Assembly (NCBI RefSeq): GCF_017301735.1
Contig: NZ_CP071090.1
Location: 6,438,001 to 6,502,000, forward strand
Source: Pyxidicoccus parkwaysis
GTDB lineage: Bacteria > Myxococcota > Myxococcia > Myxococcales > Myxococcaceae
Length of the DNA: 64,000 nt
Reading direction: 5' to 3'
A model generated the notes under the pieces. It was not told the DNA's origin and did not search any database. It was given only the letters and a program-made list of their open reading frames with translations. Below, piece by piece: positions 1 to 64,000 of this stretch. Position 1 is the first letter of the stretch. The number at the start of each line of letters is the position of its first letter. Both the position numbers and the translations under genes were made by a program.

Positions 1-1
1 G

Positions 2-1006
2 CAGATTACGCGTGACAAGTGGTACGCGTACGTCGGCGGCAAGACGGCGCTGGTGCAGAACGAGCTCATCCTCGAGGAGGAGACGCTCTACGGCGTCATG
101 GCCGGCGCGGGCTGGGACATCCTGGACACGCTGCGCGTCGAGGCGGGCGGCGGCTACTTCCAGAAGGGCCTGGTGCCCGGCCTGGCGACGCTCGGCGTGG
201 AGGCCCCGGTGAATGCCGCGGGCATCTCCGGCCAGGTCGTCTACCACGTGGGCGTGCCGGTGGGCACGAGCGTGGACTTCCGGCTCTACAAGAACGACCC
301 GGACATCTACCAGCGCTTCTTCGCGCCGGAGCTGTACCCGGGAGGCCTCTCCTACTCCGTATCGCTCGAGGGCAGCTACCTGTCGCAGACGCTGGAGAAG
401 CCGGACGAGTTCGGCGCCACCCAGCCGCAGGGCGCCACCGCCCTGGCCCTGCAGGCGCGCGCCAAGTGGAACTTCCTGCGCCTCAGCCTCCTGGGCCTGT
501 ACCGCAGCCTCTCGTACATCCAGTTCAACGTGCCGGGCTTCCCCCCGTTCCAAGATTTCCCGGACGGCACGAAGCTGAAGCCGGAGATGTTCCTGGCGCT
601 GGGCGCGGACTACCACTTCCCGAAGATGCACTTCACGCCGGGCTTCGTCGTCGGCGTGCAGCAGCCGGCGTCGTTCCGCAGCCCCACCCCGGTGCTGGGC
701 GGCAACAACCCGCCCGAGGGCCTCATCGGCACGCGCACCGTGGTGGTGCGAGACGTGAATCAACTCAGCGTGCTCCCCGAGGTGTGCAGCAAGTCCAACT
801 CGGTCTGCCAGGCGCAGCCCATCTACTCGGCGAAGGCCACCTTCCGCTGGGATTTGTCTGACTCCGTCGCCGCCGTGGGCGAGGTCTACTACACGTACGA
901 CAACAACCGGACCACGTTCCGCGACGACATCACCGGCGTGGCGCAGCCCACGTTCGAGGACCCGCACGCGCTGGGCTTCAACACGCTGCTGCAGGCGCGC
1001 TTCTAA
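2..1006 (+). CDS. C-terminal part of a predicted outer-membrane beta-barrel protein (5' truncated)
   Basis: The frame is open from base 2, so the start lies outside the window; 334 codons remain. The translation has alternating hydrophobic/polar stretches rich in Gly, Tyr and Phe (for example YHFPKMHFTPGFVVGV) and ends in ...LLQARF. A terminal Phe after an alternating strand is the usual recognition signal for outer-membrane barrel assembly. Two Cys lie close together near residue 260 of the visible part, in a loop-like segment. No family name could be given by eye; a porin-like or transport barrel is inferred. It is convergent with the gspE-like gene, and a hairpin lies between the two. Confidence 0.75.
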   Translation, partial: QITRDKWYAYVGGKTALVQNELILEEETLYGVMAGAGWDILDTLRVEAGGGYFQKGLVPGLATLGVEAPVNAAGISGQVVYHVGVPVGTSVDFRLYKNDPDIYQRFFAPELYPGGLSYSVSLEGSYLSQTLEKPDEFGATQPQGATALALQARAKWNFLRLSLLGLYRSLSYIQFNVPGFPPFQDFPDGTKLKPEMFLALGADYHFPKMHFTPGFVVGVQQPASFRSPTPVLGGNNPPEGLIGTRTVVVRDVNQLSVLPEVCSKSNSVCQAQPIYSAKATFRWDLSDSVAAVGEVYYTYDNNRTTFRDDITGVAQPTFEDPHALGFNTLLQARF

Positions 1007-1034
1007 ACAGGCGCCCGTCCTTCTCCTGAAACAC

Positions 1035-1070
1035 CACGGCCCGACTCCCTTCGTGGGGAGCCGGGCCGTG
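1035..1070. terminator. Hairpin between convergent genes, likely bidirectional terminator
   Basis: Arms CACGGCCCGACTCCC and GGGAGCCGGGCCGTG pair over about 15 bp with a single mismatch around a short TTCG-containing loop. It sits 29 bases after the stop of the outer-membrane protein gene and 28 bases beyond the gspE stop. A short T-rich run (TGTTTC) follows only on the leftward reading, so it probably serves the hem-gspE transcript best. Confidence 0.6.
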
Positions 1071-1097
1071 TCGTCTCCGGAGTCTTGTGTTGGCGCC

Positions 1098-2936
1098 TCA
1101 GGCGGACGTCATGCGCACCACCTCTTCGAAGGCGGTGAGGCCCTGGGCCAGCTTGCGCACGGCGGCCTCGCGCAGGGTGCGCATGCCCGAGCGCCGCGCG
1201 GCCTCCACCAGCTTCTCGTAGGGCGCCTCGCGCGAGACGAGGTCCCTCAACTCGCCGCCGCAGGTGACGATTTCGAAGACGCCGGTGCGGCCCACGAAGC
1301 CGGTGCCCCGGCAGCGCACGCAGCCGGCGCCCTTGAGCAGCCGCACACCGCCGGGCAAGAGCGGCAGCGGCGCCTGGAGCGCGAGCAGCTCGTCCGGGGT
1401 GAGCGTCGTCTCCTCCGCGCAGTGGCTGCACACGCGCCGCAGCAGGCGCTGGGCCATGACGCCCAGGAGGCTCTGCGCGAGGAGGAAGGACGGCACGCCC
1501 AAGTCCCGCATGCGCGCCACCGCGCCCAGCGCGTCGTTGGTGTGCAGCGTGGAGAGCACGAGGTGGCCGGTGAGCGCGGATTGAATGGCGTTCTCCGCCG
1601 TCTCCGGGTCTCGAATCTCGCCCACCATGATGACGTCCGGGTCCTGGCGGAGGATGTGGCGCAGCGCCCCGGCGAAGTCGAGCCCGGCCTTGGGCTGCAC
1701 CTGCACCTGATTGAAGGCGTCCCACACCATTTCGATGGGGTCTTCAATGGTGGTGACGTTGACGTCCGGCCCGGCCAGCGCCTTGAGCGCCGAGTACAGC
1801 GTCGTCGTCTTGCCGCTGCCCGTGGGGCCGGTGACGAGGATGAGGCCATGGGGACGGTCAATCCAAGACTCGAAGGAGGCCTTCTCGTCCTGCTCGAAGC
1901 CGAGCTGGGCGATGTCCTGCACCAGCGTCTCCGGGTCGAAGATGCGGATGACCACCTTCTCGCCGAAGGCGGTGGGCAGCGTGGACACGCGCAACTCCAC
2001 CTCGCGGCCCTCGCGCTCCGTCTTGATGCGGCCGTCCTGGGGCTTGCGCTTCTCGGAGATGTCGATGCGCGCGAGCATCTTCACGCGCGACACCATGGGC
2101 GCGTGCACCTGCGCGGGCAGCGTGTAGACGGGGTGCAGCACGCCGTCGATGCGCAGGCGCACGAGGCTGGTGGAGCGCTTGGGCTCCAGGTGGATGTCCG
2201 AGGCGCGGTTGTCGAAGGCGTAGCGCAGGAGGTAGTCCACCGCCTGTACCACCGGCTTGTCGGAGGCCTCGAGCTCCTGCGTGCCGCTGAGCGACACGAG
2301 CTGCTCGAAGTTGGAGACCTGCGCGCCCACGGTGGCGCCGAAGTCGTCGGCGGCGCGCGCCAGCGTCTTGTTGAAGCCGTAGATGTGGGCGATGGACTTG
2401 AGGATGTCTGTCTTGGCGCACAGCACCGGCTCCACCGGCAGCCCGGTGAGGCGGTAGAGGTTCTCGAAGAGCTCGCGGTCGAACGGGTTGGCGACGGCGA
2501 CGAGCAGCCGGCCATTCTCCCCGCGCTCCAGCGGCAGCAGCACGTGCTTCTGCGCGTAGGGCCGGGACACGGTGCGCGTGGCCATGGCCATGTCCAGCTT
2601 CAGCGGGTCGATTTTGCGGTAGGCGGTGCTCGCGGCGCGCGCGGCGGCCTCGGTGACGCGGTCCTCGTCCAGCACGCCGCGACCGTTGGCCATGGGCACC
2701 TGGAAGGCGGCCACCACCTCCACTGGCGACACGTCGTAGCGAGCGGCCTCCTTGCCGTTGCCGCCCTGGGCCTTGAGGACGCGGGCGCGCGCGGCGGGCT
2801 CCCGGGCCAGCACCTCCTGCGCCTGCTGCGGCGACAGCAGCCCCTGGGCCACCAGCGCCTCCAGCACGAAGAGCGTGGTGAAGTCGTCCCGGCTCCTCGA
2901 ATGGATGTTGCTCGCGCTACTGGGTGCCTGTGCCAA
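1098..2936 (-). CDS. gspE: GspE/PilB-family type II secretion ATPase
   Basis: Hexameric cytoplasmic ATPase that powers pseudopilus/pilus assembly in type II secretion-like machines. The N-terminal half is a T2SSE-N domain (around YRKIDPLKLDMAMATR). The C-terminal half has Walker A GPTGSGKTTT near residue 365, an Asp box, Walker B and a CxxC...CxxC zinc motif (CSHC, then CVRC). The frame stays open up to an upstream start at 3008. The TTG at 2936 is preferred because AGGGAAGGAGA lies six bases before it, giving 612 residues, the family's usual size. It is the last gene of the leftward hem run, 107 bp after hemD. No other secretion gene is nearby, so it is an orphan ATPase and its machine cannot be named from this window. 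Confidence 0.9.
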   Translation of the reverse strand: MAQAPSSASNIHSRSRDDFTTLFVLEALVAQGLLSPQQAQEVLAREPAARARVLKAQGGNGKEAARYDVSPVEVVAAFQVPMANGRGVLDEDRVTEAAARAASTAYRKIDPLKLDMAMATRTVSRPYAQKHVLLPLERGENGRLLVAVANPFDRELFENLYRLTGLPVEPVLCAKTDILKSIAHIYGFNKTLARAADDFGATVGAQVSNFEQLVSLSGTQELEASDKPVVQAVDYLLRYAFDNRASDIHLEPKRSTSLVRLRIDGVLHPVYTLPAQVHAPMVSRVKMLARIDISEKRKPQDGRIKTEREGREVELRVSTLPTAFGEKVVIRIFDPETLVQDIAQLGFEQDEKASFESWIDRPHGLILVTGPTGSGKTTTLYSALKALAGPDVNVTTIEDPIEMVWDAFNQVQVQPKAGLDFAGALRHILRQDPDVIMVGEIRDPETAENAIQSALTGHLVLSTLHTNDALGAVARMRDLGVPSFLLAQSLLGVMAQRLLRRVCSHCAEETTLTPDELLALQAPLPLLPGGVRLLKGAGCVRCRGTGFVGRTGVFEIVTCGGELRDLVSREAPYEKLVEAARRSGMRTLREAAVRKLAQGLTAFEEVVRMTSA

Positions 2937-3043
2937 GCCCGTCTCCTTCCCTGCGAGGGAGGAAGCGTAACAGGCACCAGCGCCGGCGCGGAGCCTGTCG
3001 GCACGCATCAGGGCTGGACTGGCAGCCAGCCGGGCAGGCCCCG

Positions 3044-3805
3044 CTACCCGCGAACCGCGCGCACGGCCGCGTCCACCAATGCCTCAGGTGTGGGCCGCTC
3101 CGCGACAGCGTCCGCGGGCAATCCCAGACGCTCCAGCGCCCCCGCCGTGGTGGGGCCAATGGCAACCACCTTCGCCGTGCCCAGCTTCTCGCGCCCCACG
3201 TCCTCCAGGAACACCTCCGCGGTGCGCGGCGAGGCGAAGAGCGCCACGTGCGGAGGCGACTCCGCGAGCAGTGCCAGGACTTCGGGCGGCAGCGCCGCGG
3301 GCGTGGAGCGGTACGCCGTCACGCGCGTGACGAGCACGCCCATCTCCCGCAGCCCGTCCTCCAGCTCACGGCGGCCCTCCTCTGCGGCGGGCAGCAGCAC
3401 CTCGTCACCCGACTGGAGGCCGTCCTTGATGGCCTGGAAGAGCGCCTCGCCGGTACCCTCCTCCGGCTCCGCCGCCACGTCCAGGCCATAGCCCTCCGCG
3501 GTGCGCGCGGTGCGCGGCCCCACCGCCGCCACCTTCACGCGGCGCAGCCGGTCCGCCGTGCCGGCCTCGCGCAGCGCCTCCATCAGCGCCTCCACCGCGG
3601 ACGGACTGGCGAACACCACCCAGCGGTAGCGCTGAATGTGCTCCGCGGCGGACGCAAGCGGGCGCGGGTCCTCCGGCGGCCGCAGCTCCAGCAGGGGCAC
3701 GCTCAAAACCTCCGCGCCCTCGTCCTCGAGGAGGAAGCACAGCTCCTCGGCCCGCTCACGCGGGCGCGTCACCAACACTCGGATGCCTTCCAGTCGCCGT
3801 TCCAC
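3044..3805 (-). CDS. hemD: Uroporphyrinogen-III synthase
   Basis: Closes and inverts ring D of hydroxymethylbilane to give uroporphyrinogen III in tetrapyrrole synthesis. The 253 residues form the two-lobed HemD fold: an N-terminal RVLVTRPRERAEELC strand-turn and a second-lobe VALFASPRTAEVFLEDVG segment. The most conserved part of this weakly conserved family is present near the C-terminus (AIGPTTAGALERLGLPADAVAERPTPEALV). The GTG start at 3805 lies 12 bases after the hemC stop, without a strong ribosome-binding site, which suggests translational coupling. The position directly behind hemA and hemC supports the call. Confidence 0.93.
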   Translation of the reverse strand: MERRLEGIRVLVTRPRERAEELCFLLEDEGAEVLSVPLLELRPPEDPRPLASAAEHIQRYRWVVFASPSAVEALMEALREAGTADRLRRVKVAAVGPRTARTAEGYGLDVAAEPEEGTGEALFQAIKDGLQSGDEVLLPAAEEGRRELEDGLREMGVLVTRVTAYRSTPAALPPEVLALLAESPPHVALFASPRTAEVFLEDVGREKLGTAKVVAIGPTTAGALERLGLPADAVAERPTPEALVDAAVRAVRG

Positions 3806-3817
3806 GCGCGCGGCAGT

Positions 3818-4759
3818 CTAGGACTCCCGAGCCTCCGCGCGGCGAGCGAAATCACGCAGGATGTCCGCCGCTCCACGCGACAGCAGGTCGTCCGCCAGGG
3901 ACTCGCCCAGCTCCCGCGCGCGCTCCACCGGGCCGCGCACCTCGCCGCGCACCACGTGGGTGCCGTCCGGCCGGCCCACCAGCCCGCGCAGGTGCACGGT
4001 GCCGCCGGACACGGTGGCATGGCCCGCCAGCGGCACGGTGCAGCCGCCCTCCAGCTTCGCCAGCAGCGCGCGCTCGGCCGTCACGGCGATGCGCGTGGTG
4101 GCGTCCTCCAGCGGCGCCAGCAATTCGCGCACGCGCGCGTCATCCGTGCGGCACTGAATGGCCAAAACGCCCTGCCCCACCGCGGGCAGGCTCACCTCGG
4201 TGGGAAGCACCTGGGTGATGACGCCGTCCAGGCCCAGCCGTTTCAGGCCCGCATACGCGAGCACCGCACCCGCGAGCCCCAGTTCCTTCGTCTTCGCCAG
4301 CCGCGTCTGCACGTTGCCGCGCAGGCTGACGATGTCCAAGTCAGGCCGCCCCGAGCGCAGGATGCAGCTGCGCCGCAGCGACGACGTGCCCACGCGCGCG
4401 CCCTTCGGCAGCGTGTCCAGCGTCTGCCCCGCCAGGCCGCAGAAGGCATCGCGAGGGTCCTCGCGCGCCGGCACCGCCGCGAGCATCAGCCCCTCCGGCA
4501 GCACGGACGTCATGTCCTTCAGGCTGTGCACCGCCAGGTCCGCGCGGCCGTCGAGCAGTGCCTGCTCGATTTCCTTCACGAACAGCCCCTTGCCGCCCAC
4601 CGCGGAGAGGGGCGCGCCCAGGAAACGGTCGCCCTCGGTGGTCATCTCCACCAGGAACACCTCCAGCCCCGGGTGGCGCGCCGTGAGCAGCGCGCCCACG
4701 TGGCGGGCCTGCCAGAGCGCGAGCGGGCTCTGGCGGGTGGCAATCCTCACGGCCTTCAT
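3818..4759 (-). CDS. hemC: Porphobilinogen deaminase (hydroxymethylbilane synthase)
   Basis: Polymerises four porphobilinogens into hydroxymethylbilane. The 313 residues match the family length. Visible landmarks are the N-terminal [13 protein letters not shown], the active-site region HSLKDM with its catalytic Asp, the Arg-rich GTSSLRRSC binding segment, and the dipyrromethane-cofactor Cys in [13 protein letters not shown] near residue 240. The ATG at 4759 overlaps the hemA stop by four bases (ATGA), and GGGAG lies ahead of it inside hemA. Confidence 0.97.
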
Positions 4760-6084
4760 CGCTTGGCTCCCGTAGCGGCACTCTGTGTGGAGGGGAGCGC
4801 GGCGGGCGCGGGCGCCTCGGCGGGCTCCTCCAGCTCCAGCAACCCGAACAGCTCGGCGGCCGCGCCGGCCAGCCGGTTGCCCTCGCCCTCCGGGCCCACG
4901 GCGCGCAGGCGCGAGGTGGGCTCATGCAAGAGCTTGTTGACGATGGCGCGGCCCATGGCCTCGATGCTCTTGCGCTGCTTCTCGTTGAGGCCGTCGCCCA
5001 GCGCGCCCAGCGTGCGCTCCACTTCAGCGCGGGCAATGGCCTCCGCGCGCTGACGCAGGCGGGCCAGCACCGGCGTGCCCTCGCGCAGCGCGCGCTCCTT
5101 GACGAAGCGGGCCACCTCCTGCGCCACCAGCACTCCAGCCTTCTGCGCCTCCTCGGCGCGCGCCGCGGCGTTGTCCGCGACGAACTTTTGAATGTCGTCC
5201 ACGTCGTAGGCGTGTACCCCGTCCAGCTGGCCCACGCCCGGGTCGATGTCGCGAGGCACCGCCAGGTCCACCATGAACAGCGGCCGCCCCTTGCGCGCCT
5301 TGCCCACCGCGCCGACGTTCTCCTTCGTGAACAGCGGCACCGGTGACGCCGTGCTGCACACCACCACGTCCGCCGCCGTCAGCAGCGCGAACAATTCCTC
5401 GAAGGGCCGCGCCGTGCCGCCCACCTCCGTGGCCAGCGCCTCCGCGCGCGCCAGGGTGCGGTTGGTGATGAACAGCTTCGTGGCGCCCGCCTGCTTCAGG
5501 TGGCGCGCGGCCAACTCGCCCATCTCCCCGGCGCCCACCACCAGCACCGTCTTGCCGCGCAGCCCGTCGAACACCTTGCTCGCGAGCTGCACCGCCGCGG
5601 CCGCCATGGACGTGGACGCGCGGCCGATGGCCGTCTCCGTGCGCACGCGCTTGGCGCAGCTGAAGGCCGCCGCGCACGCGCGCGTCAATTCTCCGCGCAC
5701 CGCGCCCGCGCCCTGGCCCCGCTCGAAGGCGTCCTTCACCTGGCCTAGAATCTGCGCCTCGCCCAGCACCATGGAGTCCAGGCTGCCGGCGACGCGGAAC
5801 AGGTGCACCAGCGCGTTCTCACCCCGGTGCTCGTAGAGGTGGTCCAGCGCCTCCGGCCCGCCCAGCGACTGCATCTCCTCCACCACGCGCTGCTTCGCCA
5901 CCGCCGCGTCCGGGGCCGCGAGGTACACCTCCACGCGGTTGCAGGTGGACACCCAGAGCGCCTCCACGGGCGCCTGCGCCAGCCGCTGGAGCACCTCCAC
6001 CTGCCGGTGCTCGGACAGGGCCAGCCGCTCGCGGACCGTCAGGGGCGCCGTGCGGTGGGACAGGCCAATGCAGACGAGCTCCAT
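4756..6084 (-). CDS. hemA: Glutamyl-tRNA reductase
   Basis: NADPH-dependent reduction of glutamyl-tRNA to glutamate-1-semialdehyde, the first committed step of C5-pathway haem synthesis. The 442-residue protein has the N-terminal [14 protein letters not shown] motif, the catalytic Cys48 in STCNRVEVY, a Rossmann motif [13 protein letters not shown] and the C-terminal dimerisation helix region. The last ~25 residues are Ala/Pro/Glu-rich and look like a disordered tail. The stop overlaps hemC by four bases and the gene follows the ccsA/hemX-like gene after two bases, so one transcript is likely. Confidence 0.97.
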
Positions 6085-6086
6085 AC

Positions 6087-6908
6087 TCAGGGCACCCTCA
6101 TGGCCGCGGCCATGGGGGCCGCCAGGTCATACGAAGACAGGAAGGACACCAGCACGAGACAGAAGCCCGCCATGGTGAGCAGCGCCACGCGCCGCCCGCG
6201 CCACCCCGCGAAGATGCGCGCATTCACCAGCGCCGCGAAGACGCCCCACGCCACCACCGTCGCAATCGACTTGCCGTCCCAATGCCAGCCCAAGTCCGGC
6301 GTGGTGGTGACGAAGAAGGCGCCCGTGGCCAGCGTCACCGACAGCGCGACGAAGCCCCACACGACGAGGCGCCGGTTGAGGGTGTCCAGGAACTCCAGCG
6401 AGGGCAGCCGCGAGAAGAGCAGCCCGAAGCGCTTGTGCTTCACCTGCCGCTCCATCAGCAGGTACATGACGCCCACCCCCGCGGCCACGGCGAACGCCGC
6501 CAGCCCCAGCAACGCCAGGGTGATGTGCAGGGGCAGCAGCGGCTGGCGCACGCCCGGCGGCAGCGGCGACTGGCCCCCCTGGAGGAGCAGGCCCGGAATC
6601 AACACCGTCACCGCGAGCGGAGTCAGGAACGCGCCGATGACGGGCCGACGGTAGCGCACGTCCAGCGCCAGGAAGATGGCGAGCAGCAGGAAGGCGAAGG
6701 TGGAGAAGCCCTGGGCGAGCCCCACCGGCCGGCCCGACTGCGCGTCGAGCAATTCGAAGAGGGCCACGCCATGCAGCGCCAGGCCACCGCCCACCAGCAC
6801 GCGGCCGATGGTGGCCAGTGCGTCCGTCTGGCGTACCAGATAGGCGAGATAGACCACGGCGGCGATGCCATAGGCGTGGCAGGCGAGTGAGACGAGCGTA
6901 TGGCTCAT
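6087..6908 (-). CDS. HemX/CcsA-type cytochrome c assembly membrane protein
   Basis: Integral membrane protein of 273 residues with about eight hydrophobic segments, of the cytochrome C assembly family (PF01578) that includes HemX and CcsA/ResC. The segment LGWHWDGKSIATVVAWG resembles the tryptophan-rich haem-handling motif, though shortened. Its place directly ahead of hemA is the classic hemX position, and it probably influences GluTR level or haem delivery to c-type cytochromes. ATG at 6908 is chosen; a GTG two codons upstream (6914) is also possible. Confidence 0.85.
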   Translation of the reverse strand: MSHTLVSLACHAYGIAAVVYLAYLVRQTDALATIGRVLVGGGLALHGVALFELLDAQSGRPVGLAQGFSTFAFLLLAIFLALDVRYRRPVIGAFLTPLAVTVLIPGLLLQGGQSPLPPGVRQPLLPLHITLALLGLAAFAVAAGVGVMYLLMERQVKHKRFGLLFSRLPSLEFLDTLNRRLVVWGFVALSVTLATGAFFVTTTPDLGWHWDGKSIATVVAWGVFAALVNARIFAGWRGRRVALLTMAGFCLVLVSFLSSYDLAAPMAAAMRVP

Positions 6909-6966
6909 GGGCACTGGCTCTTAACCACCGGAGGCGGGCGAATCAGCCCGCCTTGCGAGACGGGCA

Positions 6967-7344
6967 TCAGCCCATCTTGTTGAGGATGAAGGCGGCCAGC
7001 AGATCCGCCTCGGAGTCCGGCTTCTTCGCCCCTCCTTCCGGACGGGGCGTGGAAGCCACCTCCGTGACATACCCGGGAACGACCTCATAGGCGTTGTCCC
7101 CCACCAGCACCGAGTCGGCCAGCTGCTCGGCACCCAGGCGGGAGAGCTGCTCCTCGGTCTTCACCCGGGCCACCAGCCCGTGGGTGTCCTCGCCCGACAC
7201 GAGCTGGACGAAGTGCACCGCGGGGGTGAGGGGGAAGCTCACACCTCCCTCCGCCATCACCACCAGCTTGCCCTCGCGCAGGTCCGCTTTGTCCGCCAGT
7301 GCCCACTCCTCGAGCTGGGCCTGGGGCAGGAAGAGCTTCGTCAC
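6967..7344 (-). CDS. Conserved hypothetical protein, first gene of the hem run
   Basis: Short protein of 125 residues beginning with a GTG at 7344 (VTKLFLPQAQLEEWALADK). It is soluble and acidic, without Cys motifs, signal peptide or membrane segment; the tail (about residues 95-115) is Pro/Lys/Glu-rich and probably flexible. Codon use is typical of the window. The open frame continues upstream of 7344, but that part is arginine-rich and antisense to trxA, so it is not coding. The gene precedes the hemX-like gene by 58 bp on the same strand. I do not recognise the family. Confidence 0.7.
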   Translation of the reverse strand: MTKLFLPQAQLEEWALADKADLREGKLVVMAEGGVSFPLTPAVHFVQLVSGEDTHGLVARVKTEEQLSRLGAEQLADSVLVGDNAYEVVPGYVTEVASTPRPEGGAKKPDSEADLLAAFILNKMG

Positions 7345-7531
7345 GCCCCACAGCTTACACCACCCACCCCTCGCCAGGGGCCACTTCCGGGGAATGGGTT
7401 GAAACGCCCCCGTGTCAGCCGCATCTGTCCGGCCAGATGGGCTGATGCCCGGCCCGTTCTTGCAGGGCCAACGGACGCGTACTAGACGACGCGCCGGAAT
7501 GGCCGGTGGTCGAGGGCCCGGAGGAGACAAC

Positions 7532-7861
7532 ATGGCAGGCGACAATGTGACGAGCGTCGGGGACGGTGACTTCACGAAGCAGGTGCTGGAATCCCAGCAG
7601 CCCGTGCTGGTGGACTTCTGGGCCACCTGGTGCGCGCCGTGCCGGGCCATCGCCCCGCACATCGACTCCCTGGCCACGCAGTACCAGGGCCAGGTGAAGT
7701 TCACCAAGCTCAACATCGACGACAACCAGGACACGCCGCAGCAGTACGGCATCCGCTCCATCCCCACGCTGCTCATCTTCAAGGGCGGCCAGGTCGTGGA
7801 GCAGATTGTCGGCGCGGTGCCCAAGGCCCGCATCGAGGCCGCGCTCCAGAAGGCGCTGTAG
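7532..7861 (+). CDS. trxA: Thioredoxin
   Basis: Small dithiol-disulphide oxidoreductase of 109 residues. The WCAPC redox site is at residues 33-37 (Cys34/Cys37), preceded by the VLVDFWAT strand and followed by the cis-Pro segment SIPTLLIFKGG. The ATG at 7532 is supported by GGAGGAG at 7520-7526; longer in-frame starts upstream would add an unrelated arginine-rich extension. It is divergent from the hem run across 187 bp and convergent with the PPK2 gene. Confidence 0.96.
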   Translation: MAGDNVTSVGDGDFTKQVLESQQPVLVDFWATWCAPCRAIAPHIDSLATQYQGQVKFTKLNIDDNQDTPQQYGIRSIPTLLIFKGGQVVEQIVGAVPKARIEAALQKAL

Positions 7862-7924
7862 TCCTGTACCCGGGGCCCGTGCGCGCGGGGGGTCGCTTGC
7901 CCACCCGCGTGCCGCCCCACCCCG

Positions 7925-8707
7925 CTACTCCTCCAGCAGCTTCACGCAGCGGCGCAGCACCTCCAGTCGCGCGTGACGCTTGTCGTTGCCGGACACCACG
8001 TGCCACGGCGCGTCCGGCCGGTGGGTGTGGTCCAGCATGTCCTGGATGGCGCCCTCGTATTGCTTCCACTTCGAGCGGTTGCGCCAGTCATCCGGCCCCA
8101 GCTTGTAGCGCCGCGTGGGGTCCTTCTCCCGCGCGCGGAAGCGCTGCAGCTGCGTCTTCTTGTCGATGTGGATGAAGAACTTCGCCATGCGCACGCCGTC
8201 ATCGGTGAGGGTGCGCTCGAAGGCATTGATTTCCGTGTAGGCCCGCCGCCACTCGGCCGGCCGGGCGAAGCCTTCCACCCGCTCCACCAGCACCCGGCCG
8301 TACCAGCTCCGGTCGAAGACGCAGACTTCACCCGAGCCCGGCGTCCTCGACCAGAAGCGCCACAGGTAATGGTGCCGCTTCTCCTCCTCCGAAGGCGCGC
8401 CGATGGGCCAGACCTTGTAGCCGCGCGGGTCCATCAACGACGTCAGCCGGCGGATGGCGCCACCCTTCCCTGACGCGTCCCAGCCCTCGAAGACGAGCAC
8501 CGCCCGCCGCTTCGCCAGGAACGTCTGAATCTGGAGTTCGAAGGCGCGCTCCTGCAGCGTCTCCAGCTCTTTCTCATACGCCTCGTCGTCCTCCACCGCG
8601 ACGGACAGGTCCACGTCACGAAGAGACAACGTCCCCGGAGGACTTACGGGAAACACGTATCCGTGTTCAGTCTTGTCATCAATTTTCTGAGATCGTTTAC
8701 GAGTCAC
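7925..8707 (-). CDS. ppk2: Polyphosphate kinase 2 family protein
   Basis: Transfers phosphate between polyphosphate and nucleotides. The 260-residue protein has the PPK2 Walker A-like segment FEGWDASGKGGAI, the lid Arg region and the Walker B-like VFDRSWYGRVLVERV, followed by the DWRNRSKW segment typical of the family. By size and architecture it is a single-domain enzyme. Whether it prefers AMP, ADP or GDP cannot be read from the sequence. It is divergent from the small AT-hook protein gene across an AT-richer 99-bp promoter region. Confidence 0.93.
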   Translation of the reverse strand: MTRKRSQKIDDKTEHGYVFPVSPPGTLSLRDVDLSVAVEDDEAYEKELETLQERAFELQIQTFLAKRRAVLVFEGWDASGKGGAIRRLTSLMDPRGYKVWPIGAPSEEEKRHHYLWRFWSRTPGSGEVCVFDRSWYGRVLVERVEGFARPAEWRRAYTEINAFERTLTDDGVRMAKFFIHIDKKTQLQRFRAREKDPTRRYKLGPDDWRNRSKWKQYEGAIQDMLDHTHRPDAPWHVVSGNDKRHARLEVLRRCVKLLEE

Positions 8708-8728
8708 GACAGACCCTCCAAGGTTGTA

Positions 8729-8758
8729 TTGACAGCGATGACTTCAACCGCCAAATAG
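8729..8758 (+). promoter_or_regulatory. Candidate sigma70-type promoter of the AT-hook gene
   Basis: A perfect TTGACA (8729-8734) is followed after 18 bases by AAATAG (8753-8758), about 48 bases ahead of the ATG at 8807. The region is clearly AT-richer than its surroundings. The -10 match is weak, so this is a prediction only. Confidence 0.4.
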
Positions 8759-8806
8759 GCACATAGCAGTGTTTGTCTTCACCAACTGTTTTCACTTGGA
8801 GTATTC

Positions 8807-9151
8807 ATGGCACGTCCTCGCAAAGAATTGTCCAACGTCCCGCTGACGCCAGCCATGGTGAACTGGGCGGAGGCGCTGGGAGACGCCATCGGCCGGGGAA
8901 TGCTGCGTGCGCTGAACACGGGCATGCCGTCACTGGGTGGCAATGGCAACGGGAGTGGGTCCTACAACACGGTGGTGGCGGGTCGCCGCCGCGGCCGGCC
9001 GCCCAAGGTGCTGGCGGGCGGAAACACGGTGCCGGCGGACCGCCGCTGTACCGTGGATGGCTGCAACCGGGAGCAGCGCTCGAAGGGGCTGTGCTCGGCG
9101 CACTACCAGGCGGAGCGCCGCCGGCAGCTGGCGGGCGGTAAGCCCGCCTGA
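8807..9151 (+). CDS. Small basic protein with AT-hook and Cys/His zinc-type motif
   Basis: 114 residues. Residues ~60-70 hold [10 protein letters not shown], a textbook AT-hook (RGRP core) for minor-groove binding. Residues ~80-105 hold a C-x4-C-x8-C-x2-H motif (CTVDGC ... GLCSAHY) followed by a basic helix-like AERRRQL. That Cys/His motif is known from phage HNH proteins and other DNA-associated proteins as a zinc knuckle. The start is supported by TTGGAG eight bases before the ATG. No catalytic domain is present, so a nucleoid or transcription-associated role is inferred. Confidence 0.8.
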   Translation: MARPRKELSNVPLTPAMVNWAEALGDAIGRGMLRALNTGMPSLGGNGNGSGSYNTVVAGRRRGRPPKVLAGGNTVPADRRCTVDGCNREQRSKGLCSAHYQAERRRQLAGGKPA

Positions 9152-9310
9152 TTCACCCCGACACTCGCGGTGACGCCCACGGCCCTGGGCGAGCCACTGG
9201 TGTCACAGCCCCGGCGCTCCCCACACCCCTCTCGCGGCGCCAGGGAACCGAGACATCCGAGCCATATCAATTGATTGGTTTTCGGGAATCCTGAGCAACC
9301 GACACGGCCC

Positions 9311-9943
9311 CTACCCGCCCTGCCATGGGTCCGCGGCGGAGGTGGTGGCCTTGAGCAATTCCCAGGCGGCCAGCACGTCCACCACGCGCTCCAATTCGTT
9401 GGGAAGTGAACGCGCGCGCTGGGACTTGAGGTATTCCTCGGCGAAGGCGCGCAGCCGCATGCCCACGAAGAGGCGCGCCAGCGCCACCTCCGTCTGCCCG
9501 CTGAAGTCGAGGAAGCGGATGCCGAAGCCGCTGCGGCCGCCGGCCCCGTTGTCGCGCTCCTCGCGGACGATTTCCGCGCGAGCCAGTACCGGCGAGGCCC
9601 CCGGCTCCAGTGAGAAGCGCACCGCCAGCACCGTGCCCAGCGGCAGGTAGAAGGTGCTCTCCAGGAAGGCGCCGCTGACGCTGACGTTGATGGACGTGAG
9701 GCTCGCGGAGAAGCGCGGCCCGCCCTCTCCGTCCACCCAGACCTCGAAGCGCGTGGCCAACTGCGCGCGGGGGAACTGCCGGTGCTCGGCCTCCCCCTGA
9801 TTCATCTCGATGAGGGGCGGCGCCACCGTCGTCTGGCGCGCGCTCAGCGCCCCCACCCCGAGCGCCGGGCGCATGTCCTTCGCCGCCACTTCCGTCACCG
9901 CGGCAACCGTCACACTGCCCTTCTGGGCAACCTTCCTCTGCAT
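9311..9943 (-). CDS. PilZ-domain protein (myxobacterial TIGR02266 type)
   Basis: 210 residues. The PilZ domain (about residues 45-160) carries both c-di-GMP-binding signatures: RQFPR (RxxxR) and NVSVSG (NxSxxG). The flanks are a flexible Ala/Val-rich N-terminus and a helical C-terminal region. ATG 9943 is preferred over an upstream frame extension because GGTGGAGGT sits five to six bases before it. It follows rodA on the same strand after 115 bp, so c-di-GMP control of something co-expressed with the elongasome is a reasonable inference. The window also encodes a diguanylate cyclase (16457-17545). Confidence 0.88.
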   Translation of the reverse strand: MQRKVAQKGSVTVAAVTEVAAKDMRPALGVGALSARQTTVAPPLIEMNQGEAEHRQFPRAQLATRFEVWVDGEGGPRFSASLTSINVSVSGAFLESTFYLPLGTVLAVRFSLEPGASPVLARAEIVREERDNGAGGRSGFGIRFLDFSGQTEVALARLFVGMRLRAFAEEYLKSQRARSLPNELERVVDVLAAWELLKATTSAADPWQGG

Positions 9944-10058
9944 GCCTGACCTCCACCTGCCCCGGAAGCTAGCGCCTTCCCAACCCGAATGGTGGGGTGA
10001 TTCCAACACCACCCCTCCATTCCAGGCAGGACGCACGCCGGGCACGGCGGCGGGAGGC

Positions 10059-11186
10059 TCAGAACATGTGTCGGCGCATGCTGATGTTCACCAGCAAGCC
10101 AATGCTGAGCATGACGGAGAGCATGGAGGAGCCGCCGTAGCTCATCAGCGGGAGGGTGATGCCCGTCACCGGCAGCAGGCCAATCACCATGCCGATGTTC
10201 TCGAAGACCTGCCAGAACACCATGGCCACCACGCCCACCGCGACGAAGGCGCCGAACCTGTCCCGGGCGTTGAAGCCCACGCCCAGCCCGAAGATGAAGA
10301 TGCCGGCGTAGAGCACCAGCAACAGCGTACACATCACGAAGCCGTGCTCCTCGGCCCACACGGAGAAGATGAAGTCCGTGTGCTGCTCGGGGAGGAAGCG
10401 CAGGCCCGTCTGGGTGCCCTCGCGCCAGCCCTTGCCGGAGACGCCGCCCGAGCCCACGGCGATTTTCGACTGCGCTGCGTGGTAGCCGCTGCCGCGCAAA
10501 TCCGCCTCCGGGTCCAACCACCCGGAGATGCGCTGGCTCTGATGCTTCTTCAGATAGTGCCGGACGATGGTGGGCCGAGGCTCCGGCACCTCGCGGATGT
10601 AGTCGTTCCAGATGACGATGGCGCCCGCGAGGATGCCCGCCACCAGCGTGGCCACGAGGTACCAGCGCACCTTGCCGAACAGGATGACGGTGAGGGACGA
10701 CAAACCAATCATCAGCGCGGTGCCCAAATCCGGCTGCACCAGCACCAGCAGGAAGGGCACCCCGACGACGACGAGCGGCTTCCACAGCCGCACCAGGCCA
10801 TAGGACGGCTCATTGGGCCGGAAGTCGTCGTGGTAGACCTTGGCCAGCATCAACACCACGCCAATCTTCATGAACTCCGCCGGCTGCAGGCGGAACGGGC
10901 CGATGACGAACCAGCTCTCGGCGCCCTTCGCGGTGTGGCCGATGACGCGCAACGCGAGCAGCGCGAGGATGTTGAGGACGTAGATGGGCAGCGCCATGCG
11001 CTGAATCCACCGGTAGTCCACCAGGCACACCACCAGCACCGCGGCGATGCCCACGCCCAGGTACAGCATCTGGGCGGACCACACGGGCGCCAGCGGCGGA
11101 CGCGAAGCCGAGGCCAGGTTCCAGATGCCCAGCCCGCACACCGCCAGCACGCAGACGATGAGGCCCCACGGAATGTGGGGCACCAT
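10059..11186 (-). CDS. rodA: Rod-shape-determining peptidoglycan glycosyltransferase RodA
   Basis: SEDS-family polytopic membrane enzyme that polymerises glycan strands with PBP2 in the elongasome. The 375 residues contain about ten membrane segments and the conserved extracellular loop region (YHAAQSKIAVGSGGVSGKGW, then QTDFIFSVWAEE-like FLPEQHTDFIFSVWAEEHGF) and C-terminal SYGGSSML. ATG 11186 lies seven bases after the mrdA stop. A TTG at 11210 overlapping mrdA is the alternative. Confidence 0.96.
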   Translation of the reverse strand: MVPHIPWGLIVCVLAVCGLGIWNLASASRPPLAPVWSAQMLYLGVGIAAVLVVCLVDYRWIQRMALPIYVLNILALLALRVIGHTAKGAESWFVIGPFRLQPAEFMKIGVVLMLAKVYHDDFRPNEPSYGLVRLWKPLVVVGVPFLLVLVQPDLGTALMIGLSSLTVILFGKVRWYLVATLVAGILAGAIVIWNDYIREVPEPRPTIVRHYLKKHQSQRISGWLDPEADLRGSGYHAAQSKIAVGSGGVSGKGWREGTQTGLRFLPEQHTDFIFSVWAEEHGFVMCTLLLVLYAGIFIFGLGVGFNARDRFGAFVAVGVVAMVFWQVFENIGMVIGLLPVTGITLPLMSYGGSSMLSVMLSIGLLVNISMRRHMF

Positions 11187-11193
11187 GCGACGC

Positions 11194-13230
11194 TCAATTC
11201 GGAGTTGCAATCTTCACATCCTCGTCGTCACCCGGCAGGTTGGCCGGAGGCACCACGCCCCGCGTCAGCGCCGCCTCGTCGGGACTCGGCGCGCGTGAGA
11301 GGGACGGCGTGTAGGGCTGGTTGGGACGCGGCGGCGGAGCCGTGGCGTCCAGCTTCTTCAACTCGAAGTACTTCTGGATGACGGCCATGGCCGTGGGCGC
11401 CGCGTCCGCGCCGCCGTGGCCACCGTGCTCGTTGAGAACCACGATGGCGAGCTCCGGCTTGTCCGCCGGGGCGAAGCCAGCGAACCAGGCGTGGTCTCGC
11501 TCGAAGAAGCTCATCTGCTGCGTCTTCACGCGCACCGTGCCCAGCCGCGCCACCTGCGCGGTGCCCGTCTTCGCGGCCACCTGCATGTTCTTGTCCGCCA
11601 GGCCCGCCATGCGTGCGCGGTAGGCCGTGCCGCCCGGCTCCTGCGCCACCTTCACCAGGCCCTCAATCACCGCCTGACGGTGCGCGGGAGGGATGTCCAC
11701 CTTGCGCACGATTTCGGGCTTGAACTCCTGCACCACCTGGCCATCCAGGTTCTCCAGCCGCTGCACCAACTGCGGCTTGAAGAGCGTGCCGCCATTGGCA
11801 ATCGCCGCGTACACCAGTGCCAGCTGCAACGGAGTGACGTTGTCATCACCCTGGCCGATGGCGCTGTTGAGCGCCATGCCCTTGGTGTAGCCGCCGGGCG
11901 AGGCTTTGTCGTGGTATGCGCTCGTCGGCATGATGCCCGGGACTTCCGCCACCACGTCGATGCCGGTGGGCGCACCCAGGCCCAGCGCCTTGCCCATCTC
12001 TCCAATCGGGTCCAGGCCGATGGTGTCCGCCACCTTGTAGAACCAGGTGTCGCAGGACGTCTTCATCGCGTTGTAGCCGTCCATCTGCCCGTGGCCGCTG
12101 TCCTTGTGGCAGCGCCACACGCGCGCGCCCAGCCGGTAGCCGCCGGGGCAGAACACCGACGACTCGGGACGGAAGGCACCGGACTTGTACGCCGCCAGCT
12201 GGGTGACGACCTTGAACGTGGAGCCCGGGCTGTAGTGCTCGGCGGACACGCGGTTGATCATGGGCTCCAGCGGGTCTCTGGACAGCATGGCCATCTGCGC
12301 CGGCGTCACGCGGCCGGTGAGCAGGTTGGGGTCGAAGCCGGGCCGGGACACCAGCGCCTTGATGAAGCCGGTGTTGACGTCGATGGCCACCACCGCGCCC
12401 GTCACACCCGGGAAGGCGCGCTCCGCCTCCTCCTGCAAGCGCATGTCGATGGACAGCACCAGGTTGCTGCCCGCGACGGGCGGAATCACCGAGTTGTCGC
12501 CCAGCTTGACGTTGAGCTCGTCAATCGTCTGGCCGCGCGCGTTCACCACTTCCTTGCGCACACCGTCCGTGCCGCGCAGGCGCTGCTCGAAGTAGCGCTC
12601 CAGGCCGCGCCGACCGATGTAGTCGCCCAGGGCGTACTTCGCGCCGTCGGCGCTGAGCCGCTCCATCTCCTCCTGGGTGATTTCGTTCATGTAGCCCAGC
12701 ACGTGCGACAGCACCGTGTTGGTCCGGTAGAAGCGGTGCGGGACGGGCGCCACCTCGACGCCGTCGAGGATGTCGCGGCGGGCGGCGATGCGGTCGAACT
12801 CGTCACGCGTGAGGTCCACGCGCACCGGCACCGGCTGGAAGGGCGCGTTGCGCCGGCCGGTGCGCACCAGGTCCTCCACCTTCTTGCGCTGGTCCGCGTC
12901 CCACTGGAGCAGCTCCGCCAGGCGCGGAATCACCTGCTCGGAGCAGTCCGTGCAGAAGGCCGGGGTGATGACGGCGTCGAAGGACGGACGGCTGTCCACC
13001 AGGATGGTGCCGCGCGCGTCCTTGATGACGCCGCGGTCGGCGCGCAGCCGCACCTCCTTCACGAAGTTGGCCACGCTCTTGGCGGAGTACTCCTCGCCGC
13101 GCGTGATTTGCAGCCGGTAGAGCTGGATGGACAACAGGCCCAGGCCCAGCGACATGGCGAGGCCCAGCCACAGGAAGCGCCGCTTGAGCTCGCGGCCCGG
13201 CGTCGTGTTGCCCAGCGTGGGAGGCGTCAC
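11194..13230 (-). CDS. mrdA: Penicillin-binding protein 2 (peptidoglycan transpeptidase)
   Basis: Class B PBP of 678 residues: an N-terminal membrane anchor (FLWLGLAMSLGLGLLSIQLY), a dimerisation/pedestal domain and a C-terminal transpeptidase. The catalytic SxxK is in SPGSTFKVV and the KTG triad in KTGTAQVARLG. The middle SxN motif reads SCD in the segment MKTSCDTWFYKV, a small departure from the usual SCN/SSN. The GTG at 13230 overlaps the mreD stop (GTGA). Upstream residues in the same open frame overlap mreD and are not part of the protein. It partners RodA, encoded next. Confidence 0.95.
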   Translation of the reverse strand: MTPPTLGNTTPGRELKRRFLWLGLAMSLGLGLLSIQLYRLQITRGEEYSAKSVANFVKEVRLRADRGVIKDARGTILVDSRPSFDAVITPAFCTDCSEQVIPRLAELLQWDADQRKKVEDLVRTGRRNAPFQPVPVRVDLTRDEFDRIAARRDILDGVEVAPVPHRFYRTNTVLSHVLGYMNEITQEEMERLSADGAKYALGDYIGRRGLERYFEQRLRGTDGVRKEVVNARGQTIDELNVKLGDNSVIPPVAGSNLVLSIDMRLQEEAERAFPGVTGAVVAIDVNTGFIKALVSRPGFDPNLLTGRVTPAQMAMLSRDPLEPMINRVSAEHYSPGSTFKVVTQLAAYKSGAFRPESSVFCPGGYRLGARVWRCHKDSGHGQMDGYNAMKTSCDTWFYKVADTIGLDPIGEMGKALGLGAPTGIDVVAEVPGIMPTSAYHDKASPGGYTKGMALNSAIGQGDDNVTPLQLALVYAAIANGGTLFKPQLVQRLENLDGQVVQEFKPEIVRKVDIPPAHRQAVIEGLVKVAQEPGGTAYRARMAGLADKNMQVAAKTGTAQVARLGTVRVKTQQMSFFERDHAWFAGFAPADKPELAIVVLNEHGGHGGADAAPTAMAVIQKYFELKKLDATAPPPRPNQPYTPSLSRAPSPDEAALTRGVVPPANLPGDDEDVKIATPN

Positions 13231-13727
13231 CGCAGCAACCCCACTTGACGGTCCTGGCTCGCCTCGAAGCGGCGCAGCAGGGGAAAGAGCGCCAGCGCCG
13301 CGGCTCCCGTCAGGAGCACCTGGAGCGGCAGGCCGGACAGGAGCGAGGACGTGCTGCCATCCTTCACCGTCAGCCACGTGAAGAAGGCGGACAAGAGCGA
13401 GTGCCCCACGTCCGCGCCCATGGCGAAGAGGGCGAAGGACATGGCGCCGCGCACGTCCACGAAGGTGGAGACCAGCCGGCCCACCAGGAACGTGAAGACC
13501 GCCAGGAACGTGAAGAGGCCCGTGGGCTGGCCGCTCATCAAGTCCAGCAGGTAGCCCACCGCGAAGGCGGAGAAGGCGCCTTCCAGGAGCGTGGCACGCA
13601 GGGCCAGGAACGCCACCAGCACCACGGTGACGTCGATGCGGCCGAGCACCAGGCCCGCCTGCTTCACCACCACGGACTCCAATGTGAGCAACGCCAACGC
13701 GAGGCCCACCGTCACCAGGAACTTCAT
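13227..13727 (-). CDS. mreD: Rod-shape-determining protein MreD
   Basis: Small polytopic inner-membrane protein (166 residues, about five to six hydrophobic helices) of the MreBCD elongasome scaffold. The family is recognised by size, topology and the LLEGAFSAFAVGYLLDLMSG segment, together with its place between mreC and mrdA. It overlaps both neighbours by four bases, indicating translational coupling. mreB is not in the window. Confidence 0.92.
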   Translation of the reverse strand: MKFLVTVGLALALLTLESVVVKQAGLVLGRIDVTVVLVAFLALRATLLEGAFSAFAVGYLLDLMSGQPTGLFTFLAVFTFLVGRLVSTFVDVRGAMSFALFAMGADVGHSLLSAFFTWLTVKDGSTSSLLSGLPLQVLLTGAAALALFPLLRRFEASQDRQVGLLR

Positions 13728-14584
13728 TTCTGCGCGCCCTCCGCGGTGCTGCCCGGCGCCATGGCGCTGTACGGGCTGCCAACCACCAACACCTCTTCCA
13801 GCTTGCTCGTATCCACCGCCGGGAGGATGTCCGCCCCCTGGAACATGCCGTGCTCCTTCTTCTCCAGGTTCGTCACCCGGCCCACCACCACGCCGGGCGG
13901 GTAGACGCCGTCGGTGCCGGCGGTGATGATGAGGTCGCCGTCCTCCACGTCCTCGGTGCGCAGCATGTTCTCCAGCTTGAGGGGACCCGCGCCCGTGCCG
14001 GCCGCCGTGCCTCGCGCCCGCGAGCGCTGCACGCGCACCGCCACCCGGCTCTGAGGGTCCGTCACCAGCGCCACGTCCGCGTAGCCCCCCGTGGCACGAA
14101 TCACCTGGCCCACGATTCCGTCCGGCGTCACCACGGACATGCCGCGGAAGACGCCGTCCTTCTCACCACTGCTGATCCGCACCGACAGGAGCTTGGCCAC
14201 CGGATTGACCCCCACCACCCGCGCCGGAATCTCCGCGCCCGCTTCCGCCTCCGCGTACCCCAGAAGCTTGCGCAGCCGCTCGTTCTCCGCGCGGGACTCC
14301 CCGAGCGACTGCACCGCCGCCCGGAGCTGCAGGTTCTCCAACCGCAGCGCGTCATTCTCCTGCCGCACCCCGCGCAGGTCCAGATAGCCGCGCACCGCCG
14401 CCACCGTACCCTCGATGGTGGTGGTGAGCGCCTGCTGGACGGGCGACGTCACGGCGATGACGGCCCGGTCGATGGGATTGGGGTCCCTGCCCTTCCGCCC
14501 GCTCAACAGGAAAGCGAGGAGCGGGTAGAGCAGCAGGACGCCCACGGTGAGGGGGCGGCGGTACCGCTTGAGGAGCGACAGCAA
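13724..14584 (-). CDS. mreC: Rod-shape-determining protein MreC
   Basis: Bitopic periplasmic scaffold of 286 residues: one N-terminal membrane helix (TVGVLLLYPLLAFLLSG), a coiled coil (about 60-105, ENDALRLENLQLRAAVQSL) and the two-lobed beta-barrel core with the conserved GVFRGMSVVTPDGIVGQV and DGDLIITAGTDGVYPPGV segments. The frame opens with TTG at 14584; no ATG lies further upstream in frame, and the ribosome-binding site is weak. It is the first gene of the mreC-mreD-mrdA-rodA-pilZ run. Confidence 0.94.
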   Translation of the reverse strand: MLSLLKRYRRPLTVGVLLLYPLLAFLLSGRKGRDPNPIDRAVIAVTSPVQQALTTTIEGTVAAVRGYLDLRGVRQENDALRLENLQLRAAVQSLGESRAENERLRKLLGYAEAEAGAEIPARVVGVNPVAKLLSVRISSGEKDGVFRGMSVVTPDGIVGQVIRATGGYADVALVTDPQSRVAVRVQRSRARGTAAGTGAGPLKLENMLRTEDVEDGDLIITAGTDGVYPPGVVVGRVTNLEKKEHGMFQGADILPAVDTSKLEEVLVVGSPYSAMAPGSTAEGAQK

Positions 14585-14657
14585 GGGAAGGTGGTCCCCG
14601 GGGTGGGAGGGTGGAGCAGGTGGGGTGGGAGCGGGCTAAACTCTCTAAATCGCTTGC

Positions 14658-14687
14658 ATTTTCCGGTGCGTTGTCCTAGGCAGTCAA
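14658..14687 (-). promoter_or_regulatory. Candidate promoter of the mreC operon
   Basis: On the leftward strand TTGACT is followed after 18 bases by GAAAAT, ending about 74 bases before the mreC start. It lies in the AT-richer part of the 221-bp divergent region shared with the PpiD-like gene. The -10 has four of six consensus positions; this is a prediction. Confidence 0.35.
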
Positions 14688-14805
14688 GGCCTTGCATGGG
14701 GGGCGGTCACAGCTTCACCACCCTCCGGCCGGGCTACCAACAACACCGCGTCGCGAGTCCTTCCGCACGGTTTTTCTCGGCGCGTTTGCCCTCGAAGTGA
14801 CGACA

Positions 14806-16371
14806 ATGGACGGTCTGAATTCCCGGAAGATCTTCTCCCTGGTGTTCATCATCGGCATCGCGGTGGTGTTCACGCTCCAGTTCGGGCCGGGCAGCAATGG
14901 CTTCGGAGGCGGCGGCGCGACGACGTCGCCCGGCGCGGTGGCCACGGTGAACGGCAAGGAAATCCCCATGCGGGACTTCGCCACCGCCTGGGCCCGGCAG
15001 ATGAACTTCCTGCGCTCGCAGGGCAGCCCCATCCCCGAGTCGCTCGCCCGCCAGTTCGGCATGCACACGCAGGTGCTCGACCGGCTGGTGAACACGGAGC
15101 TGCTCGCCCAGGCGGCCGAGCGCCACGGCATCACCGCCTCGGACGAGGAGCTGCGCAAGCTCATCCATCAGAACCCCGACTTCCAGAAGGACGGCGTGTT
15201 CGACATGGAGCGCTACAAGCAGGTGCTGCGCGACTTCTACCGGAAGACGCCGCCTGACTTCGAGAGTGAGCTGCGCCGCCAGCTCTCCGCGCAGAAGATG
15301 CTGGAGGTGGTGCGCACCAACGCCGTGGTGTCCGACGACGAGGTCCGCGCCAAGTTCGAGAAGGAGGGCAACCAGGCCAAGGTCGTCTTCGCGCGCTTCC
15401 TGCCCACCATGTACGCGGACAAGGTGCCCGCCCCCACGCCCGCCCAGCTGGCGGACTGGAAGAAGGCGCATGAGAAGGAGATCAAGGACTACTTCGAGGC
15501 CAACAAGTTCGTCTACCAGCAGCCCGAGCGCATCCACGCCCGGCAGATTCTGGTGAAGGTGGCCCCCGAGGCCACGGCCGAGCAGAAGGCCCAGGCGAAG
15601 GCGAAGGCCGAGGCGCTGCGCAAGCAGATTGAGGGCGGCAAGGACTTCGCGGCGGTGGCGAAGGAGAGCAGCGAGGACCCGGGCAGCAAGGCACGCGGTG
15701 GGGACCTCGGCTGGGTGGAGCGCGGCAGCTGGGAGCCGGCGCTGGCGGACGCGGCCTTCGCGCTGAAGGCGGGCGAGGTGACGCAGCCGGTGGAGACGAA
15801 GTTCGGCGTGCACCTGGTGAAGGTGGAGGAGAAGCAGGCCGCCCAGGACAAGCAGCTCGCGGACGTGCAGGACGAGATTGCCACCACGCTCTACAAGCAG
15901 GAGCGCGCCAAGCAGCAGGCCCGCGACGAGGCGCAGAAGGCGCTGGCCGCCGTGCAGGGTGGCAAGACGCTGAAGGAGCTCTTCCCGCCGGAGAAGGAGC
16001 AGCCGGCCCTGCTGCGCTTCGAGACGGAGACGCGTCCGGAGGCGGTGGAGACGGACAGCTTCACCGCCGAGGGTGAGGCGGTGCCGCACCTGGGCCCCGC
16101 GCCCGAGCTGGTGAAGGCCGTGTTCGCGGCCAGCAACCCGCAGGTGCTCGGCCAAGTCTTCCCGGTGGGCGAGGGCTTCGTGGTGGCGCAGGTGACGGAG
16201 CGCCAGAAGCCGGACGCCGCGGGCTTCGACAAGCGCAAGGACGCGCTGCGCACCCAGGCCATGCAGGCCAAGCAGATTGAGGTGACGGAGTCCTTCCTCA
16301 AGGCCCTGAAGAAGACGGGCACGGTGGTGACGAACACCGAGGTCATCGACCAGGTGGTGGGCGCGGGGTAG
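14806..16371 (+). CDS. PpiD/SurA-like membrane-anchored peptidyl-prolyl isomerase
   Basis: 521 residues. An N-terminal signal-anchor (FSLVFIIGIAVVFTLQF) is followed by a SurA/PpiD-N helical chaperone domain (about 45-240). A parvulin-type rotamase domain lies at about 245-350 (HARQILVKVAP, then ARGGDLGWVERG and GEVTQPVETKFGVHLVKVEE), and a C-terminal helical region follows. The architecture matches PpiD: periplasmic folding of secreted and outer-membrane proteins at the translocon exit. ATG 14806 is chosen because upstream residues in the frame lack coding character. It is followed by a clear terminator. Confidence 0.9.
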   Translation: MDGLNSRKIFSLVFIIGIAVVFTLQFGPGSNGFGGGGATTSPGAVATVNGKEIPMRDFATAWARQMNFLRSQGSPIPESLARQFGMHTQVLDRLVNTELLAQAAERHGITASDEELRKLIHQNPDFQKDGVFDMERYKQVLRDFYRKTPPDFESELRRQLSAQKMLEVVRTNAVVSDDEVRAKFEKEGNQAKVVFARFLPTMYADKVPAPTPAQLADWKKAHEKEIKDYFEANKFVYQQPERIHARQILVKVAPEATAEQKAQAKAKAEALRKQIEGGKDFAAVAKESSEDPGSKARGGDLGWVERGSWEPALADAAFALKAGEVTQPVETKFGVHLVKVEEKQAAQDKQLADVQDEIATTLYKQERAKQQARDEAQKALAAVQGGKTLKELFPPEKEQPALLRFETETRPEAVETDSFTAEGEAVPHLGPAPELVKAVFAASNPQVLGQVFPVGEGFVVAQVTERQKPDAAGFDKRKDALRTQAMQAKQIEVTESFLKALKKTGTVVTNTEVIDQVVGAG

Positions 16372-16396
16372 CGCGTCCTCCTCCCGTCGAAGCACC

Positions 16397-16442
16397 GAGG
16401 GCCGGGCCGAGGGAACTCCCCTCCCCGGCCCTCTCTCTTTTC
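16397..16442 (+). terminator. Intrinsic terminator of the PpiD-like gene
   Basis: A 10-bp perfect stem GAGGGCCGGG / CCCGGCCCTC (16397-16406 and 16424-16433) with a 17-base loop is followed at once by TCTCTTTT. It starts 25 bases after the stop codon and lies between convergent genes. Confidence 0.75.
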
Positions 16443-16456
16443 CCCCGGGGATGGCG

Positions 16457-17545
16457 TCAGCGCGCGGGGAAGTCCGAGGAGCCGGTATCCGGCGTGGTGG
16501 GCACGGCGATGCTGACGCCGTCGCGGCCCCGGGCCTTGGCCGCGTACATGGCGAAGTCCGCGGCGCGGATGAGGTCCAGCGCGGACAGGGAGTGGTCCGG
16601 GAAGGTGGCCACGCCGACGCTGGCGGTGAGGCGCGCGTCCAGGCCGTGCTCCTGGAGGAAGGAACGCCCGCGGAAGGCCTCGCAGATGCGCTGGCCGATG
16701 AGGGTCGCGCCGTCCAAATCCGTCTCCACCAGCAGCATGGCGAACTCGTCGCCGCCGTAGCGGAAGACGGCGTCCAGGTTCTGCCGGCCCAGGGCGATGA
16801 GCATGTCGCCCACCTCCTTCAGGGCGGCGCTGCCCATCAGGTGGCCGTGGCTGTCGTTGATGCTCTTGAAGTGGTCCAAATCCAAGAAGACGAGCGACAG
16901 CGGGTGGCGGAAGCGCGCGGCGCGCTTCACCTCGTGGTCCAGCAGCGCGCGCAGGTGCCGGGCGTTGTAGCAGCCGGTGTGCTCGTCGGTAATCGTCAGC
17001 TCCTGCACCCGGCGGAAGTTGCGCGCGTTCTCAATGGCAATCGCCGCGTAGTCCGCGATGGCGGTGAGGGTGGTGAGGTCCTCGTTGGTGAAGGGCGGGT
17101 CCGAGGGGCCGTTGACGAGCTCGATGATGCCCAGCACCCGGCCGCGCGCGAGCAGCGGCACGGCGAGGATGGAGCGGGTGTGGAAGGCGGAGGCCTTGTC
17201 GAAGCGGGGGGCGAAGCTCGGGTCTCCGCCCACGTCATGGACGAGGCGGGCGACGCCAGAGGAGAAGACGGCGCCGGCGATGCCCTCGCCCGGGTTGAGC
17301 TGGAGGCCCTTCAAGACTTCGGCGCCGTCCCCCACGGCGATTTCGAAGTAGAGCTTTCCGGAGCGCTCGTCCTGGAGGATGAGGGACCAGTTGCGAGGCA
17401 GCAGCAGGCTGCTGACCTTCTGCATGACGAGCGCGAGCACCTCGCGCAGCTCAAGCGTGGACGTCAGCGCCTTGGCCATCTCATTGAAGGCCGCGAGCTG
17501 CTCCACCGTCCGCTTCATGGCCGACAGGAGGTCTGCGGGCTTCAT
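16457..17545 (-). CDS. GAF-GGDEF diguanylate cyclase
   Basis: 362 residues. A GAF sensor domain spans about 20-165 ([14 protein letters not shown], then [20 protein letters not shown]). A GGDEF domain spans about 180-345 with an intact active site ([11 protein letters not shown]) and the metal/substrate segment [16 protein letters not shown], so it should make c-di-GMP. The residues where the inhibitory RxxD I-site would sit (five before GGDEF) read QNLD; the Arg is missing, so product inhibition at that site is not expected. There is no signal peptide or membrane helix, so the protein is cytosolic. ATG 17545 is chosen; the ribosome-binding site is weak. Confidence 0.92.
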
Positions 17546-17598
17546 CCGTAGAGTCCACTCCGGGGCGCAAGTCTGGTAAGGCCGACCCGAGCCGTAAC

Positions 17599-18198
17599 AT
17601 GCACACGAACGCGGAGCAAACGTTGCTGGTCCTGGCTTCTGCTTCCCCCCGGCGCAGGGAGTTGCTGTCACAACTGGGGCTCTCTTTTACCGTCTCGGCG
17701 GCGGACATCGACGAGACACCCCACCCCGGCGAGGCTCCCGAGGCCTACGTGCTGCGGCTGGCGAGGGAGAAGGCCGGCGCCGTGGCCGGCCGCCACCCCG
17801 GCGCGTGGGTGCTGGCCGCGGACACCACCGTGGTGCTGGGGCCGGAGCTGCTGGGCAAGCCCCGCGACGCGGAGGAGGCCAGGGCCATGCTCGGCCGGCT
17901 CTCCGGGCGCACGCACGAGGTGCACACGGGCGTGGCGCTGGCGGGCCGGCACGCGGAGGCGCTGGTGGTGCGCACCCGCGTCACCTTCCGCAGCCTCACG
18001 CCGGGGGAGATTGCCTGGTACGCGGGCACCGGCGAGCCCCTGGACAAGGCGGGCGCCTACGCCGTGCAGGGCAAGGGCGGCTTCCTGGTGGCGGCGGTGG
18101 ACGGCAGCCCCACCAACGTCATCGGCCTGCCGCTGGGTGAGACGCTGGCGCTGCTGGAGCGCGCCGGGGTGCCGCTGCCGTGGAGGGCCGCGTCGTGA
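17599..18198 (+). CDS. maf: Maf-family nucleotide pyrophosphatase
   Basis: House-cleaning nucleoside-triphosphate pyrophosphatase of 199 residues. The N-terminal [16 protein letters not shown] loop, the catalytic Asp in AADTTVVLG, the [13 protein letters not shown] segment and the GAYAVQGKG ... [12 protein letters not shown]-terminus are all present. It starts 53 bp from the divergent diguanylate cyclase gene and its stop overlaps the next gene by four bases, so it is co-transcribed with yggS. Confidence 0.95.
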
Positions 18199-18866
18199 GC
18201 GGAAGCGTGGCGGAGAACCTGGCGGCGGTGCGCGAGCGCGTGGCGCGGGCCTGCGCGCGCGCCGGGCGGCCGGTGGAGTCGGTGACGCTGGTGGCGGTGT
18301 CCAAGCTGAAGCCCGCGGCGCTCATCCGCGAGGCGTACGCGGCCGGGCAGCGCGACTTCGGGGAGAACTACGCGCAGGAGCTGCGAGACAAGGCCGCGGA
18401 GCTGGCGGACCTGACCGACTTGCGCTGGCACGCCATCGGCGCCCTGCAGACGAACAAGGTGAAGTACGTGGCCCGCGTGGCCCAGTCCTTCCACGCACTG
18501 GACAGGCTGGAGGTGGCGCGCGAGCTGTCGAAGCGGCGCGAGGGCGCGCCCGCCCTGCCCTGCTACGTGGAGGTCAACGTGGGCGGCGAGGCCACCAAGA
18601 GCGGTCTCGAGCCCGAGGCGCTGGGCACCTTCCTCGCTGAGGCGCGCACCCTGCCCGGCCTGCAGATGGTGGGGCTGATGTCGCTGCCGCCGCCCACGGA
18701 CGACGAGGCTCGGGCGCGCGGCTACTTCCAGGCACTGCGCGAGCTGGCCCGCGCGCACGGGCTGCCCGGCCTGTCCATGGGCACCACGCACGACTTCGAG
18801 CTGGCCATCTCCGAGGGGGCCAGCGTGGTCCGCGTGGGCACCGCCATCTTCGGCGAGCGGACGTGA
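18195..18866 (+). CDS. yggS: YggS-type PLP-binding homeostasis protein
   Basis: 223-residue alanine-racemase-like TIM barrel without a racemase domain, which binds PLP and buffers vitamin B6 and amino-acid pools. The PLP Lys is in [32 protein letters not shown] and the C-terminal [13 protein letters not shown]-type segment (SMG, then VRVGTAIFG) are typical. The GTG at 18195 overlaps the maf stop (GTGA) and is preceded by TGGAGG, so it is favoured over an in-frame GTG at 18180. Confidence 0.94.
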
Positions 18867-18885
18867 CGCCGGCCCCGGCCGGGAC

Positions 18886-19098
18886 TCAAATCTCCTTGAA
18901 CTTCACCCGGCCCTCGGCGCTGAGCATGACGCGGAACTCGGTGCCGCAGTAGTTGCAGCGCACCTCGTCCTGATCGCCAAAAGGCTCGTGCACGGGGTTG
19001 TTGGCGTGGCAGTCCGGACAGTCGAACTCCTTGAACTTGCCCCCGCCGGACGCCTTCATGTCCTTGTCGTCATCGTCGAAGTCGTAGTTGTTGGCCAT
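18886..19098 (-). CDS. Small acidic zinc-ribbon protein
   Basis: 70-residue protein with an acidic N-terminus (DFDDDDKD), a CPDC ... CNYC zinc ribbon (Cys27/30 and Cys48/51) and a basic end (RVKFKEI). The ATG at 19098 is fixed by CAGGAGG six bases upstream. It is convergent with yggS, 19 bp away. The ribbon resembles MJ0042-type or rubredoxin-like knuckles of small regulatory or chaperone proteins; no function can be assigned. Confidence 0.85.
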   Translation of the reverse strand: MANNYDFDDDDKDMKASGGGKFKEFDCPDCHANNPVHEPFGDQDEVRCNYCGTEFRVMLSAEGRVKFKEI

Positions 19099-19413
19099 GG
19101 TGCCTCCTGGCGACTGGCGCCGCGTGGGCGCTTTCCCGTGCGCGAAGGCTAGCAGAGCGCTGTCGCCGGGTGGACACCGGGTCGCATGGAGGGCAGCCGG
19201 GCGCGGGCAGCCAGGGAGGCGCCGCGTGGGCCATGCATGCGAGAGTGTGTCCCCCGCGACGCTCCTACCGGCCCCCAGTGGGGGGAGCGAGCACCCGTTG
19301 AATGCCTGGCCTCCAGGCACGTCAGTGGAAATGCGGCGCGGCGGGGACGGTTGGGGGCGGGTCTGGCGGATGGCGTCCAGGCTACTTAACTTCCTAGCGA
19401 GGGAGCTCACTCG
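19099..19413. other. 315-bp divergent intergenic region
   Basis: Lies between the small zinc-ribbon gene (leftward) and the first DUF3108 gene (rightward). It holds a perfect 7-bp inverted repeat TGCCTGG-CCT-CCAGGCA at 19303-19319 and an AT-richer CTACTTAACTTCC just before the DUF3108 ribosome-binding site. No coding frame with the window's codon pattern and no convincing -35/-10 pair was seen. Confidence 0.6.
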
Positions 19414-20220
19414 ATGCGTGCGCAGTCCAGGTGGGGGTTCGCGGCGGTGCTGGCGGGCCTGGTGTGGTCGGCAACGGCCACGGCCCAGGAGTCTTCCGCC
19501 AATCCGGCCTTCGGCCCCGGTGAGCAATCCCAGTATCGCGTGAAGTACCTCGGCGTGACGGCGGGCACCGCGCAGGTGACGGTGGGCGCGCCCATGAAGC
19601 AGTTCGGCGAGGAGGTGTGGCCCATCATCGCCCTGGCGAAGTCGCAGGACGTCATCGGCGTGTGGCCCATCAAGGACAAGTTCGTCTCGTACTGGCAGGC
19701 CGCCGGGCAGCGCGTGCTGGGCAGTGACTTGCACGCAGACGAGAACAACAAGCGCCGCCGCCAGCGCATCAAGATGCAGCCGGATGGCAAGAGCGCCCTC
19801 GTGGTGAAGCAGAAGGAGGGCGAGCCGCCGCGCGAGTCCACGCGCGACCTGGAGCAGGGCACGCTGGACGTGACGGGCGCCACCTTCGCGCTGCGCAACC
19901 GCGAGCTGGTGGTGGGCCAGGACTACGCCTACCCCGTCTTCACGGGCAGCAAGACGTTCACCATGCGCGCCAAGGTGGAAGGGCGCGAGATGCTGAACAC
20001 GGAGCTGGGACCGAAGGAGGTCTTCAAGGTGCGTGTTCAGGCGGAGTTCGGCGGTAGCCTGACGTCGAAGCGGGACATGTTCGCGTACTTCACCACCGAC
20101 CCCAACCACGTGGTGGTGCGCGTGGAGGCGGACTTCGCGCTGGGGACGATGGTGGCGGAAATCACCGACTACAAGCCGGGCCGCATCATGGAGCTGGCCC
20201 GGGCCGGGAACGACGGGTAG
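19414..20220 (+). CDS. Secreted DUF3108 protein (first copy)
   Basis: 268 residues with a signal peptide (AAVLAGLVWSATATAQ, cleavage likely after residue ~24) and a DUF3108 domain filling the rest: the opening FGPGEQSQYRVKYLGVTAGTAQV, the DKFVSYW segment, and the final GTMVAEITDYKPG. DUF3108 proteins are periplasmic/outer-membrane-associated beta-sandwich proteins of unknown function. The start has GAGGGAG eight bases ahead. It heads a three-gene rightward cluster with the DUF4091 gene (28 bp) and a second DUF3108 gene. Confidence 0.85.
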   Translation: MRAQSRWGFAAVLAGLVWSATATAQESSANPAFGPGEQSQYRVKYLGVTAGTAQVTVGAPMKQFGEEVWPIIALAKSQDVIGVWPIKDKFVSYWQAAGQRVLGSDLHADENNKRRRQRIKMQPDGKSALVVKQKEGEPPRESTRDLEQGTLDVTGATFALRNRELVVGQDYAYPVFTGSKTFTMRAKVEGREMLNTELGPKEVFKVRVQAEFGGSLTSKRDMFAYFTTDPNHVVVRVEADFALGTMVAEITDYKPGRIMELARAGNDG

Positions 20221-20248
20221 CCACCCGCGGGAGCGGCGAAGGGGGCGG

Positions 20249-22141
20249 ATGGGCGGGGCAAAGGCGTGGGTTGTGGTCGCGGCGATGACCGCGACTCCGG
20301 TGACTGCGGAGACGAACGCGGCTCCTGTGGCCGTGGCGATGACCTCGGCGCCGGTGGCTGCGGCAACGAACGCGGCGCCGGTGGCTGCGGCAACGATCTC
20401 GGCGCCGGTGGCTGCGGCGACGAACGCGGCTCCGATGGTCACTGCGATGACCTCGGCGCTGGTGGCTGCGGCACCCGCAGTGGTGGGCACCACGGCTTCA
20501 GGGGCACAGGTGGTCTCGCCCCTGGTGAAGGTGCGTCCGGGTGAAGCGCTGCACGGGCGCCGAGACGCCCGGCTCAGCGTGGCCCGAGGCGAGTGCGAGG
20601 CCACGCAGGTGGTGCTGCCCGCGCACGCGGCGCACCCGAAGGTAGAGGCGCTGTCACTGTCCGGGCCCGGCACCGCGCTGAAGGCCTCCGTGTGGCGTGA
20701 AGCCTTCGTGGACGTGAAGACGCCGTCCAACGGAGAGGGCAAACCAGGCCCGTGGCCGGACGCGCTGGTGCCCGTGGAGGCACCGATTCAAGCATCCGAC
20801 GCGAACCTGCCCACCGTCCTCTTCGTGGAGGTGTGCGCGCCGGAGAAGCAGGCCCCGGGCACGTACAAGGGCGAGCTGCGCGTGAAGACGGAAGGCGCCG
20901 CTCCCGCGCCCGTGCCCTTCACGGTGGAGGTGCAGCCCTTCGCGCTGCCGGCGTCGTCCTCGCTGCCCAACAGCTTCGGCGTGTCGCTGTACAGCATTGC
21001 CCGGGGGCATGGCCTGTCACCGGAGTCTCCCGAGGCGCGAGCGCTGCTGCGCGAGTACGGCCGCGCGCTGCTGGAGCACCGGGTGAGCGCGCACGGCATG
21101 AGCATGACGCCGCCTCCGGTGCGCTTCGAGGACGGCAAGGCCGTGGTGGACTGGCGCGCGTACGACGCGGAGATGGGGCCCTTCCTCGACGGAAGCCTGC
21201 TGCCCTCGGGCGCGCGCTTCACCACCGCCGAGGTGCGCGACAGCAAGCAGGCCAGCACGGACGCGGAGAAGGCCGCGTACTACCGCGCCTTCGTCGAGCA
21301 CTTCCGGAAGAAGGGCTGGCCCGCGCAGCTCTTCTTCTACGCCAAGGACGAGCCGAAGCCGGAGGACGTGCCGCTCGTGCAGGCACAGGCGAAGCGCGTG
21401 CGCGCGGCCGGAGGCATTCCGGTGCTCGTCACCAGCCCGCTGGATGACGCGCTGCGCGGCTCGGCGGACATCCTCACGCCCACGCTCAACTGCTTCTACC
21501 CGCGCCCCGGCCCGCAGACGTGCCGCAACGTGTTGACGGCCCGCACGCTGCGAGGCCACCTGCCGAAGAGCGCGAAGGTGTGGTGGTACCAGAGCTGCAA
21601 CTCGCACGGCTGCAACGGCGGCCCGCCCGAGGACGCGGCGGTGGACGCCGCCTACAGCGGCTGGGCTTCCTACATGGTGGACCACCCCGCCCCGCTCAAC
21701 CGCGCCATGGGCGTGCTGGCCTTCTCGTCCGGCGTGGACGGCGAGCTCTATTTCGACACCGTGTTCGCCTACAACACGAAGAAGGACGTGTGGACGGACG
21801 TCTTCGAGTTCGGCGGCAACGGCGACGGCACCCTCTTCTATCCGGGCACGCCGGCCCGCCTGGGGACGTCCAGCCACCAGCCGGTAATCAGTTTGCGTCT
21901 CAAGGAGATCCGCGACGGGCTGGAGGACTACGAGTACCTCCGGCTGCTGACGGAGCTGGGAGATGGCGCCTTCGCGCAGGCGGCCGCGCGGAGGCTGGCC
22001 CGCTCGGGTTGGGACATCACCCGGGATGCGGGAGAATGGGAAGCGGTCCGCCAGGAAGTCACGGCCCGGCTGCGGAAGCTGTGGGCCAGTTCCGAATATG
22101 CGAAGCGCCCGGGCCGTCAGAAGCCCGACAGCACCCCGTAG
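20249..22141 (+). CDS. Secreted DUF4091 protein with a repeat-rich N-terminus
   Basis: 630 residues. Residues 13-75 are seven tandem 9-residue units (TNAAPVAAA-like) that give an Ala-rich leader; a signal peptide may be embedded at the start. The rest resembles carbohydrate-active DUF4091 proteins: an N-terminal beta-sandwich (about 95-235), a barrel-like central part with PAQLFFYAKDEPKPEDVP and a C-terminal DUF4091 domain ending with ISLRLKEIRDGLEDYEYLRLL. DUF4091 is found in glycoside-hydrolase-like proteins. Enzymatic activity is not certain; DE in AKDEP is a candidate acidic pair. Confidence 0.8.
   Translation: MGGAKAWVVVAAMTATPVTAETNAAPVAVAMTSAPVAAATNAAPVAAATISAPVAAATNAAPMVTAMTSALVAAAPAVVGTTASGAQVVSPLVKVRPGEALHGRRDARLSVARGECEATQVVLPAHAAHPKVEALSLSGPGTALKASVWREAFVDVKTPSNGEGKPGPWPDALVPVEAPIQASDANLPTVLFVEVCAPEKQAPGTYKGELRVKTEGAAPAPVPFTVEVQPFALPASSSLPNSFGVSLYSIARGHGLSPESPEARALLREYGRALLEHRVSAHGMSMTPPPVRFEDGKAVVDWRAYDAEMGPFLDGSLLPSGARFTTAEVRDSKQASTDAEKAAYYRAFVEHFRKKGWPAQLFFYAKDEPKPEDVPLVQAQAKRVRAAGGIPVLVTSPLDDALRGSADILTPTLNCFYPRPGPQTCRNVLTARTLRGHLPKSAKVWWYQSCNSHGCNGGPPEDAAVDAAYSGWASYMVDHPAPLNRAMGVLAFSSGVDGELYFDTVFAYNTKKDVWTDVFEFGGNGDGTLFYPGTPARLGTSSHQPVISLRLKEIRDGLEDYEYLRLLTELGDGAFAQAAARRLARSGWDITRDAGEWEAVRQEVTARLRKLWASSEYAKRPGRQKPDSTP
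20285..20473 (+). repeat. Seven tandem 27-bp units inside the DUF4091 gene
   Basis: Unit translations are MTATPVTAE, TNAAPVAVA, MTSAPVAAA, TNAAPVAAA, TISAPVAAA, TNAAPMVTA and MTSALVAAA. The units alternate in a T-N-A/M-T-S pattern and keep the frame. The reading frame is intact, so the array adds 63 residues near the N-terminus. Confidence 0.9.
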
Positions 22142-22160
22142 TCCCTGTGGAAGGAAAAGG

Positions 22161-23060
22161 ATGAGCTCCATGCGCACCCTCCTCGCGGCCTGGCTGATGT
22201 TGTCCACCGCCACCGCCTGGGCCCAGCTCCCGGACGCGGAAGCCGACAAGCCCGAGGCCGACAAGCCCGCTGCGGCGGAGAACGACAAGCAGCCCGTCAC
22301 CGTCGCCCCGTGCGCGCAGGCACTGCCCGCGCTGCGCACGCCCATGTCCTTCATGCCCGGCGAGGTGCTCGAGTTCGACCTGGACGCCATGGGCGCCCAG
22401 GCCGGGAAGATGGTGATGCGCGTCCAGAAGCAGAAGGACGGGCACCTGCCGGTGGAGGTGGAGGCGCAGACCAACTCCTTCTTCTCCAAGGTGCGGCGCG
22501 TGAAGGGCAGCGCCACCACGTACCTGCACCCGCGCACGCTGCGCCCCAAGCGCTACGTGGAGGACACCACGGAGAACGAGCAGCGCCGCAAGGTGGAGGT
22601 GGCCTTCGGCGCGAAGGACCGCTCGGTGAAGGTGGACTACCAGATTGGGAAGCGCCCCAAGGGGCAGTTCAACTACACCTACGACAAGGACGGCCTGGAC
22701 GTGGCCGGCTCCATCTACCTGCTGCGCCAGCTGCCGCTGCAGGAGAACCTCCAGGTGTGCTTCGACGTCTACGGCGTGCGCCGCATGTGGCGCATGCAGG
22801 GCGCGGTGGTGAAGCGCGAGCAGGTGACGACGCCGCTGGGCCAGTTCCAAGCCTGGCACATGCAGGGCACCGCCACCCGCTTGGACAGGCCCTCGCAGAA
22901 GCGCGAGGTGCACGTGTGGATTTCCGACGACGCCCGCCGCCTGCCCCTGGCCGCCGTGGGCACGCTGGATTTGGGCGCCGTGCGCGCCACCCTCACCTCC
23001 GTCTCCCGCCCCGGCGAGAAGCGCCAGGAGGCCGGCGGAGAGGAGAACATGAAGTGGTGA
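22161..23060 (+). CDS. Secreted DUF3108 protein (second copy)
   Basis: 299 residues with a signal peptide (RTLLAAWLMLSTATAWAQ). A short acidic/lysine linker holds a duplicated EADKP motif. The DUF3108 domain runs from PMSFMPGEVLEFDLDAMGAQAG to LGAVRATLTSVS. It is diverged from the copy at 19414. ATG 22161 follows GGAAGGAAAAGG; a second ATG three codons on is possible. The gene lies 19 bp after the DUF4091 gene and ends before a strong terminator, closing the cluster. Confidence 0.85.
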   Translation: MSSMRTLLAAWLMLSTATAWAQLPDAEADKPEADKPAAAENDKQPVTVAPCAQALPALRTPMSFMPGEVLEFDLDAMGAQAGKMVMRVQKQKDGHLPVEVEAQTNSFFSKVRRVKGSATTYLHPRTLRPKRYVEDTTENEQRRKVEVAFGAKDRSVKVDYQIGKRPKGQFNYTYDKDGLDVAGSIYLLRQLPLQENLQVCFDVYGVRRMWRMQGAVVKREQVTTPLGQFQAWHMQGTATRLDRPSQKREVHVWISDDARRLPLAAVGTLDLGAVRATLTSVSRPGEKRQEAGGEENMKW

Positions 23061-23098
23061 GAGGCTGACGCACCGCCCGCAACCGCGCACCGTCTCCG

Positions 23099-23131
23099 AG
23101 AAGCCCGGGGGGCTCACCCTCCGGGCTTCTT
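23099..23131 (+). terminator. Intrinsic terminator closing the DUF3108 cluster
   Basis: A perfect 10-bp stem AGAAGCCCGG / CCGGGCTTCT (23099-23108 and 23121-23130) around a 12-base loop, followed by TCTATTT. It starts 38 bases after the second DUF3108 stop. Confidence 0.75.
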
Positions 23132-23197
23132 CTATTTCCAAATATTGAAAGCGGTTTGCAAAGTCAAAATCGCGGGCGTAGGGTGCGCGGCGCTCCG

Positions 23198-24532
23198 ATG
23201 ACTGCCCGTACACCCCGACTGCTGTCGCTGCTGTTGTGTGCCCCCCTCCTGCTGTGTGCCGCGCCCGCCTGGGCCGACGAGGACGAGCCGGAGAAGGAGA
23301 AGGAAAAGGAGGAGCACCCCAAGCTGGACTTCGAGCTGGGTGGCTACGCCGACCTCCAGTTCGCGTACTTCAACCACGGAGAGAACCAGAACCGGGCGCG
23401 CGGCTCGCAGCGCGACTCGCGCCTGGCCTTCGACACCACGCGCCTGGTGCTGTCCATGGAGGCGGGCCTCGAGGAGTACGGGCTGGAGGCCGAGGCGGAG
23501 GTGGAGTTCGAGCACGCCGGCACCGGCGCCGCGCTGGAGTTGGAGTACGAGGAGTTCGGCGAGTACGAGCGGGAGGTCGACAAGGGCGGCGAGGTGCTCA
23601 TCGAGGAGCTGTACCTGTCGAAGAAGCTGGGCCGCTACGCGGCGCTCACGGTGGGCCGCTTCTACGTCGCGATGGGCACGCTGTTCGAGTACTACCGCCC
23701 CACGGACTACCTGGGCACGGTGCGGGACGAGGCGGAGACGCTCATCATCCCCAACACCTGGGACGAGATGGGCGTGCAGCTCAAGTGGACGGCGCCCTGG
23801 GGCCTGCGGCTCATCGGGCAGGTGGTCAACGGGCTGGACTCCACGGGCTTCAGCTCGCAGCAGTGGGTGGTGGGCGGGCACCAGCGCCGCTTCGAGGTGG
23901 CGCGCGCCTCGGACCTGGCCTTCGTCGGCCGCGCGGACGTCGTCCGCTTCGACGGCCTCACCTTCGGCACGTCCGGCTACTACGGCAACACCACGCGCAA
24001 CCGCCCCAAGCCAGACCTCATCCAGCAGTGTGAGAACGGCAATGACAACGTGGTGGCGCCGTGCGGTTACGTGTCCGCGCCGCTGGTCATCCTCGACGCG
24101 CACCTGTCGCTGCGGAAGGGCCCCTGGCGCGCGAAGGCATTGGTGATGTGGGGCCACCTGAGCAACGCGGAGCAGGTGTCCCAGCGCAACGCGCGCCTGT
24201 CCAACCTGCTCGGCGTGCTGCGCACTCCCGTCTCGGACAACGCGCTCGCCGCCTGGGCCGAGCTGGGCTTCGACGTGGCGCCGACGCTGCACCTGGGCGA
24301 CGCGCACCAGCTCTTCCCCTTCGTCCGCGTGGACTACGCGGACTCCGAGTTCAACCCGCGCGCGGAGCTGTTCGACAACCCGCGCTTCCGCCGCACCGTC
24401 TACACGGTGGGCACCTCGTACACGCTCGAGGGCCTGGCGTTCGCGAAGCTCGACTTCAGCCACCGCCGCCTCGGCGCCGTCACCTTCCGGCCGGAGAACA
24501 CGCTGCGCGTCTCCACCGGCTTCGTCTACTGA
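23198..24532 (+). CDS. Predicted outer-membrane porin of the imelysin operon
   Basis: 444 residues. A signal peptide (LLSLLLCAPLLLCAAPAWA) precedes a Glu/Lys-rich linker and a barrel of alternating strands starting LDFELGGYADLQFAYF and ending RVSTGFVY, with a terminal aromatic residue. The pattern resembles phosphate-selective or general porins. It is followed 23 bp later by the imelysin gene and then the di-haem gene, an order that suggests an outer-membrane entry pore for the same substrate. The ribosome-binding site is weak. The region before it (23132-23197) is unusually AT-rich. Confidence 0.8.
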   Translation: MTARTPRLLSLLLCAPLLLCAAPAWADEDEPEKEKEKEEHPKLDFELGGYADLQFAYFNHGENQNRARGSQRDSRLAFDTTRLVLSMEAGLEEYGLEAEAEVEFEHAGTGAALELEYEEFGEYEREVDKGGEVLIEELYLSKKLGRYAALTVGRFYVAMGTLFEYYRPTDYLGTVRDEAETLIIPNTWDEMGVQLKWTAPWGLRLIGQVVNGLDSTGFSSQQWVVGGHQRRFEVARASDLAFVGRADVVRFDGLTFGTSGYYGNTTRNRPKPDLIQQCENGNDNVVAPCGYVSAPLVILDAHLSLRKGPWRAKALVMWGHLSNAEQVSQRNARLSNLLGVLRTPVSDNALAAWAELGFDVAPTLHLGDAHQLFPFVRVDYADSEFNPRAELFDNPRFRRTVYTVGTSYTLEGLAFAKLDFSHRRLGAVTFRPENTLRVSTGFVY

Positions 24533-24555
24533 CCCACTCGCAAGGATTCATTGCC

Positions 24556-25656
24556 ATGCCTTCCCTTCCCCGCCCCCTTCGTTTCGCGCTGACGTCCATT
24601 GTCGCGTCCGGAGCCCTGTTCCTCAGCGCCTGTGGCGACGACAAGGACTGCTGCACCCTGCCCGAGTCCGAGGTGAAGCAGGAGCTGGTGGTGAACTTCG
24701 CGGACACGGTGGTGGTGCCCACGTACCAGAGGCTGTCCACGCGGCTGACGGAGCTGGACGCGGCGGCGCGCGCGCTGCAGGCGTCCCCCACCGCGGACAA
24801 GCTGGCTGCGGCGAAGGCGGCGTGGTTCGCCGCGCGCGTGCCCTGGGAGCAGAGCGAGGCGTTCCTCTTCGGGCCGGTGGACAGCTTCGGGTATGACCCG
24901 GCGCTGGACAGCTGGCCGGTGAACCGGACGGACCTGGACGCGGTGCTGGCCAGCAGCGACGCGCTCACCGCCGAGTACGTGCGCAACCTGCAGGAGACGC
25001 AGAAGGGCTTCCACACGGTGGAGTACCTCCTCTTCGGCGAGGGCGGCGCCAAGACGGCGGACCAGTTCACCGCGCGCCAGTTCGAGTACCTCACCGCGAT
25101 TACGAACGAGCTGAAGTCCGTGGGCGCGGCGCTGGCGGGCGCGTGGACGCAGACGGTGGACGGCCGGGCGCCGTACCGTGACACGCTGGCCAACGCGGGC
25201 CAGTCCGGCAACACGGCCTACCCGTCCGTGCAGGCGGCGGCGCAGGAGATGGTGGGCGGCATCATCAACATCCTCGACGAGGTGGCGAACGGGAAGATTG
25301 CCGACCCGTACGACGCGAAGGACCCGAACCTGGTGGAGAGCCAGTTCGCGTACAACTCGCTGAGCGACTTCACCAACAACCTGCGCAGCGTGGAGAACGT
25401 GTACCAGGGCCACACGGCGGAGACGGCGGCCAAGGGCCAGACGCTGCGCGACGTGGTGGGCGCGGGCACCGACCTCGACAACACCATCACCAGCCAGATC
25501 AAGGCGGCCATCGACGCGCTGGCGAAGATTCCCGAGCCCTTCCGCGACTCCATCACCAACGCGGGCTCGGCGGATGACATCGAGGCCGCGCAGGCCGCCA
25601 TCCGCAAGCTGCACGACACCTTCCAGGGGCAGGTGCTGCCGCTCGTGACTCGCTGA
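24556..25656 (+). CDS. Imelysin-family (peptidase M75) lipoprotein
   Basis: 366 residues. The signal peptide ends in a lipobox (LFLSAC, acylated Cys near residue 25). The imelysin domain fills the rest; the family's GxHxxE motif is present as GFHTVEYLLFG, and a second conserved segment reads AWFAARVPWEQSEAFLFGPV. Family members (IrpA, EfeO/EfeM-like, ICMP) bind metal, usually in iron uptake, and the peptidase name is historical. AAGGA lies nine bases before the ATG. It is co-oriented with the porin and the di-haem protein. Confidence 0.92.
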   Translation: MPSLPRPLRFALTSIVASGALFLSACGDDKDCCTLPESEVKQELVVNFADTVVVPTYQRLSTRLTELDAAARALQASPTADKLAAAKAAWFAARVPWEQSEAFLFGPVDSFGYDPALDSWPVNRTDLDAVLASSDALTAEYVRNLQETQKGFHTVEYLLFGEGGAKTADQFTARQFEYLTAITNELKSVGAALAGAWTQTVDGRAPYRDTLANAGQSGNTAYPSVQAAAQEMVGGIINILDEVANGKIADPYDAKDPNLVESQFAYNSLSDFTNNLRSVENVYQGHTAETAAKGQTLRDVVGAGTDLDNTITSQIKAAIDALAKIPEPFRDSITNAGSADDIEAAQAAIRKLHDTFQGQVLPLVTR

Positions 25657-25695
25657 GCGGACGCAGGGCCGGTCGTTTCAAAAGGGGGCAGTACC

Positions 25696-27033
25696 ATGCG
25701 ACGTGCGTTGATGTTGGGAGCGCTGCTGTTGTGGACCACGGGCTGCGGAGAGGAGGCGCCTGGAGCGCCGGCCGAGCCGCCGCGCGCGGGAGGCGCGACG
25801 ACCATCGATGACCGCACGTCGCTGGCCTTCGCCCAGCCCGCGCCCAACCTGACGGCCGAGGACGCGGAGCGGCACCGGGTGGGCGACGCGGCCTTCGAGG
25901 CCGTCTTCGTTCCCGGCCCCGCGGTCATCAACCCGGGGCTGGGGCCCGTCTACAACAACACCTCCTGCAACGGCTGCCACCTGCGCAACGGGCGAGGCAT
26001 GCCGGTGATGGGCACGGGCCCGCAGCGCACGCAGTTGCTCGTGCGGGTGAGCCTGCCGGACGGCACGCCGGACCATCCCAATGGCTCGGTGCCGGTGCCG
26101 GGCTTCGGCTTCCAGGTGCAGGACCAGGCCAACTACGGCGTGCAGCCTGAGGCCTCCGTCGCGCTCGAGTGGGTGGAGACGCAGGGGCGCTACGCGGACG
26201 GCATGGCGTACTCGCTGCGCTCGCCGAAGGTGAGCATCACCCCGAAGAGCGGTGCCACGCTGCCCGAGCGCATGCTGATGTCGCTGCGGCTGCCTCCGCC
26301 GGTGTTCGGGCTGGGGCTGCTGGAGGCGGTGGACGTGTCCACGCTCCAGGCGCTGGCGGACCCGGATGACAGGAACGGGGACGGTGTGTCGGGGCGGCTG
26401 AACGAGGTCTGGGACGTGGCGGCCCAGGCGCTGGCTCCGGGGCGCTTCGGGTGGAAGGCGAACAGCCCGCACCTGAGGCAGCAGTCCGCGGAGGCGTACT
26501 TCAACGACATGGGCATTTCGAATCCCCTCTTCCCGGAGCAGGACGGCACGCACGAAATCACGCGCGACACGCTGGAGGCGGCGGTGTTCTACGCGCAGTC
26601 GCTGGGCGTGCCGGCGCGTACGGCGCTGAGCGACCTGGAGGTAGTGCGCGGCGAGAAGCTCTTCAAGTCGCTGGGCTGCGAGCAGTGCCACCGTGAGACG
26701 CTGGAGACGGGCACGCACACGGTGGCGGAGCTGGTGCACCAGCGCATCCATCCGTACACGGACCTGCTGCTGCACGACATGGGCCCGGAGCTCGCGGACG
26801 GGCGGCCGGACGGCGCGGCCACGGGCGCCGAGTGGCGCACGCCCGCGCTGTGGGGCCTGGGGCTGACGCAGACGGTGCTGCCGTACGCGGCCTTCCTGCA
26901 CGACGGGCGCGCGCGCACGCTGGAGGAGGCCATCCTCTGGCACGGCGGCGAGTCGGCGGCGGCGCGCGAGGGCTTCCGCGGGCTGTCCGCCTCGGACCGT
27001 GCCGCGCTGGTGGAGTTCCTCCACTCGCTGTGA
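25696..27033 (+). CDS. Di-haem cytochrome c lipoprotein (DHOR/thiol oxidoreductase-like)
   Basis: 445 residues. The lipobox is LLLWTTGC, acylated Cys near residue 16. Two CxxCH haem-binding sites are present: CNGCH near residue 93 and CEQCH near residue 330. The fold is that of the di-haem oxidoreductase family annotated as thiol oxidoreductase, often encoded beside imelysin genes. A redox step on iron in the periplasm is the usual inference. AAAGGGGG lies before the ATG. The last 46 bases of the gene are repeated just downstream, within a 79-bp echo. Confidence 0.9.
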   Translation: MRRALMLGALLLWTTGCGEEAPGAPAEPPRAGGATTIDDRTSLAFAQPAPNLTAEDAERHRVGDAAFEAVFVPGPAVINPGLGPVYNNTSCNGCHLRNGRGMPVMGTGPQRTQLLVRVSLPDGTPDHPNGSVPVPGFGFQVQDQANYGVQPEASVALEWVETQGRYADGMAYSLRSPKVSITPKSGATLPERMLMSLRLPPPVFGLGLLEAVDVSTLQALADPDDRNGDGVSGRLNEVWDVAAQALAPGRFGWKANSPHLRQQSAEAYFNDMGISNPLFPEQDGTHEITRDTLEAAVFYAQSLGVPARTALSDLEVVRGEKLFKSLGCEQCHRETLETGTHTVAELVHQRIHPYTDLLLHDMGPELADGRPDGAATGAEWRTPALWGLGLTQTVLPYAAFLHDGRARTLEEAILWHGGESAAAREGFRGLSASDRAALVEFLHSL

Positions 27034-27148
27034 CGGGCTGCGCGGGCGAGGCGGACCGGCCGGAAGCGGCCGCCTCGAACCGTGCCGCGCTGGTGGAGCT
27101 CCTCCGCTCGCTGTGACGTGCCGCGCGGGCGAGGCGGACCGGCCGGAA
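26987..27148 (+). repeat. Tandem duplication of the 3' end of the di-haem gene
   Basis: Bases 26987-27065 recur at 27070-27148 with five differences in 79 positions (offset 83). The first copy covers the last codons, the stop and 32 bases beyond. The second copy re-encodes the C-terminal DRAALVEFLHSL as NRAALVELLRSL plus stop. It has no upstream coding part, so it is a dead stub. Confidence 0.9.
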
Positions 27149-27179
27149 AATTGACGGAGTGCTACCGGCCTGTAGCGTC

Positions 27180-27557
27180 ATGCGCATGCGCTCTCCGGCC
27201 CTCGCCCTCGCCGCCTCCGCGTCACCGCGCCGCGCCGACCCGGTCCGCGTGGCCATGGAGCGCCTGTCTCATTCGCTCCCGGCCCGCGCGGATGCACGCG
27301 TGCTGGTGGAGTTGCTCGAGGACGACGTTCGCGAGGGGTTGGACGCGCTCGGCGACGTGGGGGCCCATTTCAACGGGCTGCTGGACACGCTCCGCACCGA
27401 GGAGCTGTCACCGGTGACGCTGCTGGAGGCTGGCGAGGACCTGCGCGTGCTGCAGCAACTCGATTACCTGCACGACGTCCTCGTCCAGGTCCGCAAGCGC
27501 CTGTCCCAGGCCGCCGCCCTGCAGCGCCAGGGCTACGTGCCCACGCGGCTTCGCTGA
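27180..27557 (+). CDS. Short hypothetical protein
   Basis: 125 residues with no recognised family. The N-terminus is Ala/Ser/Pro/Arg-rich; residues ~35-115 are predicted helical (RVLVELLEDDVREGLDALGDVGAHFNGLL, then LLEAGEDLRVLQQLDYLHDVLVQVRKRL) with strong GC3, which argues for a real gene. ATG 27180 is chosen; a GTG at 27159 and an ATG at 27186 are alternatives, and no ribosome-binding site stands out. The end of the gene is echoed downstream. Confidence 0.6.
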   Translation: MRMRSPALALAASASPRRADPVRVAMERLSHSLPARADARVLVELLEDDVREGLDALGDVGAHFNGLLDTLRTEELSPVTLLEAGEDLRVLQQLDYLHDVLVQVRKRLSQAAALQRQGYVPTRLR

Positions 27558-27646
27558 GCGGGACTCCGCGCCCCTGTGAAGCGCTGTCCCGGGCCCTGCG
27601 CTGCCCTTCAGCGCCAGGGCTACGTGCCCACGCGGCTTCGCTGAGC
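27495..27646 (+). repeat. Duplicated 3' end of the short hypothetical gene
   Basis: A perfect 38-bp core recurs at 27522-27559 and 27609-27646, with weaker similarity extending left to 27495 and 27579. The core includes the final codons QRQGYVPTRLR and the stop. The second copy re-encodes the same peptide end without an upstream gene. Confidence 0.88.
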
Positions 27647-27763
27647 AGCCTCTCCTCTGAGATGGGCGCATGGAGGGCGTGAGCCTTCCGCACCTGCCGC
27701 CGGAATGGGGCTGGGCTCGTGCCACAGCCCTCGCGTCGTCGATGCACCACCGCGCAGCCTTCG

Positions 27764-29644
27764 TCAGATGCTGGGCGGAACGGCCGTACCACCGGGCGAG
27801 GTCGCCGGCGCCGCGGGGGCCGCGGGTGCAGCAGGGGCCGCCGTCGTGGTGCTCGTGCCGGGCGTCACGTTCGCCGGAGCGGGCGTCGCCGGAAGCGCCG
27901 TGGCCGGCGCGGCGGTGAGCGGCGCGGGCGTCCCCAGCAGCGGCCCCGCCTGACCGGCCGTCAGCGGCGCCGGTGAGCCCAGCAGCGCGGACGGCGGCGT
28001 CGCCGTGTCCGAGTTCAGCGGCGGCGGCGTCGCGAGGACACCCGTGCTCGACTGCGCCGTCCCTAGGAAGTTGTCGAACGTGCCGGCCGTCAGTCCCTGC
28101 ACGGAGAAGAAGCCCAGCGAGGCCACGCCGCCCGACGGCGTGGAGAACGCGCTCGTCGCCGGCCCGAAGCCTGACGGCGACCCCGGCGGCGCCGTCCCCG
28201 GCACCACCGCGCCCTCCGCCGCTGACTGCGAGCCCGGCGCGGGAGTGCCCGGCAGGGAGCCCGAGATGTTCACCGGCGGATTCGGCGCCCCCGTGACGGG
28301 GAAGGTTCCGCTCGTCACGTCCGGCGTCACCGGCAGGCCCGCCACCACCGAGCCCGGCAGCGAAGGCCCCACCGCCGAGCCCGGCGGCGTCACCAGCGCT
28401 CCGCCCGCCACGCCCGCCACCGACGGCAGCCCCGCCCCGCCCAGGGCCCCGGAGCCCTCCGCGGGCGCCTCGGTCGTCGCCGTCACCGGCCCGCCCACCA
28501 CGCCCGTGTCCGCGTTCGGCAGCGGCGCGCCCGTCGTCGTCGTCCCACCGCCCGCGACGTTCGACCCCAGCGCCGTCCCCGTCTCCCCGGTGCCGCTGAT
28601 GGTGTTGGCCCCCAGGCCCCCAGCGCCGGTACCTGTCTCTCCGGTGCGGGTGGTGCCGGTGGCCGCCCCCGAGCCTCCAGTGCCCGTCGTCGCCCCGCCC
28701 ACGGTGACGATGCCGCCGCCCTGCGTGGCGACGATGTCCCGCCCGCCGCCCGCCACGCCGACGCTCGTCTGCGCACCGGGCGTCGTCTCCGGCGTGCCCC
28801 CGCGCGCCGTGGCGAGATTCGTCCCCACGGGCACCGTCACGACCGGGGGCGGATTCGTCGGCGCCCCGAACAGCGTCGTGGGCGGCACCGGCGTCAGCTG
28901 CCGGTAGTCCACCGGCGGATTGCCCGTGTTCTCCACCACGGCCTGCGACGGCACCGACGTCCCATCCACGGAGATGGACACGTCCTCGAACACGAACTGC
29001 ACGAAGCCGCGAGGCTCCACCGACGTCGGCAGGTTCCACGCCACCACCACCAGCTCCGTGTCGCCGGGGCGTGCCTGCCGCAGCAGCCGGTGCGTGTCGT
29101 CATCCGCGTACGCGCCCGCGGACAGCGCCGCCGCATGCACGAAGGCCGTGTCGGTGAGGAGCTGCCCGTTGCGCCACACGCTGCCCACGCCCCACATGGC
29201 GACCGCCGCCTGCGTGCGCGTCATCGCCGTCCAGCCCAGCCCGCTGTCGCCGTACAGCGGCACGTCCAGCAGCACGCCGCCGCCAATCATGTGAGGAGGC
29301 GGCCGGGGAAGCGGGCCCGAGGCGGCCTGCCCTCTAACCTGCGGAGGCGGGAAGCCGGGCCTGGTCAGCTCCACCCGGTACTCCACCCCACCCAGCCGGA
29401 AGCTGGCGGACAGCTGCCCCAGGTCGCCGTACGTGGCGCCGGGCAGGGACACGCGGTCCTCCACGGACAGCGAGGCGCTCCCCGAACCACGCTCGGCCAG
29501 GTCGGTGAAAGGCAGTGGGCCGTGGATGAAGAAGCCGTCCGGCCGCTCGGTCCTCGCGCTGGCCTCTCGGCCCTCGAACGTGAACCCGCCTGGCGCCGCA
29601 GCCAGGAAGCCGGACAGTAGAAGCGTGGTGAAGGGTCCCGCCAT
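27764..29644 (-). CDS. Secreted protein with a long Gly/Thr/Pro/Ala-rich C-terminal half
   Basis: 626 residues. A short signal peptide (LLLSGFLAAAPGG) is followed by a folded domain to about residue 245 (GVEYRVELTRPGF, MTRTQAAVAMWGVGSVW, VQFVFEDVSISVDG). From there to the end there is only low-complexity sequence rich in G, T, P, A, V and S (TGTGGSGAATGT, APAAPAAPAAPAT), lacking Lys and nearly lacking charge. AAGGAGG precedes the ATG but lies in a hairpin. It is co-oriented behind the DUF507 gene. A surface or matrix protein is inferred; I do not recognise the family. Confidence 0.75.
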   Translation of the reverse strand: MAGPFTTLLLSGFLAAAPGGFTFEGREASARTERPDGFFIHGPLPFTDLAERGSGSASLSVEDRVSLPGATYGDLGQLSASFRLGGVEYRVELTRPGFPPPQVRGQAASGPLPRPPPHMIGGGVLLDVPLYGDSGLGWTAMTRTQAAVAMWGVGSVWRNGQLLTDTAFVHAAALSAGAYADDDTHRLLRQARPGDTELVVVAWNLPTSVEPRGFVQFVFEDVSISVDGTSVPSQAVVENTGNPPVDYRQLTPVPPTTLFGAPTNPPPVVTVPVGTNLATARGGTPETTPGAQTSVGVAGGGRDIVATQGGGIVTVGGATTGTGGSGAATGTTRTGETGTGAGGLGANTISGTGETGTALGSNVAGGGTTTTGAPLPNADTGVVGGPVTATTEAPAEGSGALGGAGLPSVAGVAGGALVTPPGSAVGPSLPGSVVAGLPVTPDVTSGTFPVTGAPNPPVNISGSLPGTPAPGSQSAAEGAVVPGTAPPGSPSGFGPATSAFSTPSGGVASLGFFSVQGLTAGTFDNFLGTAQSSTGVLATPPPLNSDTATPPSALLGSPAPLTAGQAGPLLGTPAPLTAAPATALPATPAPANVTPGTSTTTAAPAAPAAPAAPATSPGGTAVPPSI

Positions 29645-29648
29645 CGAC

Positions 29649-29678
29649 GCTGCCTCCTTGTCTCACAAGGTAGGCAGC
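29649..29678 (-). promoter_or_regulatory. Hairpin that encloses a ribosome-binding site
   Basis: Arms GCTGCCTACCTTGT and ACAAGGAGGCAGC (leftward strand) pair over 13 bp with one bulged base and a three-base loop. The AAGGAGG of the 27764-29644 gene (29653-29659) is inside the second arm, nine bases before its ATG. It could also end the DUF507 transcript, but no T-run follows. Confidence 0.6.
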
Positions 29679-29711
29679 GGAGCGGGGAACGGCAGTCCCC
29701 TCTCCAGAAGG

Positions 29712-30230
29712 CTAGATGAGACCCCGGGCGCGGCGGATCTGCTCGACGGTCTTGTTGTACTCGATGTCGAAGGCGCTGGTGCCCTCCTGCAGATGCTTCA
29801 GGCGGGAGCGGGCCTCCTTGTCGATTTCGTCGTCCACGTCCAGGTGCCGCTTCATCACCGCGAAGATCTTCTGACGCAGCACGTTGTCGGCGGCGTATAC
29901 CTCTTCGACGTTCCGGCTGATGAGGAGGAACTCAATCATCTGGTTGATGACGTACTCGATGCCCTCGTCGCCCATCTTGAAGCCGCGGACGTCAGCCATC
30001 TCGCGCTTCACCTGGTTGAACTTCGAGTAGTCATATCCGCGACGCTCCAGTGCCTCGCGCGTCGCCTGGTTCACACGCTCCTCGTTGGCAAGGTACTCGC
30101 GCATGATGGCGGAGAGGTCCATCTCGGCGTCAGCCACGCGCATCGGCTCCACCTCGATGTCCCCATCCTGCATGAGCTGCTGAATTCCCTCGCGCGAGAT
30201 GATCGGGATCACCTTCGGATACAGCCTCAT
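29712..30230 (-). CDS. DUF507 family protein
   Basis: 172 residues, charged and all-helical, matching DUF507 throughout: it opens MRLYPKVIPIISREGIQQL and holds the segment REYLANEERVNQATREALERRG. There is no signal peptide, membrane helix or catalytic motif. The family is widespread in deltaproteobacterial relatives and Aquificales and has no known function. The start is preceded by GAGGGACC and a plausible promoter 43-72 bases upstream, so it can be transcribed independently of uvrC. Confidence 0.88.
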   Translation of the reverse strand: MRLYPKVIPIISREGIQQLMQDGDIEVEPMRVADAEMDLSAIMREYLANEERVNQATREALERRGYDYSKFNQVKREMADVRGFKMGDEGIEYVINQMIEFLLISRNVEEVYAADNVLRQKIFAVMKRHLDVDDEIDKEARSRLKHLQEGTSAFDIEYNKTVEQIRRARGLI

Positions 30231-30272
30231 GTCGGTCCCTCACCCTCTAAAAACGTGCTCGGATCGTGAACC

Positions 30273-30302
30273 GCTATAAATCAGCGCCGAGCCCAGTCGC
30301 AA
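30273..30302 (-). promoter_or_regulatory. Candidate promoter of the DUF507 gene
   Basis: On the leftward strand TTGCGA is followed after 18 bases by TATAGC, which ends 43 bases before the start codon. The segment is the most AT-rich part of the 135-bp gap between uvrC and the DUF507 gene. Confidence 0.45.
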
Positions 30303-30365
30303 TGAAAAACCCCGGGAACTTCGCGGTTTCAGCGCACTGCCCCCACGGTCTGCAGCGGAAATTAA

Positions 30366-32306
30366 TCACGCCGCACCGGGTGGCGACCCTCCCTGCGATT
30401 TTTCGTTCACCGGCTCGCTCGCGTCGTCCAGGGACGCCTGACGTACGGGGTCCTCCGCGTCCTCCTCGGGGTGCCCGTGGAGGCCCGCATGGACCCGCTC
30501 GGCCACCGCGGGCCCCACCACCTCCGCCAATTCCTCGATGGTGGCCTCCGACACCCGCTTGAGTGAACCGAAGTGGCGCAGCAGCATCTTCCGCCGCGCC
30601 TCGCCCACCCCGGGAATGTCCTCCAGGGCCGAGCGAACCCGACTCTTGCGCAGCACCTGCTTCTGGAAGGTGATGGCGAAGCGGTGCGCCTCGTCCCGCA
30701 TCCGCGTGAGCATGAACATCTCCGCGGAGTTCTGTTGAAGGACGATGGGGTCCTTCCGCCCCACCACGAAGACGCGCTCGGGGCTCTTCGCGCTCTCCGC
30801 GTCCCGGTCGAAGACCTCCAGGTCCCGGCTCTTGGCGAGGCCCACCACGTCCACCGAGTCCACGCCCAAATCCTTCATGGCCGCGTGCGCGCTGGCGAGC
30901 TGTCCCTTGCCACCGTCGATGACGAGCAGGTCGGGCAGGTCATTGTCCTCCAGCCCGCGCTTGAGCCTGCGCGTCACGACTTCGTACATGCTGGCGAAGT
31001 CGTCCTGCTTCTCCAGCGTCTTGATTTTGTACTTCCGGTAGCGCGACTTGTCGGCCTCGCCGTCCGTCACCGCCACCTGCGAGGCGACAATGGCCGAGCC
31101 CTGGAAGTGCGAGATGTCGAAGCACTCCATGCGGCGCGGGAAGTTGCGCAGGCCCAGCCGCTGCTGGAGGCGCGACAGCACGTTGTCCGTCTCGTCCTTG
31201 GTGCGGCGGCGCTCCACGAAGGCCTGCTCGGCATTCTTGGCGGCCATCATCACCAGGTCGTGCTTCTCGCCGCGCTTGGGCACCGCAATCCGCACGCGCT
31301 CGCCCTTGCGCTCGGAGAGCAGCGCCTCCAGGCCCTCCGTCCCGTCGTCCGGATCCAACGGCAGCAGCACCTCCTCCGGCACGAAGCTGCCCTGGTCGTA
31401 GTAGAGGTTGACGAAGGACGACAGCAGCTCCGCGTCGGGGAACTCCTGGCTGCCGAAGGGGAAGGCCTGTCCGCCGTTGAGGCGGCCCTGCCGCACCCAG
31501 AGGACGTAGAACAGGATGCGGTCCCCTTCGCGGTGGAGGGCGAAGACGTCCTGGTCCTTGAAGTCCGTGGTGGCCACCTTCTGCCGCTCCAGGCTGCGTT
31601 CAATGGCACTGAGCTGGTCTCTCAGCCGCGCGGCCTCCTCGAACTTCAGCTCCTGGGACGCGCGCTTCATGCGCAGGCGCAGGCCTTCCACCAGCTCGTT
31701 GGCCTTGCCCTCCAGGAACATCCCCACCTCGTCCACGCTGCGGCGGTACTCGTCCTCGGGGACGGGGTGCACGCACGGCGCGGGACAGCGGCCAATCTGA
31801 TACAGCAGACACGGCCGCTTGCGATTGGCCAGCACATGGTCCGTGCAGGTGCGCAGGTGGAAGTAGCGGTTGATGATGCGCAATGTCTCGCGGATGGCGC
31901 CCGCGCTGGAGTACGGGCCGAAGTAGCGCGCGCCGTCGCGCTCGTACTTCCGCACCACCTCCAGGCGCGGATACGTCTGCGTCCGGTCCAACCGCAAGGA
32001 GATGAACTGCTTGTCATCCTTGAGCAGGACGTTGAAGCGCGGCTTGTGCTTCTTGATGAGCTCGTTCTCGAGGAGCAGCGCCTCCTTCTCGTTGTGGACG
32101 AGCACCGTCTCCAAATCGCCCAGGAGCTGATCCAGGAGCGACACGAAGACGCGCGTGTCCCCGGTGCGCGTGAAATATGAGCGCACGCGGTTGCGCAGGT
32201 TGACGGCCTTGCCCACGTAGATGATCTGCCCGCGGCGGTCCTTCATCAGGTACACGCCGGGCTCGGTGGGCAGTGCGTCGAGCTTCTCTTGAAGCTTCGC
32301 GTCCAT
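30366..32306 (-). CDS. uvrC: Excinuclease ABC subunit C
   Basis: Dual-incision nuclease of nucleotide excision repair, 646 residues. The N-terminal GIY-YIG nuclease has [19 protein letters not shown] Cys cluster follows at about 150-180, then a UVR motif (about 205-240, which binds UvrB), the RNase H-like second nuclease with FDISHFQGS, and a helix-hairpin-helix end ([17 protein letters not shown]). A Pro/Asp/Glu-rich tail follows. It lies 21 bp behind uvrB, an unusual but efficient pairing. Confidence 0.97.
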
Positions 32307-32327
32307 GCTCGTGCCGTCTCCTGACGA

Positions 32328-34445
32328 CTACCGGCGGCCCCGGGCCCGTGCGCCCGCGCCTCCACGTCCCCGCCCCTTGCCTCGGCCCCGCGCCGGCTCC
32401 TCCTCCTGCTTCTTCGCGGGCGCCTTCAACAGCGAGCGTGACGCGGGCTTGAGCCCCAGGTCCATGTCCTTGAGGAGCTGCACCTTGTCGCGGTACTCGG
32501 CCGCCTTCTCGAACTGCATCTCGTCCGCGGCGGCGAGCATGTCCTTGGTGAACTCCTCGATGAGCCGCTTTATCTCCTTGGGCTGGAGGACATCGTCCTC
32601 GCCCTCGGCGGCCATGGGCAGCGCGCCCGCGTCGGACGCGTCGTAGGCGGAGTGCTCGGTCAGGTCGGTGATGTTGCTCTTGACGGAGCGCGGGGTGATG
32701 CCGTGCTCCTGGTTGTACTTCTTCTGGATGTCGCGGCGGCGCGTCGTCTCCTCCAGCGCCTTCTTCATCGAGTCGGTGACGTTGTCCGCGTACATGATGA
32801 CGCGGCCATTCAGGTTGCGGGCCGCGCGGCCGATGGTCTGGATGAGCGACACGTGGCTGCGCAGGAAGCCCTCCTTGTCCGCGTCGAGGATGGCCACCAG
32901 CGACACCTCGGGAATGTCCAGGCCCTCGCGCAGGAGGTTGATGCCCACCAGCACGTCGAACTCGCCTTTTCGCAAGTCACGGATGATGGCCATGCGCTCG
33001 ATGGCGTCGATGTCCGAGTGCAGGTAGCGCACGCGCACGCCCACGTCGGCGAAGTACTCGGTGAGGTCCTCCGCCATGCGCTTGGTGAGCGTCGTCACCA
33101 GCACGCGCTCCTGGCGGGCCACGCGCAGGCGCACCTCCTCCAGCAAATCGTCCACCTGGTTGCCCACGGGGCGCGTCTCCACCTCGGGGTCGATGAGACC
33201 GGTGGGACGGATGATCTGCTCCACCACCACGCCCTGGGACTTCTGCAACTCGTACTCGGACGGCGTCGCGGAGACGAAGACGGACTGGGGCACCAACTCC
33301 TCGAACTCGCCGAACTTCAGCGGGCGGTTGTCGAGGGCGCTGGGCATGCGGAAGCCGAAGCTGACCAGCGTCTCCTTGCGCGCGCGGTCGCCGCGATACA
33401 TGGCGCCAATCTGAGGCACCGTCTGGTGGCTCTCGTCGATGAGCACCAGCAGGTTGCGCGGGAAGTAGTCGATGAGACACGGCGGCGGCTCACCGGGCGC
33501 GCGTCCGGAGAAGTGGCGCGAGTAGTTCTCGATGCCGCTGCAGTAGCCGACCTGTTCAATCATCTCGAGGTCGAACATGGTGCGCTGCTCCAGCCGCTGA
33601 GCCTCCAGCAGCTTGCCCTCCTTCTTGAAGAGCTGGAGCTGCTCGGTCAGCTCGTCGCGGATGGTCTGCAGCGCGCGCTTGCGCACGTCCTCACCGGCCA
33701 CGTAGTGGCTGGCGGGGAAGATGACGATTTTGTCCAACGCGCCCAGCGTCACGCCGCGCAGCGGGTCGAACTCGGTGATTTTCTCCACCTCGTCACCGAA
33801 GAAGGAGATGCGGACAGCGCGCTCCTCCTCGTACGCGGGGAACACCTCGACGGTGTCGCCGCGCGCGCGGAAGGTGCCGCGGTGGAAGTCGAGGTCGTTG
33901 CGCTCGTACTGCGCCTCCACCAGCCGGCGCATGAAGGTGTCGCGGCCCATCTCCTCGCCCACGCCTGCGCGCACCGCGAGGTCCACGTAGCTGCGGGCCG
34001 CGCCGAGGCCGTAGATGCAGGACACGCTGGCCACGATGATGACGTCGTCGCGCGTGCGCAGCGAGTGGGTGGCCGAGTGGCGCATCCGCTCGATGTTGTC
34101 GTTGATGGACGAGTCCTTCTCGATGAAGGTGTCCGTCGACGGGACGTAGGCCTCGGGCTGGTAGTAGTCGTAGTACGAGACGAAGTACTCGACGGCGTTG
34201 TTCGGGAAGAGCGCCTTGAACTCGCCGTAGAGCTGAGCGGCCAGCGTCTTGTTGTGGGCGATGACCAGCGCGGGGCGCTTCACGTTGGCGATGACGTTCG
34301 CCATGGTGAAGGTCTTGCCCGAGCCCGTGACGCCCAGGAGAGTCTGGTAGCGGTCGCCCCGCAGGACGCCCTCCGTGAGCTCTCCAATGGCCCTCGGCTG
34401 GTCGCCCTCGGGCTTGTGGTCACTGACGATCTGGAAGTCCGGCAT
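32328..34445 (-). CDS. uvrB: Excinuclease ABC subunit B
   Basis: Damage-verifying helicase-like ATPase of excision repair, 705 residues. Walker A is GVTGSGKT near residue 40, and the beta-hairpin region with the Tyr-rich [12 protein letters not shown] is present. The helicase motifs [21 protein letters not shown] and QTIGRAARN and the C-terminal UVR motif (about 630-665) are intact. The tail is an Arg/Gly-rich basic stretch ([10 protein letters not shown]) not typical of the family. ATG 34445 is preferred over a GTG six codons upstream. No LexA-like box was recognised upstream. Confidence 0.97.
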
Positions 34446-34524
34446 ATCCGTGAGGTTTAACACCGCACGGAGGGGAAGGCCGCTCGTTCGTGCCTGCCCG
34501 TCGGACGAAGGACGGAGCGCGTGC

Positions 34525-36204
34525 CTACCGCGCCGCGCCGCTGGACTTCAGCGCCTCCAGGGACTCCTGGCGGGCGGCCTCGAACTCGTCGCCCCTGTTC
34601 CAGCGCGGCATGTCCGGCGCGCGGGCGACATTGGCGCCCAGCAGGAAGAACAGACGCACGTCCTCCACGGCGCCGGAGAAGTCCCACTCCGGACGCAGCT
34701 CGTCGGAGGGCTGGTGGTAGTGCTTCGCCTCCCACGCCTCGCGCTGCTGCTTGCCCCACCCCTCCGGCCGGCCGATGAAGTCCATGCCGCTGCCGAAGTA
34801 CGCGGCGGGAATGCCGCGCTTCGCGAAGTTGAACTGGTCCGAGCGGTAGAAGAAGCCGCGGTCGGAGAGCTGGTCCGCCTTCACCACGCGGCCCTGCGTC
34901 TTCGCGAGGGCGGTGATGACGGCGTCCAGGTTGGACTTGCCCAGCCCGATGACGGTGAGGTCGCGGGTGCGGCCGTGGATGTTGGCGCCGTCGATGTTGA
35001 TGTTGGCGGCGACGCGGCCGGCAGGCACGGGCGGGTGCTCGGCGAGGTACTGCGAGCCCAGCAGGCCCTGCTCCTCCGCGGCCACGGCGGCGAAGAGGAT
35101 GGAGCGGCGCGGAGGCTGGGGCAGCTCGCGGAAGGCCTTCGCCACCGCGAGCATCGCGGCCACGCCGGCCGCGTTGTCGAGCGCGCCGTTGTAGATGGTG
35201 TCCTCGCCCGGCTGCCCGCCCGCCTTCATGCCGAGGTGGTCATGGTGCGCGCTGTAGAGCACCACTTCCTGGGACAGCTTCGCGTCGCTGCCGGGCAGCA
35301 GGGCCAGCACGTTCGCGGTGGGCCTGCGGCGCACCTCGCTGGCGAAGCGCGTGGACACCTTCACGCCGAGCGGCACGGGCTGGAAGTCGCGCTTCTGCGC
35401 GGCGGCGCGGAGCGTGTCCAAATCCTGCCCCGCGAGCTGCAACACGCGGCGCGTGGCGTCCTCGGTGGTCCACGCCTTCACCTGCACGCGCGGGCCGCTG
35501 GTGGCGGGCAACTCGAACTGCTCACCGGTCCACGACGTCTGCACGACCTGCCACGGGTAGCCCGCGCTGGGCGTGGTGTGGATGATGATGGCGCCCGCCG
35601 CGCCCACCTTCGCGGCCTGCTCGTACTTGTAATCCCAGCGGCCGTACCAGAGCCGCGTGCGGCCCGCGAAGAGCTTGGGGTCGTCCTCGGGGTCATTGTT
35701 GAGGATGAGCAGCGTCTTGCCGCGCAGGTCCATCCCCTTGAAGTCGTCCCAGTCGTACTCGGGAGCCTGGATGCCGTAGCCCACGAAGACGAGCTCCGAC
35801 TCCTCCAGCTTCGCCTCGGGCTCCTGCACGCCGGAGACGGCGATGAAGTCCTTGTGGAACTCCAGGTCCGCCGTGCCCCGCGGCGCGCGGAACGACAGGC
35901 TCTTCGGGTGGCTGTTGATGCCCACCAAATCAAACTGCTGGAGGTACGTGCCGTCCGAGCCCGCGGGCTTCAGCCCGAGCGCCTCGAGCTGCGAGGCGAT
36001 GTACGCCTGCCCCAGCGCGTCTCCGCGCGTGCCGGGCCCGCGCCCCTCCAGCAGGTCATGCGAGAGGAAGCGCACGTGGGCGCGCAGCACGTCCGGGACG
36101 ATGGCCTCGGACGCGGCCTTCTCCGCGGCAGTCACGAGCGGCGTGCGCTGCGCGAGCGCGGGGACGGCACAGAGGGCGAGGAGCAGGGACACCAGGCGCG
36201 TCAT
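34525..36204 (-). CDS. Secreted M28 family zinc aminopeptidase
   Basis: 559 residues. A signal peptide ([16 protein letters not shown]) is followed by a PA-type domain (about 120-270, [16 protein letters not shown]) inserted before the M28 catalytic core. Zinc ligands are visible in order: His and Asp of SAHHDHLG, Asp of GALDNAAG, Glu-Glu of [11 protein letters not shown], Asp of INIDGANI and His of [10 protein letters not shown]. The set is complete, so the enzyme should be active against extracellular or periplasmic peptides. It lies 79 bp upstream of uvrB's partner gap on the same strand. Confidence 0.92.
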
Positions 36205-36261
36205 GGTGCCCGGAGCCCTAACACGAAGCTCCGGGCCCATGCAGCAGCCGCGTCGGCCCCG

Positions 36262-37722
36262 CTACGGGGCCACCTTCCACGTCGTCCCAGCAGGCGTGTC
36301 CATGATTTCCACGCCCTTCTCCTTCAGCGTCGTGCGCACCCGGTCCGCCGCGGCGAAGTCCTTCGCGGCGCGCGCGGCGGTCCGCTCGGCGAGCAGCCGG
36401 TCGACCTCCGCCACGTCGATGCCGCGCTCACGCACCGCCCTGTCTCGGCGGCGCAGGAGCCACTGGCCCGCGTCGTCCTCGAAGAGGCCGAGCACTCCGG
36501 ACACGCGGCGCACGTCCTCACGCAGCGCCTGGAGCGTGCGGCCCACCAGCGGCTTGTCCTTCACCGGCGGCTTGTCCACCAACTCGTTCATCAGCACGAA
36601 GAGGCCGGACAGCGCGCCGAGTGCGCCCGCGGTGTTGAAGTCGTCGTCCATGGCCGCTTCGAACTCGGTGAAGAAGCGGTGCGGCTCTCCGTGGAGCGGC
36701 CCCTTGCCGAAGTCCTTGCCCGCCACGCGGTCGTCCACCTTGCGCAGCGTCTCGTAGAAGTACTCCATGCGTACTTCCGCGTCCGCCAGCGCCTTGTCGT
36801 TGAAGTGCAGCGGGTGGCGGTAGTGCGTGGAGAGGAAGAAGAAGCGCAGGGCCTCCGGGTCCACCTTGGCCAATGCGTCGCGCAGGCGCACCACGTTGCC
36901 CAGCGACTTGGACATCTTCGCGCCTTCGAGGTCCAGGAAGCCGCAGTGCATCCAGTACTTGGCGAAGGGCTTGTCGTTGGCGGACTCGCTCTGGGCAATC
37001 TCGTTTTCGTGGTGGGGGAAGATGAGGTCCAGCGCCCCGCCATGGATGTCGAATGTCTCGCCCAGGTACTTCGCGCTCATCGCCGAGCACTCGATGTGCC
37101 AGCCCGGCCGGCCCTTGCCCCAGGGGCTGTCCCACGAGGGCTCGCCCGGCTTGGCCGCCTTCCACAGCGCGAAATCGAGCGGCTCGCGCTTCTGCTCGCC
37201 CGGCTGGACGCGCTCTCCCACGCAGAGCTCGTCGAGGTGGCGCTTGGAGAGCTTCGCGTAGTCCGGGTCGCTGCTGACGGAGAAGTACACGTCGCCCTGC
37301 GACTCGTACGCGTGGCCCTTGTCCACGAGCTTGCGGATGATGTCGACGATTTCGGTGATGTGCTCGCTCACCTTCGGCGAGACGTCCGGCTCCAGCAGGT
37401 GCAGGGCGCGGGCGTCCTCACGGAAGATTTCGACGTAGCGCGCGGCCAGCGCCACCGGGGCCTCGCCCGTCTCGGCGGCGGCCTTGATGATTTTGTCATC
37501 CACGTCCGTGTAGTTGCGGACGTACCGGACCTTGAACCCCCGGTGGCGGAGGTAGCGCACCACCACGTCGAAGGAGGTGAAGGTGCGGGCGTTGCCGATA
37601 TGGATGTAGCTGTACGTGGTAGGTCCACACACATAGACACCGACCTCGCCAGGGGTGGCGGGCTCCAGCAGCTCCTTCTGCATGGTCATCGTGTTGAAGA
37701 GCCGGATGGATGGCGAGGTCAC
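36262..37722 (-). CDS. cysS: Cysteinyl-tRNA synthetase
   Basis: 486-residue class I synthetase. The HIGH motif reads HIGN in YSYIHIGNART, KMSKS is in GAKMSKSLGN, and the zinc/active-site Cys are in VYVCGPTTY and HIECSAMS with HHENE. The GTG at 37722 follows AGGAGG by ten bases; a TTG three codons upstream is too close to that site. The upstream part of the same open frame is antisense to the FHA gene and Arg/Pro-rich, so it is not coding. Confidence 0.96.
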   Translation of the reverse strand: MTSPSIRLFNTMTMQKELLEPATPGEVGVYVCGPTTYSYIHIGNARTFTSFDVVVRYLRHRGFKVRYVRNYTDVDDKIIKAAAETGEAPVALAARYVEIFREDARALHLLEPDVSPKVSEHITEIVDIIRKLVDKGHAYESQGDVYFSVSSDPDYAKLSKRHLDELCVGERVQPGEQKREPLDFALWKAAKPGEPSWDSPWGKGRPGWHIECSAMSAKYLGETFDIHGGALDLIFPHHENEIAQSESANDKPFAKYWMHCGFLDLEGAKMSKSLGNVVRLRDALAKVDPEALRFFFLSTHYRHPLHFNDKALADAEVRMEYFYETLRKVDDRVAGKDFGKGPLHGEPHRFFTEFEAAMDDDFNTAGALGALSGLFVLMNELVDKPPVKDKPLVGRTLQALREDVRRVSGVLGLFEDDAGQWLLRRRDRAVRERGIDVAEVDRLLAERTAARAAKDFAAADRVRTTLKEKGVEIMDTPAGTTWKVAP

Positions 37723-37889
37723 TTGCGACAATCCTCCTGTGTTCGTAGTCGTGGGTGTGGCCGGCACTCTAGGATCGCGGTCCCCACACAGGCCAGCATT
37801 CACCAGGGAATCGCGAGTACTGGGTGGCGCTGAGCAGTAGGCTCCTGCCTTCGGGAAACTTTCGGAAGTTCGTATGGGAGAATGGCCGC

Positions 37890-39392
37890 ATGGCTCCACC
37901 GAATCCCAAGCGCCCGCCGCGCCCTCCCCGTCCGCCGGGCACGCAGGCGCCGAAGGACTCCGACGTGGAGCTCCCCTTCGATGACGACGAGGTGGACCCC
38001 CTGAGGGCTGACGACCCGCGCCCGCAGCGCGTGCCGCAGTACCCGGCGGGTTCGCGCCGCAGCCGGCGGCAGGGAAGCGAGCACGCGAGCCATGACCGCG
38101 AGCTGGCCCCGCGCTTCGACTGGTCGCACGAGTACTCGGACCCCGGCCACCCGCCCGCCTTTCTGTACGTCGAGCGAGGGCCCGGCCTGGGCCAGCTCGT
38201 GCCGGTGAAGCAGGGCTCGCTGGTGATGGGGCGCTCGTCATCCTCGGACCTGCGGTTGCAGCACCCGTCCATCAGCCGCCGCCATGCACAGCTCACGCGG
38301 CGCGCGGACCGCTTCTACCTGAAGGACTTGAGCAGCCAGAACGGCACGTTCCTCAACCGCAACCGCGTCACCACCGAGGTGGAGGTGCAGCCGGGGGACG
38401 AGGTCTCCATGGGCAACGCGCTGCTGCGGCTGCGCGGCCCGGGAGGAACGCCGGCACTGGGCGTGCCCGCCGTCACCGCCACCACGACGGTTCCGGATGG
38501 CGGCAGGAAGAAGGGGCCCGGCACGCTCGGCGTGGCCATCATCGCGGCGGTGCTGGGCTCGGCCGTCGCGGCGCTCGTCACGGGCATCGCGGTGGGGCTC
38601 GGCGGCGACGACGCTGAAGCACCCGCGAAGAGTCCCACGAAGTCCGTCACGCAGCTGGCCTCGATGGAGCCCGAGCTCGCGGCCGTGAGCACCGCGGGCC
38701 AGACGCCGACGGGTTCGGCGGCGAGTGCTTCGGGTAGCCAGGTCGCGGCGCCCACCGGAGTGCCTTCGGGCACCGGGACTGGAGCACAGCAGACGGCGGC
38801 GAATCCCGAGGCGGCCGAGCGTGCGAGCGGCACCGAGGTGCAGACGCCTCGCATCCGCATCGAGGTGACTCCGGGGCCGAGTGCCTCGGACGTGGCGCGC
38901 GGAGTGGCGCGCGCTTCGGTGGCGAAGCTGGAGCGCTCCGAAGCAGCGACTTCCGCGCACGACGTGGCGACGCGGCCAGGCACGTCCGCGGAGGCGGACG
39001 TGCTGAAGCGCTACGAGGCGGGCGAGGTGTCCGTGGCTCGCGAGCGGGCCCGGGCGGCGCAGCTCCATTCGCTGTACACGCAGCTGGCGCGCTTCGAGAA
39101 CGCCGAGGCCGAGTTCCACAAGGCGCTGTTGAAGCAGGACCTGCCGCGCGCCATCACCCAGCTCACCACGGCGGTGACGGTGGACGAGGCCCTCGCGGCG
39201 GGCCGCAGCCGGCATGGCCCGCAGCTCCGAAAGCAACTGGCGGACCTGCACGTGCAGGCGGGCACGGCGCACGGCAGGGCCGGCCGGGTGGACGCGGCCC
39301 GCGCGTCCTTCGAGCAGGCGCTGAAGTACGACGCCGGCCACCGCGAGGCCCGCGAGCAACTCGAGAAGCTCAGCCCTTCCGCAGCCCCCTGA
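37890..39392 (+). CDS. FHA-domain membrane protein with TPR-like C-terminus
   Basis: 500 residues. A Pro/Arg-rich disordered start precedes an FHA domain at about 95-185 (GSLVMGRSSSSDLRLQHPSISRRHAQL, then DLSSQNGTFLNRNRV) with the phosphothreonine-binding GR, SxxH and NG residues intact. A membrane helix at about 212-238 (LGVAIIAAVLGSAVAALVTGIAVGLGG) and a Ser/Thr/Ala-rich linker follow. The helical TPR-like tail contains RASFEQALKYDAGHREAREQL. The FHA faces the cytosol, so it probably reads out a Ser/Thr kinase, of which myxobacteria have many. GGGAG lies nine bases before the ATG. Confidence 0.88.
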   Translation: MAPPNPKRPPRPPRPPGTQAPKDSDVELPFDDDEVDPLRADDPRPQRVPQYPAGSRRSRRQGSEHASHDRELAPRFDWSHEYSDPGHPPAFLYVERGPGLGQLVPVKQGSLVMGRSSSSDLRLQHPSISRRHAQLTRRADRFYLKDLSSQNGTFLNRNRVTTEVEVQPGDEVSMGNALLRLRGPGGTPALGVPAVTATTTVPDGGRKKGPGTLGVAIIAAVLGSAVAALVTGIAVGLGGDDAEAPAKSPTKSVTQLASMEPELAAVSTAGQTPTGSAASASGSQVAAPTGVPSGTGTGAQQTAANPEAAERASGTEVQTPRIRIEVTPGPSASDVARGVARASVAKLERSEAATSAHDVATRPGTSAEADVLKRYEAGEVSVARERARAAQLHSLYTQLARFENAEAEFHKALLKQDLPRAITQLTTAVTVDEALAAGRSRHGPQLRKQLADLHVQAGTAHGRAGRVDAARASFEQALKYDAGHREAREQLEKLSPSAAP

Positions 39393-40017
39393 CCAGCAGC
39401 CCTGCGTTCAGCGCCATGAAGGCAACGAGCGCCAGGGCCACCAGCACGAGGCCCCGGTCCGCGCCCGGCTGCTCCCCTTCGACGAGCAGCCACAGCCGCC
39501 CTTCGTGGGGCTGCACCTCACCCATGCTCTTCAAGAGGGCCAGCGCCTCGCGGTAGCGCGGCGCGTCCTCCTCCGACAACAGCCGCCCCCGGACGGCGAA
39601 GGGGCGCTGGTCAGGCTGCGGCGGCGGACGTCCCTGCGCCCACTCCTCCCCGTCCAGCGCGCCCCGGCGCACCACGAGCGGCGACTCCCGCAGCCCCACC
39701 AGCACGTAGAGGCCGTTGTCCGTGCGCTCATAGGCGCCGCGCGCCGTGGGGATGCCGTGCACCTGCGCGTAGCGGTTGGAGACGAGCGCCTCGTACCGGT
39801 ACGCCCCCTCCGTCCCCAGCGTCAGCGGGGCCCTCGGGGAGAAGAAGTAGGCCAGCTCCCGCCGCTGCATCCACAGCAGCGCCCCGGCCACCACAATGGC
39901 CATCACCGCCGCCAGGGGCTTCACGCCCACGCGGCGGCGCGAGAGCCGCGCCTCCAATTCGGCGATGCGGCGCTCCCGCTCCTCCTGCTCCGGAGATATG
40001 GACGACGGCTCGCTCAT
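39370..40017 (-). CDS. Predicted two-TM membrane protein, convergent with the FHA gene
   Basis: 215 residues with a charged N-terminal helix, a membrane segment at about 36-52 (AAVMAIVVAGALLWM), a soluble central domain (GAYRYEALVSNRYAQVHG, YVLVGLRESPLVVRRG) and a second membrane helix near the C-terminus (GLVLVALALVAFMALNAGLLV). I do not recognise the family. Its last 23 bases overlap the end of the FHA gene on the other strand. It lies behind cdnL, from which a terminator separates it. Confidence 0.75.
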   Translation of the reverse strand: MSEPSSISPEQEERERRIAELEARLSRRRVGVKPLAAVMAIVVAGALLWMQRRELAYFFSPRAPLTLGTEGAYRYEALVSNRYAQVHGIPTARGAYERTDNGLYVLVGLRESPLVVRRGALDGEEWAQGRPPPQPDQRPFAVRGRLLSEEDAPRYREALALLKSMGEVQPHEGRLWLLVEGEQPGADRGLVLVALALVAFMALNAGLLVRGLRKG

Positions 40018-40033
40018 GGCGTGGAAAGACGAA

Positions 40034-40064
40034 GCCCCGAGTCCCCATCAAGGGAACCCGGGGC
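40034..40064 (-). terminator. Intrinsic terminator of cdnL
   Basis: On the leftward strand GCCCCGGGTTCCC and GGGGACTCGGGGC form a 13-bp stem with near-perfect pairing around a five-base loop, followed by TTCGTCTTTCC. It begins 33 bases after the cdnL stop. Confidence 0.65.
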
Positions 40065-40096
40065 GGAGCGTCTCGGGCGTGGGCCCGGCAGACGAC

Positions 40097-40591
40097 TCAG
40101 GCGAGGTTGAAGATCTTCTTCAGGTCCGACTCGATCTCTTCCTCGGAGCAGTCCTTGGCCAGCGACAGCTCCTTGATGAGCAGCGAGCGGGCCGTGTCGA
40201 GCATCTTCCGCTCGCCGAAGGACAGGTCCTTGTCGCCCTTCAGGAGGTAGAGGTCGCGCAGCACTTCGGCGATCTCGAAGACGGAGCCCGTCTTGATCTT
40301 CTCCATGTACTCCCGGTAGCGACGGTTCCACGTCGTGGAGTCGACCGAGATGTCCTTCTCCTTGAGGATGGAGTAGACCTGCTTGACGTCCTCCTCGCTG
40401 ATGATCTCCCGGAGGCCGACCGACCCGACCTTGTTGATCGGGATCATGATCCGCATCCCGTTCTCGAGGATGCGCAGCACGTAGAAGGACTGGCGCTGCC
40501 CGGCCACCTCGGTGTGCTCGATACCCATCACCTCACCGACGCCCTGGCCCGGATAGACCGCCTTGTCACCAGTCTTGAAGCTGGTCTGCAC
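40097..40591 (-). CDS. cdnL: CdnL, CarD-family RNA polymerase-binding regulator
   Basis: Stand-alone CarD-N-terminal-like protein of 164 residues. A Tudor-like RNAP beta-binding domain (about 1-65, GDKAVYPGQGVGEVMGIE) is followed by a helical domain (about 70-160, RRYREYMEKIKTGSVFEIAEVLRDLYLL). The protein stabilises open complexes at rRNA and other promoters and is known to be essential in Myxococcus xanthus. The GTG start at 40591 is fixed by AAGGAGG seven bases upstream. It is divergent from comEC. Confidence 0.96.
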   Translation of the reverse strand: MQTSFKTGDKAVYPGQGVGEVMGIEHTEVAGQRQSFYVLRILENGMRIMIPINKVGSVGLREIISEEDVKQVYSILKEKDISVDSTTWNRRYREYMEKIKTGSVFEIAEVLRDLYLLKGDKDLSFGERKMLDTARSLLIKELSLAKDCSEEEIESDLKKIFNLA

Positions 40592-40636
40592 TAACTGCCT
40601 CCTTGAAAGACTCGATGCCGGCCTTTCAGCCGGGCA

Positions 40637-40665
40637 CTACTACCACAAACCACATCCACGGGCAA
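40637..40665 (-). promoter_or_regulatory. Candidate sigma70-type promoter of cdnL
   Basis: On the leftward strand TTGCCC is followed after 17 bases by TAGTAG, which ends 46 bases before the cdnL GTG. It is an imperfect match and unproven. Confidence 0.4.
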
Positions 40666-40675
40666 CGATAACGCC

Positions 40676-40705
40676 TTGACCACCCCTTCCGCGCCCGACT
40701 AGGTT
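40676..40705 (+). promoter_or_regulatory. Candidate sigma70-type promoter of comEC
   Basis: TTGACC (40676-40681) is followed after 18 bases by TAGGTT (40700-40705). Transcription would begin near 40712, only about ten bases before the GTG at 40723. This slightly favours the downstream comEC start at 40777. Confidence 0.4.
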
Positions 40706-40722
40706 GTCGGTTTTCGTACGCG

Positions 40723-43311
40723 GTGTCGCCATCTGTGCGCGCCCGCGTGACGACGGCGGCGGGTGGGGGTGGGGCGGTGGATCGTCATGCGTGGCGCGAC
40801 GTGGGGTCGCGGCCTTTATTCTTTCCCGCTTTGAGCTTCACGCTCGGCGCGCTTTGCGCACCAGCAACACTTATCGGGCCCCTGCCATTTCTGGTTTCAG
40901 GGGCTTTGCTGGGAGCACTCGCTCTAGCGCTCGCTCGCCTGCCTGGTGCCCATCTCGCGGTGCTGGGCGCGCTCTGGTCGGCGGGAGCGGGCCTCGCGTG
41001 CTGGGAGGCTGGGGTGGAGGTGCCCCCGGCCCTCATGTCCGGAGGCCCGGCGGTGCTGGAGGGCGAAGCGGAGCGGGTGGAGCGCTTCGACGGAGCCACG
41101 CGGGTGCGCGTGGCGGTGGCCCGCGCTGGAGTGCCTGACGGCTCGTTGGAGTCAGCACGCTTCCGGGTGAGCCTGTCGCTGCGCGGAACTCCCATGGAGT
41201 TGCTGCCGGGACAGCGCATGCGGGTGGAGGCGCGGCTTTCGCCGGAGGTGCCGCCCGGTAATCCAGGAGAGAAGGACTTCGGCGTCGCGCGGCGGCGGCA
41301 GGGCGTGGCCTTCACCGGCGGGGCGGACGCGAGCCGCGTGCTGGTGCTCTCCCCTGCCCCGGGCTGGCGGAGCGCGCTGGAGGCGACTCGCGCTCGGCTG
41401 GCGGTGGCGGTGCATGCGGTGGCGCCCTCGAAGGACGCGGCGGCGCTGTTCCTCACGCTGGCCGCGGGACAGCGCGCGGAACTGGATGACACGTGGGAGG
41501 AGGCCTTCTCCCGCGCGGGGCTGGCGCACGTGCTGAGCGTCAGCGGGCTGCACGTGGCGGCGCTGGCGCTGATGACGCTCGCGCTGCTGAGGCGCGGGTT
41601 GGTGCGCGCGGGGGCCCGGTGGCGGAAGCTGGACGCGCGCCGGGTGGCGGCGCCCGCGGCGGTGCCCTTCGTCTGGGCGTATGTCCTCTTCACCGGCAAC
41701 CAGCCGCCCGCGGTGCGCTCGGCGGTGATGGCCACGGTGGTGTTGCTGGGGCTGGCGCTGTGGCGGCGCGCGGATGGGCTCAACGGGCTCGCCGCCGCGG
41801 CGGTGGTGCTGGTGGCGTGGGCGCCGTCCAGCGTGATGGATTTGTCGCTGCGGCTATCCTTCCTCGCGGTGCTGGGGCTGGTGCTGCTGTCCCCTCCGCT
41901 GCGGGAGGCGATTCCGCTGGCGCCTCCAAACCCCCAGGAGCCCCGGCGCCTGCGGCGTTGGTGGGGACAGGCACGCGAGTCGGTGGCGCAGACCTTGAGC
42001 GCGAGCGCCGCCGCCACGCTGTCGGGACTGCCCGTGGTGGCCGCGGCCTTCGGGCGGGTGAGCCTGGCGGGGCTCGTCTCCAACATCGTCGCCCTGCCCC
42101 TGTGCGGGCTGCTCACGGGGCTGGCCGCGGGCGGGGCCGCGCTCTTCGTGGTGGCGCCCGTGCTCGCCACGCCGGTGCTGTGGGCCGGCGCGTGGGCGTC
42201 CGAACTGCTCCTGGCCATCACCCGCTTCTTCGCCGCCGTGCCACTGGCCGCCGTGGAGGTGCCCGCGCTGGGAGGGCTCGCGGCGACGCTGTACGCGGCG
42301 GGGCTGCTGACGTGGGCGCTCGGCACGGGGCGGTGGAGGCTGGGCGGGTGGCTGGCACCCGTGGCAGTCGTAGGGACGGTGCTCGCACCGAAGCTGCTGC
42401 CAGAGCCGGGCCTGCGCATCACCTTCCTCTCGGTGGGCCAGGGCGACTCGGTGGTGCTCAGCTCACGGGGCCACCATGCGCTGGTGGACGGAGGCGGCGT
42501 GCCCGGCGGCATGGACACCGGTGAGCGCTTCGTCGTCCCGTTCCTGAAGCAGGCCGGCATCTCCCGGCTCGATTTGGCGGTGCTGTCCCATCCGCATCCG
42601 GACCATGCGCTGGGCCTGGCGTCGGCGCTGAAGCACGTGCCCACCGAGCGGCTATGGATGCCCGCGGGAGATGGGGATGGCCCCCTGTCGCGGCAGGTGG
42701 TGGCGGCCGCCCGCGACGCGCACGTGGAGGGAGTCGAAGCCGGCCACCCCTCACTGCGCCTGGGCGAGGCCACGCTAGAGGTGCTCGGGCCTCCCGGTCC
42801 TCTCGAGCGCGAGCTGCTGGAGGGCGCGAACGACCGGAGCGTGGTGCTGCGCGTGCGGCATGGCGACGTCACCGTGCTGCTCCCGGGCGACGTGGAGGCG
42901 GACGGAGAGGCGGAGCTCATTGGACAGCTCGACGCGGTGACGGTGATGAAGGCGCCGCACCATGGCTCACGGACGTCGTCCACGGAGGCGATGCTGGCGA
43001 AGACGCGGCCCCGGCACGTGGTCTTCTGTGTCGGGCGGCGCAACCGCTATGGCTTCCCTCACCCGGAGGTGGAAGCGCGCTACCGGGCCGTGGGCAGTGA
43101 GTGCTGGCGGACAGATTTGGACGGGGCCGTCACCGTGGAGAGTGATGGGAAGGACGTCCGGCTGGTCCCCCATCTGCCGCGCGAGCCTTCGACGGAGGAT
43201 GCCCGGGTTGCCGTCGGGGAAGAGCGTCCGCACCCTTCGAACGATGATTTCAGAGGATCTCGACCTCCAGGCGTTGACCGCCGAGCTGAAGAATTCGCTC
43301 GGCCCCGGTGA
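40723..43311 (+). CDS. comEC: ComEC/Rec2 DNA internalisation protein
   Basis: Polytopic inner-membrane channel for single-stranded DNA during natural transformation, up to 862 residues. A DUF4131 N-terminal part precedes the competence membrane domain (GLAHVLSVSGLHVAALALM, TGNQPPAVRSAVMA, LSLRLSFLAVLGL). A C-terminal metallo-beta-lactamase domain carries SHPHPDHALG and APHHGS. The start is uncertain: GTG 40723 or GTG 40777 (844 residues, behind a G-rich GGGTGGGG). The last ~35 residues are polar and overlap the next gene. No other competence gene is in the window. Confidence 0.9.
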   Translation: MSPSVRARVTTAAGGGGAVDRHAWRDVGSRPLFFPALSFTLGALCAPATLIGPLPFLVSGALLGALALALARLPGAHLAVLGALWSAGAGLACWEAGVEVPPALMSGGPAVLEGEAERVERFDGATRVRVAVARAGVPDGSLESARFRVSLSLRGTPMELLPGQRMRVEARLSPEVPPGNPGEKDFGVARRRQGVAFTGGADASRVLVLSPAPGWRSALEATRARLAVAVHAVAPSKDAAALFLTLAAGQRAELDDTWEEAFSRAGLAHVLSVSGLHVAALALMTLALLRRGLVRAGARWRKLDARRVAAPAAVPFVWAYVLFTGNQPPAVRSAVMATVVLLGLALWRRADGLNGLAAAAVVLVAWAPSSVMDLSLRLSFLAVLGLVLLSPPLREAIPLAPPNPQEPRRLRRWWGQARESVAQTLSASAAATLSGLPVVAAAFGRVSLAGLVSNIVALPLCGLLTGLAAGGAALFVVAPVLATPVLWAGAWASELLLAITRFFAAVPLAAVEVPALGGLAATLYAAGLLTWALGTGRWRLGGWLAPVAVVGTVLAPKLLPEPGLRITFLSVGQGDSVVLSSRGHHALVDGGGVPGGMDTGERFVVPFLKQAGISRLDLAVLSHPHPDHALGLASALKHVPTERLWMPAGDGDGPLSRQVVAAARDAHVEGVEAGHPSLRLGEATLEVLGPPGPLERELLEGANDRSVVLRVRHGDVTVLLPGDVEADGEAELIGQLDAVTVMKAPHHGSRTSSTEAMLAKTRPRHVVFCVGRRNRYGFPHPEVEARYRAVGSECWRTDLDGAVTVESDGKDVRLVPHLPREPSTEDARVAVGEERPHPSNDDFRGSRPPGVDRRAEEFARPR

Positions 43312-43498
43312 GCCCGTCGGCTACCTGCGTGGCAAGGCGCTCATGCGGGACGTGCTCGTGCACATGAAGGGCTTCTCGGAGCTCGAGGCCGAGGAGCTCG
43401 TCGACACGCTGGAGCTTCGCGGCTTCCTCCGCTTCCTGGGCGACCCGGCGGAGCGTTCAGTGGCGGACGCCCACTGGGAAATCTCCCCGCACGCATGA
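43244..43498 (+). CDS. Small conserved-looking protein overlapping comEC
   Basis: 84 residues, acidic and helical (VGYLRGKALMRDVLVHMKGFSELEAEELVDTLELRGFL), with no named family. Its first 68 bases overlap the end of comEC in another frame. Codon bias clearly switches to this frame after the overlap, so it is taken as real. ATG 43244 is the only reasonable start; the ribosome-binding site is weak, so coupling to comEC is likely. It ends 15 bases from a convergent gene. Confidence 0.7.
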   Translation: MISEDLDLQALTAELKNSLGPGEPVGYLRGKALMRDVLVHMKGFSELEAEELVDTLELRGFLRFLGDPAERSVADAHWEISPHA

Positions 43499-43513
43499 GG
43501 CGCGTCCGCCTCG

Positions 43514-44713
43514 CTACTGGAAGCTCAGCCAGGCGAAGCGCGGCAGCGCATGGAAGTCCCCGATGAAGAGCGGGGAGAAGGCCTGGCCTTCCACATCGCG
43601 GCGCTGGTGGTGCTCCAGCCGGTACAGGTTGAAGCGCCAGCGGTCTCCCTTCTGGGGCGGAATGTGCGGCACCTCGGCCAGATGCGCGAAGGGAATCTGC
43701 ATCTCCACCGTCCAGCCCTCGTCCTTGTCGGACGGGTTGTCCAGCGTGCCGCGCACCTTCACCGCCGTCTTCATGCCCGAGTCCCACGAGCGGTCCATGC
43801 CCTGCCGGCGCGCGGGGAAGTACGCATCGAAGATGACGTTGTGCGGTGACACCTGCAGCTCGTTGTACGTGCGCCCGTCCGCGTTGGCGTCGAGGAAGAT
43901 TTCCACCACCTCCTCCTCGTAGATGGAGTCGTCGCGGTTGCGCATCGTGCCCCAGATGTCCGGGTCCTCGATGTCGAAGGCCACGTAGAGGTTCGCATCG
44001 TCGTACACGAGCCGCGCCTCGGTGCGCAGCCGCGCGGGACGTCCGTCGAAGCTGCCGACCAGCACCACGGGCCGGGCATCCTTCCACGCCGCGTCGTTCA
44101 GCACGCCGTCGATGGTGGGCGCCTTCTTCACGCGGCCGACGGCGTACTCCGGCAGGTCGGGAGCGTTGCCGCCGAGCTGCGGCCCCAGCATGCGCTGGCT
44201 GCCGTCCTGGGCACTCGGGTCGTCCACCGGGAGGCGCTGGTCGTCGCGCCAGAAGCCGAGCACCACGCGTGCCGGCACGGGCGGCATGGGGACGGAGTGC
44301 ACGTCCTCGATGACCTTGCCCACGGGCCACGACGCGAGCGGCGCGGCACCGCCTTGCACCTCGTGGTCAGCGTTGACGAGCATGCCTCCGCTGGCGGCGT
44401 CGATGATGTGCACGAAAAAGCCGAAGCCCTGCGGCGGCGGGCGCGTGGCCTGGAAGTAGTGCGCCAGGTGCACCTGCTCGCCGGGCGCGGCGTTCGCCGG
44501 AGTCACCTTCGAGCCCAGGTACACCACCGTACCTCCGGCGAAGGTGGCGCCGCTGCGGAAGGTGAGGTCCGCGGGCGCGGCGTCCAGGGTGCGCGCCTGC
44601 GCGGGCGCGGGCAGGCGGGGCGTGCGCTGCTTCGGGCCGGCCTGCTCGTCGCGGCAGGCGGCGAGGCACGTAAGCGTCAGGAGCGGGACGAGGACTTTGG
44701 ACGAGAGGCGCAT
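43514..44713 (-). CDS. Lipoprotein with CBM9-like carbohydrate-binding domain
   Basis: 399 residues. The lipobox is TCLAAC (acylated Cys near residue 20). An N-terminal beta-sandwich (about 50-185) is followed by a CBM9-like domain at about 195-395 with the typical KKAPTIDGVLNDAAWKDA opening, the ARLVYDDANLYVAFDIEDPD strand and EEEVVEIFLDANAD. CBM9-type domains bind sugars or act as stand-alone surface modules. No catalytic domain is attached. An outer-membrane binding role is inferred. Confidence 0.82.
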   Translation of the reverse strand: MRLSSKVLVPLLTLTCLAACRDEQAGPKQRTPRLPAPAQARTLDAAPADLTFRSGATFAGGTVVYLGSKVTPANAAPGEQVHLAHYFQATRPPPQGFGFFVHIIDAASGGMLVNADHEVQGGAAPLASWPVGKVIEDVHSVPMPPVPARVVLGFWRDDQRLPVDDPSAQDGSQRMLGPQLGGNAPDLPEYAVGRVKKAPTIDGVLNDAAWKDARPVVLVGSFDGRPARLRTEARLVYDDANLYVAFDIEDPDIWGTMRNRDDSIYEEEVVEIFLDANADGRTYNELQVSPHNVIFDAYFPARRQGMDRSWDSGMKTAVKVRGTLDNPSDKDEGWTVEMQIPFAHLAEVPHIPPQKGDRWRFNLYRLEHHQRRDVEGQAFSPLFIGDFHALPRFAWLSFQ

Positions 44714-44904
44714 CGAGGCCGGACATCCTAGCGGGCTTCGCGGAGGATGGGTCGGACTGCTCGCGCCACCGCGCGTTCGCGGCTGGCCTGCCCGGAGGGC
44801 ATGTGCACGGAACGCGGGGCCGTTCTTCGCGCCATGAGCATCGGGAATGTGCGGCCCCCACGCGGGTTGGACGGGCGAACGCCGCGCGCGTTACGACTCG
44901 TCGC

Positions 44905-45675
44905 ATGCGCCCCTTCCTGACGGCCACGTGGCGGTACCTCGTCATGCTCAACTACGAGGTGGACCCCGAGGTGCTGCGGCCCCTCGTGCCCCGGGGGACG
45001 GAGCTGGACATGTGGCAGGGCAAGGCGTTCGCCAGCATGGTGGGCTTCCGCTTCCTGGACACGCGCGTGCGCGGCCTGGCCGTGCCGTTCCACCAGAACT
45101 TCGACGAGGTCAACCTGCGCTACTACGTGCGCTACCGCGGCCCCGAGGGCTGGCGGCGAGGCGTGGCCTTCGTGAAGGAAATCGTCCCGCGTCTCGCCAT
45201 CGCCACGGTGGCGCGCGTCCTCTACAACGAGCCGTATGTCGCGCTGCCTATGCGGCACGCGGTGGAGATGCAGGGCGCGGAGCAGGGCACGCAGGGCCGC
45301 CTGGAGTACGCGTGGAAGGGCGGCGGGCGCTGGCAGCACCTGTCGGCGAGCACGCGCGGTGCACCCCAGGCCAGCGCGCCGGGCTCGGAGGAGGAGTTCA
45401 TCACCGAGCACTACTGGGGCTACACGCCGCAGCGGGACGGCGGCTGCGCGGAGTACCGCGTGGAGCATCCGCGCTGGTCCGTGTGGCAGGCGGATGACGT
45501 GGAGTTGGACTGCGACGTACACGGGCTGTACGGCGCGCGCTTCGAGCCGTTCCTGCGTGGGAAGCCCAGCTCGGCGTTCGTGGCGGATGGCTCGGAGGTG
45601 TCCGTGTACCCGGGCACGCGGCTGCCGGGCGGAGCGTCTGGAGCAGCCGCTCCGGGTGTCGACCACGCGGCATGA
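44905..45675 (+). CDS. DUF2071 (YqjF-like) protein
   Basis: 256 residues, soluble. DUF2071 features are present: an opening MRPFLTATWRYLVMLNYEVDPEVLRPLVPRGTELD-type segment, ASMVGFRFLDTRV, and the acetoacetate-decarboxylase-like core with VNLRYYVRYRG and EPYVALPM. The function of the family is unknown. The ATG at 44905 has no clear ribosome-binding site. The last ~20 residues are Gly/Ala/Pro-rich. It is divergent from the CBM9 lipoprotein. Confidence 0.85.
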   Translation: MRPFLTATWRYLVMLNYEVDPEVLRPLVPRGTELDMWQGKAFASMVGFRFLDTRVRGLAVPFHQNFDEVNLRYYVRYRGPEGWRRGVAFVKEIVPRLAIATVARVLYNEPYVALPMRHAVEMQGAEQGTQGRLEYAWKGGGRWQHLSASTRGAPQASAPGSEEEFITEHYWGYTPQRDGGCAEYRVEHPRWSVWQADDVELDCDVHGLYGARFEPFLRGKPSSAFVADGSEVSVYPGTRLPGGASGAAAPGVDHAA

Positions 45676-45818
45676 GTCCCGCCCCGGGGAGTGACGCGGG
45701 CTGATACCTCCGTCCCGGAGCCTGGACGGACTTCGCCGGACGTGGACGCCTCCGTCCCGGCAACCGCGCGGAAACCCGGGGTGCACTGCCGGTCCGGCGG
45801 TTGCTCCGGCTCCGGCTC

Positions 45819-46727
45819 ATGCGCTTCGAATTCGAGCACCTGGGCACCACCACGCCGTTCGAGCTCTTCGATGGTCAACACCTGCTGGGCGGCGGGACCG
45901 AAGACCACATCCGGCTGGAGGGACTGCCTCCGAGGCTGCTGACCCTGCGCATCGAGGCGCAGCGGCTGATGGTGGAGGCCTCGCGCACGTTCTCCGTGAA
46001 TGGCGTCCTCGCCCCGCCCGGCATCTCGCGGCTGGTGCTGCCGGGTGAGGTGCTCGGGCTTCCGGAGGAGATGTGCCTGCGGGTGCTGCGAGAAGCCGTG
46101 GCGGAGCGCGGCGTGGGCACCGTGGCCGTGCTCAAGGGCCTGCTCACCGGCGCGGAGGAGCCGGGCCCTTCACGCGCAGCCACCCTCACATGCCTCACGG
46201 GACTGGACGTGGGCCGCACGCATGCGCTCGCGGAGGCGTGCACGGAGTTGGGGCGCGGTAGCGAAGTGGCCCTCCGCCTGCGCGACAGGGCCGTGTCCCG
46301 GACGCATGCGCGCGTCCTTCATGGGGACGAGGGCTTCACGCTGGAAGACCTGGGCAGCCCCAACGGCGTCTTCATCAACGGGCAGCGCGTGAAGGGACGC
46401 ATGCCGCTGGCGGATGGAGATGTCATCGAAATGGGACGCACGTTGCTGCGCTTCCAGGCGCCCGTGGAGGAGCCACCGCCTCCTCCCGCGCCAGCTCCGT
46501 CTCCCGAGCTCGTGCCCAGCGCGAACACAGAGCAGACATCGGGAGCCGCGATTCCGGATTCAGCCACCGGGACGGCAACGGAGGCGCAGGCATCTCCCGG
46601 CACGGATGCGACCGCAACGACGCCACCACCGAAGAAGGCCCGAGGCGAATGGTGGTTGATTGGCCTGGGCGCCCTCGCGGCGCTCGCTGGGCTCGTCGTC
46701 ACGTACGCACTGGCGGGAAGCAGCTGA
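45819..46727 (+). CDS. FHA-domain protein with C-terminal membrane anchor
   Basis: 302 residues. Residues ~1-100 form a degenerate FHA-like sandwich (FELFDGQHLLGGGTEDHIRLEG). A canonical FHA domain lies at about 130-215 (GRGSEVALRLRDRAVSRTHARVL, then LGSPNGVFINGQRV). A Pro/Ala/Thr linker and a tail-anchor helix (EWWLIGLGALAALAGLVVTYALAG) follow. Unlike the FHA protein at 37890, the membrane helix is at the very end, so most of the protein faces the cytosol. ATG 45819 is used; a TTG six codons upstream is possible. Confidence 0.85.
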   Translation: MRFEFEHLGTTTPFELFDGQHLLGGGTEDHIRLEGLPPRLLTLRIEAQRLMVEASRTFSVNGVLAPPGISRLVLPGEVLGLPEEMCLRVLREAVAERGVGTVAVLKGLLTGAEEPGPSRAATLTCLTGLDVGRTHALAEACTELGRGSEVALRLRDRAVSRTHARVLHGDEGFTLEDLGSPNGVFINGQRVKGRMPLADGDVIEMGRTLLRFQAPVEEPPPPPAPAPSPELVPSANTEQTSGAAIPDSATGTATEAQASPGTDATATTPPPKKARGEWWLIGLGALAALAGLVVTYALAGSS

Positions 46728-46736
46728 GCGACGTCG

Positions 46737-47168
46737 CTACCCCGCCATCGGCGCGAGGCCCGCGCGCTCCACGAGAATTCTCGCGAGCCGCTGGTGGTGC
46801 TGGAAGAAGCTGGTGAAGTGGACGAAGCCCCACTTGCCTCGGATGGCGTAGACCGTCACGGGGCCGGGCAGCACGTCGAGCTTGCGGATGTCCGCGAACG
46901 AGAAGCGCCGGGTGCGGACCATGCCCCGGTAGGTGATGCCCCGCGCGTCCACCACGATGCGGGTGCGCGCGTAGTACGTGAGCGAGACGCCGAAGAAGAG
47001 GACGAAGAACCCCGCTGAGAGGAACGTCTTCAGCGGCACCCCGTCGAAGTGGAGCAGGTACAGCAGCACCGCCACCCAGAGCAGTCCCGCCACGGCCATG
47101 GAAGCCGCCAGGACTCTGCGGGGTCGGAAGACCTGCCCTCGGTCCACATCCGCGTCTCGCCCGGTCAT
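46737..47168 (-). CDS. Small membrane protein with PH-like domain
   Basis: 143 residues with two adjacent membrane segments (LAASMAVAGLLWVAVLLYLLH and FLSAGFFVLFFGVSLTYYA) followed by a beta-rich domain (TRIVVDARGITYRGMVRTRRFSFADIRKLDVLPG) that resembles bacterial PH-like domains. It ends nine bases from the FHA gene, convergently, and is co-oriented with the TPR gene upstream (63 bp). Function unknown. Confidence 0.75.
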   Translation of the reverse strand: MTGRDADVDRGQVFRPRRVLAASMAVAGLLWVAVLLYLLHFDGVPLKTFLSAGFFVLFFGVSLTYYARTRIVVDARGITYRGMVRTRRFSFADIRKLDVLPGPVTVYAIRGKWGFVHFTSFFQHHQRLARILVERAGLAPMAG

Positions 47169-47231
47169 GCCCCAAAGTTAATGCCTGGAGCTGACATGGT
47201 CCACCTGCCCCCCTGCCCTCCTGGCAGACGG

Positions 47232-48605
47232 TCAACGCAGCTTCGCGGCCTTCTGTCGGGATTCCTCCTGGAGCTGCGCCCGCACGTCGGTGGCTGACGA
47301 GGCCGCATAGCGCTCGTAGAGGACGCGCGCCTCCGCGTTGCGACCCAGCGCGCGGTACGACTCGGCCAATCCGTAAAGCGGCGAGGCCGAGCCCGGCTCC
47401 AGCTCCAGCGCATACTGGTAGTCCGCCGCGGCTTCCGCATAGCGCCGCAGTCCGATGTTCGCGCTGCCGCGAGCGGTGTATGCGACCGCGAGCATCGGCT
47501 CGAGCTGGATGGCCTGCGTGAGGCTCGTCAGCGCGCCGCCGTAGTCACGGCTGCCGATGCGCTGCACGCCCTGCTCGTACGCGCGACGCGCCTGAGCGCG
47601 CGTCGTGTCCGCCACCGGCCCGGAGCCCGGAGGCTGGCCCGCGGCCTGCGGTGAAACACCCGCCTGCGCCATCTTCACCCGCGCACGGGCGATGTTGTCC
47701 TGCGCGCTCTGGCGGATGGTGGCGTCCTGCGTGAGCTTCGCCGCGCGCTCCCACTTCTCCACCGCCTGCCCGTAGTAGCCGAGCACCGCCATCGCATTGC
47801 CCAGCTTGAAGAGCGCCTCCACGTGGCCCGGGTCCGCGTGCGTCGCGTCGAGGAAGGCGAAGGCCGCCTCGCGGTAGCGACGCTCCTTCAGCAGCGCGTC
47901 TCCATCCCGGATGCGCGACGCCGCGAGCGCCGGATTCGGCGTGCGCTCCGGCTCCCCCACCGCCGGGGCCACGCTCGCGGCCCGCGACTCGGGAAAGGAC
48001 GCGGGCTGCTCCGCCACGGCAGGCTGCGCGGAAGCGGAAGCCGGCACCGGCGCACTGGCCGGGGGCGGCTCGGCGCCCATGGACACGAGGTACTCGCGCG
48101 CCTTGCGCACCCAGACCTGCTCACCGGGGCGCTTCTCGCGCGCGATGTACGCCTGGTACGCGGGAATCGCCTTGTCCTTCTGTCCGAGCTGCCGGTAGCT
48201 CTCTCCGAGCCCGTAGTAGCCGTCCGCGTCGTTCGGCTCGAGCTGCGTGTAGCGCTCGTACGCCTGGGCAGCGGTGGCCGCATCGCCCGCCTTGCGCGCG
48301 GCATAGCCCAGGTTGAAGTACGCCATCTTGAAGCCGGGGTCCGCCTGGGTGGCCTCGCGGAAGCGGGTGATGGCCTCGCTCACCTGGCCCTTGCGGAAGA
48401 GCACGCTGCCCAGCCCGTTGAGGGCCGCGGCATAACCGGGCGTGGCGGCGAGTGCCTCGCGAAAGGCCGCGCCCGCCTCGTCCGTACGGCCGGCCGACAG
48501 TGCCGCCTCACCGCGCTCGAAGGCCGCCCGCGCCGACGCGGAGGGCTCCGCGGCGCCCAGCAGCAACGTCGCGGACACGGCGATGACGAACCTGCGCAAA
48601 ACCAT
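47232..48605 (-). CDS. Secreted TPR-repeat protein
   Basis: 457 residues with a signal peptide (FVIAVSATLLLGAAEPSASA) and two blocks of TPRs: about 28-165 (FREALAATPGYAAALNGLG, ATQADPGFKMAYFNLG, YTQLEPNDADGYYGLG) and about 235-445 (THADPGHVEALFKLG, IQLEPMLAVAYTARG, LELEPGSASPLYGLA). A Pro/Ala-rich linker of ~45 residues joins them. It is probably a periplasmic scaffold. The ATG at 48605 lies 77 bases from the 65-bp repeats that follow purA. Confidence 0.85.
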   Translation of the reverse strand: MVLRRFVIAVSATLLLGAAEPSASARAAFERGEAALSAGRTDEAGAAFREALAATPGYAAALNGLGSVLFRKGQVSEAITRFREATQADPGFKMAYFNLGYAARKAGDAATAAQAYERYTQLEPNDADGYYGLGESYRQLGQKDKAIPAYQAYIAREKRPGEQVWVRKAREYLVSMGAEPPPASAPVPASASAQPAVAEQPASFPESRAASVAPAVGEPERTPNPALAASRIRDGDALLKERRYREAAFAFLDATHADPGHVEALFKLGNAMAVLGYYGQAVEKWERAAKLTQDATIRQSAQDNIARARVKMAQAGVSPQAAGQPPGSGPVADTTRAQARRAYEQGVQRIGSRDYGGALTSLTQAIQLEPMLAVAYTARGSANIGLRRYAEAAADYQYALELEPGSASPLYGLAESYRALGRNAEARVLYERYAASSATDVRAQLQEESRQKAAKLR

Positions 48606-48681
48606 GGACGGCCCCCGGAGGTGACGACCTGGAAGCCGTAGCAGAAACCCCGGGGCCGTGTCAGCCCACCTCGCACGCGAT

Positions 48682-50125
<1,444 letters not shown>

Positions 50126-53100
50126 TTAGCACGCGCCGGGGGCCGGGTGACAGTGTTCCGAGAAGCCACAATGCAGAGCCTGGCAGGTCGCCCTCTCCCG
50201 CCCCGCCCAGTCCCCCCGGGACTCCCCACGCGCCAGTGTCCGGACGGCCCCGGCCAGCCGCCCCGCGGCCGCATCCAGCCCCTTCGCGCCTGTCAGCCAC
50301 TCGGGCTCCGGGTGAGGCTCGCCCAGGAAGACCACTCCCACCCGCACCGGCACCCCTTCACGCACCATGCGCCGCGCGACCAGGTGCAGCGCCGCCAACT
50401 CATGCGTGTAGGCCGCCGCGCCCACCGGATGTCGCCCGCCGGACTTGACGGACAGCACCACCGCCTCGCCCTCGGGTGACTCCCAGAGGATGTCCACCTC
50501 GCCCTCCAGGGCAGCCCCCTCCTCCAGCACCAGGTGGAAGGGCAGGCCCCGGTGGACGGCCTGCGCGGGCGACGCGGCCATGCGCTTCGCCTGCTCCGTG
50601 CCGAGGAAGCGCTCCACGGTGCCCAGCACGCCCTCCATGCCTTCTTCGTCCGGGAGCGCGCCTGCTTCTCGCAGCAGCGACTCCAGGTGGGCACGCCGCT
50701 CCGCAGGCTCCACGTCCGGGGCCGCCGCGAGCCGCAGGTCCACGGCGCGCAGCAGGCGCAGCGTCAGGCTCTCCGGACTCTCGGCGGGCAGCCATCCCTC
50801 GGGCTCCACCAGCGGCGGCGCTCCCCGGGGCATCACCTCCCAGGGCCATGAGGTGCCGCGCAGTCCGAGCCGATGCAGGTAGTGGAAGCGCCGCGGGCAC
50901 GCGAGGAAGTCCTGCACCGCGTCCACGGACGCCACCGCCGAGCCCGTCGCCTCGCCGTCCTCGCCGAGCCCACCGCGCACCCGCAGCAGCGCGGCCTCCA
51001 CGCGGGCCCCGGCGCGAACCATCTCCTCGGGGCCCGGAGGCGGCGGGTCCGCGGGCGGTGGAAGTGAATCCACGTCCAAATCGTCAACCAGCGCGCGCAG
51101 CTCCGAGTCGTCCTCCAGCCGCGCGTTGATTTGATGCCACCACGAGTCCTTGGCACCGCGCTCCGCGCCGCCCGACAACACCAGCATGTCCCGGGCGCGC
51201 GTGAGGGCCACGTAGAGGAGGCGGCGGTACTCGGCGTCCTCGCGCGCCTTGAGCTCCGCCTTCACCGCGTCGAAGCGCTTGGAGGTGTAGTCGGTGTCCA
51301 GCGAGTCCGGCACCCACGGCCGCAGGGAGATTCCGTGCGAGCGCTCGAAGTGCGCTCGACCGCTGGTGGCACGCCGCCTCCCGCCGAGCGCAGGCACCAC
51401 GACGATGGGCCACTCCAGGCCCTTCGAGCCGTGGATGGAGAGCAACTGCACCGCGCGGGGGTCGCCCGCGTCCAGCAGGTCCGCCTGTGCCTCGGTGGGT
51501 GCCTTCTCCGCCAACATGCGCAACTCGCGCGCGAACGCCACGCAGCCACCCGTGCCGCGCTCATCGCGACGCGACGCGAGCGCGAGCAACTTCTCCACGT
51601 TGGCGCTCGCCTGCTCCGCGTAGGGCGAGCCCGCCAGCGCCTCGCGGTAGCCCGTCGCGTCGAGCGCCGAAAGCAACAGGTCGCGCACGCCCAGCCTGTC
51701 CCTCTCACGGCGCAGCGCGGGCAGTGCGCCGAGGAATCGCTGCAGCCGCACCCGCTCGCGCTCGGGGAGGGACTCCAGCACCTTCGCGTCCGTCAGATGG
51801 GGCGACGCCAGCGACAGCGGCTGTTCCCCCGCGAGGCGGAACAGCGACGCATCCGACAGCCCCACCAGCGGCGAGCGCAGCACCGCCGCGAAGCCGAGCG
51901 AGTCCTCCGTGTCCGCGAGCAGCGCCAGCAGCGAGGCCAGGTCCAGCACCTCCTGTGCGCCGTAGAAGCCGCGCCCGCGCAGCACCCGGTGCGGCACGCC
52001 GTGGCGGATGAGCGCCTGCCGGTACGCCTCCAGGTGAGTGAAGGTCCGGAAGAGCATGGCCACGTCGCCACCGCGCGCGGGACGCAATCCCTCTCCGTCC
52101 TCGCGCTTCACGGTGGCGGGTGCACCGGGCGCCAGCAGGCAGCGCAGCCGCCGCGCCACCGCGTCCGCTTCCAGCCAGCGCAGGTCCGCCGACGTGTCCG
52201 CCTCTTCCAATTGCAACCGCTCCACCACCGGTGACTCGGTGAGGGACGGACGCACCGGGGAGAGGTCGTCCTCCTCGGGGACGTAGACCACTTCGAAGGG
52301 ACGAGGCTCGCTCGCATCGGCGGCGACGAGCACTCCGGCGAAGGTGCGGTTGAAGAAGGACAGCAGCCCCGGCACCGAGCGGTGGTTCTGCTGGAGGAAG
52401 CCGCGCGTGCCGCCCTCGTCCTCAATCTTCTTCGCCAGCACGGAGAAGACAGACACGTCCGCGCCGCGGAACTCGTAGATGGACTGCTTGCGGTCACCCA
52501 CCGCGCAGAGGAACGCGGGCTCCAACGGCAACGAGGCCACCAGGTCCGCGTCTTGCGCCAGCTCGCGCGGCCCGCCCTCGCGCTGCTCCGCGAGCAGCAG
52601 CACCAACTCCAACTGGAGGCGGTTGGTGTCCTGGAACTCGTCCACCATCAGCGCGCCGATGCGCTCCTGCACCTGCCGGCGGAACTCCGGGAAGTCTCGC
52701 AGCAAATCTCTCGACTTCACGAGCAGCGAGGTGAAGTCGAACACGTTGCGCCGCGAGAGCTCCAAATCGTGACGCGCCTCCACCTGCGACAGCAGCTCGC
52801 GGAAGGTGAGCTCGAAGGGGGCGCTGCGCCACGCGGCCCACGCGTCGTCGAGCCGGGGCACCGAGCCGTCGCTCTTGCCGAAGACGCGCCAGTACAGCTC
52901 GCGAATGGGCGAAGCAGCGCCCTTGCTCAGCCGCGCGAAGTTGCGCCCGTCGGCCTTGAAGCAGGCGCGCAGCCACGGGAAGCGCTCGCCCGTGCCGAAG
53001 TTCTCCGCCGTCATGCCATTCAGCGCGCGCTCCAGCCCGCCGAGCAGCCGGCTCCACTCGCCCTTCACGTCCAGCCCCTGCGCCTCGGAGAGGAGCTGGA

Positions 53101-53791
53101 GGCACCTCGTAATCTCTTCCTCCAATTCCGCGCGGGCCTCCGCGGCATTGCCCACGGCGGCGGTGGCGGCGCGCAGTCCCTCCTCGCGCAGCTTGCCGAA
53201 GACGGACACCAGCGCGGCCACGAGCCCATCCGAGAAGCCCGAGCCGGAGAAGCCCAACTCCTGACACAGCTCGCGCACCTGCGCGTCACCCTCTTCGAGC
53301 GCGTCCAGCACCACGCGCTCGCAGACGTCCTCCACCAGCCCCGAGGCCTCCAAGGGGTCCAGCACCTCGAAGTTCGGGTCGATGCCCACCGCCGGAGGCG
53401 CGCGGCGCAGCAACTGCCCGCAGAGCGAGTGGAACGTCCCCACCGTGGCCGAGCCCAATTCCTCGCGGAGCTGCCGCCATGCATCCGGCAGCGGGAAGGG
53501 CTTGTCCAGCCGCTCCAGCGAGGCGCGCAAATCCTTCTCCTGGTCCTGCCGCGTGTCGCCCTGCGCGAGCCCATCCAGGCGCTGCCGCACGCGCGAGCGC
53601 ATCTCCGCGGCGGCCTTGTCCGTGAACGTGAGCATGCACAGCCGCGACGGGCGCACCGCCGCACCGGCCGCGCGCGCGCCCGCGAGCAGGTGCAGCGTCA
53701 TCGTCACCAGGCTGTACGTCTTGCCCGCGCCCGCGCCGGCCATCAGGGCCAGGTTGCGCTCCAGCGCGAGGATGGAGGGTGTACCGCTCAT
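50126..53791 (-). CDS. addA: AddA-like helicase subunit with altered RecB-type nuclease domain
   Basis: 1221-residue UvrD/RecB-family protein. Walker A is AGAGAGKT at residues 18-25. Other motifs are VDEFQDTNRLQLELV (Walker B), GDRKQSIYEFRGAD (III), LLSIHGSKGLEWPIV (V) and YVALTRARDMLVLSG (VI), so the motor looks active. The C-terminal nuclease domain keeps Asp1100 (EGEVDIL), but the DxK site reads SVK at 1114-1116 and the QxxxY helix is ELAALHL. Cys965, 1203, 1208 and 1214 form an iron-sulphur-type pattern. The ATG at 53791 overlaps the addB stop (ATGA) and has GGAGGAGG before it. It should pair with AddB for double-strand-break end processing. Confidence 0.85.
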   Translation of the reverse strand: MSGTPSILALERNLALMAGAGAGKTYSLVTMTLHLLAGARAAGAAVRPSRLCMLTFTDKAAAEMRSRVRQRLDGLAQGDTRQDQEKDLRASLERLDKPFPLPDAWRQLREELGSATVGTFHSLCGQLLRRAPPAVGIDPNFEVLDPLEASGLVEDVCERVVLDALEEGDAQVRELCQELGFSGSGFSDGLVAALVSVFGKLREEGLRAATAAVGNAAEARAELEEEITRCLQLLSEAQGLDVKGEWSRLLGGLERALNGMTAENFGTGERFPWLRACFKADGRNFARLSKGAASPIRELYWRVFGKSDGSVPRLDDAWAAWRSAPFELTFRELLSQVEARHDLELSRRNVFDFTSLLVKSRDLLRDFPEFRRQVQERIGALMVDEFQDTNRLQLELVLLLAEQREGGPRELAQDADLVASLPLEPAFLCAVGDRKQSIYEFRGADVSVFSVLAKKIEDEGGTRGFLQQNHRSVPGLLSFFNRTFAGVLVAADASEPRPFEVVYVPEEDDLSPVRPSLTESPVVERLQLEEADTSADLRWLEADAVARRLRCLLAPGAPATVKREDGEGLRPARGGDVAMLFRTFTHLEAYRQALIRHGVPHRVLRGRGFYGAQEVLDLASLLALLADTEDSLGFAAVLRSPLVGLSDASLFRLAGEQPLSLASPHLTDAKVLESLPERERVRLQRFLGALPALRRERDRLGVRDLLLSALDATGYREALAGSPYAEQASANVEKLLALASRRDERGTGGCVAFARELRMLAEKAPTEAQADLLDAGDPRAVQLLSIHGSKGLEWPIVVVPALGGRRRATSGRAHFERSHGISLRPWVPDSLDTDYTSKRFDAVKAELKAREDAEYRRLLYVALTRARDMLVLSGGAERGAKDSWWHQINARLEDDSELRALVDDLDVDSLPPPADPPPPGPEEMVRAGARVEAALLRVRGGLGEDGEATGSAVASVDAVQDFLACPRRFHYLHRLGLRGTSWPWEVMPRGAPPLVEPEGWLPAESPESLTLRLLRAVDLRLAAAPDVEPAERRAHLESLLREAGALPDEEGMEGVLGTVERFLGTEQAKRMAASPAQAVHRGLPFHLVLEEGAALEGEVDILWESPEGEAVVLSVKSGGRHPVGAAAYTHELAALHLVARRMVREGVPVRVGVVFLGEPHPEPEWLTGAKGLDAAAGRLAGAVRTLARGESRGDWAGRERATCQALHCGFSEHCHPAPGAC

Positions 53792-56700
53792 CCCCCCTCC
53801 TCCGTCATCTGCCGGTCCGTAATCCGGCACACGGCGCGGAAGCCACACGCGCCACAGTCCTTGGGACGCGCGGGGAACTGCCCGTCCCGCAGGGTCTTCA
53901 CCAGTGACTCCACCGCATTCGGGAGGTTGAGGCCCTCCTTCTCGGCGACCTTGGCGCGCACCTCCGGGTCCGTGGACAGCAGGTCATCCAGGTCCTGTGC
54001 CGCGATGACATCCGTGAGGTGGATGCTGTTCCCCGTGCGCAGCGAAAACCACGCCGCCTGCTTCGCGTTGCGGTGACCGCTCTCCCTCGCCGCGAAGAGG
54101 TACAGCGGAAGCTGGAAGTCCGACTTGAGGAGCTTCTCCTTCAGCAGGCGCTTGTCCAACTGCCCCGACTTGTAGTCGATGACACCCACGTCGCCGCCCG
54201 ACTGGTCGAGCCGGTCGATCTTCCCCTCGAAGACGATGGCATCACCGTCAATCCGGAGGATGACGTTGCGCCAGCGGTCGTCGTCCGCATCGGGGCCGAA
54301 CTTGTGCTCGAAGCCCTCGGGCTCGAGCTTGTCGAAAGGCAGGCCGTGACGCTCATCCACCAGGATGCGCCGGGCCATGGCCCTGGCGCGCTCGTGCGCC
54401 AGCTTCCACAGCGCGGGGTGGCCCACGTGGTGGAACTTCTCGAAGTGCTTGATGGCCGTCTTGACGGCCGCGTCCAGCACCTCGTCGGGCACCTCCTCGG
54501 GCGCCTTCCCCAGCAGCGCGTGTTTCTTGAGCGACTTGAAGACCTCCTCCACCACCTGGTGCCAGAAGGTGCCACGGCCGCGCGCGTCGAACTCCTCGCC
54601 CGGGGTGTCGGGCTCCGTCACCTTCAGGCCATACGTGAGGAAGCCCTGGAAGCCGCAGTTGCCGAAGCGCGCGAGCGCGGATGCGGACAGCGGGCGCGTG
54701 AGGTCGAAGCGGAACGTCTCGCGCAGGGACTCGCGCATCGTGTTCACGTCCACCGAGCCCGTGTACTTGCCGGGAGACGCGTCCGGGAAGGTGAAGAAGA
54801 GGAGCCGCTCCCGCTCGACTTCCGCCATCTCCTTCGCGGCCGAGTACCAGACCTCATCGTCGAACTGGCGCCGGAGCAACTGGGCCGCGGAGTCCGGCTC
54901 GGTGACGCGCAGCTTCGGCTGGGCCAGCGCCTCCAGCGCGACACAGCGGCGCAACTCCGCCTCGGTGAGCACCTCATCCAGCGGCGGAATGGGCGGCAGC
55001 GAGCGCGGCGTCCACTTGAGCGCGGTGAGCCGGCGCACCTCTTCGAGGAACGCGGACGGCACCTGCTCCTGTCCGCCCGCGGCCTCCATGGCGAAGGACA
55101 GGCTCACCGTCTCCTCCGCGACGGCGAGCGCGCTGGCGAAGAGCAGCCGGTCCTCGGTGAGGCGCCATGCCGCGCGGTCCTCGAACTCACCGCCGGTGAG
55201 GCGGAACACGTCGCGGCCCAGGTGCTGGTTGAGGGCGGAGCGCTCCGCGTCTCCGAGCAGCGGAGAGGGCATGTCGCGTCCGGGGAAGCGGCCCTCCGTC
55301 AGGCCCGCGAGGAAGAGGTGGCGGAAGGTGCGGCCCGGCAACTCGGCCACGTCCAGCACCTCCACCGCGCCACCGCGAGGCCCGCGCGCGGGCAGGTGCA
55401 CGTCCGCCATGGTGTCGCGCAGCCAGCGCCCGAAGGTGCGCCGCCTCAACTCCGGCCCGCCGCCCACGGCCTTCAGCGTCCGCAGCAGTCCCTGCACGCG
55501 CTGACGCAGCGCCTCGCGCGTGGCCTCGTCCCGCGCCCGCGCGTCCACCGCTCGCGCGCCCAGGCCGCCCTCCTCGCGAGGGTCCAGCGGTCCTTCCGAG
55601 TCCACCAACCCCAGCCGCTCCACCACGTGCCACCACGCGGTGAGCAACTCCAGGGCCGTGCCCTTCTCGGGGATGCGGCGGCAGTAGTCCACGAGCAGCA
55701 TGCAGCGCTCGCGCAGCACCTGCACGGCGTGCACCCGGTTGCTGGCGTCCTTCTTCTGCGCGCCATGGAGCGCGAGCAGCCGGCGTGCGAGCCCATCCAG
55801 CCGCACGTCATACGCACCGCGGTTGCGCAGCGAGCCCAGCTTGTCATCGCGCACGGCCGCGAGGGCGAAGAGGCTCGCGGGCGCGTCCGGGCCACCGCGA
55901 GACAGCGTGGGCGCATAGCGGCTGCCCACCAACTCGGCGACGCGCTCGGCGGGGAAGCCGTCCTCCGCCAGTGCCGGCAAGTCCAGCGCGAGACGCGCCG
56001 GGCCCGCCAGCGCGAGTGGCTCGCCCCAGGGCAGGCGCACCGGCACGCCCAGCTCGCCCAGCGACTCCGCGAGCCATCCAGCCTCGGGCCCCGGCTCGCG
56101 CCAGGCGATGGCGATGTCCCCCGGAGAGGCCCCTTCCGCGATGAGCCGTCGCACGTCGCGCGCGACGAGGCGGGCCTCCTCGCGAGCCGTGGCCGCGCTC
56201 CACACGCGCAGGGCCGGCACCGCGTCCTTCAGCACGTCGCGCGCGGCGCGCGGCGAGAACAGGTGACGGCCCAGGTCGATGAAGGGACGGCCCTCGAAGG
56301 TGACGTCCGCCTTGAAGAGGTCCACGTGCGGCATCGTCTCGCCGCGGTTCTCGAAGGCGCGGAACAGGGCCGCCAGCGCCGCGTCCGCCGCGGGCGAGCC
56401 ACCCACCGGCGTCTCCACCCGCAGCGTCACGCGGCGCGACTCGCACGCGGCGACCAGCGCCAGCAGCAACTCCAACCCCGACGGCCGCACGTCATAGATT
56501 CCGTGCAGCACGAGCGACCCCACGCCCTCCCAGCCCGTGGGCCACGCGCCACGGCCCAGGGCCTCGCGAGCGCCGCGCATCACGTCCTCGCGGTCCGCCA
56601 GCCCCAGCTCCGCCATCTTCTGCTCGTACAGGTGGTACAGGCGGGCGAGCACCCGACCCCGCCTCTGCCTGTCCGAAGGGAGCACCTCCACCGCGTCCTG

Positions 56701-57027
56701 CAGCTCGCGCGGCGTGAGGCGGCCGGCCTTCAAGTCGAGCACCACGTCCAGCGCGGCGCGAGCGAAGGCGGGCTCGCGTACGTACTCGCCGAACGGCGTG
56801 TCGCCCAGCACGGGCCCCAGCGAGGACACCACCACGCGCGCGGCCACCGCCGCACACGGCCGCCGGTTCAGCTCGCGCGCGCCGCCGAGGGCGTGCAGCA
56901 GCTCGTCCCAGGTGAGCAGGTGGGAGCCCACCGACAGGCCGCTCGCATCCCCCCCGGCGCGCAGCGCGGCCTGGCGCCGGCCGGCGTCGGGATACACATG
57001 GAGGGTGCGGCCGGGTCGGGGGGACAT
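53788..57027 (-). CDS. addB: AddB-like exonuclease subunit
   Basis: 1079 residues. The N-terminal UvrD-like part lacks a clear Walker A, as is usual for AddB. The C-terminal PD-(D/E)XK nuclease is complete: GVIDYKSGQL gives the D-x-K and FQLPLYLFAARES the QxxxY. Cys of FGNCGFQGF plus Cys1058, 1061 and 1067 (C-x2-C-x5-C) make the AddB iron-sulphur cluster. It is translationally coupled to addA by a four-base overlap. The start at 57027 is an ATG without a strong ribosome-binding site. Confidence 0.85.
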   Translation of the reverse strand: MSPRPGRTLHVYPDAGRRQAALRAGGDASGLSVGSHLLTWDELLHALGGARELNRRPCAAVAARVVVSSLGPVLGDTPFGEYVREPAFARAALDVVLDLKAGRLTPRELQDAVEVLPSDRQRRGRVLARLYHLYEQKMAELGLADREDVMRGAREALGRGAWPTGWEGVGSLVLHGIYDVRPSGLELLLALVAACESRRVTLRVETPVGGSPAADAALAALFRAFENRGETMPHVDLFKADVTFEGRPFIDLGRHLFSPRAARDVLKDAVPALRVWSAATAREEARLVARDVRRLIAEGASPGDIAIAWREPGPEAGWLAESLGELGVPVRLPWGEPLALAGPARLALDLPALAEDGFPAERVAELVGSRYAPTLSRGGPDAPASLFALAAVRDDKLGSLRNRGAYDVRLDGLARRLLALHGAQKKDASNRVHAVQVLRERCMLLVDYCRRIPEKGTALELLTAWWHVVERLGLVDSEGPLDPREEGGLGARAVDARARDEATREALRQRVQGLLRTLKAVGGGPELRRRTFGRWLRDTMADVHLPARGPRGGAVEVLDVAELPGRTFRHLFLAGLTEGRFPGRDMPSPLLGDAERSALNQHLGRDVFRLTGGEFEDRAAWRLTEDRLLFASALAVAEETVSLSFAMEAAGGQEQVPSAFLEEVRRLTALKWTPRSLPPIPPLDEVLTEAELRRCVALEALAQPKLRVTEPDSAAQLLRRQFDDEVWYSAAKEMAEVERERLLFFTFPDASPGKYTGSVDVNTMRESLRETFRFDLTRPLSASALARFGNCGFQGFLTYGLKVTEPDTPGEEFDARGRGTFWHQVVEEVFKSLKKHALLGKAPEEVPDEVLDAAVKTAIKHFEKFHHVGHPALWKLAHERARAMARRILVDERHGLPFDKLEPEGFEHKFGPDADDDRWRNVILRIDGDAIVFEGKIDRLDQSGGDVGVIDYKSGQLDKRLLKEKLLKSDFQLPLYLFAARESGHRNAKQAAWFSLRTGNSIHLTDVIAAQDLDDLLSTDPEVRAKVAEKEGLNLPNAVESLVKTLRDGQFPARPKDCGACGFRAVCRITDRQMTEEGG

Positions 57028-57149
57028 TCGGGAGCGGATTGTAGAACGACCGGGCGGGTGGCTTTCATGCTCCTTTACGGGCCCGCCGCCCAGGTTCTTT
57101 CAATGCTCGCCTGCCTACCCTGCCCAGGAAGGGCGACTTCCCGGACTTC

Positions 57150-57248
57150 TCAGAGGACGTTCTGGACGAAGTTCCCGGTACCACCGCCGGCCAGCGTGTG
57201 GAGCTCGGCGCGAATCTGGTAGCTCTGGGCAGGCGGGCACGCCGGGTT
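57150..57248 (-). pseudogene. Orphan C-terminal coding fragment
   Basis: A 32-codon stretch (NPACPPAQSYQIRAEL, then HTLAGGGTGNFVQNVL and a stop) with G or C at 28 of 32 third positions, matching the window's coding bias. It has no start codon with a ribosome-binding site, and the frame upstream runs into the end of the GNAT gene without coding character. It lies downstream of the GNAT gene on the same strand, in the 225-bp gap before addB. The best reading is the end of a deleted gene. Confidence 0.45.
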
Positions 57249-57252
57249 GCGG

Positions 57253-58062
57253 CTACGCGTCGAAGCGATGGGCGAGCTCGAATTGCGCGAGCGCCGGATG
57301 CGAGAACCCCGCGCCGAGGAAGAAACGGTCGCACAGCCCTTCCGGAACGATGGCGCTCGCGGCAAGTGGCTTGCCGGGCCAGGCTGCCGCCAGAGCTCGG
57401 AGCAGCCTGCGTCCGTGGCCCTTCCCCCGCTCGGAAGGCTCCACGGCGATGGCTCGCAGCGCGAGCGTGGGCGCGGAGACGTCTCCAATCACAGCCACCG
57501 CGGGGCCGAGCCGGAATGCCCGCGCGGGCAGCGCCAGCCCCGCCACCGTGGACGGCGCCATCTGCCACGGCACGTCGTCCGGGAGCAGCCTCGCGCAGGC
57601 CAGGGGCTCGACCTCCTCCAGCGTGGCCGGCTCCGGCGTCGGAGTCCCCACGAAGCCCACCAGCCGGCGCACGCGCTGGAAGCCGAGACGCTCGTAGAGC
57701 CTCACCGCCGGGGCGTTCTGCTCGATGACCTCCAGCACCATCCGCGTGTCGCCGCGCATCCGCGCCTCGTCGAGCAAAGGCAGCAACATGCGAGCCCCCA
57801 GCTTGCGGTGGCGATGCGAGGGAATGATTCCCATTCCAGCAACGCGGCTCACCCTCCCCCGCCGCGCCATCAGCACCAGCCCCACCGATTCACCCTCCAC
57901 CCGTGCAACGCGGCTGTCCGCCAGGCAGATGTGTTCGGTGCGCACGCGCGCGTCGAACAGCGCAGGCGCGTCGGGGACGTTGACGAAGTAGCCCTCGAAC
58001 GAGCGGGCGAACAGCGTGGAGAGGGCGCGCGGCGAGAGGTCCGAAGCGGGAATGAGCTCCAT
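57253..58062 (-). CDS. GNAT-family acetyltransferase (probable tandem GNAT)
   Basis: 269 residues. The N-terminal GNAT domain (about 1-140) has the acetyl-CoA loop in GMGIIPSHRHRKLGARMLLPLL and the AVRLYERLGF helix. The second half repeats the pattern (AIAVEPSERGKGHGRRLLRALAAA, then FFLGAGFSHP), so this looks like a two-domain protein. The substrate is unknown. ATG 58062 is used; a GTG at 58092 overlapping the LysR stop (GTGA) is an alternative that would couple the two genes. Confidence 0.88.
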   Translation of the reverse strand: MELIPASDLSPRALSTLFARSFEGYFVNVPDAPALFDARVRTEHICLADSRVARVEGESVGLVLMARRGRVSRVAGMGIIPSHRHRKLGARMLLPLLDEARMRGDTRMVLEVIEQNAPAVRLYERLGFQRVRRLVGFVGTPTPEPATLEEVEPLACARLLPDDVPWQMAPSTVAGLALPARAFRLGPAVAVIGDVSAPTLALRAIAVEPSERGKGHGRRLLRALAAAWPGKPLAASAIVPEGLCDRFFLGAGFSHPALAQFELAHRFDA

Positions 58063-58088
58063 GGCGTCGCGGTGTCTATCAAAGTTCC

Positions 58089-59033
58089 TCACGCTCCGGA
58101 GCGTCGCGAGCCCGCGCGCTCCCACGGCGGCGTACCGGAGTACCGCTCCGCGAGGAACGAGACGAAGGCCTTCACCTTCGACGGCACCAGCCGCCCCGGC
58201 GGGTGCACCGCGAAAATGCCCGTGTCGGGCACCGACCAACCATCCATCACCCGCACGAGCCTCCCGGACCGCAGGTCCTCCGCGATGAGGAACGTGGCCA
58301 GCACGGAGACTCCACAGCCCGCCACCGCCGCCAGTCGCAGCGCCTCCGCGTTGTCCGCGACGAGCACCGGACGGCCTCGTGCGGACACCTGCTCCTCGCC
58401 TCGCTGGAGATTCCACGACTGCCCATCCGAGAGCGGGCTGAAGTAGAGGCACGCATGGTGCGCCAGGTCCTCGGGCTTCATCGGATGCCGGCGGCCTCGC
58501 AGGTAGCTCGGGGCCGCGACGAGGAAGCGGTGGTTCGTCGCGAGCCGTCGCACCACGAGACTGGAGTCCGAGAGCGCGCCGATGCGGATGGCCACGTCGA
58601 AGCCCTCCTGCACGAGGTCCACGTAGCGGTCCATGAACGAGAGCTCCATCCCGATACGCGGATAGCGGCGCAGGAACTCCGGCAGCAGCGGCGCCACCTG
58701 GAGCTGACCGAACAGATTGGGCACGGCCACGCGAAGCCGTCCCCGAGGCTCGCCGGCCAGTCCCGAGACCAGCGCCTCCGCGTCCTCGACGCGGGTGAGC
58801 ACGTCCGAGCATCGCTCCAGGTACAGCGTCCCCGCCTCGGTGAGCGACACATGGCGCGTGGTGCGGCGCAGAAGGGCCGTGCCCAGCGCATCCTCCAGGC
58901 GGGCGATGCGCCGGCTCAAGGCGGAGGGACTGATGCCCAGCTCGCGAGCCGCGTCCGCGAAGCTCAACGCCCGCGCCACCGCCGTGAAGCTGAGCATGTC
59001 TTCCAGCCGGTCCCGCAGTGCCACGCGCTCCAT
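58089..59033 (-). CDS. LysR-family transcriptional regulator
   Basis: 314 residues. The N-terminal winged helix-turn-helix (about 10-70, AVARALSFADAARELGISPSALSRRIARLEDALG) is followed by a substrate-binding domain (about 95-300, GRLRVAVPNLFGQLQVAPLLPEF). The overall look is of the CrgA/DsdC-like branch. ATG 59033 is fixed by GGAGG eight bases upstream. It is divergent from the SDR gene across 163 bp that hold a large inverted repeat, the expected operator position for a LysR regulator acting on its neighbour. Confidence 0.95.
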   Translation of the reverse strand: MERVALRDRLEDMLSFTAVARALSFADAARELGISPSALSRRIARLEDALGTALLRRTTRHVSLTEAGTLYLERCSDVLTRVEDAEALVSGLAGEPRGRLRVAVPNLFGQLQVAPLLPEFLRRYPRIGMELSFMDRYVDLVQEGFDVAIRIGALSDSSLVVRRLATNHRFLVAAPSYLRGRRHPMKPEDLAHHACLYFSPLSDGQSWNLQRGEEQVSARGRPVLVADNAEALRLAAVAGCGVSVLATFLIAEDLRSGRLVRVMDGWSVPDTGIFAVHPPGRLVPSKVKAFVSFLAERYSGTPPWERAGSRRSGA

Positions 59034-59053
59034 GCCCGCTGCCTCCACATTGT

Positions 59054-59131
59054 TGCGTGCCGTGCACGAGTCTAGTGCGGCTCAGGAGGATGATGGGGAG
59101 GAACCCGCGGGCTACTTGTGCACGGCACGCA
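59054..59131. promoter_or_regulatory. Candidate LysR operator: 18-bp inverted sites 42 bp apart
   Basis: TGCGTGCCGTGCACGAGT (59054-59071) and ACTTGTGCACGGCACGCA (59114-59131) are inverted copies matching at 17 of 18 positions. Each contains TGCGTGCCGTGCA, a T-N11-A LysR box with TGC/GCA ends. The left site is 21 bp before the LysR start and the right site 65 bp before the SDR start. Confidence 0.7.
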
Positions 59132-59196
59132 TCGGAAGTCGCTGGCGGCCATCCGGGCCGCGCGTGCTTCCGGTCCCCCCGCGGAGCGTAGACACC

Positions 59197-60015
59197 ATGG
59201 CGGATACGAAGGGTTCGAAGTCATTCCAGGAGAAGGTGGTCCTCGTCACCGGGGCCGGGAGCGGAATCGGGCAGGCGGCGGCGGTGGCCTTCGCTCGCGA
59301 GGGAGCCACCGTCGTCCTCGCGGGCCGGCGGCGCGCGGAGTTGGACGCGGTGGCGAAGGAAGTCGAAGCCGCCGGTGGACGGGCGCTCGCCGTCCCCACG
59401 GATGTGGCGAAGGAAGAAGACGTGAAGCGACTCGTGCACACGACGCTCGAGCGGTTCGACCGGTTGGACGCGGCCTTCAACAACGCGGGCGTCGAAGGCT
59501 CCTTCGCGCCCATCCACGAGTTGAAGGCCGAGGACTTCGACCACACCTTCGGCATCAACGTGCGCGGGGTGTGGCTGTCCATGAAGTACGAGGTGGAGGC
59601 CATGCTGCGCTCGGGGCGCGGCGGAGCCATCGTCAACAACTCCTCGTGGCTGGCACATGGCGCCATGACGGGGACCTCCGTCTACTCCGCGAGCAAGGCG
59701 GCGCTGGATGGGATGATTCGCGCGGTGGCGCTGGAGGGCATGGACCGAGGCGTGCGCGTCAACAACGTCAACCCGGGCATCATCGACACGCCCATGCTCC
59801 ACCGCCTCACCTCGGAGGAGACGCAGCGGCCGTTCATCGCGCACACGCCCGCGCGCCGGCTCGGCGGTTCGGACGAGGTGGCGGATGTCGTGGTCTGGCT
59901 GTGCTCCGACGGAGCGCGCTTCATGACGGGACAGAACGTCCTCGTGGACGGCGGGTACACCATCGCCGGACACCGTTCCTGGGTCACTCCTTCCACCACG
60001 CCGTCTCACCGGTGA
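59197..60015 (+). CDS. Short-chain dehydrogenase/reductase
   Basis: 272 residues, classical SDR. Cofactor loop TGAGSGIGQ (residues ~18-26) with AGRRRAEL downstream suggests NADP(H). Other motifs are NNAG, the catalytic NNSSW Ser and YSASK Tyr/Lys, and the C-terminal FMTGQNVLVDGGYTI. The substrate is unknown. The ATG has GGAG eleven bases upstream. It is divergent from the LysR gene and overlaps or abuts the SMP-30-like gene, so the LysR protein probably controls the pair. Confidence 0.95.
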   Translation: MADTKGSKSFQEKVVLVTGAGSGIGQAAAVAFAREGATVVLAGRRRAELDAVAKEVEAAGGRALAVPTDVAKEEDVKRLVHTTLERFDRLDAAFNNAGVEGSFAPIHELKAEDFDHTFGINVRGVWLSMKYEVEAMLRSGRGGAIVNNSSWLAHGAMTGTSVYSASKAALDGMIRAVALEGMDRGVRVNNVNPGIIDTPMLHRLTSEETQRPFIAHTPARRLGGSDEVADVVVWLCSDGARFMTGQNVLVDGGYTIAGHRSWVTPSTTPSHR

Positions 60016-60020
60016 GTGCC

Positions 60021-61028
60021 ATGCACGGACTGAACGTCCTCGGAGTCCTCACCGCCGTCCTGCTCACGGTGGCGCCTCCTGTTTCGCGGGCGGCCGCTCC
60101 TCGGCGTGAGCGGCTGTCACTGCCCTCGGGATTCATGCATCCCAATGGCATCACTCACGCGGAGGACGGGACGCTCTTCGTCGGCTCGGTGCCGAGCGGG
60201 CGCATCCTCCGCCGGGCTCAGGGCGGCGACTGGACGGAACTGTTCCCCGGCTCAGCGGACGTCTTCGCCGTGACGAGCTTGCGGCTCGATGCACCGCGAG
60301 GCCTGCTGTGGGGCACGTCTCCGGACGTCATGGGCTTGCTGCGCCCGGATGGCACCCTGGGGAAGCGGACACCCCGACTCTTCGCGGTGGATGCGCGCAC
60401 GGGCGAAGTGCGACGCATCGTCCCCATTCCGGAGGGAGGCCTGGGCAATGACATCACTCTGGCCCCTGATGGCGGTCTGTATGTGACGGACAGCACCCGG
60501 GCCTCCGTCCTCTACCTGCGGCCCGGAGGTGAGCGGCTGGAGACATATGTTGCCGACGCGCGCTTCGCGTCGAAGGAGGCGGGGCTGTCGGGCATCGGCC
60601 CCGCGGGCATCGCGCTGGCGCCGGATGGGAAGACGCTGGCCATCAACACGTTCGGGCCCGGCCGGCTCTTCCTCGTGCGTCCGGGTGAAGCGGGAGCGAC
60701 TCCCACCGTGAGCGAGGTGGCGTTGCCGCGACGCCTGGAGAACCCGGATGGAATGCGCTTCGCGCCGGATGGACGGTTGCTCGTACTGGAGGGCGCGGCG
60801 AAGAGCGGCGATGGGCGCGTGGTGCGCATCGACGTGCTCGGCAGTGCGTCCGGGCCGAAGCGCATCGAGGTGCTGGCCTCCGGCATGGAGTCCCCCGTCA
60901 ACCTCACGGTGGAAGCGAATGGACGCATCTGGGTCACCGAGGCGCGGCTGCGCAACCAACTGCTGAAGGGCACGGCGGCGAAGGTGCCGGATGCGTTCTG
61001 GGTGACGAAGCTGTCTCCCACGAAATGA
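60021..61028 (+). CDS. Secreted SMP-30/gluconolactonase-like beta-propeller
   Basis: 335 residues with a signal peptide (VLTAVLLTVAPPVSRAAA). Blades of an SMP-30/NHL-type propeller follow: HPNGITHAEDGTLFVGSVPSGRI, NDITLAPDGGLYVTDS, GPAGIALAPDGKTLAINT, NPDGMRFAPDGRLLVLEG and SPVNLTVEANGRIWVTEA, each with the typical DG turn. A lactonase or lipid-binding role is possible but the active-site metal ligands cannot be assigned by eye. ATG 60021 has GGTGAG before it; a GTG at 60012 overlaps the SDR stop. Confidence 0.85.
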   Translation: MHGLNVLGVLTAVLLTVAPPVSRAAAPRRERLSLPSGFMHPNGITHAEDGTLFVGSVPSGRILRRAQGGDWTELFPGSADVFAVTSLRLDAPRGLLWGTSPDVMGLLRPDGTLGKRTPRLFAVDARTGEVRRIVPIPEGGLGNDITLAPDGGLYVTDSTRASVLYLRPGGERLETYVADARFASKEAGLSGIGPAGIALAPDGKTLAINTFGPGRLFLVRPGEAGATPTVSEVALPRRLENPDGMRFAPDGRLLVLEGAAKSGDGRVVRIDVLGSASGPKRIEVLASGMESPVNLTVEANGRIWVTEARLRNQLLKGTAAKVPDAFWVTKLSPTK

Positions 61029-61124
61029 GCTCCGTCCGTGAGGAGCCGGCGTCGGTGATGACGCGGCTTGGAGGTTCCCGGACTCACGCGCTGGCGTGAG
61101 CACCGGACCGGCGTCTGGGATTGA

Positions 61125-62600
61125 TTACGCGGCCTGGCTGTCTCCGGCCTCGTGCGCCAGGGTGAAGAGGCGCATCGGCTCCGCGACACCCTTGAGGGTG
61201 ACGGACTCCACCTCGCGGACGTCCAGCTTCCCCGCGAGCCGCCGGGCCACCTCGTCGCTGAAGAGAAGCGAGGGCAGCGGCTCGCGGGCACGGCTCTCGA
61301 TGCGCGCGGCCACGTTGACGGTGTGGCCGATGACGGTGAACTCCAGCCGCTCCGCGCTGCCGAGATAGCCCGCGACGACCTCGCCCGCGTGCACGCCGAT
61401 GCCGGACCGGAGACACAGCCCGCGTCCGGCGAGCCGCGCGTTGTAGTCCTTCAGGCGCTGCTGCATCTCGCGAGCGGCGGCCACGGCGGCGGCGGCCGGG
61501 TTCTCCGAGCCCTCGGTGAGGCCGAAGACGGCGAGCACCGCGTCGCCGATGAACTTGTCCACCATGCCTCCATGCTTCTGGATGGCGGCGACCATCTCCC
61601 CGAAGTAGCCGTTGAGCACCTCGATGAGGTCCTCGGGAGAGAGCGATTCGGACAGCGGCGTGAAGTCTCGGAGGTCGCTGAAGAGGAGGACCACGTCGCG
61701 CCTGCGACCTCCGAGCTCCGCGGCGCGCCCATGGCGCGCATACTTCTCGATGAACTCGTTGGCCACCTGCGGTGAGACGAAGCGGCCGAAGGCTTCGCGG
61801 ATGCGCTCGCGGAGGCGGAGCCCGTCGGCCATGTCGTTGATGCCGAGGGCGATGAGTCCGAGTTCATCGGGGCGGCTCGTGGAGGCGGCGGGCTGCAGGT
61901 CCCCGCTACCGACCCGGCGCACGGCGTCCAGCAGTCGCTCCGAGTCGCGACGCAGGCTGGAGCCATAGGCCACGGCCGCGATGAGCGCCGCGACGGTGAT
62001 GGCGGCGGCGAGGAGCGCAGCTTCAACCAACGGCTGTTTGCTCCCCTGATACTCACCCACCAGGCGAACGAGGGTGAGCATCAGCACCAGCACGGGGATG
62101 GTGGTGAAGAGGACGTAGCCCTCGATGAGCCGGTGGCCCAGCCGCTCGCGGAGCTGCGCGACGGGCGAGGACGTGGAGGGACGGAACTGCTCGAAGAGGA
62201 GGTACTCCACCTGCGCGACGATGCCGCCGCCGAGCAGCCAGTACCCGACGCCGAGCTTCACGTGGCTGAAGAACGGGAAGTGGCGGTAGAGGAAGAGGTG
62301 CAGCGTGAAGGCCGCGAAGCCCATCACCACCCAGGTGCCCACGGAGAGCAGATGGGCATGGCGAGCCGGAGTGCGGCTTCCATCCGGCTCGGGAGCGAAG
62401 CGTAGCACCGCTTCTCGCAAGACGATGTGGACCACCGAGAGCCCGAGGACTGTTTGCAGCAACACCCGGGGCGACAGCGAGCAGATGTAGACGCAGACGA
62501 GCCGCGCATAGAGATACGTGAACGCGCCCACCAGGAGCGTGCCTCCGTGCAGCGCGAGGCGGACCTTGAGCGGGAACCGGGTGGCGAAGGAAGTCGTCAT
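61125..62600 (-). CDS. Membrane adenylate cyclase (class III) with HAMP domain
   Basis: 491 residues. The N-terminal half has about six membrane helices (TLLVGAFTYLYARLVCVYI to AALLAAAITVAALIAAVAYG). A HAMP domain lies at about 215-270 (RRVGSGDLQPAASTSRPDELG) and a class III cyclase catalytic domain at about 300-480. FSDLRDFT and KFIGDAVLAVFGL supply the two metal Asp and the adenine-selecting Lys; the transition-state Asn/Arg are in HTVNVAARIESRA. The topology resembles the membrane cyclases of myxobacteria. It is divergent from the Imm11 gene. Confidence 0.92.
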   Translation of the reverse strand: MTTSFATRFPLKVRLALHGGTLLVGAFTYLYARLVCVYICSLSPRVLLQTVLGLSVVHIVLREAVLRFAPEPDGSRTPARHAHLLSVGTWVVMGFAAFTLHLFLYRHFPFFSHVKLGVGYWLLGGGIVAQVEYLLFEQFRPSTSSPVAQLRERLGHRLIEGYVLFTTIPVLVLMLTLVRLVGEYQGSKQPLVEAALLAAAITVAALIAAVAYGSSLRRDSERLLDAVRRVGSGDLQPAASTSRPDELGLIALGINDMADGLRLRERIREAFGRFVSPQVANEFIEKYARHGRAAELGGRRRDVVLLFSDLRDFTPLSESLSPEDLIEVLNGYFGEMVAAIQKHGGMVDKFIGDAVLAVFGLTEGSENPAAAAVAAAREMQQRLKDYNARLAGRGLCLRSGIGVHAGEVVAGYLGSAERLEFTVIGHTVNVAARIESRAREPLPSLLFSDEVARRLAGKLDVREVESVTLKGVAEPMRLFTLAHEAGDSQAA

Positions 62601-62723
62601 GACGTGCTGGCCCCGGGACTCTAGGCCATCTATCGCCAGGGCGCTCAGCGAGGGCGCGCACTGAAGCGAGGGCGGCGACTCCAGCGAGCGAGCGGGCTGC
62701 CGCTCAGGCAAGATGGGAGGAAG

Positions 62724-63290
62724 GTGCGCTACTTCAACCTCGAACAGAACCTCCACGTCCCGGGCTGCTGGTATCCAGACGAGCCCACGGATCTCCAGGG
62801 CCAGGAGATAGAAGACGTCTGGCAATTCTCCGAGGGTCGTCCCCTGGAGCTTCGAGAGCCTCTTCGCATCCCTCTCTATACCCCCGGTCGAGCGGTTGAC
62901 TTCGCCACGACGGCGGTGGGCTCCACGCCCATCATCCACAAGAAAGTCGCCTCCGTGTTCGCGGAGCTGACACCCGACGGCGTGCAGCTCTTTCCCGTGG
63001 AGGTCGAAGGTCAGCCCGAGCCGTACTTCATCCTCAACGTCACCCGGATGGTGAAGTGCATCGACGAGGCCGCTTGTGAGGAGGTCACGTACTGGGAGCC
63101 GGAGGATGGACAGCCGGAGAAGGTGGGGACCTATCGCAACGTTCGAGGGCTCCGCATCGACAAGTCCAGGCCAGGTGACTCGAAGGTCTTCCGCCCCTGG
63201 GGTTGGGAGATGGTCATCATCGTCTCCGAGGACATCAAGGACGCCCTGGAGCGCACGGGGGCCACGGGCATGAAGTTCACCGAGGTGTAG
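62724..63290 (+). CDS. Imm11-family (DUF1629) immunity-type protein, without a neighbouring toxin
   Basis: 188 residues, all alpha/beta, without a signal peptide. It has the myxobacterial Imm11 pattern: MRYFNLEQNLHVPGCWYPDEP at the start, WQFSEGRPLEL, VKCIDEAACEEVTYWEPED in the middle and VIIVSEDIKDALERTGATGMKF at the end. The GTG at 62724 has GGAGG just before it. Imm11 proteins usually protect against polymorphic toxins; no toxin gene is adjacent. Confidence 0.8.
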   Translation: MRYFNLEQNLHVPGCWYPDEPTDLQGQEIEDVWQFSEGRPLELREPLRIPLYTPGRAVDFATTAVGSTPIIHKKVASVFAELTPDGVQLFPVEVEGQPEPYFILNVTRMVKCIDEAACEEVTYWEPEDGQPEKVGTYRNVRGLRIDKSRPGDSKVFRPWGWEMVIIVSEDIKDALERTGATGMKFTEV

Positions 63291-63343
63291 CCCGCACGGA
63301 AGAACAGCATCCACGGGGTGGAACGGCGATGCGGGAGCCTCCT

Positions 63344-64000
63344 ATGCTCCGCGCCGTGCGCCCTGCTCCCATCGCCGCCGTGGTGGCCGTCCTGCTGGCC
63401 TTCGCACCCCTGTCCGTCGCCTCCGCGCAGGAGGACTCGCCCAGGCTCCATGAGCTTCGCTTCGACTGGACCCGCGATGCCATCATCACTGGCACCGGAG
63501 GCATCCTCTGGATTTCCAGCGAGGCCTTCTTCAAGGACGACCTGGCGCCCGCGCACTGCCGCTGGTGTGACCGCGCGCCAGATGGCACCGACACCCTCAA
63601 CCGCCTGGACCGCTGGGGCCGAGGGCTCGCCGGCAGCACCGAGCAGTCCCGCAAGCGCGCCGACACCTGGAGCAACATCCTCGGCTTCGCCGTCATGCCC
63701 GCCAGCGTCCTCGGCATCCAGTACGCCGTGGGCCACGGCTCCGGCATGCCCGACCGCTTCTTCGGCCAGGACGCCACCATCATCCTCGAGAGCGCGGTGC
63801 TCGCGTCCGTGGCCAACCAGACGGTGAAGTTCATCGTCGGCCGCGAGCGCCCCTTCGTCCACCAGCTCCCCGAGGACCAGAAGGGCCTCACCGCGCACCC
63901 CAACGACAACAACCTCTCCTTCTACAGCGGCCACACCAACCTCGCCTTCTCCCTGGTGGTGTCCGCGGGCACCGTGGCCGCGCTGCGCGGCTATGAGCAC
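63344..64000 (+). CDS. PAP2-superfamily lipid phosphatase (3' truncated)
   Basis: 219 codons are visible and the frame runs off the window. A signal peptide (RPAPIAAVVAVLLAFAPLSVASAQ) precedes a membrane-associated region. The first two PAP2 motifs are present: KFIVGRERPF (KxxxxxxRP) and FYSGHTNLAFS (SGH); the third lies beyond the end. A dephosphorylase of phosphatidate or undecaprenyl pyrophosphate is the usual role. ATG 63344 has GGGAG before it; an ATG at 63329 is the alternative. Confidence 0.88.
   Translation, partial: MLRAVRPAPIAAVVAVLLAFAPLSVASAQEDSPRLHELRFDWTRDAIITGTGGILWISSEAFFKDDLAPAHCRWCDRAPDGTDTLNRLDRWGRGLAGSTEQSRKRADTWSNILGFAVMPASVLGIQYAVGHGSGMPDRFFGQDATIILESAVLASVANQTVKFIVGRERPFVHQLPEDQKGLTAHPNDNNLSFYSGHTNLAFSLVVSAGTVAALRGYEH

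Follow-up and report, generated by a model that had tools for sequence, protein, structure and literature searches.

A short tandem duplication across the 3' end of a di-haem oxidoreductase gene, and many unrelated ones in the intergenic spacers of a Pyxidicoccus parkwaysis genome

The 3' end of a di-haem oxidoreductase (DHOR) gene of Pyxidicoccus parkwaysis is followed by an adjacent second copy of itself, and we consider it likely that this echo is a newborn minisatellite of two copies, that is, the product of a one-step, homology-poor tandem duplication that was retained where it broke no gene. The sequence is single-copy in relatives, and duplications of the same kind, with units unrelated to each other, recur across the genome, touch 3' far more often than 5' gene ends and accompany a one-sided growth of intergenic spacers relative to the congener G068. 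The window analysed is a stretch of 64,000 nucleotides from this genome (hereafter G000), a single contig of 13.2 Mb, and the genus group comprised 27 genomes; coordinates of seven digits refer to G000.

The DHOR gene occupies 25696-27033 on the + strand in the list of open reading frames (Pfam PF06537, E 6e-103), is preceded by an imelysin-type gene (PF09375 in the Pfam search) and has its stop codon at 27031-27033. The first copy of the 83-bp unit (26987-27069, +) consists of 47 nt from the end of the gene, the 32 nt that follow the stop and a 4-nt filler, GCGG (27066-27069), which separates the two copies; the second copy, i.e., the echo (27070-27148, +), is 94% identical and its end abuts a conserved AATTGACGG block. 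Direct comparison of 26987-27065 with 27070-27148 finds 74 of 79 positions identical at an offset of 83, with three of the five differences in the coding part, and TRF reports 2.0 copies of period 83 with 93% matches over 26987-27148. The echo of 79 bases at this gene end, as originally predicted, is therefore confirmed, as is its re-encoding of the protein's C-terminus, given that the copy spans the coding nucleotides just mentioned. In minisatellites, or short tandem duplications, copies of a unit of about 10-100 bp stand next to each other head to tail. The 83-bp unit has this form, and it copies a local sequence that is single in relatives. An own-genome search with 26700-27700 hit the DHOR coding part at other places (66-78% over more than 100 bp), presumably in paralogues, and gave just two further matches, 26 and about 45 bp long; neither this search nor the relatives' loci revealed any more of the DHOR gene body in the second copy.

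Compared across the Myxococcaceae, the interval is single-copy in the nearest relatives, with much shorter spacers, as had been proposed for comparison. Specifically, the spacer before the downstream gene, which encodes 125 aa, is 146 bp long in G000 vs. 59 bp in G068 and G054, and among the 26 genus genomes with the locus (G000 included, the G070 locus excluded) only G000 has a repeat in this spacer. The DHOR end was recognised upstream in 7 of the 25 other congeners (G068, G054, G079, G073, G060, G077 and G055), and the remaining ones may have a different upstream gene. A DHOR protein search gave 80 loci, mostly from other phyla or families, and none of the 12 named Myxococcaceae loci that were compared has a repeat after the DHOR stop; the closest protein relative is that of Pyxidicoccus caerfyrddinensis (88%), in a search from which records very near the window's genome were possibly excluded. 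When the copy differences were polarised by eye against four relatives, the echo was found to be changed at 27078 and 27099 and the gene copy at 27023, which covers three of the five differences, the other two, after the stop, being assignable to neither copy. The two copies are 94% identical vs. 88% for the DHOR flank between G000 and G068, which points to a duplication most likely younger than the split of these two genomes.

The AATTGACGG block starts exactly where the echo ends, and therefore both flanking genes are left whole. The ATG of the 125-aa gene is immediately preceded by TTGACG-16-TAGCGT (27151-27178, +), which we take to be a promoter-like block; it is undamaged by the duplication, and its position suggests that the gene has a short or absent leader. 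The block is also nearly unchanged in the relatives compared. The 125-aa gene itself (27180-27557, +) has no Pfam match, and a relative of it is present in 90 of the 96 family genomes searched (its own included). The original prediction that its 3' end is echoed as well holds, with a period of about 87: copy 1 (27495-27559, +) ends 2 nt past the stop and copy 2 (27579-27646, +) matches it at 88% with gaps, or at 96% over an ungapped core of 48 nt (27512-27559 / 27599-27646, offset 87). The spacer in which this second duplication lies, before the convergent neighbour gene (27764-29644, -), is 206 bp here vs. 35 bp in G068 and G054. Some tandem repeat is found in this spacer in 6 of 26 genomes, with differing periods (G000 87, G079 46, G066 72, G074 27, G059 128, G064 97), and the spacer has thus been struck in several species. 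The start of the G066 repeat precedes the end of the 125-aa gene's stop codon by 19 nt, and this repeat is an independent 3' echo.

A third duplication in the window lies at the 3' end of purA (adenylosuccinate synthetase; 48803-50113, -; PF00709, E 1.3e-184), where a 65-bp unit is repeated in tandem (48682-48812, -; TRF period 65) and the spacer is 197 bp vs. 132 bp in G068 (start-corrected lengths). The 3'-end duplication predicted for this gene is thus real, while the predicted re-encoding of the C-terminus is weak, since the duplication takes in no more of purA than its stop and final few bases; in the census below the case is counted as "within spacer", the scored part being a 27-nt exact core and the full unit reaching the stop. 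Each copy carries an inverted repeat with 9-nt arms, GCGTGGGTGTCACCCACGC (48682-48700 and 48747-48765), and the pair is perhaps a doubled terminator stem. The purA stems would be in line with repeats being retained for a function, e.g., as duplicated terminators or RNA stability elements. However, the doubled DHOR spacer, folded as RNA, does no better than shuffled versions of it (z -0.32), the echoes are absent in relatives and the repeats of the following spacer differ between species, which makes retention for function highly improbable.

To place these cases in a wider frame, spacer-touching tandem duplications were counted in 1.6 Mb of G000 (400 kb round the window plus 60 spread 20-kb stretches), 0.8 Mb of G068 and 0.4 Mb of G060. 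The gene models came from a simple caller based on codon usage and seeded with five open reading frames of the window, gene starts being approximate, and repeats were counted if they had a period of 25-300, a score of 24 or more (match +1, mismatch -2) and at least 10% of their span in non-coding sequence; fully coding repeats (69 in G000, 23 in G068 and 9 in G060) were excluded, as was a single "coding edge" case in each of G000 and G068. The G000 sample holds 32 such duplications, with periods of 26-107, of which 13 touch only a 3' end, one only a 5' end, two both and 16 lie within spacers. Dinucleotide shuffling of 1059 G000 spacers with 90-nt flanks gave no repeat of score 24 or more in three rounds (the DHOR echo scores 64), i.e., the genome-wide excess over shuffled controls that the original prediction called for is present. 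Relatives without echoes at other genes would, according to the same prediction, make the case a coincidence, and the outcome here is mixed: the five duplications of G068 all lie within spacers (a single large spacer accounts for three), whereas two of the four in G060 run across a 3' end, the other two lying within spacers. Per Mb, these counts amount to 20.0 in G000, 6.25 in G068 and 10 in G060; the difference between G000 and G068 is significant for all cases (p 0.009) and for 3'-touching ones (p 0.004), that between G000 and G060 is not.

Some of the spacer cases (eight in G000, four in G068 and one in G060) combine a period divisible by 3 with an open frame of 100 codons or more and may be missed coding repeats; leaving them out gives counts of 24, 1 and 3, respectively, although one of the eight in G000, at 6570094, is nevertheless a clear spacer expansion. 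Fully coding tandem repeats, many of which may be ordinary protein repeats, number 8 in G000 vs. 13 in G068 in the orthologous blocks, 61 in 1.2 Mb vs. 10 in 0.4 Mb in the spread samples (p 0.04) and 69 vs. 23 overall (p 0.10). On these figures, G000 may be a general mutator that duplicates more throughout, or may only retain more duplications in its spacers. Two duplications (L120, 19614-19727, and L170, 18726-18876) span the stop/start pair of neighbouring genes; in the L120 case the two genes share 4 nt in G068 but stand one unit apart in G000, and their translation may be uncoupled as a result.

None of the 32 units, searched against the sampled 1.6 Mb, shares sequence with the unit of a different locus, the sole off-locus unit match at E 1e-4 (in this 1.6 Mb of the 13.2-Mb genome) adjoining its own array, and the 31 expanded spacers have no copy elsewhere within the sample. 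Because the units of different loci are unrelated, each is a copy from its own neighbourhood, and a dispersed or mobile (MIRU-like) repeat is rejected within the 1.6 Mb. The first history offered in the original prediction was a tandem duplication of the whole gene that was later deleted down to a 3' stub. Such a history could leave the same final structure, provided that the deletion started precisely at the joint of the duplication, and larger gene-fragment copies do occur, if rarely: in L119, 16582-16985 and about 17394-17797 match over 404 nt at a period of 812, one stretch being non-coding and the other mostly coding, which is possibly a copy of the kind proposed. Yet an equally exact deletion would be needed at every locus, the units are 26-107 bp long at unrelated genes and half of them touch no gene end, a scan of the 400-kb block for periods of 301-3000 found only two repeats with non-coding parts, and the nearest relatives are single-copy with short spacers. 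We therefore reject the deleted gene copy as very unlikely here, while the second history offered, local slippage, fits the single copy in relatives and the short, unrelated units.

The position of the duplications relative to genes is asymmetric. If units of the observed lengths are placed at random with genes kept whole, 17.2 of the 32 would be expected within spacers, 6.0 at 3' ends, 7.2 at 5' ends and about 1.7 across two ends; the observed ratio of 3' to 5' cases is 13:1 (p 0.0018), and a 3' end is touched in 15 of the 32 vs. about 7.6 expected under this gene-preserving placement. The spacer type could be assigned in 31 cases (the remaining one lies at the end of a stretch): codirectional spacers hold 8 duplications at 3' ends, 1 at a 5' end, 2 at both and 10 within (expected 4.8, 4.8, 1.3 and 10.2), convergent spacers 5 at 3' ends and 2 within (expected 2.9 at 3' ends plus 0.9 across both, and 3.2 within), and divergent spacers 3 within (expected 2.1, and 0.9 at 5' ends). 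Gene starts are avoided by the duplications, and the process is not specific to 3' ends, with 16 of the 32 touching no gene end at all. Alternatively, the process might be aimed at 3' ends, e.g., through replication conflicts at transcription end points, the ends being attracted rather than merely spared. The excess of 3' contacts would agree with this, also when the 5' case is left out (15 of 31, p 0.03) and when the eight possibly coding cases are left out as well (15 of 23, p 0.0007), and some attraction to gene ends is possible. However, promoter constraint upstream of gene starts would tilt the counts in the same way, convergent spacers, which have no gene starts, show 3' contacts in 5 of 7 cases vs. 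3.8 expected, and the overlap with coding sequence varies from 5 to 62 nt with no fixed position; we consider targeting of 3' ends unlikely on balance. Survival of only those duplications that preserve genes, coupled to the avoidance of gene starts, would produce a preference such as the 13:1 observed, and we infer purifying selection to be its cause.

The spacers of G000 have grown relative to those of G068. Of the 261 orthologous spacers compared in the 400-kb block, those that differ by at least 30 bp comprise 32 in which G000 is the longer and 8 in which it is the shorter; the corresponding counts are 24 and 5 for at least 50 bp (sign test p 0.0005) and 14 and 1 for at least 100 bp. Of the 24 G000 spacers in the 50-bp class, half contain a repeat scoring at least 24 (one of them has repeats in G068 too), the other 12 show no recognisable repeat, and none of the five that are longer in G068 has a repeat of that score; that is, tandem duplication accounts for part, not all, of the growth. 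The block contains 13 spacer-touching duplications. In all 11 of those that fall in aligned paired spacers, the G000 spacer is the longer one; another belongs to the large spacer in which both genomes have repeats, and the last is unpaired at the block edge, where G068 aligns through without a large gap. Genus-wide flank searches, with gaps derived by hand from coordinates, were carried out for five expansions. At 6392030, 204-246 bp lie between the flanks here vs. at most 84 bp in all 24 others with both flanks; at 6526952 the distance exceeds that of all 25 others, the nearest (G059) being 39 bp shorter; at 6570049 the distance is 173-188 bp less in each of the 26 others; at 6588986 it is 132-160 bp less in the four congeners whose two flanks are adjacent; and 6361517 is mixed, with longer gaps in 5 of 26 congeners (G057, G061, G067, G069 and G072). 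The congeners thus show four of the five expansions to be gains in the G000 lineage. Spacers that are much longer than in G068 and free of recognisable repeats include those at 61028 (G000 6499028; +83), 6284335 (+385), 6404818 (+120) and 6612542 (+166). An imperfect 27/54-bp repeat array (20273-20472) also stands at the very start of the open reading frame at 20249-22141; after start correction, this frame lies 174 bp farther from the upstream gene than in G068, and the repeated N-terminus may be a lineage-specific expansion, either in frame or before the start.

The cleanest junctions show a 2-nt overlap (periods 56 and 62) or a filler of 1-5 nt (periods 36, 83 and 78), which makes recombination between pre-existing direct repeats improbable. 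At other junctions there are 11-45 nt without a match, or the array is extended; later indels and secondary slippage would account for this. In 8 of the 32 cases the copies, matched without gaps, stay 28-45 nt apart, which a clean tandem duplication without later indels does not predict; for the 125-aa gene and purA most of this distance disappears once gaps are allowed. Inverted repeats at the unit ends were rejected as a trigger, the mean run being 4.4 vs. 4.2 in random placements, with a run of 6 or more in 6 of the 32 units vs. 10% of random placements (no clear signal).

Short filler and little homology at clean junctions are also what would be expected if Ku/LigD fill-in and end joining at staggered breaks had copied the stretch between two nicks, and Ku is present in G000 and in 17 of the 27 genus genomes overall. 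However, G060 has no Ku match yet carries two 3'-end duplications in 0.4 Mb, G066 has none either yet carries one such duplication at the 125-aa gene, and G068 has Ku but no 3'-end duplication in 0.8 Mb. Ku-dependent end joining is thus rejected as a necessary mechanism, and we regard end joining as the source of the echo as quite unlikely. The genomes without a Ku match are G060, G063, G065, G066 and G074-G078 (all 9.0-9.5 Mb) as well as G056, a pattern that has the appearance of a lineage loss within the genus.

Hence, we favor a one-step tandem duplication, with template slippage during replication, the remaining ordinary candidate, probably being the molecular step. Under this hypothesis, the 83-bp stretch straddling the DHOR stop would have been copied once, in a single step, in the G000 lineage, the nascent strand slipping back to an upstream point with next to no homology and, in some cases, adding a few filler bases. 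The DHOR stop would have been kept in the first copy and the conserved block upstream of the next gene after the second, and the two copies would then have diverged. The same process would have affected many G000 spacers, each time with an unrelated unit of 26-107 bp, and its products would persist within spacers or across 3' ends and mostly be lost across gene starts.

Short tandem duplications are known as the seeds of minisatellites, and several described systems resemble the present one in part. As far as the consulted excerpts of these reports go, the VNTR3239 (ETR-F) repeat makes the rnc-fpg spacer 279-358 bp long in the M. tuberculosis complex compared with a few bp in other mycobacteria (PMC2734929), and G000 shares with such minisatellite or VNTR loci the tandem repeats in spacers and the lineage-restricted expansion, but differs in having mostly few, diverged copies of unrelated units at many loci. 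MIRUs are units of 40-100 bp at gene boundaries (PMC12548453, PMC2734929), and the G000 units are of similar length and location; MIRUs are described as scattered, apparently mobile and inserted at start codons (PMC12548453), whereas the G000 units are local copies, unrelated between loci, that avoid gene starts. The tandem repeats of Borgs have a local, independent origin and are rarely conserved in near relatives (PMC9879509), as appears to be the case for the G000 duplications, although the Borg arrays are perfect, A-enriched and of many copies in the examples given, while those of G000 are imperfect, mostly of low copy number and set in a genome of 70% G+C. The literature search, in the excerpts it covered, found no report of 3'-end echoes in Myxococcaceae.

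The notable part is the one-sided growth of spacers together with the 13:1 bias. It is tempting to speculate, with low confidence, that the G000 lineage, compared with G068, is in a burst of short tandem duplications seeded preferentially at 3' ends by a distinct process (e.g., replication-transcription conflict at transcript ends), its spacers growing by time and again capturing and then eroding coding fragments; if so, neighbouring coding sequence would be a local source of new intergenic DNA. For annotation, short "C-terminal" open reading frames past stop codons may be echoes rather than genes. Finally, the gain of spacer DNA in bacteria is seldom caught in the act, and the young duplications of G000 lend themselves to dating, to polarisation with related species as the reference and to a comparison of gene starts with gene ends, which allows the contributions of mutation and selection to spacer growth to be told apart.
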